Below are positions 1 through 64,000 of a DNA stretch of 64,000 nucleotides, piece after piece. Both the position numbers and the translations under genes were made by a program. Within the stretch, counting starts at the first letter, position 1. Each line of letters begins with the position of its first letter. The notes under the pieces are model-generated. The model made no database searches and was not told where the DNA came from. It saw nothing but the letters and a program-made list of their open reading frames with translations. Location: contig NZ_BDEL01000001.1 in NCBI RefSeq assembly GCF_001685485.1, positions 3,817,501 through 3,881,500 of the forward strand. The letters are read 5' to 3'. The stretch comes from Formosa haliotis. Its GTDB lineage: Bacteria > Bacteroidota > Bacteroidia > Flavobacteriales > Flavobacteriaceae.

Positions 1-1380
1 TACCAATCAGGTTGTCATACAGCTTCTGTTTGGGATGATAAGTCTAAAGCGAACATCCCGAAATTAATGAAGTTTATGAACGACTTCGGATTAATTACTG
101 GTCGTGATCCTAAAGGAAACTACCATGCGATGACCGATGTTATTCACAAGGTATTAAACGATCTTACAGTAAGCGATTGGGATATCATTATTGGAGGAGA
201 TTCGCATACGCGTATGTCTAAAGGTGTTGCCTTTGGAGCAGATTCAGGAACTGTAGCTTTAGCTTTAGCAACAGGAGAAGCGTCTATGCCAATTCCACAG
301 TCGGTTAAAGTTACCTTTAAAGGACTTATGAGAAGTTATATGGATTTCCGTGATGTGGTGCACGCAACACAACAACAAATGTTGAAGCAATATGGAGGTG
401 AAAACGTATTCCAAGGGCGTGTTATCGAAGTACATATCGGAACTTTAACATCAGACCAAGCGTTTACCTTTACAGATTGGACGGCAGAAATGAAAGCTAA
501 AGCTTCAATTTGTATTTCTGAAGACGACACATTAATCGAATCTTTAGAAATCGCTAGAGATCGTATCCAAATCATGATTAAAAAAGGTATGGATAACGAT
601 AATCAAGTATTACAAGGTTTAGTAGATAAAGCGAATAACCGTATTGCAGAAATTAAATCTGGTGCTAAGCCAGCGTTAAGACCTGATGCTAATGCGAAAT
701 ATTATGCTGAGGTTGTTATCGATTTAGATGAAATTGCTGAGCCAATGATTGCCGATCCAGATGTAAACAACGAAGATGTATCTAAACGTTATACGCACGA
801 TACAATTCGTCCGTTATCCTATTACGGCGGAACTAAGCAAGTCGATTTAGGATTTGTAGGATCTTGTATGGTACATAAAGGCGATATGAAGATATTAGCT
901 CAAATGTTGAAAAACATTGAAGCACAACACGGAAAAGTAGAATTTAAAGCACCTTTAGTTGTGGCACCTCCTACATATAATATTGTAGATGAGTTAAAAG
1001 CAGAAGGCGATTGGGAAGTATTACAAAAATACTCAGGTTTCGAATTCGATGATAATGCACCAAAAGGGGCAGCCCGTACCAAATACGAAAACATGTTGTA
1101 TTTAGAGCGTCCAGGTTGTAACTTGTGTATGGGTAACCAAGAAAAGGCAGAACCAGGAGATACAGTAATGGCAACGTCTACACGTTTATTCCAAGGTCGT
1201 GTGGTAAAAGATACAGGCGAGAAAAAAGGAGAATCTTTATTGTCTTCTACTCCGGTTGTCGTGTTATCTACTATTTTAGGTCGTACACCTACTATGGAAG
1301 AATATGAAGCAGCCGTAGACGGAATTGTGTTAACACGCTTTAAACCATCTCAAAAACAATTAAGCACAGCAGCAGTCTAG
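1..1380 (+). CDS. acnB: Aconitate hydratase B, 3' part (5' end outside window)
   Basis: Bifunctional aconitate hydratase 2/2-methylisocitrate dehydratase of the AcnB type, which interconverts citrate and isocitrate in the TCA cycle. The frame is open from the first base, so the N-terminal part lies to the left and the first ATG at 67 is internal. The catalytic GGDSHTR segment and the three [4Fe-4S] ligands are visible: one Cys in GSCMVHKGD and two in CNLCMGNQ. A strong hairpin terminator follows the stop. The next gene is a second, unrelated-type aconitase. The family assignment is clear from these motifs; only the missing N-terminus is unknown. Confidence 0.95.
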   Translation, partial: YQSGCHTASVWDDKSKANIPKLMKFMNDFGLITGRDPKGNYHAMTDVIHKVLNDLTVSDWDIIIGGDSHTRMSKGVAFGADSGTVALALATGEASMPIPQSVKVTFKGLMRSYMDFRDVVHATQQQMLKQYGGENVFQGRVIEVHIGTLTSDQAFTFTDWTAEMKAKASICISEDDTLIESLEIARDRIQIMIKKGMDNDNQVLQGLVDKANNRIAEIKSGAKPALRPDANAKYYAEVVIDLDEIAEPMIADPDVNNEDVSKRYTHDTIRPLSYYGGTKQVDLGFVGSCMVHKGDMKILAQMLKNIEAQHGKVEFKAPLVVAPPTYNIVDELKAEGDWEVLQKYSGFEFDDNAPKGAARTKYENMLYLERPGCNLCMGNQEKAEPGDTVMATSTRLFQGRVVKDTGEKKGESLLSSTPVVVLSTILGRTPTMEEYEAAVDGIVLTRFKPSQKQLSTAAV

Positions 1381-1419
1381 ATATACTCAGACAATTTAGC
1401 AAAGCTTATAATAATAGTT

Positions 1420-1457
1420 AACCAAGCTCAGTTTCGGACTGAGCTTGGTTTTTTTTT
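1420..1457 (+). terminator. Rho-independent terminator after acnB
   Basis: A perfect 12-bp stem (AACCAAGCTCAG / CTGAGCTTGGTT) with a 7-nt loop runs straight into a nine-T tract. It separates acnB from acnA, so the two aconitase genes are probably transcribed independently. Confidence 0.92.
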
Positions 1458-1595
1458 GCTCACGGCATAACAAGATAGATTTTAATTTGATTAAGTATAT
1501 CGAGTCTAAATAAGTTTAGTTTTAACGTCATGCTAACTAAATTTTCTTTTTTTTCTCTAAATTAGAGGGAATTATATATTAAAAAAGAGACTTAT

Positions 1596-3866
1596 ATGGC
1601 ATTTGATATTGATATGATAAAGAAGGTGTATTCTAACATGGCTAGTCGTGTAGATAAAGCCCGTGAGATAGAAGGAAAACCATTAACATTATCTGAAAAG
1701 ATTTTATATTCTCATTTATGGGATGAAACCCCAAATAAAGCATTTGTTAGAGGTAAAGATTATGTAGATTTTGCTCCAGACCGTATTGCGTGTCAGGATG
1801 CTACTGCACAAATGGCGCTATTGCAATTTATGCAAGCCGGAAAAGATAAAGTCGCTGTACCTACAACGGTGCATTGCGATCACTTAATTCAAGCAAAAGA
1901 TGGTGCTAAAACCGATTTAAAACACGCTAACGATGTGAGTAGTGAAGTGTTCGATTTTCTAGAATCGGTATCTAATAAATATGGTATCGGATTTTGGAAG
2001 CCAGGGGCTGGGATTATTCACCAAGTGGTTTTAGAAAACTATGCCTTTCCAGGAGGAATGATGATTGGTACCGATTCGCATACGGTTAATGCCGGCGGAC
2101 TTGGTATGGTGGCAATTGGTGTAGGAGGAGCCGATGCTGTAGATGTTATGGCAGGGATGGCATGGGAACTTAAATTTCCTAAATTAATTGGGGTGAAGTT
2201 AACAGGAAGCCTTTCGGGGTGGACTGCTCCTAAAGATGTGATTTTAAAGGTTGCCGAAATTCTTACTGTAAAAGGAGGAACAGGAGCTATCGTAGAATAT
2301 TTTGGCGAAGGTGCAACCTCTATGTCCTGTACAGGAAAAGGTACGATTTGTAATATGGGTGCAGAAATTGGTGCTACAACTTCTACTTTTGGTTACGACG
2401 AGTCTATGGAGCGTTACCTACGTGCCACAGAACGTGAAGATGTTGCAGATGCTGCAAATGAAATTAAATCATATTTAACAGCCGATCCAGAAGTGTATGC
2501 AAATCCAGAGGAATACTTCGATCAGGTTATTGAAATTAACTTATCGGAATTAACTCCGTTGTTAAATGGTCCGTTTACACCAGATTTATCGACTCGAGCA
2601 GGTTCAGAAATGACCGAGAAAGCTACTGCCAACGATTGGCCTTTAAAAGTAGAGTGGGGGCTTATAGGTTCTTGTACGAACTCTTCTTACGAAGATTTAT
2701 CTCGTGCCTCGTCTATAGCCCAACAAGCTTTAGATAAAAACTTAAAAACGAAAGCAGAATTCGGAATTAATCCAGGTTCTGAAAAAGTAAGATATACGAC
2801 CGAACGTGATGGCATCCTAGAAATTTTCGAGAAATTAGATGCTAAAATATTCACTAATGCTTGTGGTCCTTGTATTGGGCAATGGGCGCGTTACAGCGAT
2901 CCTAAAAATGCACCGAAAAACAGTATCATCCATTCCTTCAACAGAAACTTTGCCAAGCGTGCCGATGGGAATCCAAATACCCATGCCTTTGTAGCATCAC
3001 CAGAATTGGTGGCTGCCATAGCAATTGCTGGACGTTTAGATTTTAATCCGATGACCGATAAGCTGATCAATGAAGATGGAGAAGAAGTGATGTTCGATGA
3101 ACCAACAGGATGGGAATTACCTCCGAAAGGTTTTGAAGTAAAAGACAACGGATACCTTGCTCCAGAAGCCGATGGTAGTCATGTACAAGTGGTGGTGTCC
3201 CCAGAGTCAGAACGCTTACAATTATTAACGCCTTTCGAGCCTATTGGCGATTCGATAACAGGTGCTAAACTACTTATTAAAGCCTTTGGAAAATGTACTA
3301 CAGACCATATTTCTATGGCCGGACCTTGGTTGCGTTTCCGTGGCCATTTAGATAATATTTCTAATAACTGTTTAATTGGTGCAGTAAATGCCTATAACCA
3401 GAAAACAAATTTTGTGAAAAATCAGTTAACTGGCGATTATGGTGGTGTGCCAGATACGGCGAGAGCCTATAAAGCAGCTGGTGTAGAATCTATAGTTGTT
3501 GGCGATCATAATTACGGAGAAGGATCTTCTCGTGAACATGCAGCAATGGAGCCAAGACATTTAGGAGTAGTTGCAGTATTAGTAAAATCATTTGCTCGTA
3601 TTCATGAAACCAACCTTAAAAAACAAGGGATGTTAGGTTTAACTTTTGCTAATGAAGCCGATTACGATCTTATTCAGGAAGATGATACCATCAACTTCTT
3701 AGATTTAAACGAATTTGCTCCAGACAAACCTTTACATATCGAGTTTGTACATGCCGATGGTAGCAAAGATGTAATTGCCGCAAACCATACGTATAATGCT
3801 GCGCAAATAGCCTGGTATAAAGAAGGTTCTGCCTTAAATTTAATTAAGAAAGAAAACGCGGCCTAA
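1596..3866 (+). CDS. acnA: Aconitate hydratase A (mitochondrial-type)
   Basis: Full-length 756-residue aconitase of the mitochondrial type, acting in the TCA cycle. Visible are VHCDH (~residue 92), GTDSHT (~160), the first cluster Cys in [10 protein letters not shown] (~359) and the paired Cys of ACGPCIGQW (~423 and 426), followed by the C-terminal swivel domain with the [15 protein letters not shown] motif. The ATG start gives the expected N-terminus ([12 protein letters not shown]). It is separated from acnB by a terminator and about 140 bp, and is followed by its own terminator. Finding AcnB- and AcnA-type enzymes side by side is notable but both look intact. Confidence 0.96.
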
Positions 3867-3892
3867 ATAAGGAAACGCTTTCTAAATATTTA

Positions 3893-3920
3893 AACTCCTA
3901 AGTTCGCTTAGGAGTTTTTT
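3893..3920 (+). terminator. Rho-independent terminator after acnA
   Basis: A perfect 10-bp stem AACTCCTAAG / CTTAGGAGTT closed by a TTCG tetraloop is followed by a T run. Confidence 0.92.
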
Positions 3921-3990
3921 GATTTTATACGTATCTTTCTCTTTGCTTTTATTTTTTGAAAATGAGAAAGCAATTAATCAAAATTAATAT

Positions 3991-4662
3991 ATGAGTGCAA
4001 TTTGGTTTTTTGAAGATGTAAATCTGTTTAAAGTGCTTTGTCCACACAAATTTGCCGGTTTTAAACAAAACCACAGTTTTGATACGTATGATAAAAAGGA
4101 TTATATCTATTTTGAACAAGACACCTCAAACAAAGTGTTTGTTATTGAAAAAGGTAAAGTAAAAGTTGGATATTATACGGAAGAAGGACAGGAAGTGGTT
4201 AAGGCTATTTTATCTAAAGGAGAATTGTTTGGAGAAAAAGCCATGTTAGGGGAAGAGAAGCGCGAAGAATTTGCGCAAGCTTTAACCGATAACACTGCAA
4301 TTTGCCCTATAGGTGTCGATACGATGCACGATCTTATGAGACAAAATCAGAATTTTAGTATTAAGATTTATAAATTTATTGGATTTCGATTTAAAAAATT
4401 GGAACGCCGTTTAGAGCTGCTTTTATTTAAAGATGCTAAAACAAGACTTTTAGAGTTTTTAGAAGATTTATTTCGGGAATATGGATCAAAAAGTAAAACC
4501 TCGTCAGATCGCGTCATAAAACATCCGTACACCCAAGGTGATATCGCATCATTAATAGGAACATCAAGACCTACATTGAATATTCTTTTAAACGAATTAA
4601 AGGAAGATCAGCTTATAGATTTTAACCGTAAAGAGATTAGATTGTACTACAAATCAGCATAA
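3991..4662 (+). CDS. Crp/Fnr family transcriptional regulator
   Basis: A 223-residue DNA-binding regulator with an N-terminal cyclic-nucleotide-binding-like domain (~25-115, including the GELFGEKAML turn typical of the fold) and a C-terminal winged helix (~150-215, recognition-helix stretch DIASLIGTSRPTLNILLNEL). Cytoplasmic. The effector cannot be read from the sequence: there is no N-terminal Cys cluster as in Fnr, although C21 and C110 are present. It stands alone behind the acnA terminator. A 20-bp palindrome overlaps its stop codon. Confidence 0.88.
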   Translation: MSAIWFFEDVNLFKVLCPHKFAGFKQNHSFDTYDKKDYIYFEQDTSNKVFVIEKGKVKVGYYTEEGQEVVKAILSKGELFGEKAMLGEEKREEFAQALTDNTAICPIGVDTMHDLMRQNQNFSIKIYKFIGFRFKKLERRLELLLFKDAKTRLLEFLEDLFREYGSKSKTSSDRVIKHPYTQGDIASLIGTSRPTLNILLNELKEDQLIDFNRKEIRLYYKSA

Positions 4663-4680
4663 TGTTAGCTAGCTAACATT
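4661..4680. promoter_or_regulatory. 20-bp perfect palindrome at the end of the Crp-family gene
   Basis: AATGTTAGCTAGCTAACATT is perfectly self-complementary and starts inside the stop codon. As RNA it would give an 8-bp stem with a CTAG loop, but only TTAG follows rather than a T run. It may act as a weak terminator or as an operator for the lipoprotein gene 55 bp downstream. Function is inferred. Confidence 0.45.
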
Positions 4681-4734
4681 TTAGAAATCATAAGATTGTT
4701 AATTTGAACTTTAAATTTTAAAAATAAAAATGTT

Positions 4735-5613
4735 ATGATTAAAAAAATGTTATTTGCAAGTTTGGCACTAGCTTTTCTTACAACCTCATGTAACAATGAT
4801 GATGATAATTCCAGTGAAGTAGATATGTCAGAATTAACTCTAAACCTTGACGGACTCGAGGATTTGGGTGATGATTATGTTTATGAAGGCTGGATTATTG
4901 TAGACGGAACACCAATTTCAACCGGTGTATTTTCAAGTGTTACCTTTCCTCAAACTTTCGATGTACGAACTTCAGAATTAGAAGATGCATCTGCTTTTGT
5001 GCTTTCAATAGAACCTAAAGTAGATGATGATCCGGCACCAGCAACAACTAAAATATTGTCTGGTGATTTTTCTGGAGATACAGCAAATGTGAATTCAACA
5101 GGACTAGTTGGAGATTTTTCAGCGGCATCTGGTGTTTATATTTTAGCGACACCAACCGATATGGATGACACCAACGAAGAAAGCGGTGTTTGGTTTTTAG
5201 ACAACTCTTCTGGTACACCAGAAACAGGTTTAGAACTTCCGGAATTAAACGGCGGATGGATTTACGAAGGTTGGGCTGTGATTAACGGTGTTCCAGTAAG
5301 TACGGGAACGTTTTTAACGGTTTCAGATTTTGATGATAATGCCTTTACATCGCCTTATAAAGGTGATGATGGTGATGGACCAAGTTTTCCTGGAGAAGAC
5401 TTTTTACAAAATGCGCCAGACGGTTTATCGTTCCCAACAGACTTAAAAGGAGTGACTATTGTGGTTTCGGTAGAACCGGTTCCAGACAATAGCACGGCAC
5501 CATTTACCTTTAAACCCTTGGCTCATGTGGTCCCTTCAGATGCCATGAATCATACAGTTATTACTATGGGTGAAGGTCCTGTTAGTACTATTTCTGGTTC
5601 TGTAAATAGATAA
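4735..5613 (+). CDS. Predicted lipoprotein with internal duplication
   Basis: A 292-residue exported protein. The N-terminus has a signal peptide ending in a lipobox (LTTSC, lipidated Cys 19), and the mature protein starts with an Asp/Asn-rich stretch (NNDDDN), compatible with a surface-export signal of Bacteroidota lipoproteins. Two homologous halves can be seen: a YEGW-V-G-P-STG-F block recurs near residues 49-65 and 175-192, each followed by a segment ending in a VSVEP/LSIEP strand. I do not recognise an enzymatic motif; an extracytoplasmic binding or anti-sigma-like beta domain is possible. A strong terminator follows. Confidence 0.8.
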   Translation: MIKKMLFASLALAFLTTSCNNDDDNSSEVDMSELTLNLDGLEDLGDDYVYEGWIIVDGTPISTGVFSSVTFPQTFDVRTSELEDASAFVLSIEPKVDDDPAPATTKILSGDFSGDTANVNSTGLVGDFSAASGVYILATPTDMDDTNEESGVWFLDNSSGTPETGLELPELNGGWIYEGWAVINGVPVSTGTFLTVSDFDDNAFTSPYKGDDGDGPSFPGEDFLQNAPDGLSFPTDLKGVTIVVSVEPVPDNSTAPFTFKPLAHVVPSDAMNHTVITMGEGPVSTISGSVNR

Positions 5614-5636
5614 AAACAACTAATTTTGGTAGATTT

Positions 5637-5676
5637 AAAGCATAATTTCAATACTGAAGTTATGCTTTATTTTTTG
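5637..5676 (+). terminator. Rho-independent terminator after lipoprotein gene
   Basis: A 14-bp stem (AAAGCATAATTTCA / TGAAGTTATGCTTT, one G-U pair) with an ATAC loop is followed by ATTTTTT. The next start codon is only 2 bp beyond. Confidence 0.88.
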
Positions 5677-5678
5677 CA

Positions 5679-6242
5679 ATGAAACTATCAAAATCGCAAC
5701 GTAGTAATATCGTGTTTCTTGGATTTATTTTACTATTAATAATTCCGCAAACACGCACACCCATTCAAATCTTTCTTCAAAAAGGATTAGCATTATTTGG
5801 TCCGTCTGTTACTCAAAAGGAGAATCAAAAGCAATTAGATTCCTATCACTGGAAATTGGTGGATTTAAACGGTAATTCTTACGATTTTAGAACCGCAGAA
5901 GGTAAAGTGGTGTTAATCAATTTCTGGGCTACTTGGTGTCCGCCCTGCATTGCCGAAATGCCTCATTTAGTCGATTTATATAATGATTATCATAACAAGA
6001 TAGAATTTCTATTCGTTTCGAATGAAGACCAAGCTGTTATTAAAGCATTTTTAAATAAGCATCAATATGATATTCCAGTACATCAATCAAGATCTACAGT
6101 TCCTGATCAATTAAACACAACAGGAATTCCAAGAGCACTACTTATTAATAAAGAGGGTAGTATCGTCATAGATAAAACGGGAGCGGCAAATTGGAATAGC
6201 GATAGCGTAAGAGAAACTATAAATAGACTAATTTTAGAATAA
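5679..6242 (+). CDS. TlpA-family thiol-disulfide oxidoreductase, membrane-anchored
   Basis: A 187-residue thioredoxin-fold protein. A single hydrophobic helix near the N-terminus (~12-28, no lipobox) should anchor it in the inner membrane with the thioredoxin domain in the periplasm. The active site WCPPC (Cys ~87 and ~90) lies in the strongly conserved FWATWCPPCIAEMPHL context of TlpA/ResA proteins, and a cis-Pro-type turn occurs in TTGIPRALLI. Probable role: reduction of periplasmic disulfides, for example in cytochrome c maturation. Its partner is not evident from the neighbourhood. Confidence 0.9.
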   Translation: MKLSKSQRSNIVFLGFILLLIIPQTRTPIQIFLQKGLALFGPSVTQKENQKQLDSYHWKLVDLNGNSYDFRTAEGKVVLINFWATWCPPCIAEMPHLVDLYNDYHNKIEFLFVSNEDQAVIKAFLNKHQYDIPVHQSRSTVPDQLNTTGIPRALLINKEGSIVIDKTGAANWNSDSVRETINRLILE

Positions 6243-6297
6243 TAGTACTATCCTGTTTCAGGTTAATAATAATTAAATGTTAAAAGGTTTTCTTATT

Positions 6298-6315
6298 ACT
6301 AACCGATTGTTTAGT
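6298..6315. promoter_or_regulatory. Probable TetR operator upstream of the TetR gene
   Basis: ACTAACCGATTGTTTAGT is an imperfect palindrome (14 of 18 positions symmetric) 22 bp before the regulator's ATG. It shares the CGATTGTTTAG half with a second palindrome at 6921-6936 in front of the next gene, which indicates one regulator binding both. Confidence 0.7.
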
Positions 6316-6337
6316 TTTGTCCTGTAGATTAAAATTT

Positions 6338-6901
6338 ATGGCTAGAAAAAAGCAATATATAGAAGAAGAGGTTATCGAAAAAGCCATGCGCTTATTTTGG
6401 CGTAATGGTTACGAAAACACGTCTATGCAAATGCTTGAAAAAGAAATGGGCATAAATAAATTCTCTATATATTCTAGTTTTGGTAGTAAACATGGAGTTT
6501 TTCTGGAAAGTTTAAAATCATATAAAACAAAAGTAGCCGATATATTTTTAAAGTTTAAAAACGCCTCAAACGGAAGTTCAGATATTAAACAGTTTTTTTA
6601 CGACTCGGTTGCTATCGGACTATTAGAGGATAATGAAAAAGGGTGTTTGGTAACTAATACCTATCATGAATTTTCGGGAAGTGAAGATGAGGTTGTGAAT
6701 AAGCAGATGTCGGAATTTGTAGATAACCTTAAAGATATGTTTATAGAAAAACTAAAAATGGACCCAACAAAAGATGAAGCAACCATACTAAAGCAAGCCA
6801 ATTTTTTAGTGTTAGCTAAACACGGATTGGCGACAGCATCACGAGTAAATAACGAAGAAGAAATAAATGATTACATAGAAATGGTCTTTAAAAATATATA
6901 A
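6338..6901 (+). CDS. TetR/AcrR family transcriptional regulator
   Basis: A cytoplasmic repressor of about 187 residues. The N-terminal TetR_N helix-turn-helix is clear (AMRLFWRNGYENTSMQMLEKEMGI... then SIYSSFGSKHGVF). The C-terminal half is helical, with KGCLVTNTYHEF typical of the AcrR branch. I chose the ATG that gives MARKKQY; an in-frame TTG 21 bp upstream is less likely because it sits too close to the operator. The palindromes before this gene and before the adjacent AhpD-like gene suggest autoregulation and control of that gene. The ligand is unknown. Confidence 0.9.
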   Translation: MARKKQYIEEEVIEKAMRLFWRNGYENTSMQMLEKEMGINKFSIYSSFGSKHGVFLESLKSYKTKVADIFLKFKNASNGSSDIKQFFYDSVAIGLLEDNEKGCLVTNTYHEFSGSEDEVVNKQMSEFVDNLKDMFIEKLKMDPTKDEATILKQANFLVLAKHGLATASRVNNEEEINDYIEMVFKNI

Positions 6902-6920
6902 CTATTTTTTTAACCATAAT

Positions 6921-6936
6921 CTAAACAATCGTTTAG
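6921..6936. promoter_or_regulatory. Probable TetR operator upstream of the AhpD-like gene
   Basis: CTAAACAATCGTTTAG is a near-perfect palindrome (14 of 16 positions) located 38 bp before the ATG of the AhpD-like gene and matching the site upstream of the TetR gene. Confidence 0.75.
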
Positions 6937-6973
6937 AAACATATAAATAATAATACATTAAAACAGATAAATT

Positions 6974-7525
6974 ATGACCACATTGAAAGTACACAATATC
7001 GAAACAGCTCCAGAAGGAAGTAAAGCTTTATTAGAAGATTCTTTAAAAACTAACGGCATGATTCCAGGTTTACATGGTGTGTTAGCCGGAGCTCCTAAAA
7101 CACTTGAAGCTTACCAAACACTGCATAAATTGTTTACAGAATCTTCATTTAATAAAGAAGAATTAACGGTTGTTTGGCAAACTATTAACGTAGAGCATGC
7201 ATGTCATTATTGTGTTCCTGCCCATACTGCCATAGCAAAAATGATGAAGGTAGATGATGCTATTACAGAAGCTTTACGTAACGAAACTCCTCTTGAAGAC
7301 GCTAAGTTAGAAGCGTTGCGCACTTTTACTTTGCAAGTAACTCGTAATCGTGGGCATGTCACTCCAGAAGAATTACAAGCCTTTTACGATGCTGGTTATG
7401 GTGAACAGCAGGTTTTAGAAATCATTTTAGGATTATCGCAAAAAGTAATTAGTAATTATACGAATCATATTGCAAATACTGCGGTAGATGCGCCGTTCCA
7501 GGAATTTGCTTGGGAGAAGAAATAA
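6974..7525 (+). CDS. AhpD-like carboxymuconolactone decarboxylase family protein
   Basis: A 183-residue member of the AhpD/carboxymuconolactone decarboxylase fold. The redox motif EHACHYCVPAH shows Cys 77 and Cys 80 with His 84, the arrangement of alkylhydroperoxidase-like proteins that reduce peroxides using a CXXC pair. All-helical, cytoplasmic, no signal peptide. A TetR operator upstream and the TetR gene immediately before it suggest induction by an organic or oxidative signal. The substrate cannot be read from the sequence. A terminator follows. Confidence 0.88.
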   Translation: MTTLKVHNIETAPEGSKALLEDSLKTNGMIPGLHGVLAGAPKTLEAYQTLHKLFTESSFNKEELTVVWQTINVEHACHYCVPAHTAIAKMMKVDDAITEALRNETPLEDAKLEALRTFTLQVTRNRGHVTPEELQAFYDAGYGEQQVLEIILGLSQKVISNYTNHIANTAVDAPFQEFAWEKK

Positions 7526-7555
7526 ATATTTTTAAAATAGTAATGTAAGATAAAG

Positions 7556-7583
7556 ACCTTTCGAGAATTCGGAAGGTTTTTTA
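7556..7583 (+). terminator. Terminator after AhpD-like gene
   Basis: Stem ACCTTTCGA / TCGGAAGGT (one G-U pair) with a short loop and a T run. Confidence 0.8.
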
Positions 7584-7682
7584 TTTGGTTGAAATGTAGT
7601 TTAGATTAAGTAGAAATCCATTTTACAATAAAGGAGGATTTATTGAAAATTATAGTTGGGGTAGGGGAATCTTAATTAAAGT

Positions 7683-7718
7683 AAAAGCGGTAGTGATGTA
7701 TACATTATTACCGCTTTT
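7683..7718 (-). terminator. Terminator for the DegT-family gene (minus strand)
   Basis: An 18-bp nearly loop-free stem AAAAGCGGTAGTGATGTA / TACATTATTACCGCTTTT with two G-U pairs lies just downstream of the minus-strand aminotransferase gene and ends in TTTT on that strand. Confidence 0.75.
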
Positions 7719-7740
7719 AAATTATCTATTGTATTAAAAT

Positions 7741-8934
7741 TTATAGCACACTTTTTATGGCTTCAACCATTTTTGAAGCTCTAAGCTTTACCTCGTCTTC
7801 GGTCCATGATAATTTTATTAAGCATGAAATGTTTCGGCCTATGAAATGATCGGATTGTGTAAATGTTTTTCCTTCTAATTCTTTAAGACCAGATTGTATT
7901 TGCTGAGACATAGGGTATAAGGTTTTTACACCTTTTAAATGTTCCCAACGTCTAACATAATGCCAATTATTATCGTAATAATGAAAACTTCCATCAATAC
8001 CGGCTTCTTTTAAAGCATTCATAGCAGCACGCGTAGTTTCTAAATCAGGTAAAAAGAAGCTTAAAAATGAATAATTTTCCTCTCCACCTTCAGGAATGGT
8101 TCTAAAGGTCACTTCAGGAATAGTAGACAAAGCATCTTTTAATACTGTAAAATGTTTTTTCTGAATGGTTATAAAATCATTTAAACGTCTTACTTGTGCT
8201 AAACCCACAGCGGCATGAAGCTCAGAAATTCTAAAATTATAGCCTAAAAACGGATGACTTTCCGCTCCACGATCGGTCCCCAAATGGTCGTGACCATGGT
8301 CGCTATAATGATCTGCCCAAGTTGCCAAATCATCACTATTGGTTAGTACAGCTCCACCTTCACCGCAAGTAATTGTTTTTACAAAGTCGAATGACAAACA
8401 CCCAGCATCACCATGAGCACCTACAGGTATTCCTTGATACGTCGCTCCAATGGCTTGGCAGGCATCTTCAATAAGTTTGAGATTATGGGTTTTGCAAATT
8501 TCTTTTAATGCACTTAAATGCGCGATCCCACCACACATATGAACAGGCATTATAGCTTTTGTTTTAGGTGTAATGGCAGCTTTAACAGCATCTATATCTA
8601 AAGTTAACGTGTCGTCTATATCGACTAATACAGGAATAGCTCCAAGCATCAAGACAGCTTCAAAACTAGCGACAAAGGTAAAGGTTGGTAAAATAACTTC
8701 GTCTCCAGCGCCAACACCGGCAATTGCTAAGGCAACCGAAACCGCAGCCGTACCACTAGATACTAATTGCGCATGTTTTACTTGCATTTGTGTTTGCAAT
8801 TCGGTTTCTAATTCTTTGGCTTTCCAGTGATTATTTCGCATGGCATCAAAACCGTAACGCATTAAAATCCCGCTATCTAGTACATCTTGTACTTCCTTTT
8901 GTTCGGCACTTCCAAACAGTTCAAATCCAGGCAT
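7741..8934 (-). CDS. kdnA: DegT/DnrJ-family PLP aminotransferase, KdnA-like
   Basis: A 397-residue PLP-dependent aminotransferase. The PLP lysine is K186 in SFDFVKTITCGEGGAV; the SSGTAA phosphate-binding turn and the EDACQAIGA block of the family are present. The N-terminus (MPGFELFG), the DHGHDHLGTDRGAESHP block and the C-terminal IKLSWT match what I recall of Shewanella KdnA, which converts 8-oxo-Kdo to 8-amino-3,8-dideoxy-manno-octulosonate for lipopolysaccharide. The usual partner KdnB (a metal-dependent alcohol dehydrogenase) is not adjacent: the neighbours are an AhpD-like gene and a nitroreductase. The family is certain; the KdnA specificity is inferred from memory of the sequence. Confidence 0.85.
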   Translation of the reverse strand: MPGFELFGSAEQKEVQDVLDSGILMRYGFDAMRNNHWKAKELETELQTQMQVKHAQLVSSGTAAVSVALAIAGVGAGDEVILPTFTFVASFEAVLMLGAIPVLVDIDDTLTLDIDAVKAAITPKTKAIMPVHMCGGIAHLSALKEICKTHNLKLIEDACQAIGATYQGIPVGAHGDAGCLSFDFVKTITCGEGGAVLTNSDDLATWADHYSDHGHDHLGTDRGAESHPFLGYNFRISELHAAVGLAQVRRLNDFITIQKKHFTVLKDALSTIPEVTFRTIPEGGEENYSFLSFFLPDLETTRAAMNALKEAGIDGSFHYYDNNWHYVRRWEHLKGVKTLYPMSQQIQSGLKELEGKTFTQSDHFIGRNISCLIKLSWTEDEVKLRASKMVEAIKSVL

Positions 8935-9022
8935 GAGGTATATTTAAAATTGAAGGTAAATTTACGATTAAACCAAGTAATATAAAAGGTAACCAAAGAA
9001 ATATTAAACGTAATTAGGCTGC

Positions 9023-9652
9023 TTAAATATGAATAATACTATCTGAAACGGATTTTCTTACCTTCTTTAATTCTGCAAACATATCATCTTTAGCACGATA
9101 ACCTATAGGTAAAACTAAGACCGATTTTAATCCTTTTTCATTTAAGTTTAGAATACGATCATATTCCGAAGGTGTAAACCCCTCCATAGGGCAGGCATCA
9201 ATACCTTCTATGGCACATACGGTAAGCATATTTCCTAGTGCTAAATAAGCTTGTTTAGTTGCCCAGTTTTCAATTTGAGATTGTTTTTTATTTTCAAAAT
9301 CGTTGATTAGAAAATTTTTAAAGGGCTGAAGAATGGCCTCTGGCGTATTGCGAACCGCTTGTACACGATTAAAATAATTTTCTACGAATTCGTTGTTAAT
9401 AGTGGTTTCAATACAAAACACTAAAACATGCGATGCCTGTACAATTTGTTTCTGATCCATGGAGGCTTCTAACAATTCATTTTGTAAGCCTTTATTTTTA
9501 ATGACCACTAATTTTACGGGTTGTAAACCGTAAGACGTAGCTGTTAGGTTAAATGCTTCTAAAAGCACATCTAATTTTTCTTGATCTATTTCAAGTTCAT
9601 CATCAAATTTTTTAGTGGCATAACGCCATTTTAATTGTTTTATAATATCCAT
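9023..9652 (-). CDS. Nitroreductase-family NAD(P)H-dependent oxidoreductase
   Basis: A flavoprotein of about 209 residues in the nitroreductase superfamily (NfsB/DHPR-like branch). Visible are the N-terminal RYATKKFD FMN-binding segment, the TATSYGLQPVKLVV block and the EGIDACPMEGF motif, followed by LPIGYRAKDD near the C-terminus. It is expected to bind FMN and reduce nitroaromatics or quinones with NAD(P)H in the cytoplasm. The ATG giving MDIIKQLKWRYATKKFD is preferred over a TTG seven codons upstream. It is the last chromosomal protein gene before the tRNA and integrated element. Confidence 0.9.
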   Translation of the reverse strand: MDIIKQLKWRYATKKFDDELEIDQEKLDVLLEAFNLTATSYGLQPVKLVVIKNKGLQNELLEASMDQKQIVQASHVLVFCIETTINNEFVENYFNRVQAVRNTPEAILQPFKNFLINDFENKKQSQIENWATKQAYLALGNMLTVCAIEGIDACPMEGFTPSEYDRILNLNEKGLKSVLVLPIGYRAKDDMFAELKKVRKSVSDSIIHI

Positions 9653-9836
9653 ATGGTGATTTAAAAGGTTCAAAAATAAGACTTGAAACGGACTTTTTTT
9701 TATTTAATCTTGAAATATTCTAGGTTAGGGTCATTATGCTTGATAAAATAGAAGAAAAAAAGAGAGGTTCAATTTATTGATTATAAAATCATTATAAAGA
9801 GAGTTGAAATTTTTTTAGTTTTTTTTCTGTTTTTTC

Positions 9837-9867
9837 TTGATAAAACAGAAAAAGGACATTATATTTG
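9837..9867 (+). promoter_or_regulatory. Bacteroidota-type promoter of tRNA-Ser
   Basis: TTG at 9837-9839, a 20-bp spacer and TATATTTG at 9860-9867 match the Bacteroidota consensus TTG-N19-21-TAnnTTTG. It lies 35 bp before the mature tRNA start. Confidence 0.8.
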
Positions 9868-9902
9868 CACCCGCAATCAGGGAATACCTGATGAGACGCT
9901 CA

Positions 9903-9987
9903 GGAGAAATGGCAGAGTGGTCGAATGCGGCAGTCTTGAAAACTGTTGAGGGTCACACCTCCGGGGGTTCGAATCCCTCTTTCTCCG
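9903..9987 (+). tRNA. tRNA-Ser (anticodon UGA)
   Basis: An 85-nt cloverleaf with a long variable arm. The acceptor stem GGAGAAA pairs with TTTCTCC, the discriminator is G, the anticodon loop CTTGAAA exposes TGA, and the T-loop GGTTCGAATCC is canonical. CCA is not encoded. The 3' end borders the integrase gene, so it is the likely attachment site of the ICE. Confidence 0.97.
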
Positions 9988-10012
9988 CTGAAAGATTATT
10001 AAATCTTACTTA

Positions 10013-10046
10013 AACCCTTTAAAATTAGCGTTTTAGAGGGTTTTTT
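10013..10046 (+). terminator. Terminator after tRNA-Ser
   Basis: Stem AACCCTTTAAAA / TTTTAGAGGGTT (one G-U pair), loop TTAGCG, then a six-T run. Confidence 0.88.
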
Positions 10047-10225
10047 ATTTTTGGTGATATCGTTTAATATTAAATTATATCATAGAAATGGTGCGGTATT
10101 CGGTGCGGTTTTTTGAGTATAAAAAAACCGCACCGAATGCTTTGTAACTTACTCATAGTGTTGTGGTTAGTTTGGTTCTGTGTTATTTTTATTATCTTTA
10201 ATAGCCATCATAAAAACACGCACCT

Positions 10226-10672
10226 ATGCAAAATTCCTTTTCGACACTAATTTACCCCCGTGGATTTGATTCAGATAAAAATGGTTTATCACCTTTATAT
10301 TTAAGAATTACGGTTAATGGTAAACGTAGTGAATGTAGTATTAAACAAAAAGTAAATTTAGAGAAATGGAATTCATCTTCTGGTAAATTAAGAGGGACTA
10401 CTCACGAAACAAAACAGCTGAACTCAAAATTATGTAAAATTGAATCCAAAGTAATTCGTATATATGAAAAGCTAAATGAAGATGGGGCAAAAATAAGTTC
10501 AGACTTAATAAAAAGTATTTACTTAGGTAAGTCCACAAAAATTAAAATGTTGTTGATTATTTTTGAAGAACATAATGATAAAGTTGAAAATTTAATAGGT
10601 AAGGATTTTGCTCCTGGAACTGCAGAAAGATATAAAACGGCAAAAAGCATGTTGAGAATTATATTTTATTAG
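10226..10672 (+). pseudogene. ICE tyrosine recombinase, N-terminal part (frameshifted)
   Basis: N-terminal part of a Bacteroidota site-specific integrase. It carries the arm-type DNA-binding domain (YPRGFDSDKNGLSPLYLRITVNGKRSECSIKQKV...) and the beginning of the SAM-like core-binding domain, ending ERYKTAKSML before a premature stop. From 10654 the family sequence continues in the -1 frame (ENYILLEYKLKDIPVKDVDHEF). Reading TTGGAG in place of the observed TTGAG at 10652 restores one ORF of about 400 residues, the usual family length. Its position beside tRNA-Ser fits an integrase that recombines at the tRNA 3' end. Confidence 0.85.
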
Positions 10673-11448
10673 AATATAAACTAAAAGATATACCGGTTAA
10701 AGATGTTGATCATGAATTTATATCTGGTTTTGAATATTATTTAAAGACCAAAAGGAATTGTTCTCATAACACTGCTATAAAATATATTACCAATTTTAAA
10801 AAAATCATCAGAATAGCTTTAGCTAATCATTGGATTGAGTATGATCCTTTCTTGAATTGGAAAGCTAAATTAAAGATTGTGGATAGAGAGTTTCTAAGTC
10901 AAGAGGAAATTCAAAATATCATATCGAAAGAGTTTTCTGTTCCTAGACTAGACCAAGTAAAAGATATTTTCATTTTCTGTTGTTTTACGGGACTAGCTTA
11001 TGCCGATATTAAAAAATTAAAAAAGAGTGAAATTGTAATAGGGGCCAATGGAGAATTTTGGATCAATACGAAAAGAGCAAAAACAGATACTCGTAGTAAT
11101 ATTCCTGTGTTATCTATACCATTGTCAATAATTGAAAAATATAAAGAACATCCAGAAATAATAGACAGTCCCATTATACTTCCTGTTTTGAGTAACCAAA
11201 AAATGAATGCTTATCTTAAAGAAATTGCAGATATCTGTAAAATTAAAAAGAACCTAACCTTTCATTTGGCTCGCCATACATTTGCAACAACTGTAACTTT
11301 AACAAATGGTGTGCCTATCGAATCTGTAAGTAAAATGCTAGGACATAAATCTTTGCGTACTACTCAACATTATGCCAAAATTCTAGATATGAAAGTTGGT
11401 GACGATATGAAAAACCTAGCATCAATAATGGGGACGAAATATAACTAG
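10654..11448 (+). pseudogene. ICE tyrosine recombinase, catalytic part (frameshifted)
   Basis: C-terminal continuation of the integrase in another frame. It holds the rest of the core-binding domain and the catalytic domain: FTGLAYADI around the first catalytic position (in this Bacteroidota subgroup the usual Arg position is Ala), HLARHTFATT containing the HxxR box, and LGHKSLRTTQHYAKI with the tyrosine nucleophile. The first ATG in this frame is only at 10852, so without the frameshift correction no complete integrase would be made. The catalytic residues themselves look intact, which favours a recent lesion or a sequencing error. Confidence 0.85.
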
Positions 11449-11494
11449 TTCCTATATGAAGGCAGTATCTTACTTACTAAGTGTGTTATTTTTA

Positions 11495-11529
11495 AAATCT
11501 CAGGTTAAACTTTAATCTGAGATTTTTTT
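11495..11529 (+). terminator. Terminator after integrase
   Basis: Stem AAATCTCAG / CTGAGATTT with a T run. Nearly the same hairpin, including loop-flanking bases, recurs at 33259-33293. Confidence 0.88.
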
Positions 11530-11791
11530 GACACAAACCTATAATCTTTGTTATTAGTATTAATTGTTAAAACTTTATATGAATTCCCATAATTCAAAGA
11601 TATCATCTAGGGATAGAGAGTTAATCATACAATATTGCTGCAATTTAAACTCGTAAAATACTCCCGTAAAAAGACTACGGCATAAAGCCATCCCATACTC
11701 CTATGCGGATTTATTCCGTTTCCTTTTAAGCTGAGATTTTATCTTCCGTTTGTGTCTTGCTTAAATATTGTTTAATCTAAAATCTAGAATT

Positions 11792-12628
11792 ATGTATTTA
11801 AGTAAATTACAACAAGATGAGATTTTTGTTCCATCGGAAATGAAATCTTTACAGAGTTTGATCCAATTGCCTTCAAGAAGAGGGCTTGAAAATGTTATTA
11901 TTTCAAATGGCAAGATTGTAAATGTCGTGTCCAATAGTTATGGTCACGTTCCCAATGAAAATTTCTTTAAACGGGCAGAGGCTATGTTAAAGGATGCAAA
12001 TTTAAAGTATCTAAAGCGTACTATAAACAGGGGGGATAGATCGTTTATTACCGATTTTATTATTGAAGATCGAAAACAATTTTCGGTTAAACATTCAGAT
12101 GACCTGATCCTACCAATGCTACGATTTAAAAATTCATATGATGGTAGCGAAAAAACATCAGGACATTTTGGGTTTTATAGGAAAGTTTGTGCGAATGGCT
12201 TACATGTATCGAAAGCTGAAGTTGAATTTTCTATTAAGCACAGTAAAAATAATACCGAATTAATAATGCCAAGATTGAATTTATTATTCGATAAGTTCTT
12301 GGATAATGAGTTCTATAGTATTACAAAGCAATTTGAAATCATGAAGGACTTTAGGATATTAGATACGAAAGCTTTTGTTAAACATATATTAGAACAAACG
12401 AAATTGTTTAGATATGAATGCAGTGATAAAAATGACAATCCTTCTAAAAAATCCAGAGAAGTGATTGAGGTTTTAAATTCAGAATCAATTTTGCTAAATG
12501 AGCCACCAAATTTATGGTTAGGTTATAATGCATTTAATTCAATATTACATAGAACATTGAAAAAGACATTCTCTCAACAAGAGCGATTGGATAAAAAATT
12601 ATTTGAAACCATTTTAGATATGGCCTAG
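11792..12628 (+). CDS. DUF932-family (phage/plasmid-like) protein
   Basis: A 278-residue protein of the DUF932/TIGR03299 'phage/plasmid-like' type, common on plasmids, phages and ICEs. Recognisable are the N-terminal YLSKLQQDEIFVPSEMKSL segment, a central KHSDDLILPMLRFKNSYDGSEK block and the conserved FGFYRKVCANGLHVSKAEVEFSIKHS. The ATG giving MYLSKLQQ is preferred over an in-frame TTG eight codons upstream. No signal peptide or membrane segment. Molecular function is unknown; the placement after the integrase suggests a role in element maintenance or in countering host defences. Confidence 0.8.
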   Translation: MYLSKLQQDEIFVPSEMKSLQSLIQLPSRRGLENVIISNGKIVNVVSNSYGHVPNENFFKRAEAMLKDANLKYLKRTINRGDRSFITDFIIEDRKQFSVKHSDDLILPMLRFKNSYDGSEKTSGHFGFYRKVCANGLHVSKAEVEFSIKHSKNNTELIMPRLNLLFDKFLDNEFYSITKQFEIMKDFRILDTKAFVKHILEQTKLFRYECSDKNDNPSKKSREVIEVLNSESILLNEPPNLWLGYNAFNSILHRTLKKTFSQQERLDKKLFETILDMA

Positions 12629-12639
12629 AAAAAAGGTTT

Positions 12640-12668
12640 CTCCAGTACCTTTAAACTGGAGTATTATT
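12640..12668 (+). terminator. Possible terminator after the DUF932 gene
   Basis: Stem CTCCAGT / ACTGGAG with an 8-nt loop; the trailing T run is interrupted (TATTATTT), so it may be weak. Confidence 0.5.
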
Positions 12669-12688
12669 TAAGTTTATATAAAAATCCT

Positions 12689-12814
12689 CTCAGCCCATTC
12701 CCACTACATGCTGCGAAAAGCTTCATTTCGGGAAAAGCGCTTCATTAAAAAGTCTTGAACACAACGTTAATCGTTCCGGATTTCATTTCACTTGCTTGCT
12801 AATTCCCGAGAAAA
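12689..12814. repeat. Direct repeat copy A (~126 bp, non-coding)
   Basis: From CTCAGCCCATTCCCACTACA to about CCCGAGAAAAA this segment matches 24014-24140 with only scattered substitutions; the central 33-bp block starting AAAAAGTCTTGAACACAACG is identical. The two copies bracket cargo block 1. No ORF, inverted ends or transposase is associated. Confidence 0.9.
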
Positions 12815-13355
12815 ATTGGAAAGCAAAAGAACATAAAGTGAGGTTGTTAACTAGTATTGTTTGTTAGAAAACGGAGTTTTTCAACCTTACAGCACAGGCT
12901 GCTTGTGGTTGAAGCTATTTGATTTTAATAAACAGAAAATTAATGAACACTATTACCACTTTAAAACAATTTTCGGGGACTATGCTATTCCGGGTATTCA
13001 GGAAGAAAAAAATCATTTCAATAAATTATGAAGTAGTCCTATTACGAAAATGTAATCTCAACATGTTTACAAATTACAATTCCATAGAGGCAGTGTTAAA
13101 CTCTTGCTCTTTTATGGGGGTTTGCAATGGAAAGTTTCGCATACGTTTTCTTTTAATTTTTTTCATGATTTTCATGAATTGTTTGGGATATTGGATCCCT
13201 TTTCTATTATTTCTCGCCATAATATAGTTTAATGAAATTCCTCAAATCAGTATTATTTTCTGGATTGGGATAGGATGTAGGGTGGATAAATTTCAAATTT
13301 CTTTAAAAATTGCTAAAGGGTTAGTAACAGGTATATGTTAATCTTATAGAGCATA
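12815..13355. other. Gene-poor stretch after repeat A
   Basis: No convincing gene. A short open frame (12943-13227, about 94 codons, ending in a hydrophobic FLLIFFMIFMNCLGYWIPFLLFLAII tail broken here only for description) could encode a small membrane protein, but its composition looks like translated AT-rich non-coding DNA and I see no family. Confidence 0.4.
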
Positions 13356-13781
13356 TTAATACTCTTCCTTATTAAATTCAAGACTGACACCTGTGTCCTC
13401 TAAAATTCGGACTTCCAATAAAATATCTTCCCTAAAAGCCTCATCAGTATGATCTGAAGTTTCTGGATAGTAGTAAAAGGTCTTAAATAATAATAAAACC
13501 TCCTCGTGGAGTAGTGCATTTTTAAGCCCATAATATGATTTGATCTCAAAACTTAAAAAATCATAAAAATCTTCATCTTCTTGTTCTATGAAATCTAAGT
13601 ATTTTTCAGGAAACCCATTAATATTGTAATTTTTAGAAAGACAATAGTCAAAAATCAAAGATGTAATTTCATAATCATAGTTTTCCATTTCCTTTATATC
13701 GTCCAATGTTTCCGTATCTGGTATATTTAAAGTTTGTTCTTTATACCATTTAATTTCTTGTAAAGTGTCGGCTATTTCCAT
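13356..13781 (-). CDS. Hypothetical acidic protein
   Basis: A 141-residue, strongly acidic, predicted helical cytoplasmic protein (EIADTLQEIKWYKEQ at the start; many Glu/Asp and aromatic residues). I recognise no family. It is the last gene of a minus-strand operon starting at 14949, 10 bp behind the cREC_REC gene, and so would be controlled by the CCGTCA-N5-TGTCGG site at 14998. An accessory or regulatory partner of its neighbours is a guess. Confidence 0.65.
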   Translation of the reverse strand: MEIADTLQEIKWYKEQTLNIPDTETLDDIKEMENYDYEITSLIFDYCLSKNYNINGFPEKYLDFIEQEDEDFYDFLSFEIKSYYGLKNALLHEEVLLLFKTFYYYPETSDHTDEAFREDILLEVRILEDTGVSLEFNKEEY

Positions 13782-13791
13782 TTTTTTGTAT

Positions 13792-14145
13792 TCACTTGTT
13801 ATGATTGTTGTTATTTTTATTTAAAAAATTAATATAATTATTAAGAAGTCCTCGAATTTGTTCAGCAGCAACGGGATTAGCAGAATGCACATGAAACTCT
13901 AGACTGCTTAAATCTAAGCCCGATTTGTAAACCAGCCATTTTGCAGCAGCCAAACCATCCGGTGCAAGTTCTCCGTTTTCATTTAAACCTAAATCATTAT
14001 CAAAACTGATGAATTCTGGAAGGCCATTTTTAATGATAAATGTTACAAATTCATGATAACTTCTTACAACATCAAATTCTGAAACCATAAATTTAGAATA
14101 TACCATATCCACCGTTCTTAAATCATCTAGAAACAATTTTTTCAT
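13792..14145 (-). CDS. cREC_REC protein (cyclic-phosphate processing receiver domain)
   Basis: A 117-residue single-domain protein of receiver-like Rossmannoid fold. The LFLDDLR start with an acidic pair, the VRSYHEFVTFI helix, FISFDNDLG and the C-terminal EFHVHSANPVAAEQI block are diagnostic of the cREC_REC family, predicted to process cyclic phosphates or cyclic nucleotide ends. The ATG at 14145 is preferred over a TTG four codons upstream. Its start lies 3 bp from the end of the esterase gene, so the two are probably translated together. An RtcB ligase, which acts on RNA 2',3'-cyclic phosphates, is in the same cargo block. Confidence 0.75.
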   Translation of the reverse strand: MKKLFLDDLRTVDMVYSKFMVSEFDVVRSYHEFVTFIIKNGLPEFISFDNDLGLNENGELAPDGLAAAKWLVYKSGLDLSSLEFHVHSANPVAAEQIRGLLNNYINFLNKNNNNHNK

Positions 14146-14147
14146 AA

Positions 14148-14642
14148 TTAATAACAAAGTTTACTGAAAAATTCTGAGACAGCTTCTTCGAATATCTCTA
14201 CGGGAATTCGATGTGCCAAATCATTATACAAATGAATGGAGTACTCAGGGTGAAATGCTATAGTGTTCCCAAGAAATTGTAACGTATCCTTTGGGTCTAT
14301 AACGTTATCTGCTGTGCCTAAAATAATGTGTTTTAGCACGCTTTTATTATAAGGTAATTCAGGGACATTTTGCAATACAGATCGTTTTGCTAAAGCAGGA
14401 TTAAAAAGCAAAGCTGGACGTTGCAATGCATTAGAAACATAATACCCGGCAAATCCTCCCATACTACTGCCAATAACAACATTGATATCTATTTCTTTAT
14501 AACTTGCTATAATTTGTGCTATGCTATCTGGTGTGTTTTCAAAGTCTATCGCAGGCGCATATACGGTACCAAAGGTTTCTAAAATTCCTTTTTTTTGGGT
14601 GCTTAAACTACCATTTAAGCCGTGAATGTATAGTATGTTCAT
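14148..14642 (-). CDS. YqiA-like alpha/beta hydrolase (UPF0227 esterase)
   Basis: A 164-residue compact alpha/beta hydrolase. IHGLNGS near the N-terminus forms the oxyanion region, Ser 60 in GSSMGGF is the nucleophile, the D in GTADNVIDP and the H in LAHRIP complete the triad. Length and motif spacing match the YqiA/UPF0227 esterase family; members have esterase activity towards small acyl esters and their physiological substrate is unclear. Cytoplasmic. It sits in a four-gene minus-strand operon upstream of cREC_REC. Confidence 0.83.
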   Translation of the reverse strand: MNILYIHGLNGSLSTQKKGILETFGTVYAPAIDFENTPDSIAQIIASYKEIDINVVIGSSMGGFAGYYVSNALQRPALLFNPALAKRSVLQNVPELPYNKSVLKHIILGTADNVIDPKDTLQFLGNTIAFHPEYSIHLYNDLAHRIPVEIFEEAVSEFFSKLCY

Positions 14643-14721
14643 AATTTTTTCAATTGTTATAAATAGTGATATAAATATGTTTTACTAGAAAGCTTTCTTG
14701 AAGCTAGGCAGTGTTATCCAT

Positions 14722-14949
14722 TTATTTTCTTAATGCTCTGAATGTCATCTCGGAATTGTATTTTTTTCCGTCCTTTTCGAAGAACCATACATTCGAAATC
14801 TCCCGAACTTTTGGTAAATCGAGGTCGTCAGTTGTAATTTTTTGTTTGATAATTCTCCGAAATTTTTTGTTTGCGAATCGCTTACATTCCTTTTCTGGTG
14901 TTGCAGATGTAATACCGTGAATTTTTGTTTTCTTTATGGATCTACTCAT
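14722..14949 (-). CDS. Small basic hypothetical protein
   Basis: A 75-residue Lys/Arg-rich protein beginning MSRSIKKTKIHGITSA and containing CKRFANKKFRRIIKQK. I have seen this type of short conserved protein as 'hypothetical' in Bacteroidota but know no function; the charge suggests nucleic acid or ribosome binding. The ATG at 14949 is preferred over one 11 codons upstream because a TACATTTG -7 element ends 31 bp before it. First gene of the operon controlled by the palindrome at 14998-15014. Confidence 0.65.
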   Translation of the reverse strand: MSRSIKKTKIHGITSATPEKECKRFANKKFRRIIKQKITTDDLDLPKVREISNVWFFEKDGKKYNSEMTFRALRK

Positions 14950-14979
14950 AATTCTATCAAGTAAAGTAATGTTATTCAA

Positions 14980-15014
14980 CAAATGTATATTCTTAGTCCG
15001 TCAAAACATGTCGG
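14980..15014 (-). promoter_or_regulatory. Promoter and WYL-type operator copy 2
   Basis: On the minus strand a palindrome (plus strand CCGTCA-AAACA-TGTCGG, 14998-15014) is followed after 10 bp by TACATTTG (14980-14987), a good -7 element. The palindrome differs by one base per arm from the operator at 17958-17974 between the WYL regulator and the AAA-M41 gene, so both promoters are probably controlled together. Confidence 0.7.
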
Positions 15015-15026
15015 TGTAAATTTTAA

Positions 15027-16982
15027 TTACAATGATTTAAAATATTCGTAAATCATAACCATTGCCAAAGTATCTAATTCGCAATATTTTAAAAGGCCTT
15101 TCGATATTTCCAAACGTTCACTTTCCTGCATCGTTTCAAATTGTAATTTGCTATATGCAGTAAGTGCAGCCCCTCCATCTGAAATAGAACTCATTTCTGA
15201 AACTAAATCTTCCAACTGGGTTTCAGACCAATCTTTAAATAAAGCAGGGAGTGTTTTATAAGGACTAATAACCAGACCGTCTTTTATAGTAATAAAAGCA
15301 TGATCTTCATTAAAATTTTTACTAGTTACTTGTATATCTTCTATTGGATTAGCATATTTTTCTTTTAAAAACATACTCGAATTTAATACTGCCGGCAAAA
15401 TAGCCTTGATTGATATCGAACCCTCAGTAATGGGGTGATAATAATAATCCTTTACTACGCGGTACAGGTCTATCATATCACGTGTTCCTTGCCATTTTTT
15501 GGTGCGATTTCCCGGGGAGTGTGTAATACGTTCTATAAATGTCTGAAGTTCGGTTTTATCTGGTTCATTGGAATCCGCTAACTGATCATGAATTTGATTT
15601 AAAACTGTATTTTCATGATTGTGATATCTAAATATACTTCCCTCATTTTTTTCCAAAGCTTGTTTTAATGCTCTTACAAATTTGAAATTGGGAAATTCCC
15701 CAACAGTAGCATTTAAGTATTCTGTAGCATGATCTATGCGACCATCTTCATAAACAATATGATGGGAAAACTGGAAAGCGGTTTGTTCGTATGGGTGTCT
15801 TCCAGCCGTAAAGGGTAAAGCCACCATAGAAGTTTCAAAATCAATAAAATTTAAAGGGTAAACCCAGGTGGACATTTCTAGTTTTAAGCCGTCTAATTCT
15901 ATAAATGGGGTGTTGTCATTTTGTTGCTCCTTTTCCACTTGAATCCAACGTCTTTCTGAATTCGAAATTTTAAGCGCTTCGGGTTGCGGATTTACATCCG
16001 ATTCATTTAAATCTGAGATAAAATATTTTCCAGATTCGATTAATTTCTTTGACCCTCTAAAGTTCCAAACATCATACACCTTGGGCATATTTGCTGCTTG
16101 GTTAGTAATTTGTAATTGGGCAGTCCAACAGTCATGGAATCCACTTTTTTCACTTTCAGTAGGGGTTTCTGTATAAAACTCACAACTTTTGCACTGACTT
16201 CCGATGGGCTCTATTAGTTTTTTGTCCTGAGCATAATGATCTCGAAACATAATAAGTAATGCTTCAAAACCTAGTGTTTCATTAAGTGGATTATTTTTAT
16301 AGATATACTCAAGCTCTTCTTCTATATTAATATCCGATAATAAATTCTCACCAAGATCGTCTAACAGCAAGCCTTCCTTTTTAATTATTCCTGTTCTTAA
16401 ATCGGATGATTTTGAAATCTTAAAACACTGATTTATACCATCGACCGTGGCAACTGCATCTTTATTTACTAGTTTTAAATAAGATTTAATTTTCCAATCT
16501 GGGTGGCATTTTTGTATTACATATTTTTGAAATGCAACATCATAAAGGTAGGCAGACCATCCACCAGTAAGCCCTCCGCGCTTTCCTATGAAAGATTCAT
16601 GGTTATTTGCGTTTACCGATTTAGCCTTAACTTCAAAAAGGTTTATATGATTTCCTTTTTTTTCTAAAATATCCACTCGTATAAATAAACCGTTGTACAG
16701 AAAGGCTGCTTCAAAAATCACAACTTGATCTTGTTGTAGCAGCTTTTCTGTTTTCTGTGCCAACAGACCGTAATTCCAATCATCACCTAGAATTGCAATT
16801 CCATCAGGGTATTGCATTCGTGCTAGTTCTTCTACCTGAAACCCACCTTCTGCCAAGGCTTCTAAAAACGGATTTGAGAGTTGTTGGTTTACATATTCTG
16901 ATTTACGTGTGTAAAATAGTTTTGTTGGGCATTCCAATCCTAATTTAAATCTGGATTTAGTAAGGTAGCGTTCCGTGTTCAT
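15027..16982 (-). CDS. DUF2779 protein: Cas4-like nuclease fused to DEDD-type exonuclease
   Basis: A 651-residue nuclease fusion. The N-terminal half looks like a Cas4/RecB-type PD-(D/E)XK domain: D104 and E117-x-K119 (IRVDILE...LFEVK), with Cys 18, 264, 267 and 285 placed as the four Fe-S ligands of Cas4. The second half (DUF2779) has the RNase H-fold exonuclease signature: FIDFET (~378-383), then YHNHENTVL, DMIDLY and YCELDTLAMV with spaced acidic residues. It would act on DNA or RNA ends in the cytoplasm. Its start is 6 bp from the end of the WYL regulator gene, so the two are co-transcribed. The domain reading is by motif; substrate is unknown. Confidence 0.82.
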   Translation of the reverse strand: MNTERYLTKSRFKLGLECPTKLFYTRKSEYVNQQLSNPFLEALAEGGFQVEELARMQYPDGIAILGDDWNYGLLAQKTEKLLQQDQVVIFEAAFLYNGLFIRVDILEKKGNHINLFEVKAKSVNANNHESFIGKRGGLTGGWSAYLYDVAFQKYVIQKCHPDWKIKSYLKLVNKDAVATVDGINQCFKISKSSDLRTGIIKKEGLLLDDLGENLLSDINIEEELEYIYKNNPLNETLGFEALLIMFRDHYAQDKKLIEPIGSQCKSCEFYTETPTESEKSGFHDCWTAQLQITNQAANMPKVYDVWNFRGSKKLIESGKYFISDLNESDVNPQPEALKISNSERRWIQVEKEQQNDNTPFIELDGLKLEMSTWVYPLNFIDFETSMVALPFTAGRHPYEQTAFQFSHHIVYEDGRIDHATEYLNATVGEFPNFKFVRALKQALEKNEGSIFRYHNHENTVLNQIHDQLADSNEPDKTELQTFIERITHSPGNRTKKWQGTRDMIDLYRVVKDYYYHPITEGSISIKAILPAVLNSSMFLKEKYANPIEDIQVTSKNFNEDHAFITIKDGLVISPYKTLPALFKDWSETQLEDLVSEMSSISDGGAALTAYSKLQFETMQESERLEISKGLLKYCELDTLAMVMIYEYFKSL

Positions 16983-16988
16983 TATAGT

Positions 16989-17900
16989 TTAGTCTTGATA
17001 TTTATTATAAATTTTTTCAATTTCCTTTTTTATATGATTCCGGTAACTGGGAGGTGAAATTACTTCAACTTCCATGCTCATTTTTAATATTTGGATGTCG
17101 AATTCGTAATTAGGAATTATATGATAACTTACTTTATAATATCCGGGCTCATCATCTTCTTTTATGTGCTGAGATGGGTGTAGAGGTAAACTTTCTAAAT
17201 AGTGCATGTGTTTTTTATGAGTTTTTAAAACAATGTTTTCCAATGAAGCATCATTTACACGTACCCCAACAATGCAACTGAATTTGTTTAAATCTTCTTC
17301 AAAATCCTTTCTATTTACAGATTGCAGGTCACCTTGTTTTAGATCGCTCAGTCTGTCTATACCGAAAATGCGTATGGTGTTCAAATCATCAACAACACCT
17401 ATAACATACCACCGGTTTAAATATTCCTTAATCATTAAAGGTGAAATGGTATACTGCTTCTTCGTGTCCTTATAATAATTATAATGCTCGAACGATAATT
17501 TACAGCCTTGTTTTATAGCGATTAAAATTGGAGCGAGGTTTTCTATACCATTTAAAACAGGTGTGTTTTCAAAAAGTATGTATTCCTTGAGTTTGTTGTC
17601 GCTCATTAAACCTTCGGAAAAAATTTCACTTATACTTACCAATTCCAAATATTTGAAAAAAGAGACTAAGTCCACACTTTCTTCTTCATTTATGTAATAG
17701 CCCCTGTTCTTTCTACAATGAGAGATCTCGATTCCAAAATCGTTTCTTAGACTCTTTAGTTCTCGTTCTATTGTGCGTTCCGAAACCGAAATATCTTGAT
17801 CTTTTAGGTATTCTAAAACCTCGGCTTTCGTAGGATAATGTTTGTTTCTTATAAAAGTTAAAAGATGAAGCGTTCGTTTTGATAATGATGGATTTGACAT
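16989..17900 (-). CDS. WYL-domain transcriptional regulator
   Basis: A 303-residue regulator: N-terminal winged helix (KRTLHLLTFIRNKHYPTKAEVLEYL...VSERTIERELKSLRNDFGIEI) and a central WYL ligand-sensing domain (LSFEHYNYYKDTKKQYTISPLMIKEYLNRWYVIGV), with a WCX-type C-terminal extension. WYL proteins sense nucleotides or nucleic acid fragments and commonly regulate defence genes. The ATG at 17900 is preferred; the frame is open 22 codons further but that region holds the operator. The palindrome in the 116-bp divergent region suggests autoregulation and control of the AAA-M41 operon. Confidence 0.88.
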   Translation of the reverse strand: MSNPSLSKRTLHLLTFIRNKHYPTKAEVLEYLKDQDISVSERTIERELKSLRNDFGIEISHCRKNRGYYINEEESVDLVSFFKYLELVSISEIFSEGLMSDNKLKEYILFENTPVLNGIENLAPILIAIKQGCKLSFEHYNYYKDTKKQYTISPLMIKEYLNRWYVIGVVDDLNTIRIFGIDRLSDLKQGDLQSVNRKDFEEDLNKFSCIVGVRVNDASLENIVLKTHKKHMHYLESLPLHPSQHIKEDDEPGYYKVSYHIIPNYEFDIQILKMSMEVEVISPPSYRNHIKKEIEKIYNKYQD

Positions 17901-17957
17901 TTGATAGTGTTTTATATACAGTGGTTTTGTTTTACAATTTAAAAATAATATTTTAAA

Positions 17958-17984
17958 CCGACACAAATTGTCGGTCTATTTTTG
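17958..17984. promoter_or_regulatory. WYL-type operator copy 1 and promoter of the AAA-M41 operon
   Basis: CCGACA-CAAAT-TGTCGG (17958-17974) has perfect 6-bp arms in the divergent region. Two bases later comes TATTTTTG (17977-17984), a match to the Bacteroidota -7 element for the rightward gene; the operator would cover the upstream promoter element. A near-identical palindrome lies at 14998-15014. Confidence 0.72.
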
Positions 17985-18016
17985 TTTTTTTGTTTTGTAA
18001 TCAAATTATAACAGGT

Positions 18017-19762
18017 ATGGCAAGCAAATTGGATCAGATAAAAGCACATTTAGAATATAAACATATGCGACTGGAAAAAGTGAATACTGTTTTAAAAACA
18101 GAATTTTTCGGTATAGATAAGGCTATTGATCAAGTTTGTGCAAACATCCGGCCTTGGTATATTTTAGCCGATTTTCAAGAGCGGCCTATGGTTGTTAATA
18201 TATGGGGTTTAACAGGTGTTGGTAAAACTAGTTTGATAAAACGCATAATGGAATTATTGGATATGCGTGATTCTGTATATCATTTCGATATGGGCAATTC
18301 TGATAAAAATAGCCATTCTAATATTTTAAATATTCAAAAGATATTTAAAGTTGAAGATATGCAACAACCATCTATTGCTTTAATTTTAGATGAATTTCAG
18401 TTAGCCAGAACTTTAGATAACAACTTATGTGAAACTGATGATGAGAAAACACGGATAATTTGGGAGCTTTTAGATACAGGCTGTATAGCACCTTCAGAAG
18501 TAGACCATAAAAGCAGTAAAGGCTTAGATTTTTCTAAAAGTATTGTTTTCATAATAGGTAATTTAGATGATGCCTACCACATGGTCAATAATTTTAGTTC
18601 TGATGTATCTGCGGACATTTATTATGCCATGTCTCTAAAAATTACGCTCCCTGAAATTAAATCCGCGTTATTTAAACTATTTCGCAAAGAACAAGTGTCT
18701 AGACTTGGTAATACCCATATCATTTTTCCTGCATTATCTAAACAAGCCTATAAGGAGATTATAGCGACAGAACTTTCTAAATTGAAAGATACATTGGTGT
18801 TGTATTCAGGAATTCAATTCATTATGGATGCTACTCTCGAAGAACTTATTTACAATGAAGGTGTATTTCCATCTCAAGGAGCGCGTCCGGTTTTTACAAC
18901 AGTAAACACCTTAGTGAAATCTCATATTCCAAATATTATTTATGAAGTTTTACAGCAAAAAAAATCAATTACCAGTATTGAATTAAAAGTGAAAAACTCC
19001 AAAATTAATGTCTTTTACCATAGTAGTAAAAGCGTTGTAGTGATTAAACAGATTACATTGTATTTACCCATGGAAAATTTGAGAAAAAACACCTATGATG
19101 ACTTACAAGCCATAGTAGCTGTTCACGAAAGTGGCCATGCCATTTTATCGGCCATCCTTTTAAAACATGTTCCGGAACAAGTACATTCTAAATGTACCGA
19201 AAATTGTTTTGGTTTTGTGTTAGCCTTGCCACCATGTAATTTTCATTATAGGAAGGATATAATTAATTATGTGGCCATGTATTTAGGTGGATTGGCTGCC
19301 GAAGAATTAATATTTGGAAAAGAATATGTGACTTCAGGATCGTCTTCAGATATAAATAAAGCAACGGTGTTTTTAACCAATATGTATAAAATTAGTGGTT
19401 TAGGTGAATATACTCTTAGGTATGATAGTGATTTCTCAAAAAGTCCTTTTTATCACGATTTTGCATTCGTAGAACAAGAGATGAAACAAATGATGGAAAA
19501 AGCCTTAGCCCTTGCAAAAAAAACTCTCCAAAGCGAGATGAAGCTATTGGTGGTTTTATCTGAATATTTATGCCATCATCCCCAAATAGAAAAGGCGCAA
19601 TTAAAAGCATTGATTGCAAAACATAAAGTGACTAAAGACGATCTTATTTCTGATTTTTCTAACCTGTATTACCGCAACAAACTACAGGCTAAAGTCAAAC
19701 AATATGAATTAGGAGGGGAAGTTACCCGGTCGGTAACAACTTTAAAACGCATTACCACATAG
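18017..19762 (+). CDS. AAA ATPase-M41 (FtsH-type) peptidase chimera
   Basis: A 581-residue predicted ATP-dependent protease. The N-terminal half is an AAA+ module of ClpX/ClpA appearance: Walker A GLTGVGKTS (~64-72), Walker B ALILDEFQ (D~125) and a GARPVF sensor-2-like segment. The C-terminal half is an M41 zinc peptidase: HESGH at 370-374 and the third ligand Asp ~445 in SGSSSDINKAT, with FtsH-like spacing. Unlike FtsH it has no transmembrane segments and its AAA part is not FtsH-type, so it should be soluble. The ATG at 18017 (MASKLDQIKAHL) is preferred over a TTG nine codons upstream. It heads a rightward operon with dprA and a SLOG gene. Confidence 0.82.
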   Translation: MASKLDQIKAHLEYKHMRLEKVNTVLKTEFFGIDKAIDQVCANIRPWYILADFQERPMVVNIWGLTGVGKTSLIKRIMELLDMRDSVYHFDMGNSDKNSHSNILNIQKIFKVEDMQQPSIALILDEFQLARTLDNNLCETDDEKTRIIWELLDTGCIAPSEVDHKSSKGLDFSKSIVFIIGNLDDAYHMVNNFSSDVSADIYYAMSLKITLPEIKSALFKLFRKEQVSRLGNTHIIFPALSKQAYKEIIATELSKLKDTLVLYSGIQFIMDATLEELIYNEGVFPSQGARPVFTTVNTLVKSHIPNIIYEVLQQKKSITSIELKVKNSKINVFYHSSKSVVVIKQITLYLPMENLRKNTYDDLQAIVAVHESGHAILSAILLKHVPEQVHSKCTENCFGFVLALPPCNFHYRKDIINYVAMYLGGLAAEELIFGKEYVTSGSSSDINKATVFLTNMYKISGLGEYTLRYDSDFSKSPFYHDFAFVEQEMKQMMEKALALAKKTLQSEMKLLVVLSEYLCHHPQIEKAQLKALIAKHKVTKDDLISDFSNLYYRNKLQAKVKQYELGGEVTRSVTTLKRITT

Positions 19763-19848
19763 CACCCATTGGTATTTAAAAACTAAAATTAATCCTTTTA
19801 TTAACGGCTAAGGCAATTATATTTGTGGTAGCCCAACTCTTAATTAAA

Positions 19849-20088
19849 ATGAAAAACACCTATATTATCGCTTTACTGCAACTTCCTAAAATAGGGCCAG
19901 TTATAGCCAATAAGATTATTAAAACAATTTCTTTTCAAATATTGTCTTCAGAAGATTTAAATCGGGCACTTTTAGAGGCGCAATCTCGTTTAAAGCGAAT
20001 TCCTAAATTTTCTCCAGAAACTATAGATCAAGCTGTCAAAAAGCTGAAGCTATTCTGGTTAAATCAGGCCAACTGGGCATACAGGTAA
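19849..20088 (+). pseudogene. dprA: DprA-like protein, N-terminal part (frameshifted)
   Basis: The N-terminal helical (SAM-like) part of a DprA/Smf protein (MKNTYIIALLQLPKIGPVIANKI). At the five-A run 20038-20042 the frame is lost: with one more A the sequence continues KKAEAILVKSGQLGIQVISIYDKSYPKQF, the usual DprA text, in the next fragment. The ATG is preferred over a GTG eight codons upstream, because the latter overlaps TATATTTG (19818-19825), a possible -7 element. DprA loads RecA on incoming single-stranded DNA; copies on mobile elements may instead serve defence. Confidence 0.82.
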
Positions 20089-20780
20089 TCTCTATTTATG
20101 ATAAATCTTATCCGAAACAGTTTCTAGAAATATTTAATCCGCCTTTGGTTATATATGTGCAAGGCAGCTTAAAAACTTTAAACCAAAATCGTCTTCTGGC
20201 TGTAATTGGAGCTCGAAAACCTTCAAAATTCGGTTTGGAACAAGGCTATAATATTACGAAATATTGTTTGGAATTTGGAGTTGTCATTGTTAGTGGGTTG
20301 GCTCAAGGTACCGATACTATGGCGCATACTTGTGCCTTAGAAAATAATGGAAAAACTATTGCTGTTTTACCAGGTGGACTGGATAAAATTTTTCCAACGC
20401 AAAATTTGAAATTAGCAAATCAGATATTAGAGCAAGATGGTGTATTGTTGTCGGAATACCCACCGGGTACAGCTCCGCAAAAAAACTATTTTATACAAAG
20501 GAATAGACTACAAAGTGCCTTAAGTGCAGGAGTTATAATCATAGAATCGGAAATAGAAGGCGGAACTATGCATACATTTAAATTTGCTAAAACCCACAAG
20601 AAACCTATAGGGGTATTATATCACCCGTTAGAACATCGCTCTGTCAAATCAGCTGGGAATACCGCAATCCTTGAGGCTAAGGATGGGATTAAGCTGGATG
20701 ATTATGATGCAATTAATTACTTTCTTTCTAATACTTTAAAACAGACAATCGACTTAGTAAGCGAAGTCAAATCTGAATAG
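20043..20780 (+). pseudogene. dprA: DprA-like protein, Rossmann domain part (frameshifted)
   Basis: The remainder of the DprA homologue in another frame, with the extended Rossmann fold: AVIGARKPSKFG, VSGLAQGTDTMAH (the SGxAxGxD motif), TIAVLPGGLDKIFP, and QRNRLQSALSAGVIIIES. The first ATG in this frame would lie after the start of the domain. Together with the N-terminal fragment it makes a protein of about 310 residues without the C-terminal winged helix of many chromosomal DprA proteins. It follows the AAA-M41 gene by about 85 bp and precedes another SLOG-superfamily gene. Confidence 0.82.
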
Positions 20781-20803
20781 AAAAAACGTCTGAATGGATT
20801 AGA

Positions 20804-21137
20804 ATGAAACATAAATCTACTGGGTAAATTATTGCAGGCAGTAGAGCATTCGAAAATTACCAAACCTTAAAAATCCAAAGTGAAAATGTGATGGAACACT
20901 TAAACCATGTGCAAATTATTTGTGGAGGTGCCAAAGGAACAGATTCTTTTTCACCATACAGTTTGCCAAGGAACATCATTACGATGTTTTAATTGTGCAA
21001 CCAGATTGGAAACATTTCAAAAGGTAGCTGGTTTTGTTCGTAACGCCGCCATGGTTGAATACAGCGATATGCTTATTGCCTTTTCGGATGGCAAAAGTTA
21101 TGGTGCCAAGTACATCACCCTTGCTACTAAAGGATAA
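20804..21137 (+). pseudogene. DUF2493 (YspA-like SLOG) protein, broken
   Basis: The family text can be read through three lesions. After an in-frame TAA at 20825 comes IIAGSRAFENYQTLK, then IICGGAKGTDSF. One T is missing from the run 20947-20951 before TIQFAKEHHYDVLIVQPDWKHF, and one A is missing at 21019-21022 before VAGFVRNAAMVEYSDMLIAF. GSR, GGAKGTD and RNAAM are the nucleotide-binding motifs of DUF2493, a branch of the SLOG superfamily that also contains DprA. Corrected length is about 112 residues. Two lesions are homopolymer deficits, the stop is a substitution, so at least part of the damage may be real. Confidence 0.75.
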
Positions 21138-21166
21138 TCTATAAGCTCTTTTAGTAGCAAGGGTGA
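21115..21166. repeat. 17-bp perfect inverted repeat
   Basis: TCACCCTTGCTACTAAA (21115-21131) and its reverse complement (21150-21166) are separated by 18 bp. The left arm is the last codons of the DUF2493 gene. There is no T run, so it is not a standard terminator; it may mark an inverted duplication at a rearrangement point. Confidence 0.7.
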
Positions 21167-21264
21167 AGAAATCATACAAAGAAGCACAATACTTATTAGA
21201 CTATCCAGATAAAGCAAATTTTCTTCCTATAGATGAGTTTTTTAAAAAGTGGGAGGGTATGTAA
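21163..21264 (+). pseudogene. Short ORF or gene remnant
   Basis: A 33-codon frame that reads like real protein (KKSYKEAQYLLDYP ... FLPIDEFFKKWEGM) starting at a GTG inside the inverted repeat. It may be the 3' end of a lost gene. No family recognised. Confidence 0.35.
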
Positions 21265-21312
21265 ATGATTTTAGGAAGGCTACAGTTTAATTGAGAATTG
21301 TATAAATATAAA

Positions 21313-21344
21313 ACAAAAAATCACCCTTTATGAGTGATTTTTTG
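21313..21344. terminator. Bidirectional terminator between the SLOG remnant and rtcB
   Basis: AAAAAATCAC / GTGATTTTTT forms a stem with A and T tracts on both sides, so it can stop transcription from either direction. It ends immediately at the rtcB stop codon. Confidence 0.82.
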
Positions 21345-22874
<1,530 letters not shown>

Positions 22875-22899
22875 TTATTTTTCTTGAAATAAATTAATA

Positions 22900-23913
22900 A
22901 TGGCTCAAAATAAAAATGCATTAATTCGATACAAAACGATAGATAAGTGTCTTCAAAATAACTTTAAGGCATGGACGCTGGACGGTTTAATAGACGCTTG
23001 TTCTCAAGCGCTGTATGAGTATGAAGGACGAACAGTAAATGTCAGTAAACGTACTGTTCAATTGGATATTCAATTAATGAGAAGTGATAAATTGGGATAT
23101 AATGCGCCCATTGAAGTCTATGAAAAGAAGTTTTATCGCTATTCCGATCCAAATTTTTCTATTACAAATATTCCAATTTCAGAAACAGATATGAAAGTGC
23201 TTTCTGAAACCATTGCGATACTGAAACAGTTTCAAGATTTTTCGTTGTTTGGTGAATTGAAAGGGCTGTTCAATAAATTGGAGGATAAAATTTATACTGA
23301 AAAGACGAATAAGTTTTCAATCATTCATCTAGATAAAAATGAAGATTTAAAAGGGTTGGAGTTTCTAGATGAAATTTATCAGGCCGTTCTAAAGGAAGTA
23401 GTATTACTGATAAGTTATAAGCCATTTAAATCGAAGCATCCCAGTATCATAGTATTGCATCCTTATTTTTTGAAAGAATTTAATAACCGGTGGTTTGTTG
23501 TCGGTAAACCGCATGCCGAGGATCGATTACTTACCTTAGCTTTAGATCGTATTGTGGCCATCGATTATAATTTCAATCTTAAATACCAACCCAATGATAT
23601 AAACCCAGATGATTATTATAAGAACACCATTGGTGTCACCGTTTTAGACCATCACAACCTGAAGCATGTCCGTTTAAAAATAGATAGGAAAAATGCACCT
23701 TATGTTTTAACCAAACCTTTCCATAATTCCCAAACGGTCTTAAGAGAAAATCCAGATGGCAGTGTGGTTATAGAATTATTTGTGCATATAAATTTTGAGT
23801 TGGAACGTCTTATTTTAGGATTTGGTGAAGCTGTAGAAGTGTTGTCGCCAAAACAACTCCGGCGCAGCATTTTTAAAAAATTAAACTCAGCTCTTAGTCA
23901 TTATAATAATTAA
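22900..23913 (+). CDS. WYL-domain transcriptional regulator, divergent from rtcB
   Basis: A 337-residue regulator with an N-terminal winged helix (IRYKTIDKCLQNNFKAWTLDGLIDACSQAL...VSKRTVQLDIQLMRSDKLGYNAPIEV) and a WYL domain (~125-240, LLISYKPFKSKHPSIIVLHPYFLKEFNNRWFVVGK), followed by a WCX-like C-terminal domain. It is expected to be an activator or repressor of rtcB, responding to RNA ends or nucleotides. It shares the fold but little sequence with the WYL protein at 16989-17900. The gene is the last of cargo block 1 before repeat copy B. Confidence 0.9.
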   Translation: MAQNKNALIRYKTIDKCLQNNFKAWTLDGLIDACSQALYEYEGRTVNVSKRTVQLDIQLMRSDKLGYNAPIEVYEKKFYRYSDPNFSITNIPISETDMKVLSETIAILKQFQDFSLFGELKGLFNKLEDKIYTEKTNKFSIIHLDKNEDLKGLEFLDEIYQAVLKEVVLLISYKPFKSKHPSIIVLHPYFLKEFNNRWFVVGKPHAEDRLLTLALDRIVAIDYNFNLKYQPNDINPDDYYKNTIGVTVLDHHNLKHVRLKIDRKNAPYVLTKPFHNSQTVLRENPDGSVVIELFVHINFELERLILGFGEAVEVLSPKQLRRSIFKKLNSALSHYNN

Positions 23914-24013
23914 TGGCTTTGTAAATTTTAAGTTTAATAGAAACGAATGATAAAAATTCTCGTGTTAGATAAAAGTTAGGTTTTTTATAATTTACCTTAT
24001 GGATCTAACCACC

Positions 24014-24140
24014 CTCAGCCCATTCCCACTACATGCCGCCAAAAGCTTCATTTCGGGAAAAGCGCTGCATTAAAAAGTCTTGAACACAACGTTAATCGTT
24101 CCGGTTTTCATTTCACTTGTTTGCAAATCCCGAGGAAAAA
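24014..24140. repeat. Direct repeat copy B (~127 bp)
   Basis: The counterpart of 12689-12814, same orientation, with substitutions at a handful of positions and identical in the central block (AAAAAGTCTTGAACACAACG and the following bases to ATCGTTCCGG). Confidence 0.9.
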
Positions 24141-24250
24141 CGGGCAGCAATAAAACTCCATTCCACCTGCACGATCAACATTACGTTCGCTTAGCATCCT
24201 GCTTAATGAAGAAAATTCGTTTTAGAACCCGGTAAGCACATTTCCACTTC

Positions 24251-24375
24251 ATTCCACACTTCCCTGCCGAAAAGCAAGGAAAGGTTCCATTTCGGAAAAA
24301 GAGCTTACCTAGACAGGTCTTGAATCACTCTTCGTATTAGCTGATTTTCATTGCGTTTTCCTGCAAAAATGCCGG
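24251..24375. repeat. Diverged third copy of the repeat
   Basis: The order of short blocks in copy B recurs here: TGCCG-AAAAGC, CATTTCGG-AAAAGAGCT, GGTCTTGAA, GATTTTCATTGCG and a closing TGCAAA-AT-CCGG. Identity is much lower than between A and B, so this is an old tandem duplication. Confidence 0.6.
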
Positions 24376-24535
24376 ACACTTCATTCTCAATCCTCTACTA
24401 CAAAGAGCCGTTCGCTTAATTGGAATTTGAATTCCTAATTGTAGATTGCTTTCCATTGGTTTGGTACTTCTCAAGCCTATTTAGAATACATTCCACCCCC
24501 TCACAACATTTCTTTTTTGACAGCAAAATAACAAC

Positions 24536-24605
24536 ATTCAAACATGAAGACTGCATAACCGGGTTCGTGCCTCACCACTTTTATAAGTCTTGTTCATGTT
24601 TGAAT
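24536..24605. repeat. Long hairpin upstream of ssb
   Basis: ATTCAAACATGAAGACT (24536-24552) pairs with AGTCT-(tg)-TTCATGTTTGAAT (24586-24605): about 18 bp with one 2-nt bulge and a 33-nt loop. The length of the stem is well above chance for this composition. Confidence 0.65.
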
Positions 24606-24834
24606 ATCGAAAGGGATTAAGCAACAAAAAAGGAAACCGTGAAGGCGCTATGAAAAGTAAATCTAAAACGAATCTTATGAAATCTTACAAAATCAATAAA
24701 ACGGAAAGCAATCAACAGTTAAAAAACAAAAAGAGAATCCCGCTCTAGATATAATAAGTAAATCATTAAAAAAAAACATACAAACTGTCTGAATGGTTCA
24801 GATAGTAATTTAATTAATCTTTAAATCTTTTATT

Positions 24835-25173
24835 ATGACTAGTATTAAAAATCACGTACAGTTAATTGGAAACATTGGACAAGATCCAATCATTACGAAC
24901 TTGGAAAGCGGTAAAAAAGTAGCCCGTTTTTCATTAGCCACAAACGAACATTACAAGGATGCTAACGGAGACAAACAAACCGAAACGACATGGCATACCA
25001 TTGTGGCATGGGGTAAAACTGCAGAAATTATAGAAAAGTATGCAGGTAAAGGTAAGGAAGTTGGACTTACGGGAAAGCTTAAAACCCGCAGCTATGATGA
25101 TAAAGATGGGAGCACAAACTATGTTACAGAAGTTATAGCTAGCGAGGTCTTATTAATGGGGGCTAAAGTCTAA
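24835..25173 (+). CDS. ssb: Single-stranded DNA-binding protein (short, ICE type)
   Basis: A 112-residue SSB with one OB fold: N-terminal NHVQLIGNIGQDP, the KVARFSLATNEHYKDANGDKQTETTWHTIVAWGKTAEI core and the KGKEVGLTGKLKTRSYDDKDG strand. It stops after the OB fold (LLMGAKV) and lacks the Gly-rich linker and acidic DDDLPF-type tail of chromosomal SSB, so it should coat single-stranded transfer DNA without recruiting host SSB partners. First gene of the mobilisation region; a terminator follows. Confidence 0.95.
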   Translation: MTSIKNHVQLIGNIGQDPIITNLESGKKVARFSLATNEHYKDANGDKQTETTWHTIVAWGKTAEIIEKYAGKGKEVGLTGKLKTRSYDDKDGSTNYVTEVIASEVLLMGAKV

Positions 25174-25181
25174 AATTATTT

Positions 25182-25224
25182 AAAAAGAGGGATAGCGAAA
25201 CCCACGTTTTACCCTCTTTTTTTT
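25182..25224 (+). terminator. Terminator after ssb
   Basis: AAAAAGAGGG / CCCTCTTTTT with a 20-nt loop and a T run of eight or more. Confidence 0.78.
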
Positions 25225-25245
25225 CTAATCTAAATACACAAAATT

Positions 25246-25626
25246 ATGAATACTCAAGAAACAAATTTAAAAGCTAATTTAAATCAATTTACAGGGTCGA
25301 TGAGATGCTATAAAATGACTTTGTCTAATTCAGTAATAACAGAAGGGATAAAATATTTAGCGGAAAAGGGAAAGTGTTTTTGGTTAATTAGCGATGCCTC
25401 CATAGTTGCCAAAAAATTAATTGATAAAAGCCATTTTATAACTATAGATTTTAAACGTTTATCAGAAACTGAACAGAAAAGACAAGGCTATGAAGCGCAT
25501 GTGGTTTACAGCGATGGGAATGATAATATTCTAGAAACCCAAACCTATAGAGTAACTGATTTTCCTCTTAAAAAAATACGATTATATTTTGTAAATAACA
25601 CTCTGATGTTACCTAGTGAATATTAA
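25246..25626 (+). CDS. DUF6876-type ICE protein
   Basis: A 126-residue cytoplasmic protein with the features I associate with DUF6876: N-terminal NLNQFTGSMRCYKM, a central GIKYLAEKGKCFWLISDASIV, a VVYSDGNDNILETQTYRVTDFPL strand region and a C-terminus LYFVNNTLMLPSEY. Such proteins are frequent on Bacteroidota mobile elements beside ssb; function unknown. It is flanked by terminators on both sides, so it is probably transcribed alone. Confidence 0.78.
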   Translation: MNTQETNLKANLNQFTGSMRCYKMTLSNSVITEGIKYLAEKGKCFWLISDASIVAKKLIDKSHFITIDFKRLSETEQKRQGYEAHVVYSDGNDNILETQTYRVTDFPLKKIRLYFVNNTLMLPSEY

Positions 25627-25649
25627 AAGTGAAGGTGGCGTCTCAAGAA

Positions 25650-25687
25650 AAAAGGATCTTTTAGCAATTTTAAAAGGTCCTTTTTTT
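25650..25687 (+). terminator. Terminator after the DUF6876 gene
   Basis: AAAGGATCTTTTA / TAAAAGGTCCTTT stem (one G-U pair), 6-nt loop, then seven Ts. Confidence 0.88.
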
Positions 25688-25831
25688 ATTGCATTATTTT
25701 TAAACAAATCAGCATTTCGTTCTTAATACAATTAAACTGAGAGTGTACGACTCTTAAAGTTTTTAGTAACCTGTTTAAACTATTTGATCTGAAGTAGATT
25801 GTTCCTGGTTATCTGATTTTTGTCCCGCTGA

Positions 25832-25881
25832 TGCGGGACGAAATTGAAGAGCAAGAGGGTAACCCGCTAGCGCGAGGTTAC
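25832..25881. other. Paired hairpins, candidate oriT region
   Basis: GTCCCGC-TGAT-GCGGGAC (25832-25849) is a perfect hairpin; 10 bp later GTAACC-CGC...GCG-A-GGTTAC (25859-25881) forms a second. They sit in the 390-bp gap before the mobilisation genes, where oriT is expected. GTCCCGC-TGAT-GCGGGAC-like hairpins also occur as scattered repeats in flavobacterial genomes, so the assignment is tentative. Confidence 0.45.
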
Positions 25882-26019
25882 AGTTTGATTTAGATTGTAA
25901 TTTTCTGATTTTGAATTGATTAGAATTTTAGCGTTTGTTTTGTATCAAAATGCATCTCTAGTTTTTTACCCATAAATCCGCTGAGCCTAATAAAACCGAT
26001 ACATTTTTTACCCAAAATC

Positions 26020-26403
26020 ATGGATACAGACTACAAAGGAGAGAAATTTAAGAATCTGAAGTTTAAGATTTCAATCGCTGAAAAGTTTCAGCGATTTAGT
26101 AAATCGATTGGAAAATCGCAGTCGATTACGCTGCTAATGATGCTTGAATTTTTTGAAAGAAATGACATTTCTCCTGATGACAATTTAGGCCCCAGAATGG
26201 AAACATTGGAGAAGATCATTAAGAAACGATTTAATGGAATGATTGCAATTATTAAAGATATTGAGAAGCACCAAACCAAACCAACAGCGGCTATGTTGGA
26301 AGCCCTTTTTGAGCAGGCCATTCCGAAGAAGAAACCTCGAATTATTGAACGAAAATATAGAGAAGCGCAATCTGATAACAATGAAAACAATAAGAATACT
26401 TAA
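26020..26403 (+). CDS. BfmA/BtgA-family mobilisation protein
   Basis: A 127-residue accessory mobilisation protein. The KFKISIAEKFQRFSKSIGKSQSITLLMMLEFFERN segment resembles a ribbon-helix-helix DNA-binding start, followed by the helical ETLEKIIKKRFNGMIAIIKDIEKHQTKPTAAMLEALFE block typical of BfmA/BtgA. Together with the relaxase 12 bp downstream it should form the relaxosome at oriT. Basic C-terminal tail. First gene of a three-gene mobilisation operon. Confidence 0.85.
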   Translation: MDTDYKGEKFKNLKFKISIAEKFQRFSKSIGKSQSITLLMMLEFFERNDISPDDNLGPRMETLEKIIKKRFNGMIAIIKDIEKHQTKPTAAMLEALFEQAIPKKKPRIIERKYREAQSDNNENNKNT

Positions 26404-26415
26404 AATTTAAACACT

Positions 26416-27444
26416 ATGTATATTACAATTTCGCCACAGAAAACAGGTGGGCATTTTACTTCTAGTTCATCAGATTTCGTAGACTATCTGGAGAAGGAAA
26501 ATCAGGAACTAGAAGTCGAAGACATGGAGCATTTTTTTAACCAGTATGGGGAAAACATTTCTGCAGAGGAAGTGATCTCTTCAATAGATAAAAACACAAC
26601 TAAACTAAAATCTAAGGAACCTAAATTTTATAGTATAACGGTTAATCCTAGTCAGTATGAATTGCAAGCGATTCAAAATTCGTCTGCTGTATTGAAAGAC
26701 TATACAAAAAGCATCATGCAGGATTATGTGTCCTGTTTTAATCGTGAAATTAAAGGGCGCCCAATTGGTATAAAAGATATTGTTTATTTTGCAAAAATAG
26801 AACATCAAAGAACATTTAAAGGAACAGATAAACAAGTAAGAGAAAATCAGCCTTACGCTTCACAAATCTTAGAACTTAAAACACAAATTAGAAAAATTGA
26901 ACAAGGCACAGGTAACAAAAATATTCAAGATTTAAAGGGAAAAATAGATAAACTTGAACAAGAGGCACCGTGGAAACAAGATGGCAAACGAATTGTTCAA
27001 GGCATGCAGAAAAATGGATATCAAAGTCATATTCATATTATCGTGAGCCGAAAAGATGCTTCAAACAGTGTGAGTTTATCCCCTGGAAGTAAATACAAAG
27101 CTTCGGAAGTTATGATCAATGGGCGAATGATTAAACGTGGCTTTAATCGAGATGCTTTTTTTGAAAAATCAGAAAAAAGATTTGATAAAATGTTTAATTA
27201 TAAACGGAATTATGCAGAGAGCTATCAATCTAAAAAAGACTTTGTAAAAAATCCGAAACTATATTTTTCATCCCTTCTAGGACTTCCTATTAGTGAACGT
27301 GCTTTGGCTTTAAAAATACTAGGTAAATCTGGAGTACCCATTCCTAACATCCCGTTTAATACCACACAGGTAGCTATTCAAATTATGAAAAAACTACAAC
27401 ACGGTATTGGTGTCGCTTTGAAATCAGGATCAATAGGTATATAG
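26416..27444 (+). CDS. mobB: MobB-type relaxase (DUF5712)
   Basis: A 342-residue relaxase-like protein. The N-terminus (MYITISPQKTGGHFTSSSSDFVDYLEKEN) and a central KFYSITVNPSQYEL block are typical of the Bacteroidota MobB/DUF5712 family; SHIHIIVSRKD (~200-210) supplies the HxH metal-binding signature for nicking at oriT, and Tyr residues near the N-terminus are candidates for the nucleophile. It lies between BfmA/BtgA and the coupling protein with spacings of 12 and 2 bp, so the three are one operon. Confidence 0.85.
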   Translation: MYITISPQKTGGHFTSSSSDFVDYLEKENQELEVEDMEHFFNQYGENISAEEVISSIDKNTTKLKSKEPKFYSITVNPSQYELQAIQNSSAVLKDYTKSIMQDYVSCFNREIKGRPIGIKDIVYFAKIEHQRTFKGTDKQVRENQPYASQILELKTQIRKIEQGTGNKNIQDLKGKIDKLEQEAPWKQDGKRIVQGMQKNGYQSHIHIIVSRKDASNSVSLSPGSKYKASEVMINGRMIKRGFNRDAFFEKSEKRFDKMFNYKRNYAESYQSKKDFVKNPKLYFSSLLGLPISERALALKILGKSGVPIPNIPFNTTQVAIQIMKKLQHGIGVALKSGSIGI

Positions 27445-27446
27445 GT

Positions 27447-29018
27447 ATGGAAACGCTAGAAATAGTAATTTATATTATGTTACAGTCTTGCTTGTTTTAT
27501 GTTCTGTATCGCCTATTGAAATTGGCTTTCTGGATGAATTGCTTCATACTCATCTTATTCGTAATACTTTCAAGTCAATTTAGCGAAATGGGCTTAGTTC
27601 AAAGTCTTTTGTTATTTGGCTGTCCGCTCCTATTAATAAATATTATCGGATTTGTTTATTTTCAGAAAGCAGAAGAATCTTCTGAAAATATACGTTATAG
27701 GGTGCCTTTTAAGTTGAATTCAAAAAAATTAGTGATTGAGAATATTAAACGAGGTGCTTCTGTAATTGGATCTGCGGGAAGTGGAAAGACAGAAAGTGTA
27801 GTCTTTAATTTTCTTCAACATTTTAGTAAGTATCAGTTTTGTGGGGTGATCCATGATTACAAGTCGTTCGAGCTTACCGAAATCGCTTATCCTTTATTTG
27901 AAAACTCAGGAGTTGATTTCAAAATCATTGGATTTGATACGATTTATGATCGTGTAAATCCAATCGCTCCAAGGTATCTTCCAAATGAAGAAAGCGTGAA
28001 TGAAGTAGCACGTGTACTTATTGAAAACCTATTAGAACAAAAAGAATCGGGAAGTACTGGAACTACTAAATTTTTTAATGATGCTGCAGAAGGATTGATA
28101 AGTGGACTAATCTGGAAGCTTAAAATAGAATATCCACATTTATGTACACTCCCACATTTAATTGCCGTGTATCAATATTTGGAAACCGAAGATTTAATTG
28201 GATTTTTAAGTTCCAATACAACCTCTCGCGCCATGGCTGATGCTTTTATAAGTGGTAAAGATTCTGAAAGGCAAACCGCAGCGGTAAAAAGTACGCTGGC
28301 AAATGCATTAAAGAAAATTAGTACCCAACGAATTTTTATGGTGCTTTCTGAAGATGAAGTGGATTTAAATATAAACACAGAACAACGTCCAATTGTCGTT
28401 TCGGTAGTGAATAATCCCAAATACGAATCGGCATACGCTCCCGTAATTGCAACTATTATTCACACAATTACGAAGCAAATGAGTGTGCGTCATGCGAAAC
28501 CTTCATTTTTATTGATGGAAGAAGCACCGACCATTCGATTATTAAATATGCACCGGATTCCAGCTACATTAAGAAGCTACGATATTGCAACCATCTATGT
28601 GCTTCAAGATAAAATCCAGAACGATATTATGTATGGAGATAAAGCGAGTAAGGCGATTTTGAGTAATTTATCTTATCAATTTTTTGGAAAGGTTAATGAT
28701 CCCGATACTGCCAAATACTACGAGCGTTTTTTTGAACTTGTAAAACAAGAAACTACTAGTGTGAACCGGGGTTATAATTTAGATTTTGATACCCGAGTTA
28801 CTACAGGGGAACGAGAGGTGTCAAAAATTCGAGCCGATGTGTTTTTTAGATTAAAACCTGGAGAGTTTGTCGTTTTCGCAGATGGAAAGGAACGAAAAGT
28901 ACAATTCGAATTACAGCAAATAGAAAAGGGCTTACCTAAGCAAGAATGCATTTATACAGCATCCGATTTACAAGCTAACTTTGATAGAGTTTATGCTGAT
29001 ATCTTGGAGATATTTTAG
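27447..29018 (+). CDS. Type IV coupling protein (VirD4/TraD-like ATPase)
   Basis: A 523-residue conjugative coupling protein. Two or three N-terminal transmembrane helices (~5-75) anchor it in the inner membrane. Walker A is GSAGSGKTES (~109-118), Walker B PSFLLMEEAPT, and a KADVFFRLKPGEFV-type C-terminal segment follows. It should bring the relaxosome to the secretion channel and pump DNA. Also called MobC in CTnDOT-like elements. Its start overlaps closely with the end of the relaxase gene (2-bp gap), which supports co-translation. Confidence 0.9.
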   Translation: METLEIVIYIMLQSCLFYVLYRLLKLAFWMNCFILILFVILSSQFSEMGLVQSLLLFGCPLLLINIIGFVYFQKAEESSENIRYRVPFKLNSKKLVIENIKRGASVIGSAGSGKTESVVFNFLQHFSKYQFCGVIHDYKSFELTEIAYPLFENSGVDFKIIGFDTIYDRVNPIAPRYLPNEESVNEVARVLIENLLEQKESGSTGTTKFFNDAAEGLISGLIWKLKIEYPHLCTLPHLIAVYQYLETEDLIGFLSSNTTSRAMADAFISGKDSERQTAAVKSTLANALKKISTQRIFMVLSEDEVDLNINTEQRPIVVSVVNNPKYESAYAPVIATIIHTITKQMSVRHAKPSFLLMEEAPTIRLLNMHRIPATLRSYDIATIYVLQDKIQNDIMYGDKASKAILSNLSYQFFGKVNDPDTAKYYERFFELVKQETTSVNRGYNLDFDTRVTTGEREVSKIRADVFFRLKPGEFVVFADGKERKVQFELQQIEKGLPKQECIYTASDLQANFDRVYADILEIF

Positions 29019-29022
29019 GAGG

Positions 29023-29757
29023 TTATAAAACTATACCTTCATAATCTACTTTATCCAAAATACTTGGAATATTAGAATCTACTTTTGGGCTAAATAAATC
29101 CTTACTTACCGTAAATGTGCTTAATTGATTATCGTTATAATTTGAATTTATTAAAAATTTGATGTCCGATTCGTCTAAATCCTGATTTAACCATGATTGC
29201 ACATCTTGGTCTTTTAAAATTATAGGTTGCCGATTTTTTTTATTGTGAATCTTTGCAAACAATGGAGATGCTGCTTTTGTTAAAATAGTAAAGGTTAAAG
29301 TGTCCTCAATCTGCGTGTAAAGCCCAGCTAGTGATAATAGATTGTCATCTTTTTTTTTAATATGAAAAGGATATTTTTTGCTTTTATGCTCATGGGGTTC
29401 AAAAAATCCAGTTACTGGTATGATACATCTTTTTGTAAGAGCAGAATTTTTATAGATAAAATGATCAAATAATTTTTCAGACTGTGCATTTAATCCTCCT
29501 CCAAATCGCATAGCTTCTTTGTAATATGGAGCAATGTCTTCTGCATTTTTTTTGCTTTCTGGGACAATACCCCAATGTCCATACACTAATTTTGAAGGTT
29601 CCTCTTGGGGAATAAATAGCATATATGGATGTGTAAATCCATTAATATGAAATCGTGGAGCATCAAATGTTTCTCTAGCTTTTTCATCAACAAGCGAAAC
29701 TTTGTAATGATTTTCAATCTTTTTTACTTTCTGTATTTGTGAAGTGTGGAAGCACAT
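29023..29757 (-). CDS. SOS response-associated peptidase (YedK/HMCES family)
   Basis: A 244-residue SRAP-domain protein, which crosslinks to abasic sites in single-stranded DNA and so shields them. The catalytic Cys 2 (MCFHTS), Asn in GGLNAQSEK, Glu in GFFEPHEH and a His in KIHNKKNRQP are all present. Length and order are normal. On conjugative elements such proteins may protect single-stranded transfer DNA. It converges on the coupling-protein gene with a 4-bp gap. A second, degraded copy lies at 57063-57617 in the opposite orientation. Confidence 0.92.
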   Translation of the reverse strand: MCFHTSQIQKVKKIENHYKVSLVDEKARETFDAPRFHINGFTHPYMLFIPQEEPSKLVYGHWGIVPESKKNAEDIAPYYKEAMRFGGGLNAQSEKLFDHFIYKNSALTKRCIIPVTGFFEPHEHKSKKYPFHIKKKDDNLLSLAGLYTQIEDTLTFTILTKAASPLFAKIHNKKNRQPIILKDQDVQSWLNQDLDESDIKFLINSNYNDNQLSTFTVSKDLFSPKVDSNIPSILDKVDYEGIVL

Positions 29758-30161
29758 GGGTATACTGGAGATTTTGAAGTTGATATCACATTTTACTCTA
29801 CTAATTTATTAAAACTATAATTTTCTATATCCTTGATAGAGGTTTTTATCTATAAATAAAATGCTTAAGGTTGTAATCTACTTTTTACATTCACTTTCAG
29901 TTTGTTAAATTACTAATTTCAATTTGATAGCAATAAATTGGACAAATTGCAATTTAAAAATGTTTTTCCTGAGAACACTTAAAAATAGATAATTTAAAAT
30001 ATAATATAATTTGTATGTAAAATACCCAAAATTGGGTATTGATATTATTATCTAATAATATCATTTTTAAATAATATTTTAATTCAAATAAAATGATAGT
30101 CATTTATCGAACAAAAAGATGACTTCGGTAATGATATTTATGTTTAAAATTATTTCATTGG
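29758..30161. other. Intergenic region with two adjacent palindromes
   Basis: About 400 bp without a gene, very AT-rich. AATACCCAAAATTGGGTATT (30021-30040, 9-bp arms) is followed directly by GATATTATTA-TC-TAATAATATC (30041-30062). Both lie about 100-140 bp before the secreted-protein gene. The first resembles a palindrome at 48770-48811 upstream of another secreted-protein gene. Confidence 0.55.
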
Positions 30162-31841
30162 ATGATATTTTTTAATCGCAACTTATGTGTTCTCTTTGTT
30201 TTAATAATTGTTTCTTCAAATAGTTGGGCACAATCTATTAATAATATAGGGCTCCCTTCTTATAGAAGCTGTGTGTCTATTGGTAAAACAAATTTTGACT
30301 ATACTACTTGTCTTACGAGTCGAAAGGAAAATAAACATAGAGCGGCGAAGGCCTTATTAACTAACAATTGTGATCAGAAAGTCGAAGTTATTGTGGGATT
30401 TACGGGGGAATTTATATACGCAAACAATCAACCAAAGGATGTGACACTTTTGCAGGGAACCACTTCTAGAGTGTTTCTTGACCCAGGGAAGTCGGAAGAG
30501 GTTATGATGTGTGATGCAAAACTAGATTCAGGAAAACTAAATATAGTTGAAATCACAGGAAGAGAAATTGAAAAGGAGGAAGAAAGTGTTGAAACAAATA
30601 ATTCATTTCCTACAAGTTCGTCTTCAAATGCGGGAAATAGGTCTTTTAGTTCAGGTAGTAGAACATCTTTCTCGAGCACATCCTACTCATCTAATACTAT
30701 AACAACAATAGATGGGTCTTTAATGGAAAGTAGAACCTCGACAAATAATTCTTCCTTAAATAAACCGACTGGGAATACTACTGAACAATTAAGTATGAAT
30801 ACTAATAGTCCTGATAATAGAACGAAATTAAATGATATCCATGAAAAAAATCAAATTAACAGATTAAAACGGGAAATGGAATTTCAGGCTTTTCAAGAAA
30901 AAATGAATAAACAGCAAGAAGAAATTCGAAAAAATAGGATAGCACTAGAAACTGCAAGTACAGAGGCGACAAATCAAATTGCAAATGGCAATTATTTAGA
31001 AGGAGCTAGCGTCTATGCAAACGAGTTAGCCAGACAAGGTAATGCGGGAGCTGCTTATGGTACCTTAGCAGTAGGGATGGCAGCGGAGGTTTGGTCAATG
31101 GTAGCGACAGAAAAAAAGAAAAAGAAAGAGGCAGAGGAACGTAGACTAGCCCAGGAAAGGGAGTTGGCTAGGCAGGAGCAGCAAAGAATAGATCTTATTC
31201 AAAAGCAGAAAATAGAATTTTTTAGAATTGCTCAGGAAGAGAGCTCGAAAATTATGAAACAAATTAAAATTAGAACTGAATTCGTTGAGGAAAAAATAGA
31301 GCATTCCAAAACGTTTAATTTATATTCTAATAATGTTACGCCTATCTACTTATTTTATTTAGAGGTGGAAAAAAATCATAAAGATTTTAAAGATTCGATT
31401 AGCTTCCCAGATATTGCAGAATTTAAGTATAATAAAACTCCCGAACTTATTTTTTCACCCATTATAGCAGTTAACCCTCTTTCAAATGGGGAGTATCCAT
31501 TTCTTGAAAATATTCATATGAAAATTAGACAAAAATATTTCAAGGATACTAACAAGAAATATAAAATATATAATTGGAGCAAAGATAAAAATGAAATTTA
31601 TGACATATATTCTAAGGAGACAGAAAAGGCAACAAGCAAAGGTTTTATTATAAAAATTCCTTCGGAAGAAGTGGTTGTTTTGAATGAAAGTAAAGTTAGT
31701 TCTAATAGTCCATATTGGGAATCGGGGAGTAATATTACGGGTAAAGAATCCTCTAAAAGTATAAATTATTGGGATGACACTTCCGAAAAAGATTCTATCC
31801 AAACTCCTATTATAAATAAAACTGATTATTGGAAAAACTAA
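30162..31841 (+). CDS. Secreted hypothetical protein with coiled coil and YW repeats
   Basis: A 559-residue exported protein of unknown family. A signal peptide ends near SNSWAQ (~24). A Cys-containing beta domain follows (~35-130), then a Ser/Thr/Asn-rich linker (~145-225), a charged coiled coil (~225-265), an Ala/Gly helical patch (GAAYGTLAVGMAAEVW, ~298-313), a long Lys/Glu/Arg coiled coil (~315-375) and a beta-rich C-terminal part. Three short YW motifs (PYWES, NYWDD, DYWKN) are spaced through the last 50 residues. The next gene (TPR/beta-barrel) starts 26 bp on, so the two probably work together at the envelope. Confidence 0.7.
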   Translation: MIFFNRNLCVLFVLIIVSSNSWAQSINNIGLPSYRSCVSIGKTNFDYTTCLTSRKENKHRAAKALLTNNCDQKVEVIVGFTGEFIYANNQPKDVTLLQGTTSRVFLDPGKSEEVMMCDAKLDSGKLNIVEITGREIEKEEESVETNNSFPTSSSSNAGNRSFSSGSRTSFSSTSYSSNTITTIDGSLMESRTSTNNSSLNKPTGNTTEQLSMNTNSPDNRTKLNDIHEKNQINRLKREMEFQAFQEKMNKQQEEIRKNRIALETASTEATNQIANGNYLEGASVYANELARQGNAGAAYGTLAVGMAAEVWSMVATEKKKKKEAEERRLAQERELARQEQQRIDLIQKQKIEFFRIAQEESSKIMKQIKIRTEFVEEKIEHSKTFNLYSNNVTPIYLFYLEVEKNHKDFKDSISFPDIAEFKYNKTPELIFSPIIAVNPLSNGEYPFLENIHMKIRQKYFKDTNKKYKIYNWSKDKNEIYDIYSKETEKATSKGFIIKIPSEEVVVLNESKVSSNSPYWESGSNITGKESSKSINYWDDTSEKDSIQTPIINKTDYWKN

Positions 31842-31867
31842 TATTAGAATCAAATAAATCGTACTTT

Positions 31868-33217
31868 ATGAAAAAAACAACCATTTTTACTTGCTTTATT
31901 TTTTATTTATTCAGCTATACCTGTTTGGCTCAAAATACAAATATCGCAAAGGCATATTATATTAATGCAAGAGAAGCTTATGAGAAAAAGGATTTTAAAG
32001 GATCTATGGAATATTTGGAAAATGCAAAGCAAGAAATAAAGGGAACCAATCCTGATATAATTTATTTAGAATTGCTATGTAATTATAATATTGATAAATT
32101 GAATCCTAATATCGATGAATTATCCATGGAGTTTATTAATTCAGCAAATTCAGGAGATGAACGAATTAATGAGGTTAGCTTAATTTCAGTGGAGCACAAA
32201 GAGTTAGTGGCTAAAGAAAAGGAGCGAGAAAAAGAAATGTATAATTTGGCTGTTTCTGCTAATGAATTGACTTACATAAGGAATTACTTGGAAGCTTATC
32301 CTTCAGGAGAAAGAGCCAAGGAAATAGAAGCTGTTTTGGAGCAAAAAGAAATAACCGATTATAATAATGCTCTAGAAATCAATACGGTTGAAGCCTATGT
32401 TACTTTTAATCAAAACTACCCTAATAGTGATTACTTTAGCGAAATAAAGACAAGACTTGACAAGGCTAGAGATTTTGAATTACATGAAAAGGCTTTAAAA
32501 GAAGATACCGTGTATTATTATAAACTTTATTTAACTAATTATCCAGACGGAAATTATAGGGAGGAGATTGAAGCTGCATTTGAAAATAAATTATTAATAA
32601 CTGCGAATGAAGAGTTTAAAACTGATAATGTTAATGCGGCATTGAAGACCTATGAATCATATAGGGAATTATTTCCAGAAGGGAAAAATATATATGTTGT
32701 AAATCAAAGAATTGAAGAGTTACAAGACAAAATAGATAAGGAAAATAAGTTGAATGATAGAACATCAGCAAATTATTTTATGCTAACATATTCTTCTGAT
32801 AATTTATTTGGGTTTCAATTTGGTAAAGTTCATTTAAATAAGATTGGTGCATATTTTAATTTAAATGTAAACAAATCAGTGACAAAACTCCAATTTTCAA
32901 TAGATCATACTATTCCAGAATTATCAAATGAATATGAAGAAGCTTCAATTTCTTCTAGTTTTGGACTAAGTTATAAAATTACATATCCTATTTGGATTTA
33001 TGCAGGTGGAGGGGTTAAATACATTGAATATTTTCAAAAAGATAATGAAGATTTTGCAGGTATAGAAGTAGAAGGTAAAAGTGCATATAATTTTTATCCA
33101 GAAATAGGTTTACAAGTAAAAATTAAAAAAATAATTGTAATAAAAACAGGGGTATTGTATATTGATAGTGATATTTATTTTCAAGGCGGTATAGGTATAC
33201 AAACTAGAAATTGGTAA
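31868..33217 (+). CDS. TPR-like/outer-membrane beta-barrel hypothetical protein
   Basis: A 449-residue exported protein. After a signal peptide ending in CLAQ (~21) comes a tetratricopeptide-like region (NAREAYEKKDFKGSMEYLENAKQ) and several repeated helical units with the pattern Y-tract-F...YP-G/D...EI (YLEAYPSGERAKEIE, FNQNYPNSDYFSEIK, YLTNYPDGNYREEIE, YRELFPEGKN). The last ~130 residues alternate hydrophobic and polar residues and resemble an outer-membrane beta-barrel with a terminal aromatic (TRNW). Co-directional with the preceding secreted gene. The start ATG at 31868 gives a proper signal peptide. Family unknown. Confidence 0.72.
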   Translation: MKKTTIFTCFIFYLFSYTCLAQNTNIAKAYYINAREAYEKKDFKGSMEYLENAKQEIKGTNPDIIYLELLCNYNIDKLNPNIDELSMEFINSANSGDERINEVSLISVEHKELVAKEKEREKEMYNLAVSANELTYIRNYLEAYPSGERAKEIEAVLEQKEITDYNNALEINTVEAYVTFNQNYPNSDYFSEIKTRLDKARDFELHEKALKEDTVYYYKLYLTNYPDGNYREEIEAAFENKLLITANEEFKTDNVNAALKTYESYRELFPEGKNIYVVNQRIEELQDKIDKENKLNDRTSANYFMLTYSSDNLFGFQFGKVHLNKIGAYFNLNVNKSVTKLQFSIDHTIPELSNEYEEASISSSFGLSYKITYPIWIYAGGGVKYIEYFQKDNEDFAGIEVEGKSAYNFYPEIGLQVKIKKIIVIKTGVLYIDSDIYFQGGIGIQTRNW

Positions 33218-33258
33218 ATTATTGATGCCAGCGGCAACTCATTAAAGTATCAAATAAA

Positions 33259-33293
33259 AAATCTCAGGTTAGAAGTTAATCTGAGATTTTTTT
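33259..33293 (+). terminator. Terminator after the secreted-protein operon
   Basis: AAATCTCAG / CTGAGATTT with a T run, almost identical to the integrase terminator at 11495-11529. Confidence 0.88.
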
Positions 33294-33541
33294 ATTGGTT
33301 TAAATAAGAGTGGAACACCACCGCAACTTCATTGCAGCACATGGGATAATTTTAAAATAGAATAACTATAAGCTTAAATTACTAAAATAAATTATACATT
33401 TTAATTTTGGTTTGTTTTCTTGAATTATCCATGTCAAATGTGATTAACTTGAAAATTGATAGGATAACATTCTAAAATAACTAATGGTTAAAGTAAAAGA
33501 TATTTTTATTACTAATAAATTCAATTTATCTTGTAAGAAGA

Positions 33542-34417
33542 CTAAATTCATTACCAAAATCTGGAGGTTGGTTAAACACCGTAAAAGTTGTTTTAGGATT
33601 TTTAGAGTTGGCTTTAGCGTTTAAATTTTTAAGTCAGGCCGATTTAGTATTACAACTTCACATATTAGAGAGCGAGGTCTTTATCGCGATTTGGATTGCC
33701 ATTTTTGGAGCCTTAGCCTTTTATTTATTCGGAAAAATTCAATTGCCACACGATTCGCCATTAACACATATTTCGGTAGGGCGATTAAGTTTAGGCTTGA
33801 TCGTATTAAGTTTTACCATTTATATGATTCCAGGGCTTTGGGGAGCGCCTTTAAATTTAATTAGTGCCTTTCCGCCGCCATTAGAATATAGCGAATCTCC
33901 TTATGGTGTTGGATTCTCTAAGTTAGGATCGGGCGGTAGTGCAGCGGCTCATGGCGATTTACCAGAAGGCGCCCATTTATTAGCACCACACGATATTATG
34001 GCCTTTAACGATTACGATACAGGATTAGCCTATGCTAAAAAAGTAGGAAAACCGGTGATGTTAGATTTTACAGGTTGGGCCTGTGTAAACTACCGAAAAA
34101 TGGAACAAAATGTATGGCCAGATCTAGGTGTTTTAAATATTCTTAAAAACGATGTGGTATTAATTTCATTGTATGTAGATGATAAGCGCGAATTAGAACC
34201 CGAAGAAGTTACAGAGTCGCAATTAAAACCAGGCAAGCAGTTAAAGTATATCGGACAAAAATGGAGTGAATTACAAACCATAAAATACAAGTCGAACTCA
34301 CAACCATTTTACGTGATTATCGATCATAACGAAGACAAGTTGGTAGAGCCTGTAGGCTATCTGCCAGATGTGCCAGAATATAAAGCTTGGTTAGAGGAAG
34401 GGGTGTTAAAGTTTTAA
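33542..34417 (+). pseudogene. dsbD-like thiol:disulfide interchange protein, 3' fragment
   Basis: Only the last third of a Bacteroidota DsbD/CcdA-thioredoxin protein is present. Recognisable text begins abruptly at [26 protein letters not shown] (described in two halves: [14 protein letters not shown], then [12 protein letters not shown]), followed by two membrane segments and a periplasmic thioredoxin domain ending in [16 protein letters not shown]. The first in-frame start is a TTG at 33608, which would not give a usable N-terminus. The catalytic CVNC expected in GWACVNCRKME reads CVNY (TAC), so one redox Cys is lost. No transposase or terminal repeat marks the breakpoint. Confidence 0.78.
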
Positions 34418-34696
34418 TTATATAAACCCTTACTTAGTGTCCAAGAACAAAAACATGCAAACAATCCTTTAGTTTTACAGAAAATCACATTATATAAATC
34501 TATTATTCTATCACTATATAATCATAGATTTATATAATTATGGAAATCCGTAATTATATTACAATGCTATTTAGTATTTTTAAAGATTTATGGATAAATA
34601 TCTGACTATGGTCAATATTGAGATGATTAATACAAAAAAATAGTCGAGAAATTGAAATGTGAATGATAGCGGAATGAACTCTCGATATTACTAACA

Positions 34697-37600
34697 ATGG
34701 GTTGTGAAATGAATACAAATTTTAGTTTTTTAAAAGATAATTATTTTAACTTATTTCAGTTAGCCTTGCTAGCCGAACGTAATTGTTATTCAGATCCTAG
34801 TACTACTTTATCAAAACTTAGAATTCTTTCAGAAAAGCTAGCTAGCATTTTAATTGATTTCGAACTGCTTGACGAGCCTTACGATAAAAAACAAATGAGT
34901 AGACTGACTGTTTTAGCGAATAACTCAGATACGCCTTCCGAAATCATTTCTATTTTCCATACCATAAGAAAATCTGGTAATAAAGCTTCACATTCAGGTG
35001 AAGGAACAGAAGCAGAAGCACGATATATGCTAAGGCAGACATTCTATTTAACCAAATGGTTTATTGAGGTGTATGAAAATGAAGATGTACATTCAGACTA
35101 TGTAATACCTCAAGAATCATGGTTTGTTACAAATGATTCAAGAGCTGAAGAGCTTGAAGAAGAATTAGAGCGCCTTAAACAAGAAGTCGTTGGTTATAAA
35201 CAAAAAATTAAAGAGTATACTCAAATTTCTGAGGAAGCAAAACAAGAACGTAAAGAACGAGCTTTTGCTAAGGTTATAAAAACTGAACAAACAGAAGCAG
35301 AAACTAGAGACCGTATAGATAAACAATTACGTGATGCGGGTTGGGAGTGCGATACCAAAACATTAAACTATAAAACATGTAAAACACTTCCTCAAAAAGG
35401 CAAACAGATAGCTATTGCTGAATGGAAGTGTGGTTCTAAATGGGCAGATTACGCTTTATTTAATGGCTTGGATTTAATAGGAATTATAGAAGCAAAAAAG
35501 CACATTAAAAATGTAATGAGCGATTTAGGCCAAGCAAAAACCTATAGCCAAATTATAACTGCAAATCACGATATAACATTTCCTAATCATCCAAATAGCG
35601 ATGTTTACAAGGTTCCTTTTATGTTTGCCTCAAATGGAAGACCATTTCTAGAACAATTTAAAACAGCTTCAGGAATTTGGTTTTGGGATGGCAGACAACA
35701 AAAAAACATGGCAAGGCCATTAGCAAATTGGTTTTCGCCCAGAGATTTAATAGAAAAATTGGATTATGATGAGCGTGATGGTGTTGACAAACTTAAGAAA
35801 ACAGGATTCGATTTATTATCAGATCCTAGTGGTTTAAATCTAAGAGCATATCAAATAGAAGCTATTAAAGCTGTAGAACATAAAATATTAACCGATAATC
35901 AAGATAGACGTGCCTTACTTGCTATGGCAACAGGTACAGGAAAAACACGAACTATGATTGGTATGTGCTACCGACTCATTGCTTCGGGAAGATTCAGACG
36001 AATATTATTTCTTGTAGACAGACGCATGCTTGGCGAACAGGCAGCAGACGCGTTTAAAGAAGTTCATATAGAGGGTTTACAAACATTTGCTCAAATATAT
36101 GGGTTACAGGATTTGGAAGATAAGGCAGCCGAGCTAGATACCAAAATTCATTTTGCAACTGTGCAAGGTATGGTTCAGCGTATTGCGTATTCCGACGATC
36201 CGCCTAGCATTGGTGATTATGATTGTATTGTGGTCGATGAAGCGCATAGAGGGTACACCTTGGATAAGGAAATGGACGAAGAGGAAGTCGTGCTTCGAGA
36301 TCAGTTAGACTTTCAAAGTAAATATCGCATGGTATTAGATTATTTTGATGCTTACCGTATAGGTTTAACTGCTACACCAGCACTTCATACTAAGGAGATT
36401 TTTGGAGACCCTGTATATACGTATTCTTACCGACAAGCAGTTATAGAAGGATATTTAATAGATTTTGAACCTCCTTTTGTATTCCAAACCTCTTTATCTA
36501 AAGATGGTATTGTTTGGGAAAAGGGAGATGAAGTTAAGATTTATGATCCTGAAGACAATGAAATAAAAGATATAGGAGTTACTCCAGATGAAATAAAGGT
36601 TGAGATAACAGGCTTTAATAGAAAAGTAATTACCGAGAATTTTAACCGTGTAATACTAAACGAGTTGATTTCAACCTATGGTGTTCTTCCTGAAAACAGA
36701 GATAAAACTTTAATATTTGCTGCTACTAATGCACATGCAGATACTATAGTTAAATTATTATATGAGGAGTACGCCGAATTAGGTGAAGATGTAGATGCTG
36801 ATGCCATTGTAAAAATAACCGGCGATGTATACAATAGAGCCGATTTGTTGCGAAAATTCAAAAACGATCAATATCCTAGTATCGTTGTAACGGTCGATTT
36901 ACTTACCACAGGTATTGATGTGCCAAGCATCTCTAATTTGGTGTTCTTAAGGCGTGTAAATTCACGTATTTTATACGACCAAATGATTGGGCGTGCAACA
37001 CGGCGATGCGATGAAATTGGTAAAGAAGTTTTTAAAATATACGATTGTGTAGGTGTTACCGAAATCATGTCTAAAGAGCAGGTCATGAAACCTGTAGCGC
37101 CTTTAGTCACGAAATCTTTTGCCGACCTAGTAGAGGAGCTAGCGATTATTGAAGATAACTATTCAAAGGACGCCAAACTAGATCGAATCATTGCTAAAAT
37201 CCAACGTAAATTTTCTAGTTTTAATAAGGAGCAGAAAGAGCAATTCGAAATTTTATCTGGAGAACCTACCGCAAGAGATTTCGCTAAAAAGTTAAAAGCT
37301 GTAGATCCTGAAGCCCTTAATAAGTCTGTTGAAGATTATGGGCATTTATGGGAGTTTTTAGATCGAGAAAAAGGAAAGGCATTTAATTACGGTACCCTTT
37401 ACAGTGACCATGAAGATAAGTTAGAAGAAGTCTCTAGAGCTTACGAAAAAAATCTAAAACCTAAAGATTATCTAGAATCATTCACCGAGTTTATAAACAA
37501 CAACAGAAACGAGATTTCGGCTTTAAATGTAGTTTGTACGAAACCAAGTAGTTTAACAAGAACTGAATTAAAAGAGTTACGCTTAATTCTAGATACTCAA

Positions 37601-37954
37601 GGTTTTAATAAAAACAATTTAAATACAGCATATAAAGAGGTTACAAACACTGAAATAATAGCAGACTTAATTGCACATATACGTACTTCTGCTTTGGGAG
37701 AAGATTTGGTAAGTCACCACGAACGTATAAGTAATGCCGTAGCAAAACTTAAGGCTTCCCATTCTTGGAATCAAATTCAGTTAAAGTGGTTAGATAAAAT
37801 AGAAGCCCAATTACAAAAAGAATCTATAATAACCTTAGAAGATTTAAATAAGCCACCTTTTAGCGTCGATGGAGGATTAAAGCGCTTAGAGAAAGTCTTT
37901 AAAAACGAAACAGCTCAAATAATCAACGAGTTAAACGACTATTTATATGCATAA
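34697..37954 (+). CDS. hsdR: Type I restriction enzyme, R subunit
   Basis: A 1085-residue restriction/translocation subunit. Order: N-terminal DUF4145-like helical domain (~20-115), coiled linker (~150-185), HSDR_N PD-(D/E)XK nuclease region (~190-330, with GIIEAKK supplying the E-x-K), SF2 helicase with Walker A ATGTGKTR (~412) and VVDEAHRG (~512-519), LTATPA and VDLLTTGIDVP, QMIGRATR motifs, then a C-terminal EcoEI_R_C domain. Cuts unmodified DNA after ATP-driven translocation with HsdM/HsdS. An alternative ATG four codons later gives MNTNFSFLKD. First gene of an operon with spacings of 17, 0 and 0 bp. Confidence 0.95.
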   Translation: MGCEMNTNFSFLKDNYFNLFQLALLAERNCYSDPSTTLSKLRILSEKLASILIDFELLDEPYDKKQMSRLTVLANNSDTPSEIISIFHTIRKSGNKASHSGEGTEAEARYMLRQTFYLTKWFIEVYENEDVHSDYVIPQESWFVTNDSRAEELEEELERLKQEVVGYKQKIKEYTQISEEAKQERKERAFAKVIKTEQTEAETRDRIDKQLRDAGWECDTKTLNYKTCKTLPQKGKQIAIAEWKCGSKWADYALFNGLDLIGIIEAKKHIKNVMSDLGQAKTYSQIITANHDITFPNHPNSDVYKVPFMFASNGRPFLEQFKTASGIWFWDGRQQKNMARPLANWFSPRDLIEKLDYDERDGVDKLKKTGFDLLSDPSGLNLRAYQIEAIKAVEHKILTDNQDRRALLAMATGTGKTRTMIGMCYRLIASGRFRRILFLVDRRMLGEQAADAFKEVHIEGLQTFAQIYGLQDLEDKAAELDTKIHFATVQGMVQRIAYSDDPPSIGDYDCIVVDEAHRGYTLDKEMDEEEVVLRDQLDFQSKYRMVLDYFDAYRIGLTATPALHTKEIFGDPVYTYSYRQAVIEGYLIDFEPPFVFQTSLSKDGIVWEKGDEVKIYDPEDNEIKDIGVTPDEIKVEITGFNRKVITENFNRVILNELISTYGVLPENRDKTLIFAATNAHADTIVKLLYEEYAELGEDVDADAIVKITGDVYNRADLLRKFKNDQYPSIVVTVDLLTTGIDVPSISNLVFLRRVNSRILYDQMIGRATRRCDEIGKEVFKIYDCVGVTEIMSKEQVMKPVAPLVTKSFADLVEELAIIEDNYSKDAKLDRIIAKIQRKFSSFNKEQKEQFEILSGEPTARDFAKKLKAVDPEALNKSVEDYGHLWEFLDREKGKAFNYGTLYSDHEDKLEEVSRAYEKNLKPKDYLESFTEFINNNRNEISALNVVCTKPSSLTRTELKELRLILDTQGFNKNNLNTAYKEVTNTEIIADLIAHIRTSALGEDLVSHHERISNAVAKLKASHSWNQIQLKWLDKIEAQLQKESIITLEDLNKPPFSVDGGLKRLEKVFKNETAQIINELNDYLYA

Positions 37955-37971
37955 GTAGCAAAACCAATAAC

Positions 37972-39264
37972 ATGAAAAGCTTATTAAAACATATTGCCCA
38001 AATTTCAAAAAAATACGCGCAATTAAACAAGATTTCAGGAGATGCCTTTAATGTATTCGAGGTTATAAATGTAACTACAGATGAAGTGAGGTTGCACTCA
38101 AGATTCCTAGCTGAATTATTAAATCCTAAAGGCACACATGGGCAAGGCGATTTGTTTTTAAAACATTTTGTAGATCAATTTAAAATTCAATTAGATACCA
38201 AATCGGCAAAGGTAACGGTAGAAAAGTATATTGGACCTGTAACAGAAATAACAGGTGGGCTAATAGATATTTTTATTTCCGATAATAAGGGCGCTTCTAT
38301 AACTATTGAAAATAAAATTTATGCTCCAGATCAGAATAATCAATTAATAAGGTATTATAACCATTCTCAAAATAATATTTTTTATTTAACACTTTTGGGA
38401 ACTGAGCCTTCTGAAGATAGTTATATAAATACTAAAGTAAACCCTAATAAAGTACACGGAAAAACAAAATTAAATCCTAAAACAGATTTTAAACTACTAT
38501 CATATAAGTATGATATAAAAGATTGGTTAATACTTTGTAGGAAGGAATCGGTAGAATTACCATTATTAAGAGAAGGTATTACGCATTACTTAAATCTAAT
38601 AAATACATTAACTGGACAATCTGGAAATAATAAAATGAATACAGAAATCACCGAATTTATCACGTCAACTGAAGACCATTTAAAACATGCTGTTTTAATA
38701 GAGCAAAGTCTTACAGATTCCAAAATTAAAATACAAAGTAAATTTTGGGAACATCTAAAAGAAAAGTTAGAAGCAAATTCGTTTGTTATTAATGATGCGC
38801 TTAGCGTTACAAAAGAGAATATTCAAAATTATTATATTAAGAATAGAAACAGAGATGTGGAATACGGATTAATAATGGATGTATATAAGAAGGAGCATTT
38901 AAAAATTCAGTTTAAAGTTGAATTACATCTTCATATTTATTACGGCTTTCAGCTTATTAAAAACGAAGGCCTGATAAATCAAACTACTGAAGAATGTAGT
39001 ATGTATACCAAGATACTCGATGGATTAGAGTGGCAATACGAAAATTCTGAAAGATGGCTAGGTCGGAGATTTACCGATGAAAAACTAAATTTTAGAGCTT
39101 TCAATTCAGATGCTATTTTTGAACTAGCAAACCCAGAAAAATTAGACAAAAAAACAACTATAATTGCAAATTCTATTAAAAACGAGATTGATGCTTTTCA
39201 AGAACAATTAAAAGCAATAGATCAATTAGAATTAATAAATAAAAAAGAAATACAAAACATATAA
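37972..39264 (+). CDS. PD-(D/E)XK nuclease-family protein within the type I operon
   Basis: A 430-residue protein of the PDDEXK_4 type. The core is recognisable: RLHSRFLAELLNPKGTHGQGDLFL, then GGLIDIFIS (catalytic Asp) and ITIENKIYAPDQNNQLIRYYNH (Glu-x-Lys followed by the Asp-Gln-x-x-Gln-Leu-x-Arg-Tyr helix). Cytoplasmic. The gene is inserted between hsdR and hsdM, ending exactly where hsdM starts, so it is translated with the restriction system. It may add a second nuclease or guard the system. Role inferred from context only. Confidence 0.83.
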   Translation: MKSLLKHIAQISKKYAQLNKISGDAFNVFEVINVTTDEVRLHSRFLAELLNPKGTHGQGDLFLKHFVDQFKIQLDTKSAKVTVEKYIGPVTEITGGLIDIFISDNKGASITIENKIYAPDQNNQLIRYYNHSQNNIFYLTLLGTEPSEDSYINTKVNPNKVHGKTKLNPKTDFKLLSYKYDIKDWLILCRKESVELPLLREGITHYLNLINTLTGQSGNNKMNTEITEFITSTEDHLKHAVLIEQSLTDSKIKIQSKFWEHLKEKLEANSFVINDALSVTKENIQNYYIKNRNRDVEYGLIMDVYKKEHLKIQFKVELHLHIYYGFQLIKNEGLINQTTEECSMYTKILDGLEWQYENSERWLGRRFTDEKLNFRAFNSDAIFELANPEKLDKKTTIIANSIKNEIDAFQEQLKAIDQLELINKKEIQNI

Positions 39265-40668
39265 ATGGCATTATCCACTCAAGAAATAGTAAATAAACTT
39301 TGGAACCTTTGTAACGTATTACGCGACGATGGTATCACATATCACCAATATTTAAACGAGCTTACCTTTATTCTGTTTTTAAAAATGGCAGAAGAAACCG
39401 ACTATAACGATAAACTTCCAGAAGGTTACCGTTGGGAAGACTTAAAACAAAAAGAAGGTGTAGAATTGTCTACATTCTATCGTCAATTATTACTGACTTT
39501 AGGAACGGAAAGTACTGGAAACATTCAGAAAATATACAACAACGCACAAACTAGTATTAGCGAGCCTGCCAATCTTCGTAAAATTATAAAACATATAGAC
39601 GAGCTGGATTGGTTTGAAGCCAAAGACGAAGGATTAGGCGACATGTATGAAGGCTTGCTAGAAAAAAATGCCAGTGAAAAAAAATCTGGAGCAGGCCAAT
39701 ACTTTACCCCACGACCATTAATTAATGTGATGGTGCGCTTAATGGATCCTAAAGTAGGCGAACGTTTAAACGATCCTGCTTGTGGTACCTATGGGTTTAT
39801 GATTGCCGCACACCATTATATTTTACAACATAACGATATCTATTCGCTTACAGAAGCTCAAAACAACTTCTTGCTAAATGAGCAATACTCTGGTTGCGAG
39901 TTGGTAGGCGACACCCACCGTTTAGCCATGATGAATGCTTTTTTACATGGTATGGGCGGTAATATCGCTTTAGGAGATTCTTTAAGCAGTTATGGAGAAA
40001 GTGTAAAAAATATAGACCTTGTTCTAGCAAACCCACCGTTTGGAACCAAAAAAGGAGGCGACCGACCTACAAGAACCGATTTGGTTTACCCAACAAGTAA
40101 CAAGCAATTAAATTTCTTGCAAGCTATTTACCGTAGTTTACATATACGTGGCGGAGCTCGTGCAGCAGTGGTATTACCAGATAATGTGTTGTTTGAAGAT
40201 GGCGACGGCCAAAACGTACGTAGAGACCTCATGGAAAAATGTAATTTACATACCGTACTGCGTTTACCAACTGGTATTTTTTATGCTGCAGGTGTAAAAA
40301 CCAATGTATTATTCTTTGAGCGTGGTACTACAGATAAAGGGAATACTAAAAACGTGTGGTTTTACGATATGCGTACCAACATGCCCAACTTTGGAAAACG
40401 TACCCCATTTACCGAAAGCTATTTTGAGGATTTTGAGAAAGCCTACACCGCCAAAGATCGAACCAGTATTAAAGACGAACGCTTTAAATGTATTAGTAGA
40501 GAAACCATTGCAAAAAAGAACGATTCTCTAGATTTAGGTTTAATAGCAGACGATAGCATTACCAAAGCCGAAGACATTGGAGAACCCATAGACATTGCTA
40601 AAGAAGCCCTAGCCGAATTAACAAGCATTACAGAAGAGTTGAATGCCATAATTAAAGCGTTGAACTAA
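39265..40668 (+). CDS. hsdM: Type I restriction enzyme, M subunit (N6-adenine methyltransferase)
   Basis: A 467-residue adenine methyltransferase. An N-terminal HsdM_N helical domain (~5-130), the SAM-binding DPACGTYGF (~170-178; the common form is DPACGTGGF, here the sixth residue is Tyr), and catalytic NPPFGTKKGG (~256-265, NPPF motif IV). Works with HsdS to methylate the recognition site and with HsdR to form the restriction complex. The ATG abuts the stop codon of the preceding gene; hsdS begins directly after its stop. Confidence 0.95.
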   Translation: MALSTQEIVNKLWNLCNVLRDDGITYHQYLNELTFILFLKMAEETDYNDKLPEGYRWEDLKQKEGVELSTFYRQLLLTLGTESTGNIQKIYNNAQTSISEPANLRKIIKHIDELDWFEAKDEGLGDMYEGLLEKNASEKKSGAGQYFTPRPLINVMVRLMDPKVGERLNDPACGTYGFMIAAHHYILQHNDIYSLTEAQNNFLLNEQYSGCELVGDTHRLAMMNAFLHGMGGNIALGDSLSSYGESVKNIDLVLANPPFGTKKGGDRPTRTDLVYPTSNKQLNFLQAIYRSLHIRGGARAAVVLPDNVLFEDGDGQNVRRDLMEKCNLHTVLRLPTGIFYAAGVKTNVLFFERGTTDKGNTKNVWFYDMRTNMPNFGKRTPFTESYFEDFEKAYTAKDRTSIKDERFKCISRETIAKKNDSLDLGLIADDSITKAEDIGEPIDIAKEALAELTSITEELNAIIKALN

Positions 40669-42126
40669 ATGAATAATTGGATAAAATGTAAAATATCGGA
40701 TATAGCAGATGTTAATTCAGGAATAGGCTTTCCGAAAAACTTTCAAGGAAATATAAATGGGATTTATCCTTTTTATAAGGTTGGTGATATCTCTCAAACC
40801 TTTTTGAGAGGAGAACAGTACTTAACTGTGGCAAATAATTATATAGATGATGATATATTAATAGAACTTAAAGGGAAACTATTTAAGTCAGGTACAATTG
40901 TATTTGCAAAAATCGGTGAAGCTTTAAGATTAAACAGAAGAGCTATCATTAGTGAAGATTCTTTATGTGATAATAACGTTATGGGAGTTATTCCTGTAAA
41001 ATCAGAGACAAGCAGGTTTTTGTATTACTATCTAAATACATTGGATTTAGGTATTTATAGTGCAGGAAATGCTGTTCCTTCAATTAGGAAATCTGTTGTA
41101 TTAGATATAAAAATCCCCCTCCCCCCACTACCAGAACAACAACGCATTGTTGCCAAGTTAGACGAATTATTTGGGCATCTAGACAGTCTTAAAACCCGTT
41201 TAAACAACATACCACAAATTCTTAAAAATTTTAGGCAAGCGGTGTTAACCCAAGCCGTAACAGGTAAACTTACTGAGGAATGGCGTGTTGGGAAGGCGTT
41301 GGAGGATGTTGATTTTGTAGTGAAAGAGTTTTTAACTGATTTAGTAGAAAAAGAAAAAAGTCAAATAAAGAAGAAGAAGATAAAAACTTTAATTAAAGAA
41401 AAATCTATTGAGGAATACAATGTCCCTAAAGAATGGAAGTTTTATAAATTAGAAAAACTTTGTTTAGAATTCACCTATGGTAGTTCTTCTAAATCCTTAG
41501 ATGAAGGATTAGTTCCTGTTATAAGAATGGGCAATTTACAAGCTGGTAAAATTGATTGGGATAAATTAAAGTATTCAGTTGATGAAAAAGAAATAGAAAA
41601 ATATATGCTTACTGCTGGAGATGTTTTATTTAATAGGACGAATAGTCCAGAATTAGTTGGTAAAACTTCGATTTATTTAGGAGATAAAAAAGCAATTTAT
41701 GCTGGTTATTTAATAAAAATTAAAACTAGTGAATTATTAAAATCAAGTTATTTGAATTATGCTTTAAATTCACCTTATGCAAAAGAATGGTGTTGGAAAG
41801 TCAAAACAGATGGAGTAAGTCAATCTAATATTAATGCTCAAAAACTATCTCAATTTAATCTCCCTTATCCACCAATTAAAGAACAAACCGAAATCGTAAA
41901 CCGGGTAGCCCATTTATTTGCCAAAGCTGATGCTATAGACGCCCAATACCAAAGCCTAAAAACAAAAATAGACAGTTTACCACAAGCTATTTTAGCCAAA
42001 GCCTTTAAAGGCGAGTTGGTAGCGCAGTTGGATACAGATGGTAGTGCAGAGGTGTTGTTAGAGGAGATACAAAGGTTAAGGGCTGAGGTTGTAAAAAAAG
42101 GTAAAACAAACAAAGTAAAACAGTAA
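40669..42126 (+). CDS. hsdS: Type I restriction enzyme, S (specificity) subunit
   Basis: A 485-residue DNA-recognition subunit with two target-recognition domains. TRD1 ~1-150, a first conserved helix (LPEQQRIVAKLDELFGHLDSLKTRL, split here as LPEQQRIVAKLDELF then GHLDSLKTRL, ~150-180), TRD2 ~250-410 and a second conserved helix (KEQTEIVNRVAHLFAKADAI, ~405-440). The TRDs are more AT-rich than the conserved helices, as expected for horizontally exchanged specificity domains. Target sequence cannot be read. Confidence 0.95.
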   Translation: MNNWIKCKISDIADVNSGIGFPKNFQGNINGIYPFYKVGDISQTFLRGEQYLTVANNYIDDDILIELKGKLFKSGTIVFAKIGEALRLNRRAIISEDSLCDNNVMGVIPVKSETSRFLYYYLNTLDLGIYSAGNAVPSIRKSVVLDIKIPLPPLPEQQRIVAKLDELFGHLDSLKTRLNNIPQILKNFRQAVLTQAVTGKLTEEWRVGKALEDVDFVVKEFLTDLVEKEKSQIKKKKIKTLIKEKSIEEYNVPKEWKFYKLEKLCLEFTYGSSSKSLDEGLVPVIRMGNLQAGKIDWDKLKYSVDEKEIEKYMLTAGDVLFNRTNSPELVGKTSIYLGDKKAIYAGYLIKIKTSELLKSSYLNYALNSPYAKEWCWKVKTDGVSQSNINAQKLSQFNLPYPPIKEQTEIVNRVAHLFAKADAIDAQYQSLKTKIDSLPQAILAKAFKGELVAQLDTDGSAEVLLEEIQRLRAEVVKKGKTNKVKQ

Positions 42127-42604
42127 ATGATTAAAGAATTTCTACCGTCAACTTCTGTTTTTGCAGAAATGGCAAATAATAATGTTGACCTAAAAAAATA
42201 TAAATGAGTTTTATAATTAACACAGATATATTAAATAATACTTATTCTCAAAATACAGCTGAGATTCGTAGTGAATAATCATTTAAAGAATTACCATTTA
42301 GATACAAGAGCGGAAATTTCAAAAGCAGATTTTCTTTACCTGTTGCATGAAAAAAAAGCTCGTATTTCAAGAAACCCATTAAAAAATAAGGATATACCAA
42401 TGCCAATAGAATCAGCCATAAGTATATATTCACGAGCATTACAGCAAAAACAAGACAATAGATTGGGCCTACATTGTTAGGTGTAATTGCTAGAATAATC
42501 TCATCTATAGGTAATATTGTTATAGGAAGTATTTAAGCATATTGAAAATTGAAGTTGATTAATAATTAAGAAAATAGTTTGTTTCGAAAAAAGAAAATTT
42601 AATT
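42127..42604. other. Intergenic region between the type I and McrBC systems
   Basis: About 480 bp. Two short open frames read partly like protein: a 26-codon frame directly after hsdS (MIKEFLPSTSVFAEMANNN...) and a frame at 42271-42480 (KADFLYLLHEKKARISRNPL... ending GLHC). Neither matches a family I know; they may be remnants of a lost gene. Confidence 0.4.
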
Positions 42605-45400
42605 ATGATTACATATACAGATTACGAAAAACAAGTTTATGAATGGCTTATGCAAAAGCATGAAAAAGACTCGAATTTCACTTTTTCTTTAAGAATGAAA
42701 GGTTCTAAAGGAACAGAACTAGATTATTTTATTGGTACAAAAAAATCTAATTATTTTGCGACTACCTTTTGGTCTATTCCTGTAGCATATCCTGGGTCAT
42801 CAAGCGATTGTATTGATTTAATTTTTGGTATGTCAAACAATCTTTATAGCTATAATTTTGAATTTACCCAAACAAATTCACCACATGGTACACAAAACCA
42901 ATCAGTTTTAAATTTTATAAAAGCACTTCATAAATCTACAATATCAACTCTTGGTTTTTCTTATGTTAGTCCAGAAAGTAACAAAATGTTTACTTTTAAA
43001 ACCAATCAAAGACAAAATCAATATACGTCCTTACCTGACATGTTGCTAGATATTGAAAAGGATTTAGAAGTTATTATTCCTGAAGTTAATAAAGCCATAA
43101 CAGCCGAAAAATTAAATAATCAAGATTTTAAAGCACACCGTATTACGCTTCAAGAATTTACAAATATGCAAACTAAATTAGAGAAGCGTTTTAAGAAATA
43201 TAGTAACATACATAAAAAAGCTAACTACTGGATTTTTCAAGGAAATCCCGATATATACAATATAACCAATGCATTAAAAGCTGCTCATTTAAAAAGTTGG
43301 AAGGTAGGAGCGCATAAGGATAAAATTAAAATTGGTGATCAAGTTATTTTATGGCAAACAGGCAAAGATGCTGGTTGCTATGCTTTAGCAGAAATTACAT
43401 CTGATGTTTCTGTATTTGAAGAAGAACCATTCGAAAAACAATATTATACAGACGTTTCAAATACTAAGGCTACAGATCGTGTTAAACTTAAAATAACGAA
43501 ATATTTGGCAGACACCCCCATACTTTGGCAAGACATTAAAGATGTACCAACATTTTCTAATTTTAATGCAGGAAATCAAGGTACCAACTTTACGGCAACA
43601 GAAAAGGAGTTTAATGCATTGTTAGAGTGGAACGATACAAATGAGGACAATTCTTTTGAAGAAACTAGGGCAAAATTAGATCCTGTAAGCTTTAATGAGT
43701 TTATTTCTTTTGTAAGATTCATCATAACATCTTTTAATTTAAAACCAAACGATCCTAGAGTCGTTTATAGTGTAAGGGGGTATAGCTTAAACCTTATTAT
43801 AGGACAAAAATATTGTGCTAATATATATGCTTCCAAAAACAAAGAAACTTTTGGTATAATTGCTACAACAAAGCTATCCAAAAACAGCGAAGAATACGCA
43901 GGTAAAAAACCTCAAACTTATTATAGTTATCTAGAAGAACTTGTTCTTGATGTTGAGGATAAGAAATCGGTAACAGATGCTATAGAAGGTGTTTTAGATA
44001 AAACCACAAAATCGGGCTATACTAAGTCTAACGATATAGATTTTCAAAATTTTCTTTTTGGTTTAGAAACCAATAATAAAACCGAAATTATGATGCAGGC
44101 TCCTACAAATAAAATACTTTATGGCCCTCCAGGAACAGGAAAAACATTTTATTTAAAAGATCAATTATTTGAAAAATATACGCTTAAAGAGCATGCTGTA
44201 ACAAAAGAAAAGTATTTTGAAGATGTTGTTTTAAGCTTAACATGGTGGCAGGTTATTACCTTGGCACTTATAGAAATTGGTACAGCTAAAGTAAATGATA
44301 TCTTAGAAAATAGATGGGTTGCCAAAAAAGCGAGTCTTTCCGAGTCTAAAAATGTAAGAGCAACCTTATGGGGTACACTACAAATGCATACCATTATGGA
44401 TTCTAAAAGTGTGGCTTACAAACAGCGCCAAAACCCTTTGATTTTTGATAAGAATAAAGACAAGAAATGGCAGTTATTACTTGAAGAGGTAAAAGAGCAA
44501 TGCCCTGAAATACATGATATTTTAAACGACTTAAACAACTTTGAAACAAGTCCTCAAAAAGTAATTAAAAATTACGATTTTGTAACTTTTCATCAATCTT
44601 TCGCCTACGAAGACTTTATTGAAGGCATAAAGCCTATTTCACCAGAAGAAGGAGAAGAAACTACAGATTTAGGATACAGAATTGAAAACGGAGTGTTTAA
44701 GAATTTGTGTATTAAAGCTAAAAACGATCCCGATAATAGATATGCTATTTTTATAGATGAAATAAATAGAGGTAATGTGTCAGCAATTTTTGGAGAGCTC
44801 ATTACCCTTATTGAAATAGATAAACGAAAAGGATCTAAAAATGAAATGAGCATTACACTGCCTTATTCTAAAAAGGAATTTAGTGTGCCATCCAATTTAG
44901 ATATTTATGGCACAATGAACACAGCAGACCGTTCGGTAGAAGCTTTAGATACGGCATTAAGACGTCGTTTCGAGTTTAAAGAAATGATGCCAAATCTTGA
45001 TATTATCGAAAATGAAGAGGTTGAAGGTATAAAGCTTTCAGAAGTTTTAAAAATTATTAATAAACGTATTGAATTATTGTTAGATAGAGATCACACCATT
45101 GGGCATTCTTACTTTTGTAATGTTAATTCTTCAGAATCTTTAGCTAATGCATTTAATAATAAAATTATGCCCTTATTACAAGAGTATTTTTATGGTGATT
45201 ATGGAAAAATTGGTTTGGTTCTGGGTAATGGATTTGTAGATATTATAAAAAATGACGAAGTGAATTTTGCGAGTTTCAATTATGAGAACTCAAATGATTT
45301 TAAAACATCAACTTTTGTTCTGAAGCAGGTTCATGCAGACACCGTTATTGATGCGTTAAAAGAATTATTAGGTATAACAGAAGTTATTTTAAATAATTGA
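42605..45400 (+). CDS. mcrB: EVE-domain McrB-type restriction GTPase
   Basis: A 931-residue McrB homologue. The N-terminal ~195 residues are an extra domain with a DUF-like fold (GSKGTELDYFIGTKKSNYFATTFW). An EVE domain follows (~206-345: ANYWIFQGNPDIYNITNAL ... WKVGAHKDKIKIGDQVILW), which reads modified bases. A linker leads to the AAA GTPase: Walker A GPPGTGKTF (~507-515), Walker B IDEINRGNVSAIFGE, and the McrB signature NTADRSVEALDTALRRRF. Acts with McrC to cut DNA carrying modified cytosine. Its stop overlaps the mcrC start by four bases. Confidence 0.92.
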   Translation: MITYTDYEKQVYEWLMQKHEKDSNFTFSLRMKGSKGTELDYFIGTKKSNYFATTFWSIPVAYPGSSSDCIDLIFGMSNNLYSYNFEFTQTNSPHGTQNQSVLNFIKALHKSTISTLGFSYVSPESNKMFTFKTNQRQNQYTSLPDMLLDIEKDLEVIIPEVNKAITAEKLNNQDFKAHRITLQEFTNMQTKLEKRFKKYSNIHKKANYWIFQGNPDIYNITNALKAAHLKSWKVGAHKDKIKIGDQVILWQTGKDAGCYALAEITSDVSVFEEEPFEKQYYTDVSNTKATDRVKLKITKYLADTPILWQDIKDVPTFSNFNAGNQGTNFTATEKEFNALLEWNDTNEDNSFEETRAKLDPVSFNEFISFVRFIITSFNLKPNDPRVVYSVRGYSLNLIIGQKYCANIYASKNKETFGIIATTKLSKNSEEYAGKKPQTYYSYLEELVLDVEDKKSVTDAIEGVLDKTTKSGYTKSNDIDFQNFLFGLETNNKTEIMMQAPTNKILYGPPGTGKTFYLKDQLFEKYTLKEHAVTKEKYFEDVVLSLTWWQVITLALIEIGTAKVNDILENRWVAKKASLSESKNVRATLWGTLQMHTIMDSKSVAYKQRQNPLIFDKNKDKKWQLLLEEVKEQCPEIHDILNDLNNFETSPQKVIKNYDFVTFHQSFAYEDFIEGIKPISPEEGEETTDLGYRIENGVFKNLCIKAKNDPDNRYAIFIDEINRGNVSAIFGELITLIEIDKRKGSKNEMSITLPYSKKEFSVPSNLDIYGTMNTADRSVEALDTALRRRFEFKEMMPNLDIIENEEVEGIKLSEVLKIINKRIELLLDRDHTIGHSYFCNVNSSESLANAFNNKIMPLLQEYFYGDYGKIGLVLGNGFVDIIKNDEVNFASFNYENSNDFKTSTFVLKQVHADTVIDALKELLGITEVILNN

Positions 45401-46644
45401 TAAAGAGCAAAATCATATCTGTTTTTGAGCATCAACGTTTATATGTTGGTGAACAAGGTTTCAATCAAGTGCATTTAGACGCTTTGTTAAAACTTAACGA
45501 ATACCATGATGGTAATTATTTCGAACCTATTGCAAAAGGTATTAAATTTAATCAATATGTAGGTGTTATTCAAATTGACGGCCTAACTATTGAAATTCAT
45601 CCTAAAGCAGATAAGAATGACGAGGACTTTAAATGGAAAGGTGTTTTACTGAAAATGCTACAAGCTTGTGGTAAAATAAAAGTAGAATCTACAGGAGCAG
45701 CACATGTAAAGAGACAGCATCTTAATCTATTGGAGATCTATTTCGAATTGTATTTAAGAGAAATAGATTATTTAATTAGGAATGGAATTGTTAAGCAATA
45801 TAGAAAAGAAACTGCAAACACAAAAGCGCTAAAAGGGAAGTTGGAATTTGCAGGACATATTAGTAAAAACTTAGTTCATAAAGAACGTTTTTTTACAACA
45901 CATCAGGTTTATGATGCCAATCATTTAATACACCAAGTATTGCTTAAAGCATTAAGTATTGTGGATAATTTCACGAAAGGAACTAGATTGTCTGATCTGT
46001 GTAAAAGAGCACTTTTAAATTTTCCAAATGTCTCAATTAAAAATATAACGATTCAGAATCTAAATAGCATTAAACTAACAAGAAAAACTATTGGTTATAC
46101 TGATGGTCTAGAATTAGCTAGGTTAATAATTCTCAATTATTCACCGGATATTTCAAGTGGAAAAGAAAAAATGCTTTCTCTTCTTTTTGATATGAATGCC
46201 CTTTGGGAAGAATATATCTTTAAACAATTACAAAAACATTGTGTCGGAACCAATATTGAAGTATCTGAACAAGAATCTAAATCCTTTTGGGGTAATAACA
46301 GCCTAAGACCTGATATCGCTTTAAAATATAACGACAAGACTTTTATAATAGATACGAAATGGAAACGACCAAATAATAATGCAGCTTCAGTTAACGATTT
46401 ACGGCAAATGTATACCTATTGTCGTTTTTGGAATGCTGAAAAAGCCTTGTTATTATATCCAGGGAATGAGTCTAATTATGAATATCAAAAATTTAATACA
46501 GACGATTATTGTTTCATTGAAAATGAACCCTTGTATAAACTAAAACACGAGTGTAAAATGGGGTTTGTTTCTGTAGTTGACGAAAATGGTGGTTTAAATA
46601 ATAATATTGGTGAAATCGTTTTGAATATTTTGAGAGCAGAATAA
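45397..46644 (+). CDS. mcrC: McrC-type endonuclease subunit
   Basis: A 415-residue nuclease partner of McrB. N-terminal beta domain (FEPIAKGIKFNQYVGVIQIDGLTIEIHPKADKND, split for description), a helical middle (DYLIRNGIVKQYRKE...LKGKLEF), and the C-terminal PD-(D/E)XK: LRPDIALKYNDKTFIIDTKWK with D, D and K of the active site. The start is TTG at 45397, overlapping the mcrB stop (TTGA), which indicates translational coupling; no ATG is near. Gap-free with mcrB, then about 425 bp without a gene. Confidence 0.9.
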   Translation: MIKSKIISVFEHQRLYVGEQGFNQVHLDALLKLNEYHDGNYFEPIAKGIKFNQYVGVIQIDGLTIEIHPKADKNDEDFKWKGVLLKMLQACGKIKVESTGAAHVKRQHLNLLEIYFELYLREIDYLIRNGIVKQYRKETANTKALKGKLEFAGHISKNLVHKERFFTTHQVYDANHLIHQVLLKALSIVDNFTKGTRLSDLCKRALLNFPNVSIKNITIQNLNSIKLTRKTIGYTDGLELARLIILNYSPDISSGKEKMLSLLFDMNALWEEYIFKQLQKHCVGTNIEVSEQESKSFWGNNSLRPDIALKYNDKTFIIDTKWKRPNNNAASVNDLRQMYTYCRFWNAEKALLLYPGNESNYEYQKFNTDDYCFIENEPLYKLKHECKMGFVSVVDENGGLNNNIGEIVLNILRAE

Positions 46645-47069
46645 TTTCATTCGAAACCTATTAAAAATTCATATAATTCATAAAGTACGGAGAATTTTTA
46701 TTATTATCTTGATATTGGATTTTATTATGGTTCATAACGTATAAGTTATAGTGGTTGAAAAGAAAACTAAATAATCTACATTTTCTAAATACGTCACCAT
46801 CCTAAAAACATTAAATGTTAACCTATGATTTAAATTATATCATACCAAAAATACAAGCTGCAATTCCTTGCAGAAGAAACTATTTTAAAATCTACCTTTT
46901 TAGCCCTTTTATAGGCTATAAAAAATGGTCATTGCATATTAGAAACTTAGGCATTATTTTAACCAGTTTTTAGCTATATTTTGAAAAATGGGGTCGGCTT
47001 TAACTTAGCCAATCCCTCGATTTATAACTAACACACCTTTCGGGATAGTGTCCAAGAGTTTCTAAAGGA
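46645..47069. other. Intergenic region after mcrC
   Basis: About 425 bp between convergent genes with no ORF of protein character and no clear terminator with T run. AT-rich; nothing else recognised. Confidence 0.5.
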
Positions 47070-47747
47070 TTATAATTGCTCTAATCTAAAGTTCTTAATA
47101 TAAACTTTTTCTTGGTTTCCACCAGCAATAGACAGTTTATAAAAGCCATATGAAGTTGCAGTTGAAGCAGGGCCTAGGTAAATACCATTAGAATCTAAAA
47201 AGTTAAATTCAGCATTTTCAATTTTAAATAAGTTAGGAGCTGAATTTAATTCGTCATCTAAAAAAGAACAACTGATAGAAATTTTATTATCCTTCTTTTC
47301 AATATGGTAATTCACTATAAGCCATTCATTTTTGTTTTTAGTAACGTAATTACCTGTTTTTTCATAATGTTCCTTTGCAACCTTAAATAGAGATCGCTTG
47401 TTTTTATAGTCTTCATTTGTTATTAATTTATCTTGATCCGGATAGTATTTATTAACCCCTTCTCTAGTTGTTTTCCCAATTTTGCTATAAGCTTGTTCAA
47501 AGTACATTTGCCCGTTTCCAGTAGATTTGGAAAATTGATTAAAAATGGGGGTAAAACAATATCTATAAGACAAAGCATAAGGTTGTAAAGAAATACGATT
47601 TGTTTCCGAAAGAAAAAGACTTAAATTAGGAGGTGGTATAGTGAATTTTTGATAAAGTCTATCATCCATGAAATATCCCATTTCAAAATCAATATTAAAA
47701 TCACCTGCAAGATTTAATTTTGGAATAAGGAGCTTAGCAAATATCAA
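47070..47747 (-). pseudogene. Secreted hypothetical protein, C-terminal part (frameshifted)
   Basis: The C-terminal half of a secreted protein whose N-terminal half is the next entry. The frame is open back to 47924, with no proper start codon but protein-like text (NDPFTYVANFNDTYWSISENQYFKS). One additional base in the seven-T run 47910-47916 (A run in the coding strand) would join both halves into about 550 residues. The half is beta-rich and ends SIAGGNQEKVYIKNFRLEQL, like laminin-G/DUF1080-type sandwich domains. Family not recognised. Confidence 0.65.
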
Positions 47748-47896
47748 ATTATCTACACTTATATCTTTAAATTCAGGTTTTTCTTTAAATTCTATTTCTA
47801 GTATATGGTCTTCAATAATTTTTGATTTAAAATATTGATTCTCTGAGATACTCCAGTACGTGTCATTAAAATTCGCTACATAAGTAAATGGATCAT

Positions 47897-48721
47897 TTAT
47901 ATACGTTTCTTTTTTTGTAAGTAATTAATATAATATTTATTTATTTTCTCAAATAACACATCGGATTTTTTTCTCGCAACTTCATCAAAATGGTCGTTTA
48001 GTAAATTTACTGTTGCTACACTTATTTCTGCAATGCCTTGGCTCATTTCTGTTGCCGCAGTATTATTACTTCCCGACAAACTATGGGCTATTAAACTTTT
48101 TGCAGTAATATCGCTATAATTGGGGCTTTCAGTATTATAATTACTTAACACTTCAGAGGTATTTGTAACATCACTTTCAATTGCAATAGTGTTATTAGAA
48201 ATGCTATTAGTTTGTTTTTGATTAGATACTTGTTTTAGATTCATTCTGTTGCTTTTATCAATCTCTTTTTGAGTTAAATCTTCTAATGAATTTAATGTAA
48301 ACTGGACAGTAGAAATATAGGACTTCATGGTTCCGCCTTCTGGTTTAGGATAGGTCTTTTTTTGTTCGCCATCAAATGATAAATCAAACCCATCATTAAA
48401 AGCATTTTTACCTAATGTTTCGCCTGGTTTAATAGCCTTCTCTACTTGTCTAGTATAAGTAGTGCCACTAAAAGAATTGATCTTTATTGTTGCATTGTAA
48501 AGCAAGGTGTGATTAGTAGTATTAGTTGCTCTTAACACTACTGATTCTTGACCTGTATTACCACCGACTTCACCAATGGATACTATTTGAAAATCAATAC
48601 TTGGTATTTGTTGGGGGATTTTCCAAACGAGTTTTCCTTCTATTACACTTTGACAATGTAAAACTGATTGAAAAAGAAGAAAGTAGAATAGTATATTCAT
48701 TTTAGTAAAAGAAGTATTCAT
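47897..48721 (-). CDS. Secreted hypothetical protein, N-terminal part (frameshifted at poly-A)
   Basis: A 274-residue exported protein, truncated at a run of seven As in the coding strand. Signal peptide ~1-24 (ILFYFLLFQSVLHCQ), then a beta domain with an immunoglobulin-like appearance (VSIGEVGGNTGQESVVLRATNTTNHTLLYNATIKI broken here as VSIGEVGGNTGQES and VVLRATNTTNHTLLYN), and a Ser/Asn-rich helical tail (GIAEISVATVNLLNDHFDEVARKK). Overall plan (signal, beta domain, Asn/Ser linker, helical patch, C-terminal beta domain) parallels the protein at 30162-31841. A palindrome 50 bp upstream resembles that locus too. Confidence 0.68.
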   Translation of the reverse strand: MNTSFTKMNILFYFLLFQSVLHCQSVIEGKLVWKIPQQIPSIDFQIVSIGEVGGNTGQESVVLRATNTTNHTLLYNATIKINSFSGTTYTRQVEKAIKPGETLGKNAFNDGFDLSFDGEQKKTYPKPEGGTMKSYISTVQFTLNSLEDLTQKEIDKSNRMNLKQVSNQKQTNSISNNTIAIESDVTNTSEVLSNYNTESPNYSDITAKSLIAHSLSGSNNTAATEMSQGIAEISVATVNLLNDHFDEVARKKSDVLFEKINKYYINYLQKKKRI

Positions 48722-48769
48722 AATGTATTGATTTAATGTTTTAAACTGTATTAAAATTAAATTAAAGTC

Positions 48770-48811
48770 ATTTTAGATAAAATACCTCTTTTGAGGTATT
48801 TTATCTAAAAT
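48770..48811. promoter_or_regulatory. Perfect 19-bp inverted repeat upstream of the secreted-protein gene
   Basis: ATTTTAGATAAAATACCTC (48770-48788) and its complement (48793-48811) flank TTTT. The inner AATACC-type core resembles the palindrome at 30021-30040. It may be a terminator-like hairpin or an operator; no gene ends here, so an operator or attenuator is more likely. Confidence 0.6.
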
Positions 48812-48983
48812 AAAAGAGAATGAATTGTCTGTTAATTGAATAGGTATGTTGTAAGTTGTTTCCTGTAGGTTCTGTCTCAAACTAATCCAAAATGTTGTTA
48901 CTAATTATAAATCACAATGTATTATATTGCAAAAACTATAATTTTAGCAAACAATTAATCATTAGAATATATAATTAAATACT

Positions 48984-49898
48984 ATGAGTACATTTTTAAC
49001 AGGTGATGATTTAAATGATGCAATTGATGATATTATTACAAATGCCAAAAAATTTATCCAAATTACATCACCTTATATAAAATTAGATGACCATTTTAAA
49101 GAACGATTTAATATAATTAAAAACAATCCATCAATTTATCTTCAGATATTGTTTGGTAAAAATGAAGATAACTTTTATCGCAGTCTAAAAAGTGAAGATT
49201 TAGAATATTTTAAATCCTTTCCCAATATATCTATTATTTATGAGTCAAGACTCCATGCTAAAAGCTATGTTAATGACTCTGATGGTGTTATCACGTCTAT
49301 GAACTTATATGATTATTCAGCAGAAAATAATGTTGAGTATGGTGTCGCATTTAGTAAAGGTAAATTAACGGATAAAGTTTATCAAGACCATTTAGATCAT
49401 CATTATGACTTGTTAGAAGAAAGTGCACATTGTGTGTATATCAAACGTCCAGTTTTTAAAACGGCTTTATTAGGTTTTAGTAAAAATTATCTGAGATCAG
49501 AAGTATTGTTAGATTTAATAGATTCATTTGACCCTACTAAAAATGAGTATGAGCGTATAGTTTATCAAGATATTGATGTTATAAGTTTGGATGAAAAAGA
49601 GATTATTCCTGTATTAAAATCTAGAGCAGAAAAGAGATTGGAAAAAGAACAACCAATTTTTGAAAGTCAGAGTGAAACAGAAGTAATATATAAAGAGGAA
49701 GAATTAGATATCCAAGAAATAGGGTATTGTATAAGAACTGGAGAAGAAATACCCTTTGATTTAGATAGACCACTTAGTTATAAAGCATTTAAATCTTGGG
49801 CTAAGTTTAAAAATTATGATTTTCCCGAAAAATATTGCCATAAAACAGGCAAAAAATCTAATGGAGAAACAAGTATGGCAAAACCAGTATTAGAGTAA
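48984..49898 (+). CDS. Phospholipase D-like family protein with C-terminal Cys motif
   Basis: A 304-residue protein with one PLD-type HKD motif: LHAKSYVNDSD has H91, K93 and D98, followed by SMNLYDYS. One motif implies a dimeric phosphodiesterase or nuclease, as in Nuc or the restriction enzyme BfiI. The C-terminal part (~245-290, GYCIRTGEEIPFDLDRPL ... YCHKTGK) has Cys and His residues resembling a zinc-binding knuckle. No signal peptide, so cytoplasmic. Location next to the restriction island suggests a defence nuclease; the alternative is a lipid enzyme. Confidence 0.78.
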   Translation: MSTFLTGDDLNDAIDDIITNAKKFIQITSPYIKLDDHFKERFNIIKNNPSIYLQILFGKNEDNFYRSLKSEDLEYFKSFPNISIIYESRLHAKSYVNDSDGVITSMNLYDYSAENNVEYGVAFSKGKLTDKVYQDHLDHHYDLLEESAHCVYIKRPVFKTALLGFSKNYLRSEVLLDLIDSFDPTKNEYERIVYQDIDVISLDEKEIIPVLKSRAEKRLEKEQPIFESQSETEVIYKEEELDIQEIGYCIRTGEEIPFDLDRPLSYKAFKSWAKFKNYDFPEKYCHKTGKKSNGETSMAKPVLE

Positions 49899-50207
49899 AT
49901 AAATATCCTTAACAAAACATCAATATTCGGCAGGTAATTAGGTGTTCGGCTATTGCTCTATTTAGTTTCATAATTCATGTATCCAAACCCATTTAGTTTA
50001 CAACCGTATTCTAGAAAGGAGACTAGAGGGGGCATTAGTAAAAGAAATATTTATTATAAAAAAGCTTGCAACCACAAAATTTAGAAATTATAAAGTAAAA
50101 TTAAGGTTACGAAGGCTATAACTTTAGGTTAATTCATAGTGCAGAAGCTTATCAGATTAGATAAGCTTCAATTATAAAGTAATTTTGCGTGTTTTATAAC
50201 ATAAAAA
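49899..50207. other. Promoter region of the AraC-family gene with hairpin
   Basis: About 310 bp without a gene. GAAGCTTATC-AGATTA-GATAAGCTTC (50144-50169) is a perfect 10-bp inverted repeat. TAATTTTG (50180-50187), a -7-like element, follows 10 bp later and lies 20 bp before the ATG, so the inverted repeat sits where a regulator would block or contact RNA polymerase. Confidence 0.55.
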
Positions 50208-51281
50208 ATGTCATACCTACTAATAGCAATATTATCTCAATCTTTTACTATAGCCTATCTATTTAGAAAGGATTTTAAAAAGAACAGACAAGAGTTATTC
50301 TTGTTGTGTATAGTACTTATAATGGCAATCATTTTAATAATGAAATTTGCCTTTTTAATGTTAACAGAAAATGTATTGTATGCGAGATACTCTCCAGCAA
50401 TTACTATAGCGACACCTCCCTTATTGTTTTTATATGTTAAAAGTGTGTCTAGTGCCATACCTGTCTTAAAAAATGAAATTATTAAGCACTTAATTCCTAC
50501 AGTATTACTAACAATAGCATTCGTAGTTGTGGGGATAAACATTGCTGTAAATAAAGATGACAGCTGGATTAATCCTTATAAAAAAGTATATGATGTGTTA
50601 TTCTTCACAATAAACTTAACATATCATTCTTTCATTTTATTTATAATCTTAAATAAAAAAAACCATTCGAATCCTAAACTAATATGGTTAAAATGGCCTG
50701 TAATATTATGGATAATTGGAGTAACCTTATTGTTGTTTAGTAAGATAATTAATGATCAACAATTAATAAGAGCTTCCATCATATTTGCTATGATTGGCTT
50801 TATTATATTCTTAATCAAGTTATCAAAATTAAAGCAAAATGTAGTAGAACCTAAGAGTTCTAATACGACTGACATTAAATCAAATTTTACAATAAAGCCT
50901 AAATACGAAAAGTCTTCTTTAAAAGATAACGACTTAAATGCAATTTTATTAAAATTGGAAGAGTATATGGTTAATGATAGTCCGTACCTAGACCCGAATT
51001 TTGCGTTGATAGATATGGCTAATGATATTAAAATATCTAAACATAATATTACTGAGGTATTAAATACAGTATTGAATAAAAATTTTTTCCTTTTTATTAA
51101 TGAGTATAGGATCAAAGAAGCCAAACGCAAAATGGCAATAAAACCAAACGAGAAACTAAATATTATTGCCCACTTTTCTGGTTATAAGTCTAAAACAACC
51201 TTTATAAAATATTTTAAACAAATTGAAGGTATAACACCATCAGAGTATCGTAAAAAACTAAGCCATAAAGACCCAAATTAA
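50208..51281 (+). CDS. Membrane-bound AraC-family transcriptional regulator
   Basis: A 357-residue membrane regulator. About seven hydrophobic helices (~1-205) embed the N-terminal half in the inner membrane, followed by a linker and an AraC-type double helix-turn-helix (~250-350: DMANDIKISKHNITEVLNTVLNKNFFLFINEYRIKEAKRKM, split as DMANDIKISKHNIT and EVLNTVLNKNFFLF; then YKSKTTFIKYFKQIEGITPSEYRK). Such proteins regulate nearby transporter genes in Bacteroidota. It is directly before a TonB receptor with two PI-PLC genes, its likely targets. Confidence 0.9.
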   Translation: MSYLLIAILSQSFTIAYLFRKDFKKNRQELFLLCIVLIMAIILIMKFAFLMLTENVLYARYSPAITIATPPLLFLYVKSVSSAIPVLKNEIIKHLIPTVLLTIAFVVVGINIAVNKDDSWINPYKKVYDVLFFTINLTYHSFILFIILNKKNHSNPKLIWLKWPVILWIIGVTLLLFSKIINDQQLIRASIIFAMIGFIIFLIKLSKLKQNVVEPKSSNTTDIKSNFTIKPKYEKSSLKDNDLNAILLKLEEYMVNDSPYLDPNFALIDMANDIKISKHNITEVLNTVLNKNFFLFINEYRIKEAKRKMAIKPNEKLNIIAHFSGYKSKTTFIKYFKQIEGITPSEYRKKLSHKDPN

Positions 51282-51398
51282 CAGGTGTTTACTATGATAT
51301 CTTTCTCTTAAAGTTAACTTAATAATTGTTTAACCTTAGTTAGTTATTTGGTTTTTAGGTTTTTAAGTGTTTAGCCCGCTTGGTGTTAACCAATTCAG

Positions 51399-51427
51399 GT
51401 TCGTTCTTCTTGGTACGAACTTTTTTT
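51399..51427 (+). terminator. Terminator between the AraC and TonB receptor genes
   Basis: GTTCGT / ACGAAC stem with a 10-nt loop and a seven-T run. It shows that an in-frame start at 51380 cannot be the receptor start. Confidence 0.7.
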
Positions 51428-51478
51428 ATGCCTCATTGTTATTTATTTGCTGAAAAATTAAATAAATCAATTACGAAA

Positions 51479-54337
51479 ATGAATAACAAAAAGTTTTTTA
51501 AAACAGTATTAAATACTTTTTTCACATTAATGTCTGCCTTAGCCATTGGTCAAAAAATGAACATAACGGGTACAGTTACCGATGCTAATGGTCCTCTTCC
51601 TAGTGCCACCGTTTATCTAAAAGGAACCTCTAATGGAGTAACAACCGATTTTGATGGAGTTTTTAGTATCCTTAATTCTGCACAAGGTAGCCAAGTTTTG
51701 GTAGTGTCTTATATTGGTTATAAGTCTAAAGAAATTCCTTTGGACATCCCGAATAGCAATAGTATTAATTTAGGAATAATACTAATTGAAGAAGATGCCG
51801 AAAGCCTGTCAGAGGTTGTTATAAAAGGAAATTATTACCCATCTCAAGTTCGTGCATTAAATATGAAGCGTAAAGGTGTTACAATCTCTGAAGTTTTAGC
51901 AGCAGATGCTATAGGAAAGTTACCAGATCGTAATGCTGCAGAAGCTGTGCAACGTATGCAAGGGGTGTCTATAGAACGCGATATGGGTGAAGGTCGTCGT
52001 GTTATTGTAAGAGGTGCTCCTACACATTGGACGGCAATAACATTAAATGGGAACAGATTACCAAGTGCTGGTGGAGCTAGCGATGAAAGATATACGCAAT
52101 TAGATGTGTTCCCTTCAGAGTTAATTCAATACGTACAACTTAATAAAGCCCTAACACCAAATATTGATGGTGATGCTATTGGCGGTACCATGAACTTTAT
52201 AACAAAATCATCCCCTTTAAAACAGACTTTAAGTGTTACAGCGGCAGGAGGTTATAATACCAATACTAAAGATCCTTCTTATAATGCTTCCTTAGTATAT
52301 GGCGATAGAATAGGTGAGAAATTTGGCTTTATTGGCTCAGCTGTTATTTGGGATAGACAGGCAGGAACAGATAGATATGATGTCGATTACGATTTTTCTA
52401 ATCCCGATAACACGCAATCTTTTGCAATAAATAGATTGCAATTAAGAGATTATCAGGCTCGACGTAAAACTGCAGGTTTTAATCTGGCTATGGATTACGA
52501 TTTAGCACCTAGTAGTAAGCTGTATTTTAAGGGTTTATATTCTAATTACCTAGACCAGCAAACGGTTAGAGAAACGTATTTTAATTTTAATCAAAACAAT
52601 GTACAGTACCAAGCACGACATGCTGATTATAAAACGAACTTGTATTCATTAAAATTTGGAGGCGATTTTAAATTGAGTGACCAATTAGTGCTTGAGGCAG
52701 CCCTTCAAACCGCTTCGTCAAACTTCAAGTTAGATTCTCCTAATACTGTGCCAGAAGCTGATCGTGGTTACCCGGTAGTTAATTTTATACAGCCCATGAC
52801 TTATGGAGGCTTATCCTCAGATGGATTAAAATATTTAGCGATGGATTCCCCAAATGGAGTTGGAGGATCTTTAGATCATGTTACTCCTAATTTTCAATCA
52901 GATTTAGATCCCAGTAAAGCCTATTTAAACCAAATTATTATGTCTGGGTTAGATAAAGAAGAAACAGATTATACAGGGAATTTCGATTTCACCTATACAA
53001 AAGATGAGAAATTAGAACTTAAATTCGGAGGAAAATATGCAGGTAAATCTAGAGATTATAATAGTTACACTGCGTTAAAAATGCAAGGTGCTTTAATAGG
53101 TATACCTAATATGCCAGGCGTGGTCTTTATGTCTGATTTAGATTTACAAAGTGAACCTTTCGATGGTACCTTTTTAGAAGATATGGGAAACACTTATAGT
53201 AATGTAAATATACCACAAGTTACCAACAATCAGATAGATCAAATGTTTACAGAAGATTTTGCTTCTCAAAATGGATTAATTACATTATTAGATAAAGATG
53301 ACCCTATCAATGCGCCACAATCATATACTGCTAAAGAAGAAGTAGCTTCGGGTTATATTATGGCCGATTATAAATGGACTGATAAGATTGAAATAATAGG
53401 TGGAATTAGAAATGAATCGAATTATATTAAACTTTCTGGAGCTAAAGTGGTTACAGATGAAAGCGGAAGTGCTGTAGAGTCTATTACAACTACACAACAC
53501 TACAATGCATTTTTACCAATGCTGCATTTAAAATATAAGTTTTCAGACAATGCCTTGTTAAGGACAGCTTATACCCGTACATATGCTCGTCCTACATTTA
53601 GTCGATTAAATCCAGGAACTCAAATAAGTGAAATAGATTTAACAATTACTGAAGGAAACCCTGATCTAAAAGCTACGTTTTCAAATAATTTTGATGTGAT
53701 GTTTGAATTTTATCCTGAAGGTTTAGGATTGTTTTCTGCAGGTGCTTATTATAAAGGTTTATCAGATTACATCTACGACGATCAGAGTCTAGTAAGCTTG
53801 AATGGTACTAATTATATTCGTACAAGACCAGATACTATAGAAAGTGCTTGGTTGTATGGAATAGAGCTGAGTATAATAAAACGTTTTGATAATTCAAATA
53901 CCGTATTTAAAAACTTTGGAGTTGAACTTAATTACTCTTATATCAATTCGGAGGTGGAGATTCCAACATTTACTAACGGAGAAGAAACAGGTAGTTATAA
54001 AACAACCTTACCTGGACAGGCAAAAAACATAGGAAATGTTATTCTTTTTTACGAAAATAATAAGTTTATGGCTCGTGTTGCGGGAAACTTAAAAGGGAAA
54101 TATGTAACGGAGATTAGAAGTGTTGCAGGTCCAGAACATTACCGATGGTTTGATAATAACTTTACGGTCGATTTTTCTTCGTCGTATTCCATTAGTGATA
54201 ATTTAAGATTGTTTGCAGAAATCAATAATATCACTAATTCGCCAAATAGATTCTATCATGGAACTTCAGATAGACCAGAACAGGATAATTGGTCAGGAAT
54301 TCGTGGTCAAATTGGACTTAGTTATAACTTAAATTAA
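51479..54337 (+). CDS. TonB-dependent outer-membrane receptor
   Basis: A 952-residue receptor of the Bacteroidota type. Signal peptide (~1-23, ending AIGQ), CarboxypepD_reg-like beta-sandwich (~25-105: NITGTVTDANGPLPSATVYLKGTSNGVTTDFDG shown here in part), plug domain with LPDRNAAEAVQRMQGVSIER and RRVIVRGA, then the 22-stranded barrel to the C-terminus IGLSYNLN. It imports a substrate via TonB energy. No SusD-like partner follows; two phospholipase genes do, so the substrate may be inositol phosphate or a lipid product. The ATG at 51479 is chosen because a terminator precedes it. Confidence 0.92.
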   Translation: MNNKKFFKTVLNTFFTLMSALAIGQKMNITGTVTDANGPLPSATVYLKGTSNGVTTDFDGVFSILNSAQGSQVLVVSYIGYKSKEIPLDIPNSNSINLGIILIEEDAESLSEVVIKGNYYPSQVRALNMKRKGVTISEVLAADAIGKLPDRNAAEAVQRMQGVSIERDMGEGRRVIVRGAPTHWTAITLNGNRLPSAGGASDERYTQLDVFPSELIQYVQLNKALTPNIDGDAIGGTMNFITKSSPLKQTLSVTAAGGYNTNTKDPSYNASLVYGDRIGEKFGFIGSAVIWDRQAGTDRYDVDYDFSNPDNTQSFAINRLQLRDYQARRKTAGFNLAMDYDLAPSSKLYFKGLYSNYLDQQTVRETYFNFNQNNVQYQARHADYKTNLYSLKFGGDFKLSDQLVLEAALQTASSNFKLDSPNTVPEADRGYPVVNFIQPMTYGGLSSDGLKYLAMDSPNGVGGSLDHVTPNFQSDLDPSKAYLNQIIMSGLDKEETDYTGNFDFTYTKDEKLELKFGGKYAGKSRDYNSYTALKMQGALIGIPNMPGVVFMSDLDLQSEPFDGTFLEDMGNTYSNVNIPQVTNNQIDQMFTEDFASQNGLITLLDKDDPINAPQSYTAKEEVASGYIMADYKWTDKIEIIGGIRNESNYIKLSGAKVVTDESGSAVESITTTQHYNAFLPMLHLKYKFSDNALLRTAYTRTYARPTFSRLNPGTQISEIDLTITEGNPDLKATFSNNFDVMFEFYPEGLGLFSAGAYYKGLSDYIYDDQSLVSLNGTNYIRTRPDTIESAWLYGIELSIIKRFDNSNTVFKNFGVELNYSYINSEVEIPTFTNGEETGSYKTTLPGQAKNIGNVILFYENNKFMARVAGNLKGKYVTEIRSVAGPEHYRWFDNNFTVDFSSSYSISDNLRLFAEINNITNSPNRFYHGTSDRPEQDNWSGIRGQIGLSYNLN

Positions 54338-54368
54338 AACCCATTAAAAATATGAATGTTTTAAACAC

Positions 54369-55580
54369 TTGCTACTAACAGGTAGTGTCTTTACTGTATT
54401 TCCTAGTGTAGCACAGGAGGTCGTTACTCAAACTTTGACTTTAGAAAATAATAAGGTTGAAGTACAGAAAACTTTAAAAATTAATCAGATTCAGGTTTTA
54501 GGTACACATAATAGTTATGCCAAACCGGTAGACCCTAAAGTATTCGAATTAGTAAATCCTATTTTTGAAAAGGTGATGTCGCAATACAAAACGGTAATAT
54601 CTGAAGAGGAGCAGGCTAAAATGAAAGAATTTCATCCACATCAAATGCCATTAAGTGAAATGCTTGCTTACAATCATCCAGATTTTAAAGCGCAATTAGA
54701 TGCGGGATTACGCTCTTTAGAATTAGATGTGTATTACGATCCTACAGGAAATAGGTTTAATTCACCCGCAACTTATGAGATCTTAAAGCAAAAAGGCGTT
54801 TCGAAACTAGCTCCTTTTGATACTATAGGTTTAGACAAGCCTGGATTTAAATTAATGCATATGGCCGATATTGATTTTAGAACCCATTACCCTACTTTCG
54901 AAGGGGGACTAAAGGCTTTAAAAACATGGTCTGATAAAAATCCAACACATACACCAATTTTTATTATGGTTGAGGCTAAAGATAAAGGTTTTTCTATTTT
55001 TCCTAACTCGGCAGAAGTTTTACCCTTTACAGAACAGGCATTTGATGAGTTAGATGCTTTAGTTCTTAAAACTTTGGGTAAAGAAAAGCTTATTACTCCA
55101 GACGATGTTCGTAATAATTATAGCACTTTAGAGGCGGCTGTATTAGCTAAAAACTGGCCGCTCCTAAAAGACTCTTTAGGTAAATTTGTGTTTATGTTAT
55201 TGCCTTCTGGAGGTGGTTTGGCTGCAGAAAGTGCTTATGTAAAGAATCATCCTGTTTTAGAAAATCGCGTGATGTTTGTGCAATCTGAACCAGGCCAGCC
55301 ATTTGCTTCATTTTTACTACGTGATAATGCTATAGTACGTCAAGATTCTATACAAGATGAGGTAGCAAAAGGCTATTTGGTACGTACCCGATCAGATATT
55401 GAAACGTATGAGGCTAAGGTTAATGATAATTCCCGTGCTGAAGCAGCTTTTAGTAGTGGCGCACAAGTTATTTCTACCGATTTTTTTAAACCTGGAAACA
55501 GTTACAATACAGACTATTGGGTGCAATTACCTAATAAAAAACCAATGCGAGAAAATCCTATAAATTCTAAAAACAACTAA
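54369..55580 (+). CDS. Ca2+-dependent phosphoinositide phospholipase C-like protein (copy 1)
   Basis: About 400 residues of the PI-PLC-C1 (Ca2+-dependent) family. The catalytic core is visible: QVLGTHNSYA (first catalytic His), LRSLELDVYYD (acidic metal ligands) and LMHMADIDF, with FIMVEAKDKG. An ATG at 54352 would give a proper signal peptide (MNVLKHLLLTGSVFTVFPSVAQ) if one A were added to the AAA at 54363-54365; as given, only a TTG at 54369 opens the frame. Exported hydrolase cleaving phosphatidylinositol or similar lipids. Follows the TonB receptor by about 30 bp; copy 2 follows. Confidence 0.88.
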   Translation: MLLTGSVFTVFPSVAQEVVTQTLTLENNKVEVQKTLKINQIQVLGTHNSYAKPVDPKVFELVNPIFEKVMSQYKTVISEEEQAKMKEFHPHQMPLSEMLAYNHPDFKAQLDAGLRSLELDVYYDPTGNRFNSPATYEILKQKGVSKLAPFDTIGLDKPGFKLMHMADIDFRTHYPTFEGGLKALKTWSDKNPTHTPIFIMVEAKDKGFSIFPNSAEVLPFTEQAFDELDALVLKTLGKEKLITPDDVRNNYSTLEAAVLAKNWPLLKDSLGKFVFMLLPSGGGLAAESAYVKNHPVLENRVMFVQSEPGQPFASFLLRDNAIVRQDSIQDEVAKGYLVRTRSDIETYEAKVNDNSRAEAAFSSGAQVISTDFFKPGNSYNTDYWVQLPNKKPMRENPINSKNN

Positions 55581-55584
55581 AATT

Positions 55585-56313
55585 ATGATAAATATAAAAA
55601 AAGCAGGATACCTATTAGTATGTGCCTTAATGTTACAAGCTTGTAAAACAGAGCAAAAAGAAGCAGAGGTTACGGTAAAAATACAGGAAGAAGAACAGTC
55701 TATTGAAAATGGCAGTGTTACATTTTCAGACACGATAAAAATTAACCAAATTCAGGTTGTAGGAACCCATAATAGTTACGCAAAAGAAAGAGATAGTGTT
55801 ATTATAAATTTCTTAGATCCAATGTTTAGTAAAATGATGTCTGGTTATATAGCTAAGATGCCTAAGGAACAGAGAGATAGTTATCTGGAATTTCATCCAA
55901 ATTCGATGTCGTTTAAGGAAATGATTTCCTATAGTTTTCCCGATTTTCCTGCTCAGTTAGATGCAGGGATGAGATCTTTGGCTATCGATGTAGTTTATGA
56001 TCCTGAAGGAGGTAAATTTAGCAAGCCAGCGGTATACGATGCTTTGAAAGCAAAAGGTGTAACGAACTTTAAACCGTTTGATTCTACAGGTTTAAATACA
56101 CCTGGTTTTAAAGTGATGCACATTCCAGATATTGATTTTCTATCTCATTATAATACATTAGAGTCTGCTCTAACCGATTTAAAATTGTGGTCAGATACTA
56201 ATCCTACACATACACCAATTTTTATTATGATAGAGGCCAAGGATAAAGGGATCCCTTTTTTTCTAATGGAGCAGAAGTATTACCATTTACGTCCACCGTA
56301 TACGATGAGTTAG
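55585..56313 (+). pseudogene. Phosphoinositide PLC-like lipoprotein (copy 2), N-terminal part
   Basis: A paralogue of the preceding gene, 4 bp downstream. A lipobox (ALMLQAC) marks a lipoprotein. QVVGTHNSYA, MRSLAIDVVYD and KVMHIPDIDF match the PI-PLC core. The frame breaks at the seven-T run 56256-56262: with one more T the sequence continues PFFSNGAEVLPFTSTVYDELD in the second fragment, parallel to copy 1. Without the change the protein ends after EQKYYHLRPPYTMS. Confidence 0.84.
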
Positions 56314-56834
56314 ACATACAATTGGAGCTAATATTAGGACGTGACAAGATTATTACTCCAGACGATGTGCGCGGAAACTACAGTACCTTAAACGAAGCTG
56401 TGTTAGCTAAAAACTGGCCAACTCTAAAGTCCTCCCTAGGTAAATTTATCTTTTTATTATTACCTGGAGGAGCAGGATTGACTACTGAAAATGCCTATGT
56501 TAAAAACCACCCTTCTTTAAAGGGTAGAACCATGTTTGTTAGAGCCGATATTGGAGCACCTCATTCTGGTTTTTTATTATTAGATAATGCCGTTTTACGA
56601 CAAGGAGACATAAAAAAAGCAGTAAGTCAGGGATATATGGTACGTACTAGGGCAGATATTGAAACTTATGAAGCAAAAGTAAATGATTTATCGCGTGCGA
56701 ATGCGGCATTTTCAAGTGGCGCTCAAGTTATTTCTACAGATTATTATCAAGAAACTAATAATTACGGAACACCGTATAGGGTAAAAATACCAAATAATAA
56801 AATTCTTCAAATAAATCCTATAAATGGGAAGTAG
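56263..56834 (+). pseudogene. Phosphoinositide PLC-like lipoprotein (copy 2), C-terminal part
   Basis: Continuation of copy 2 in another frame, with LILGRDKIITPDDVRGNYSTL, FIFLLLPGGAG, VRTRADIETYEAKVNDLSRA and ISTDYYQ, all matching copy 1 at equal spacing. The first start codon in frame is a TTG at 56322. The corrected protein would be about 415 residues. A terminator follows. Confidence 0.84.
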
Positions 56835-56886
56835 GAAATTGGTTTTAAAAAACTAACAATGTTTAATTTTGATTTGTTTGTTAAAG

Positions 56887-56915
56887 AGAGTTCATATTTT
56901 ATGTGAACTCTTTTT
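56887..56915 (+). terminator. Terminator after the PI-PLC genes
   Basis: AGAGTTCA / TGAACTCT stem with a 9-nt loop followed by TTTT. Closes the receptor/phospholipase operon. Confidence 0.8.
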
Positions 56916-57062
56916 ATATAATTCAAAATAATAACAGCTTAGATAAGATTTTTTGTTGACTTCAATTTTTTAGATTACCAGTCTGTGTCCAAACCAAAAT
57001 TTTGTAATTTTAAAGAACAAATCAAAAATATGTGATTTAATTAAAAACTATAAAAGGACGAC

Positions 57063-57617
57063 ATGTGTTTCCACACCTCACAAACCGCAAAAGTAAAAAA
57101 TATAGAAAGCAAGTTTAAAGTAAAAATTAGTGATGAAAACTTAGAGTCGTATTTCGATACTCCTCAATATCATTTAAATGGTTTTACGCATCCTAATATG
57201 TTGGTGATTCCCCAACAAAAGTCAGATGTCTTGGCTCCTGGGGTTTGGGGAATCGTACCTGACGACACCAGTAAGGACGAGATTACGAGCTATTATAAAG
57301 AGGCTGTGAAATTTGGTGGTGGATAAAAAAAAGCACGATCAGAAAGGGGGGCAGCATTTTATTTATGAAAGAAGGCATTATGGAACGGCGTTGTATCATT
57401 GCAGCGTCAGGATTTTTAGAACCACATGAATATAAAGGAAAAATACCCGTACCATATTAAAAATGAAGATGAATCGCCTTTAGCCCTTGTAGGGTTATAT
57501 TCTGAAATCGGTACCTATACCGTAAATAAAGCCATATTTAGCCCTAATGAAGATAGCTATATTGCGAGTAGTATTGTCCCGTTTCATTATCCAGATTATA
57601 ATACACTTTTTTGATAA
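57063..57617 (+). pseudogene. Degraded SOS response-associated peptidase copy
   Basis: Plus-strand relative of the intact gene at 29023-29757. The first 87 codons (MCFHTSQTAKVKNIESK...) are fine, then GGG is followed by TAA where the catalytic LNARSE region should be. Further text (IMERRCIIAASGFLEPHEYKGK, YPYHIKNEDESPLALVGLYSE) survives in shifted frames. The central ~80 residues are deleted between TYT and VNKAIFSPNEDS. Genuine decay, not a single base error. Together with the intact, oppositely oriented copy it flanks cargo block 2. Confidence 0.85.
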
Positions 57618-57949
57618 TTAAAATGAACATCCGTCTCGAGGCTTGTTATGAGTAAAATTCCCCTGTGGAAATTGGTAAAATTGATCTGAGTTAATTTTAC
57701 GATTCTCCTTTTATAAACTGTTAAGGTTTAGGGGTCGACTTTGTTATTAATGGACAATAAGAAGGTACTCTATTAACCAGAAATTTGGCTAATAAAGGCG
57801 TATAAACGTTTGGATGTAGCTTGAGTTTAGGAACAAAGGGTGTTTAGATTAATCCGATTGAAAAATTCGAGGCCCGCCTTAATTAAGAAAATCGTTCTTA
57901 ATTAAGTGTAATATTGTTGGTGTAAAAAAATATAAACTTTTGAGTGTTA
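57618..57949. other. Intergenic region between the degraded peptidase and the tra operon
   Basis: About 330 bp without a recognisable gene. It holds a perfect 12-bp inverted repeat CTTAATTAAGAA-N5-TTCTTAATTAAG (57878-57906), 44 bp past the traN stop; it lacks a T run and so is only a weak candidate for the operon's terminator. Confidence 0.5.
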
Positions 57950-58771
57950 TCAATTCGGAGCATTAACAACCCGATACCCAACTTTCAAATCTACATTGCG
58001 TTCTCCGTGATCTTCCTGTAAGGAAATAACAACTTCACGTTCATTCGAGATAGAGAATTTAGGAATTACATAAACAATAATTGCCTTCGATTTTTTATCT
58101 ATACGTTTGGGTAAATTGTATTTGTAAAGTGGTTTAAGGGATAATTTTTGCATAGATTTATGTTTGCCTTTTTTTCGGATTCTGATAGAGATTTCTAGTG
58201 TATTGACGTTATAATCTAAAGTGGAATTATTTTCAATGTCCATAACAAACAATAGAGCATCATTGTTATATACAAGATTTTTAAGTGTAAGGGATATGTC
58301 TTGTGAATGTGCCGAGCTTCGTTTAATGGTACGGGGATTCGTTAATGCATAGCTGCATAATTTATCATAATTAATTACGGTTTTTATAGGAGTTTGAGCT
58401 TTAGGTTTCATAGGTGTTTTAGGGACCTCATTTCCTATAGCTGATTCAAGATCAATAAAATAATTGAAAGTATCTAGATTCTTTTTATAAGCTAAAAGAT
58501 AAGAGTACACATCTCCCGTTTCACTTATTAAAAGTAAGTTGCTATCTATACCTGGAGTTGCCTGTAGAAGCCCGAAATATTGTTGCTTTTCACGATTGTA
58601 AGTAAACACAAAATGTCCTGATCCTGTTATACCTTGCCTGATAGGATTAGGAAAAAATAAAGCAACGGTATTGTTTTCATTGGCATAAATGGTATCTAAA
58701 TGTCGTACAGTTTGTGCCTCAGTGTGGTAGGGCAATAACGTAATTATAATTAAGGATAAAAGGTATTTCAT
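57950..58771 (-). CDS. traN: Conjugative transposon protein TraN (DUF4138)
   Basis: A 273-residue exported protein, signal peptide ending EAQ (~20). The TVALFFPNPIRQGITGSGHFVFTY segment (given in part), and DISLTLKNLVYNNDALLFVMDIENNSTLDYN are typical of the TraN/DUF4138 family, the outer-membrane-associated part of the CTnDOT-type mating channel (VirB9-like). Last gene of the minus-strand tra operon within the window, 11 bp after traM. Confidence 0.87.
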   Translation of the reverse strand: MKYLLSLIIITLLPYHTEAQTVRHLDTIYANENNTVALFFPNPIRQGITGSGHFVFTYNREKQQYFGLLQATPGIDSNLLLISETGDVYSYLLAYKKNLDTFNYFIDLESAIGNEVPKTPMKPKAQTPIKTVINYDKLCSYALTNPRTIKRSSAHSQDISLTLKNLVYNNDALLFVMDIENNSTLDYNVNTLEISIRIRKKGKHKSMQKLSLKPLYKYNLPKRIDKKSKAIIVYVIPKFSISNEREVVISLQEDHGERNVDLKVGYRVVNAPN

Positions 58772-58782
58772 GACTAATGCTT

Positions 58783-59712
58783 TTAAGGTTGAACTTTTAA
58801 AATGAGTTTGTAGTTGTTTACTACATGAATCTTTACGTGTTGATTATTGCGTTGAAATAGAGCTTTAATCCCGCTAACTTGCGGTACTCCTGCAATATTG
58901 ATGTCTTCCACAATATCACCAATGACTTCTGTTTGTGCTTGTGCTTTAAAACTATGTTCCACATATACCCCTTCGTTGCCATCTTGGAAATCGAAAGCCT
59001 TTAGTTTTACTTTTCTATGATTGATCGTGTAGATATTTATAAGGGCACGATTGGGTTGTAAGCTCACAAAACCATAAATAGCTGTGTTTTTTGGAATAAC
59101 CTGATCTTGAATTTTAATATCTTGATCTAGGCGTAAGTTTAGGCGTTGTTTAGTTCTCACAGTTTGATTACCATCCACGCGAACAATGACGAGTGAATCT
59201 GTATTTCTAGTATTAAACTGAGATATCACTTTAGGGTTTGAGGCAAAAAATAATAAATGGTCTAATCCCATATTTTTAGCTGCTATAGCACTATCTAATT
59301 TAGGTAGATCGGATATTTCTTTAATTATAGAGTCTTTTTCGGTGTTTTTATTCGTTTCATAGCGAACCTTTTGTGACACATAATCAAATTTACCTAGCTT
59401 ATAAATACTATCTACAATGCGTTCCTTTTCTTCTGCGATATAATTAGGATTATAGAATCCTAAAGAATCTAGTTGTATTTCATTATAAATACTTGGTGCA
59501 TTGGTTTCTCGAACCTCTTTTAGTTTGTTTATGGCATCCAATTTAGAAGTAAAAGCTTCTTGGTCGGACTCCAATTCCGGTACCAAAGTTTGTTCTAACT
59601 GATTGTCAGCAGATTCATCTTCATTCCATAGCACCCAACTATAAGCACCTATAAAAACAAGTACTAAGATAATCACAGCTCCAAAGACAATTTTATTTTT
59701 AGAAGTTTTCAT
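58783..59712 (-). CDS. traM: Conjugative transposon protein TraM (VirB10-like)
   Basis: A 309-residue protein with a single N-terminal membrane helix (~8-28) and a periplasmic part. The C-terminal region contains LRLDQDIKIQDQVIPKNTAIYGFVSL, and KVKLKAFDFQDGNEGVYVE with the VirB10-like beta-barrel pattern. Spans the envelope to link inner- and outer-membrane complexes. Start is 10 bp beyond the end of traK. No traL gene (usually between K and M) is present. Confidence 0.87.
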   Translation of the reverse strand: MKTSKNKIVFGAVIILVLVFIGAYSWVLWNEDESADNQLEQTLVPELESDQEAFTSKLDAINKLKEVRETNAPSIYNEIQLDSLGFYNPNYIAEEKERIVDSIYKLGKFDYVSQKVRYETNKNTEKDSIIKEISDLPKLDSAIAAKNMGLDHLLFFASNPKVISQFNTRNTDSLVIVRVDGNQTVRTKQRLNLRLDQDIKIQDQVIPKNTAIYGFVSLQPNRALINIYTINHRKVKLKAFDFQDGNEGVYVEHSFKAQAQTEVIGDIVEDINIAGVPQVSGIKALFQRNNQHVKIHVVNNYKLILKVQP

Positions 59713-59722
59713 ACATCAGGTT

Positions 59723-60340
59723 TTAAGGGGTCTCATTTTCGATTTTTCGTAAACTATTCTCGAAATAATTAGTGATTAAAAGACCATGAGTGTTGTGAGG
59801 AAAATGGCGGTCGACATGGATTAAATTTCCTGAGGAAATGAGTTCGTAAGTGTCGATTATAGTTCCACGATTAATCTCAAAAACCGTGGTGGTTTTAAAC
59901 TGGAAAGGATCTATATTTAAATCAATTTCAGAATGAATACTTTTTACCTTCTGGACTAGTGAATATTGAATTAGCCTATTGTAAACACCATCCGCTTTCT
60001 TTTGTCGGTATAAATTATCTACAGCACTATTTCCGAGCCATAAGGCTTTTTCTAAATGATTTTCATAATTAGTAGCATCGATATTATAAAAGTAGTTATG
60101 GAATAACTCCAAATGAGATAGGATTTCAACCTCTAAGTTCTCCTTTTGATTTAACCATTTTAAAGGGATTACAGCTCCATCCGTATTTACCGCAAAGGCA
60201 TGGGTAAGTGTTTTTTTATGCATATCATAAACTAGCCAACCAGAAAATAGAGTTGTGATTAAAGTGAATATCACCACCGCCAAAACGATAAATCGATTTA
60301 GCTTTAGAATGGTGTATATATTTTTGTATGGTGTTTTCAT
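59723..60340 (-). CDS. traK: Conjugative transposon protein TraK (VirB8-like)
   Basis: A 205-residue inner-membrane protein with one N-terminal helix (~15-38) and a periplasmic domain (LVYDMHKKTLTHAFAVNTDGAVIPLKW, FHNYFYNIDATNYENHLEKALWLG). VirB8-like by order and architecture. Starts at the base where traJ ends (one-base overlap), so it is translationally coupled. Confidence 0.87.
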   Translation of the reverse strand: MKTPYKNIYTILKLNRFIVLAVVIFTLITTLFSGWLVYDMHKKTLTHAFAVNTDGAVIPLKWLNQKENLEVEILSHLELFHNYFYNIDATNYENHLEKALWLGNSAVDNLYRQKKADGVYNRLIQYSLVQKVKSIHSEIDLNIDPFQFKTTTVFEINRGTIIDTYELISSGNLIHVDRHFPHNTHGLLITNYFENSLRKIENETP

Positions 60341-61170
60341 TATGTAAAGAGTCTAAAGGTGAATGATGTGGCACGTTTATATAATTTGAATTTTAAAAAC
60401 ACAATAAAAAGTACACTTCCAAATTCTACAACTGGAGCGAAGATGCGGCTCCCCATATCGGTGCCAAATAGATTACTCCAAAAAGAAGTGTTGAGTTCGG
60501 TGTAAATGGCATTGATAAAGACATTTACTAAAAAGAATGCAGGCACTAGCATGTAAACGGCTGCATACAGTTTAAAGAAGTTGTAAGCCATAGACCTAAA
60601 TTTTTCAAAGACAGCTAAACTCAGAATCAAGGGGAAAAATGCTTGCATAATTCCTAATAAAAAATAGCGTTCTGCTAAAAACAATGGATAGATAAACAAA
60701 TCCAAAATCCAGAGTCCAAAACTGATGATAAAGGCTAGTATATTCCAGGCATATAGTGGTGTTACTAAGGCTTCATAAAGTAAAGACATAGCTTTCGTTG
60801 CAGCTTCTACCAAATTGATGTTCTCGTCTATAGGAATTTCTTGTAATTGCAGAGGAAGTAATGCAGGTGCTGTATCTCTGTATTGTGTTTCAATAGCAAC
60901 TAAAATGCCATCGAATACATTAAGGATTTGTGTTGAAAAAATAACTAGTAGAACAATGATAAAGTTTTTAATGAGGTCTTGTGGTGTAAGCCCCCAAGTA
61001 TATCCTTCTTTGTCTGCAACACCTTCGTTATACTTTTTAATGATATTGACTAGGAACAGTAGAATAGCCAATGTTTTCATCCCTGTTATAGTGAAAAGCG
61101 CGAAATCACTAGTTTTTATGGTTTGAAATATGGCGTCTATATACTCTAATCCTATTCCTAGTCGTATCAT
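60340..61170 (-). CDS. traJ: Conjugative transposon protein TraJ (VirB6-like)
   Basis: A 276-residue polytopic inner-membrane protein with five or more hydrophobic segments (for example TGMKTLAILLFLVNII, NFIIVLLVIFSTQIL, AFIISFGLWILDLFIYPLFLAER, YAAVYMLVPAFFLVNVFI). The order relative to traI and traK and the segment pattern fit TraJ, the channel component. Confidence 0.88.
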   Translation of the reverse strand: MIRLGIGLEYIDAIFQTIKTSDFALFTITGMKTLAILLFLVNIIKKYNEGVADKEGYTWGLTPQDLIKNFIIVLLVIFSTQILNVFDGILVAIETQYRDTAPALLPLQLQEIPIDENINLVEAATKAMSLLYEALVTPLYAWNILAFIISFGLWILDLFIYPLFLAERYFLLGIMQAFFPLILSLAVFEKFRSMAYNFFKLYAAVYMLVPAFFLVNVFINAIYTELNTSFWSNLFGTDMGSRIFAPVVEFGSVLFIVFLKFKLYKRATSFTFRLFT

Positions 61171-61181
61171 GGTTAACCTAT

Positions 61182-61751
61182 TTAGTAATTTGTTTCTCGA
61201 GTATTAATTTTGTCTTGTAATTTTCTGAAAGAAATGATATCCCGATAGCGATTGGTTTTCAAATTGATGTCGGAAACCATGGCCTTAGAATCCTCTTCTT
61301 TCTCCTTTAGAATAGTGGTCCGTTCTGCATCGGTCATTTTTAAAAAATCACTAGAAAGAATCTGATCTATAAAATCTAAATCTTCTAAGGCAGTTTCGAG
61401 AATGGCATTAAATGAATCTGAAATACTTGTAATCTCTTCAGGTTTAATGTATGGAGAGTTTAAGATTTCGCGTAAATCATCCCGAACAACAAGGAATAAT
61501 CTTTCATTATTTTTTGCAAGCGCTTTTACAGCTTTAAGCTGTTTTATGACGCTGTTTACTTTTACAATATTTTCCTTTTGATCTTTTAGAAATTTAACGG
61601 TTTGTAACAGTTGCGATGTTTGTTTAGCCGATTCAATAAGGGACTTTGCAAAGCTTATAAAATTGGTGTTATCATACACCGGCATCCCTTGAGCTGTGCT
61701 TTGGAGACTAAAAAATAGTATCGTTACGATGAATAAGATTTTAGTTTTCAT
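61182..61751 (-). CDS. traI: Conjugative transposon protein TraI (DUF4141, VirB5-like)
   Basis: A 189-residue exported, mostly helical protein; signal peptide ends STAQ (~20). Motif-like stretches LLQTVKFLKDQKENIVKVN, LREILNSPYIKPEEITSISDSFNAIL and FLKMTDAERTTIL match the DUF4141 pattern (helical, with the MTDxER turn). It lies between traG and traJ as in CTnDOT. Probably a pilus- or channel-associated periplasmic protein. Confidence 0.82.
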   Translation of the reverse strand: MKTKILFIVTILFFSLQSTAQGMPVYDNTNFISFAKSLIESAKQTSQLLQTVKFLKDQKENIVKVNSVIKQLKAVKALAKNNERLFLVVRDDLREILNSPYIKPEEITSISDSFNAILETALEDLDFIDQILSSDFLKMTDAERTTILKEKEEDSKAMVSDINLKTNRYRDIISFRKLQDKINTRETNY

Positions 61752-61752
61752 T

Positions 61753-64000
61753 TTATGATGTTTTAGTGGTGAAGGACACTATGGCGTGTTCCATATTGTT
61801 ATTTTCTTTATACAATTGCATAATGGTTTCGTTTTCTGGGCCATCGGTTAGGTAGGCTGCATATACTTCTTTAGGCACTTCAAGACGAAAAATATTGCTT
61901 TCACGTCCGATTTTAATAAAGATTTCGGTGTATTTCCTATTGCCTGAAAGATTGTTTTTAATAGATTTCAGTTGATTTAAATCATGGCTAGAAAGGTGCA
62001 AGCGTTTATGTAATTCATCATAGCCTTTTTCGTTATTCAAGCTATAAATCACTTGGGTGTTTTCTAGGATACTTGCAGATGTCGAGTTATTAGGCAACTG
62101 ATTGATGGACTGTAAAATAATGCCAATAGCACCGTTTTGTTTCCGAATTGCTTGATAGTAAAATTCTACACTCTCTAAAACATTATCGAATTTGAGTTGC
62201 TTAGCAAATTCATCGAATAGGATAATCCCTTTCTCTGAACGATTTTTCCAAATAGTACGTTGAATGGCTGATTTTATAAGTTTCAGCATGACAGACAGAA
62301 TTTCCTTATTGTTTTTTACTTCATCAAGTTCAAAAACAATGAGGCGTTTATCTTCTAATTTATAGGTCTGATCTTCGCTTACTTCAAAGAGAAAACCATA
62401 TAGTCCATCTCCAACATATTCCGACATAATGTGTAGGAAATTGGTGATGTTAAAATAGTCTTCATGGATTTTTAGATCCGACAGTAAGGTGTTTTGTTGG
62501 GCGTCGATAAACCGATAAAAACCATCTAAAGAGTGACCAGAGTTGCTTTGTGAATAATAGGCACTGAGTATTTTTTTTAAAGCTACCGTTTGGGCTTTAT
62601 TTTGATCAGTATCCGCTGCAGAAAGTTCTACCAAGAAATTGGAAAGATCTTCCAAACGTTCTGGAGTCAAGTCGGAAGGTGATGCAATATAAAAAGGATT
62701 GATTCCTAAATTACAACCGGTTTCATATCTTAAAATAGTATGATCTTCAGGGTATAGCTTCGCAAACTTGGTATACGAACCTCCTAAATCTATGATGACT
62801 AAGCGGACTCCTGATTCGTAATACTGACGTAAAATGTTATTTGCTAAGAACGATTTTCCTTCACCTGTAGGAGCAAAAATCGCAAAGTTTCTAGCTTTTA
62901 TACGTTTCTTGTCATCATCCCAAACGTCCTTCAAAACAGGAATATTATGCTCTCGGTCGTTAAAAATAATACCTGAATCGTCCGATTTGTAATTACTCGT
63001 ATTTATAAGTAAGCATAGGGCATGTTTTAAATCGGAAACATATAAATCATCGTTAGAAAAGTTCGAAGAAAAACAGAAATAACTATTTAATAAATAATGT
63101 TTTTTAGCATCGCCTTTCGGATAATAGGGCTTAATATCTAAATCTTTAAACTCGGTTTTAATTTGGGTGTTTATACGTTCTAACTCCTTAAGGCTATCAT
63201 CCCAAAATATGATGTTAAAATGCCCACGAATAATCCGAGATTGATCGTCTTGATTAATACGTTTTAATGTGTCTTGAATCTTTTCAAGTATCACTTTATT
63301 CTGTGACCCAAAATTTGAACTCTTCTGGAGTTCATCAACTTTCTTATCTAAAATTTTTCGCCATTTGTGTTTATCGTCTAAATACAGGATTTGGTTTAGG
63401 ATATGATTTTCATTTAAACGTAACCCTAAACCATCTATAAACCCCTGATGAAACACAAAATCGTCAGATGTGAAATGCTCATTTTTTTTACTAGTTTGTA
63501 CGGCATCATCAAAGCACAACTCGCTATTAATCGCTAATACATCGAAATACTGGTTACCAATTTGAGTCTGTTTCTGATCAAGGATCATATCGGTATCCAT
63601 ATCCGTATTAAAACCGTTAAAATATGAGCGTGTTAACTCATGGATTTCATCGGAACACAAGGGGTTAAAAGATAGTTTTCTATTGGTATTTAACGTTGAA
63701 ACGGCTTCCTTAACTGTTTTTTTAAATTGAATTAATCGCTCATCTAATCGCTGTATATCAATTGATTTTACTTTATTGAATGGATTGATGTAAGCATTGG
63801 TGTTCATAGGATTATGCTTGGGAAGTATAAAAAACAGATAACAATTGTGACTGATAAACTCTCGATCTTTAAAATGCTTATGTGTTGCTTTTTCAAGAAA
63901 TGTTTCTTGTCTGAGGTTTGAAGCTTCATATTTTTGTTTCTGGTATATGTCTTGTTTTTGAACAATACAACCAGGTGGCAACGATTTAAGTGCTTGAAAC
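61753..64000 (-). CDS. traG: Conjugative transposon ATPase TraG (VirB4-like), 5' end outside window
   Basis: At least 748 residues of a VirB4-type ATPase. The N-terminal text LPPGCIVQKQDIY continues past the right edge, so the true start is upstream of the window. Walker A FAPTGEGKSFLANN, the RLVIIDLGGSYTKFAKLY block, GINPFYIASP, Walker B GIILFDEFAKQL and the LQSINQLPNNSTSASILENT motif are present. It energises assembly of the mating channel. Its end is one base from the traI start. Confidence 0.92.
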   Translation of the reverse strand, partial: FQALKSLPPGCIVQKQDIYQKQKYEASNLRQETFLEKATHKHFKDREFISHNCYLFFILPKHNPMNTNAYINPFNKVKSIDIQRLDERLIQFKKTVKEAVSTLNTNRKLSFNPLCSDEIHELTRSYFNGFNTDMDTDMILDQKQTQIGNQYFDVLAINSELCFDDAVQTSKKNEHFTSDDFVFHQGFIDGLGLRLNENHILNQILYLDDKHKWRKILDKKVDELQKSSNFGSQNKVILEKIQDTLKRINQDDQSRIIRGHFNIIFWDDSLKELERINTQIKTEFKDLDIKPYYPKGDAKKHYLLNSYFCFSSNFSNDDLYVSDLKHALCLLINTSNYKSDDSGIIFNDREHNIPVLKDVWDDDKKRIKARNFAIFAPTGEGKSFLANNILRQYYESGVRLVIIDLGGSYTKFAKLYPEDHTILRYETGCNLGINPFYIASPSDLTPERLEDLSNFLVELSAADTDQNKAQTVALKKILSAYYSQSNSGHSLDGFYRFIDAQQNTLLSDLKIHEDYFNITNFLHIMSEYVGDGLYGFLFEVSEDQTYKLEDKRLIVFELDEVKNNKEILSVMLKLIKSAIQRTIWKNRSEKGIILFDEFAKQLKFDNVLESVEFYYQAIRKQNGAIGIILQSINQLPNNSTSASILENTQVIYSLNNEKGYDELHKRLHLSSHDLNQLKSIKNNLSGNRKYTEIFIKIGRESNIFRLEVPKEVYAAYLTDGPENETIMQLYKENNNMEHAIVSFTTKTS

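Follow-up and report, generated by a model that had tools for sequence, protein, structure and literature searches.

What unites a WYL-domain regulator, a nuclease fusion, a zinc protease and a small esterase operon at one locus of Formosa haliotis? The locus lies within a 64,000-nucleotide stretch of the genome (the window), for which a first-pass annotation had claimed that one palindrome, present at 17958-17974 and 14998-15014, ties three transcription units into a regulon. Both coordinates were confirmed, and the idea of one operator for three units is well supported. The features concerned are listed below.

17958-17974: operator 1, CCGACACAAATTGTCGG, a perfect palindrome between the WYL and AAA-M41 genes
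14998-15014: operator 2, CCGTCAAAACATGTCGG, preceding the esterase operon
16989..17900, minus strand: WYL-domain regulator with wHTH, WYL and WCX parts (Pfam WYL and WCX)
15027..16982, minus strand: DUF2779 protein (PF11074), in the same direction as the WYL gene and beginning 6 nt past it
18017..19762, plus strand: AAA-M41, in which a Clp-like AAA+ part is joined to an M41 zinc protease
14722..14982, minus strand: small basic ORF, no Pfam family above cut-off; copy in relative G004 disrupted
14148..14642, minus strand: YqiA/UPF0227-like alpha/beta hydrolase (esterase; Pfam UPF0227)
13792..14157, minus strand: cREC_REC protein, cyclic-phosphate processing and receiver-like (PF20274, E 5e-22)
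13356..13781, minus strand: acidic ORF, no Pfam family above cut-off

One operator in a fixed promoter register

Operators 1 and 2 are the only exact matches to CCGwCA-N5-TGTCGG in the 4,305,801-bp genome, where base composition predicts about 0.12 positions by chance, and both are kept in a same-genus relative. Among AAA-M41 loci, the core nCG.CA-N5-TG.CGn stands directly upstream of the protease gene in 41 of 71 that lack RtcB and in 0 of 10 that carry it. Within the window, the -7 elements were placed as follows.

14980..14987, minus strand: -7 element of the esterase operon, TACATTTG, at +11..+18 after operator 2; kept in G004
17940..17947, minus strand: presumed -7 element of WYL-DUF2779, TATTTTTA, at +11..+18 on the other strand
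17985..17992, plus strand: presumed -7 element of AAA-M41, TTTTTTTG, a weak match at the conserved +11..+18 after operator 1

A TAnnTTTG -7 element had been proposed beside each palindrome. For the esterase operon and the WYL gene it lies at +11; for AAA-M41 the proposed TATTTTTG (+3) is off the conserved position, which starts 8 nt further downstream. Across loci, TTT[GA] occurs at +15 after the operator core in 54 of 80 sites (80 of the 81 sites were counted), compared with an average of 3.2 across the offsets from 20 to 60 and with 1/64 for six altered palindromes used as a control. The operator thus keeps a fixed register upstream of the -7 element. Genome-wide rarity, RtcB-dependent distribution and fixed -7 spacing together rule out a chance palindrome. 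A genome-wide regulon found no support in 14 genomes, the relaxed core occurring at 116 sites versus 176 for the reversed control and being the commoner of the two in three genomes; the regulon is therefore local.

A probable regulator of the DriD type

The WYL gene has its first ATG at 17900 and a reading frame open from a TTG at 17966. Its product gives its best fold match to DriD and its best profile match to PafBC, these two being the nearest solved relatives; BrxR/CapW are weaker profile matches, and a single-sequence search against solved structures returned two weak matches. DriD of Caulobacter crescentus is a WYL activator of an SOS-independent DNA-damage response, whose targets (didA, bapE, recJ and dnaG) include nuclease genes. 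The wHTH-WYL-WCX architecture of a DriD-type activator is present in this WYL protein, and the DriD oligonucleotide core, CGACA-N5-TGTCG, is that of the operator. Operator 1 matches all 8 bases of CGAC-N7-GTCG, and operator 2 departs from it at one core base. The DriD site is described as lying over the -35 region in fixed register to the -10; by our own alignment to two DriD promoters the operator here apparently has the same register, and in our scoring of the third, bapE, no clear site appeared where one was expected. The system here differs from DriD in its phylum, in its Bacteroidota -7 element and in its targets, which are the AAA-M41, DUF2779, esterase and cREC genes of the local island. 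The first-pass annotation had pointed to nucleic-acid damage or phage sensing, and sensing of DNA damage or foreign DNA agrees with the likeness to DriD in core, register, profile and fold.

Could the regulator instead be a BrxR/CapW-type repressor, covering about -38 to -24, blocking polymerase and departing upon binding a nucleic-acid ligand? BrxR and CapW are likewise WYL regulators of defence islands, and BrxR represses. CapW has also been solved with single-stranded DNA (ssDNA), so ssDNA alone leaves the sign of regulation unfixed. However, the repeats of BrxR are described as lying downstream of the -10, and no such arrangement was seen here: the site is upstream of the -7 in 54/80 cases, in strict register and as in DriD. 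Its position matches the action at -26 reported for the mycobacterial WYL activators PafBC and SiwR, and the WYL sequence profile is closer to PafBC and DriD. Repression is accordingly regarded as unlikely, although it is the strongest competitor to activation. PafBC and SiwR differ in other ways: PafBC works as a heterodimer and has a motif that is non-palindromic, unlike the palindromic operators here, and SiwR controls DinB-like genes, unlike the window's cargo.

Nuclease, protease and their recurrent partners

The DUF2779 protein combines a Cas4-like nuclease part with four invariant cysteines and a DEDD-type exonuclease part. Ten residues are invariant in all nine aligned rows (C17, C263, C266, C284, D103, E116, K118, D380, E382 and D636); a single-sequence search against solved structures gave no match. 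DUF2779 exonucleases (RNase H-like clade F) have been described as uniting DUF2779 with a DUF83/PD-(D/E)XK-like part and as predicted 3'-5' exonucleases in two passages of PMC3985635, which contain no link to a WYL operator or AAA-M41.

AAA-M41 matches Peptidase_M41 (PF01434, 66.6 bits), ClpB_D2-small and AAA in Pfam, with HExGH and Walker A motifs invariant in 25 rows. It shares the M41 protease domain and HExGH with the FtsH family but lacks the FtsH-type N-terminal membrane anchor: no membrane segment was detected in 25 sequences (highest 19-residue hydropathy 1.68), and its AAA part resembles ClpA/ClpB/ClpC/ClpE.

The operator is conserved across Bacteroidota, and the core genes recur together. 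Among the best 80 of 112 AAA-M41 loci, 49 of 79 have a WYL gene no more than 5 kb from AAA-M41 (L067 was omitted from this count and from the register comparison with DriD, its M41 being masked by an overlapping ORF), and DUF2779 is nearby in 13 of 80. The order nuclease-WYL<>M41 is also found in Confluentibacter, Bizionia and Xanthomarina (inspection covered 11 of 17 loci), two of these loci having the same esterase and one cREC. Such recurrence and shared order rule out accidental linkage of WYL, AAA-M41 and DUF2779. The expectation that all the homologues would be found together elsewhere was borne out only for this core. In the same best 80 of 112 loci, searched at E 1e-4, the esterase was found in two, cREC in one and DprA in one (possibly housekeeping), so that esterase or cREC recurs in 3/80; the basic, acidic and SLOG ORFs had relatives in 0/80. 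Esterase relatives adjoin DUF2779 in L012 and L052, and a cREC relative directly follows M41 in L010. A fixed set including DprA, cREC, esterase and the basic and acidic ORFs is thereby ruled out.

The cargo attached to the operator varies. No common adaptor gene was found between WYL and M41, the intervening genes differing among loci, and 9 of 20 proteins after secondary operators (eight L067 sites left aside) belong to no family. In WYL relatives without M41, the operator stands beside Wadjet-like and GmrSD genes. The names Wadjet JetA/JetC, PrfH, KptA and UDG-like are our own assignments, made partly by eye. Of the 30 loci that have a WYL gene and full flanks, nine lack the strict core upstream of M41, and the operator was not found in four of seven further WYL loci inspected.

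A different ligand, a broken RNA end, is conceivable, with AAA-M41, cREC and the neighbouring RtcB (21345-22760, adjoining the module) forming an RNA-repair and ribosome-rescue set. Ten AAA-M41 loci among the best 80 of 112 adjoin RtcB, nine of the ten carry a gene that we take by eye to be PrfH (cluster 4; GGQ motif), and cREC is named for cyclic phosphate. However, the RtcB-linked M41 genes lack the operator (0/10) and fall outside the window's clade (78 locus rows and the window), the window's RtcB has its own adjoining WYL gene without an operator site, and the operator-linked cargo is mostly DNA-directed; the RNA reading is thus improbable. RtcB-PrfH RNA-repair operons contain one AAA-M41 branch without the WYL operator, and other accessory genes are named for them in passages of PMC6514570. 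Binding of the palindrome by another regulator, the WYL gene being a mere neighbour, is more improbable still: L051 (full flanks) and five cut-flank loci do have the site without a WYL gene within 6 kb, but the operator goes with this subfamily of WYL proteins (8 of the 14 nearest loci, absent in six, versus 0 of 15 other WYL loci, the window's own locus being excluded), accompanies it even without M41, and has the core targeted by a WYL protein, DriD.

Proposed mechanism and significance

The favoured reading, which we consider rather probable, is that a DriD-type WYL regulon, probably activated by ssDNA, drives WYL-DUF2779, AAA-M41(-DprA) and esterase-cREC. We infer from the comparison that the WYL protein binds the operator, takes ssDNA as ligand, activates, and serves defence or damage response. 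On a probably mobile island, a homodimeric DriD-type activator would run this small regulon. Single-stranded DNA, building up through damage, stalled forks or invading DNA, would be bound by the WYL domain, whereupon the winged helices would grip cCGACA-N5-TGTCGg, with half-sites at about -38..-35 and -27..-24. Once bound, the dimer would aid RNA polymerase at promoters with the -7 element fixed 10 nt downstream, raising three units: the regulator with the Cas4/DEDD nuclease, the soluble AAA+/M41 protease (its DprA now broken) and the esterase-cREC operon. The role proposed for their products is to break down nucleic acid that is foreign or damaged and to remodel or clear away the proteins on it. 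A second att copy of the tRNA-Ser end was not found with a 96-base probe.

A broader proposal, which we hold to be evenly poised, is a Bacteroidota-wide plug-in alarm in which an ssDNA-activated DriD-type WYL protein and a -38/-24 operator in -7 register serve interchangeable defence cargo of mobile islands, namely the soluble AAA+/M41 protease with the Cas4/DEDD nuclease, Wadjet-like genes, GmrSD and others. A DriD-like regulator and its switch appear to control the protease and nuclease of this locus and other defence-type genes in related bacteria, so that a single alarm may be answered by a number of unnamed gene sets. The operator and its fixed -7 spacing would then be a readable promoter code predicting genes under that alarm, and, if ssDNA activates these WYL proteins, the target of DriD would be common across phyla, serving defence as well as repair.

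Candidate defence genes not treated as one system in PADLOC-DB are indicated, above all AAA-M41: in version 2.0.0 the module genes match no single system, with single-gene matches to WYL models, ShosA for DprA and, weakly, DolB for the AAA part. A literature search found no paper linking DUF2779 with WYL. Judged by titles and the beginnings of abstracts, none of the listed papers joins WYL to an AAA-M41 protease or describes this operator in Bacteroidota; a 2016 RNA-repair survey may mention some of the genes.

Possible partial decay of the module

Pfam bears out the WYL, DUF2779 nuclease, AAA-M41 and cREC parts that had been annotated, but two further parts are broken.

19849..20780, plus strand: DprA paralogue (Pfam DNA_processg_A) downstream of AAA-M41, frame broken (19825-20088, 20145-20780)
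20826..21264, plus strand: remnant of a second SLOG-like gene, split over two frames in three-frame translation

The latter is presumably DUF2493-like, judged by eye. Because both genes are broken, they are not supported as working parts of the module here, and its partial decay is suggested. In relative G004, an uninterrupted frame encodes a DprA of 318 aa, the small basic ORF has suffered a gap of about 124 bp, and cREC and the acidic ORF form a single ORF of 308 aa.

Operators and Promoter Register

The first-pass annotation had placed one palindrome, CCGwCA-N5-TGTCGG, at two promoter regions of the module, and inspection of the window confirmed both positions:
17958-17974, operator 1, between the divergent WYL and AAA-M41 genes
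14998-15014, operator 2, upstream of the esterase-cREC operon

These are the sole exact matches in the 4.3 Mb of genome searched, where about 0.12 positions would be expected from base composition. Allowing up to two mismatches gives seven strand-wise matches in the window against 1.5 expected, a number reached by 0 of 100 shuffles. In a same-genus relative (G004), the counterpart of window 14889-21265 is 97% identical, with 94-96% identity in the left flank (12778-14764) and 69-90% in the right one. Both operators are retained there, the only change lying in the spacer of operator 2, as is the -7 element of the esterase operon. Since neither this WYL protein (E 1e-15) nor a close AAA-M41 was found in the other four same-genus genomes searched, the module is accessory.

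A profile built from 25 AAA-M41 proteins found 112 loci, and the best 80 of these, mainly from Bacteroidota by title, contained together with the G004 locus 81 occurrences of the operator core nCG.CA-N5-TG.CGn, compared to 5.2 expected under a first-order Markov model. In 49 of 79 loci from this best 80 of 112, M41 has a WYL gene within 5 kb, and the presence of WYL is associated with that of the operator: among the 44 loci flanked by 4 kb on each side, 21 carry both, 9 WYL only, 1 the operator only and 13 neither (p 2e-4), the corresponding numbers for all 79 loci being 33, 16, 6 and 24 (p 6e-5). Operator-bearing proteins occupy 40 of 79 rows of the M41 tree and imply no fewer than 12 changes on branches with good support; therefore, the operator-M41 link spans deep branches. 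Secondary operators in these loci precede PDDEXK_4, Mrr, GmrSD, DUF2779, DnaB_C and UVR-motif proteins (one UVR match falling just under the cut-off), while 9 of the 20 proteins scanned behind them matched no family. A GC-rich Riflebacteria locus (L067, 2919-15017) shows eight operator-like sites, part of them inside genes, near DUF2779, an IetA-like AAA protein and an FtsZ-like protein.

Alignment of 42 M41 sites on the operator revealed a fixed promoter register, with T at +11 in 30 sites, A or T at +12 in 38, and TTT at +15 to +17 in 35, 40 and 38 sites, respectively. TTT[GA] occurs at +15 in 54 of 80 operator sites, against a mean of 3.2 over offsets 20-60 and with +9 (13 sites) and +16 (11 sites) as the next highest offsets. 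By site class, this signature is present at 31 of the 42 primary sites, at 22 of the 26 secondary intergenic ones, counting either strand, and at none of the 4 sites inside genes; for six altered palindromes it occurs at 1 of 64 sites. When TA is taken as -12/-11, the operator half-sites fall at -38 to -35 and -27 to -24. The presumed -7 elements of the window at this register are:
esterase operon, TACATTTG
WYL gene, TATTTTTA
AAA-M41 gene, TTTTTTTG

The WYL survey drew 296 genomes from the phylum; these include the present one, left out of the counts, and two (G039, G052) already among the earlier genomes. Of the 14 nearest WYL loci, 8 have an operator within 1.5 kb (7 of them with the -7 signature), compared with 0 of 15 more distant ones. 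Of seven WYL loci opened in relatives, three have operators and four have none. At one relative's locus (L135, 2733-12000), WYL and two operators are followed downstream by PDDEXK_4 and DUF2779 genes and then by Wadjet-like genes for DUF3375 and an SbcC-like protein, which we take to be JetA and JetC. Another operator-bearing WYL locus (L137) combines an AAA gene with one for a GmrSD_C protein, and in a third (L138, 3483-6276) a 2.8-kb stretch holds four operators with the -7 signature, close to the WYL gene itself and to an M15 peptidase and a patatin.

A Probable DriD-Type Activator

In a search with the WYL profile, PafBC (1e-16) and DriD (5e-14) scored better than BrxR (4e-6) and CapW (2e-4), and an AlphaFold model of the WYL protein (pLDDT 87.9) matched DriD best. 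In the recognition helix, R41 and R45 are invariant in 30 rows, with the same spacing of four as R44/R48 of PafB and R38/R42 of SiwR; PafBC and SiwR likewise act at -26. According to the DriD study (PMC12340889), the consensus is ATACGAC(X)7GTCGTAT, the oligonucleotide tested contains CGACA-GTAAC-TGTCG, and the sites overlap the -35 at a single distance from the -10, with G-14 conserved. With the didA and driD promoters from that study aligned on the operator, by an alignment and strand choice made here and not in the source, G falls at +9 and CA occupies +11/+12, as in the register described above; bapE gave no clear site at the expected place by the scoring used.

These results are most simply explained by a DriD-type activator that is probably triggered by ssDNA and links local cargo to one alarm. 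The main rival is that the WYL protein would act as a repressor at the same operators; promoter register and kinship argue for activation.

Module Genes and Their Recurrence

Pfam matches in the module comprise WYL with WCX, DUF2779, Peptidase_M41 with Clp-like parts, DNA_processg_A, cREC_REC and UPF0227. In AAA-M41, the HExGH and Walker A motifs are intact in all 25 aligned rows; no membrane segment was found in the protein, and its FtsH likeness is confined to the protease part, the remainder matching Clp/Hsp100 proteins. An insertion of about 110 residues in 23 of these rows is missing from the window protein and that of Formosa sp. A9, which share 61% identity. In all 9 rows, DUF2779 retains its four cysteines and the two sets of nuclease site residues; a published survey (PMC3985635) counts it among the predicted 3'-5' exonucleases, with a PD-(D/E)XK-like partner domain. 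The DprA gene is broken in the window and open in G004, and is a paralogue, since a second DprA (31% identity) is encoded elsewhere in the genome; the second SLOG gene is broken.

DUF2779 shares the locus with M41 in 13 of 80 cases (best 80 of 112). The nuclease-WYL order divergent from M41 is kept in three other Flavobacteriaceae, with the esterase after the nuclease in two and cREC after M41 in one. In four loci (L011, L027, L031, L051), a small DEDD exonuclease gene, DnaQ-like by eye, ends 41-77 bp before AAA-M41, and in L041 (9409-9936) WYL and AAA-M41 are separated by a gene whose product resembles uracil-DNA glycosylase by eye.

A separate set of ten loci among the best 80 of 112 (L036, L043, L048, L049, L054, L057, L072, L081, L084, L089) places AAA-M41 beside RtcB, in operons that also encode a GGQ protein, read as PrfH, in 9 of 10 cases and, by reading, a KptA-like protein in 5 of 10. 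Of the 71 loci lacking RtcB, 41 have the operator upstream of M41, compared with 0 of the 10 that contain RtcB; its absence from the latter fits WYL control, not the protease, tying AAA-M41 to the regulon. In the RtcB operons AAA-M41 is possibly a protease that acts together with rRNA or tRNA repair, and this second setting may point to a more general function in nucleic-acid damage.

Surroundings of the Module

The window DNA around the module may be an integrative element, as suggested by a tRNA-Ser, two ORFs with integrase domains, an SSB and a protein with DUF5712, the last presumably mobilisation-linked. Coordinates of features in the surroundings are:
9903-9988, tRNA-Ser
9903-11448, tRNA-Ser and, after it, two separate ORFs that carry tyrosine-integrase domains, which looks like a broken integrase
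21345-23913, divergent pair of RtcB (-) and another WYL regulator (+), distinct from that of the module, which the pair directly adjoins

The RtcB/second WYL pair has no operator site and is 90% kept in G004, which holds about 1.5 kb of additional DNA with a 400-aa ORF between the positions that correspond to 21265 and 21346. The esterase operon differs from that of G004 by two length changes of about 125 bp in opposite directions, at 14765-14888 and near 13787-13811.
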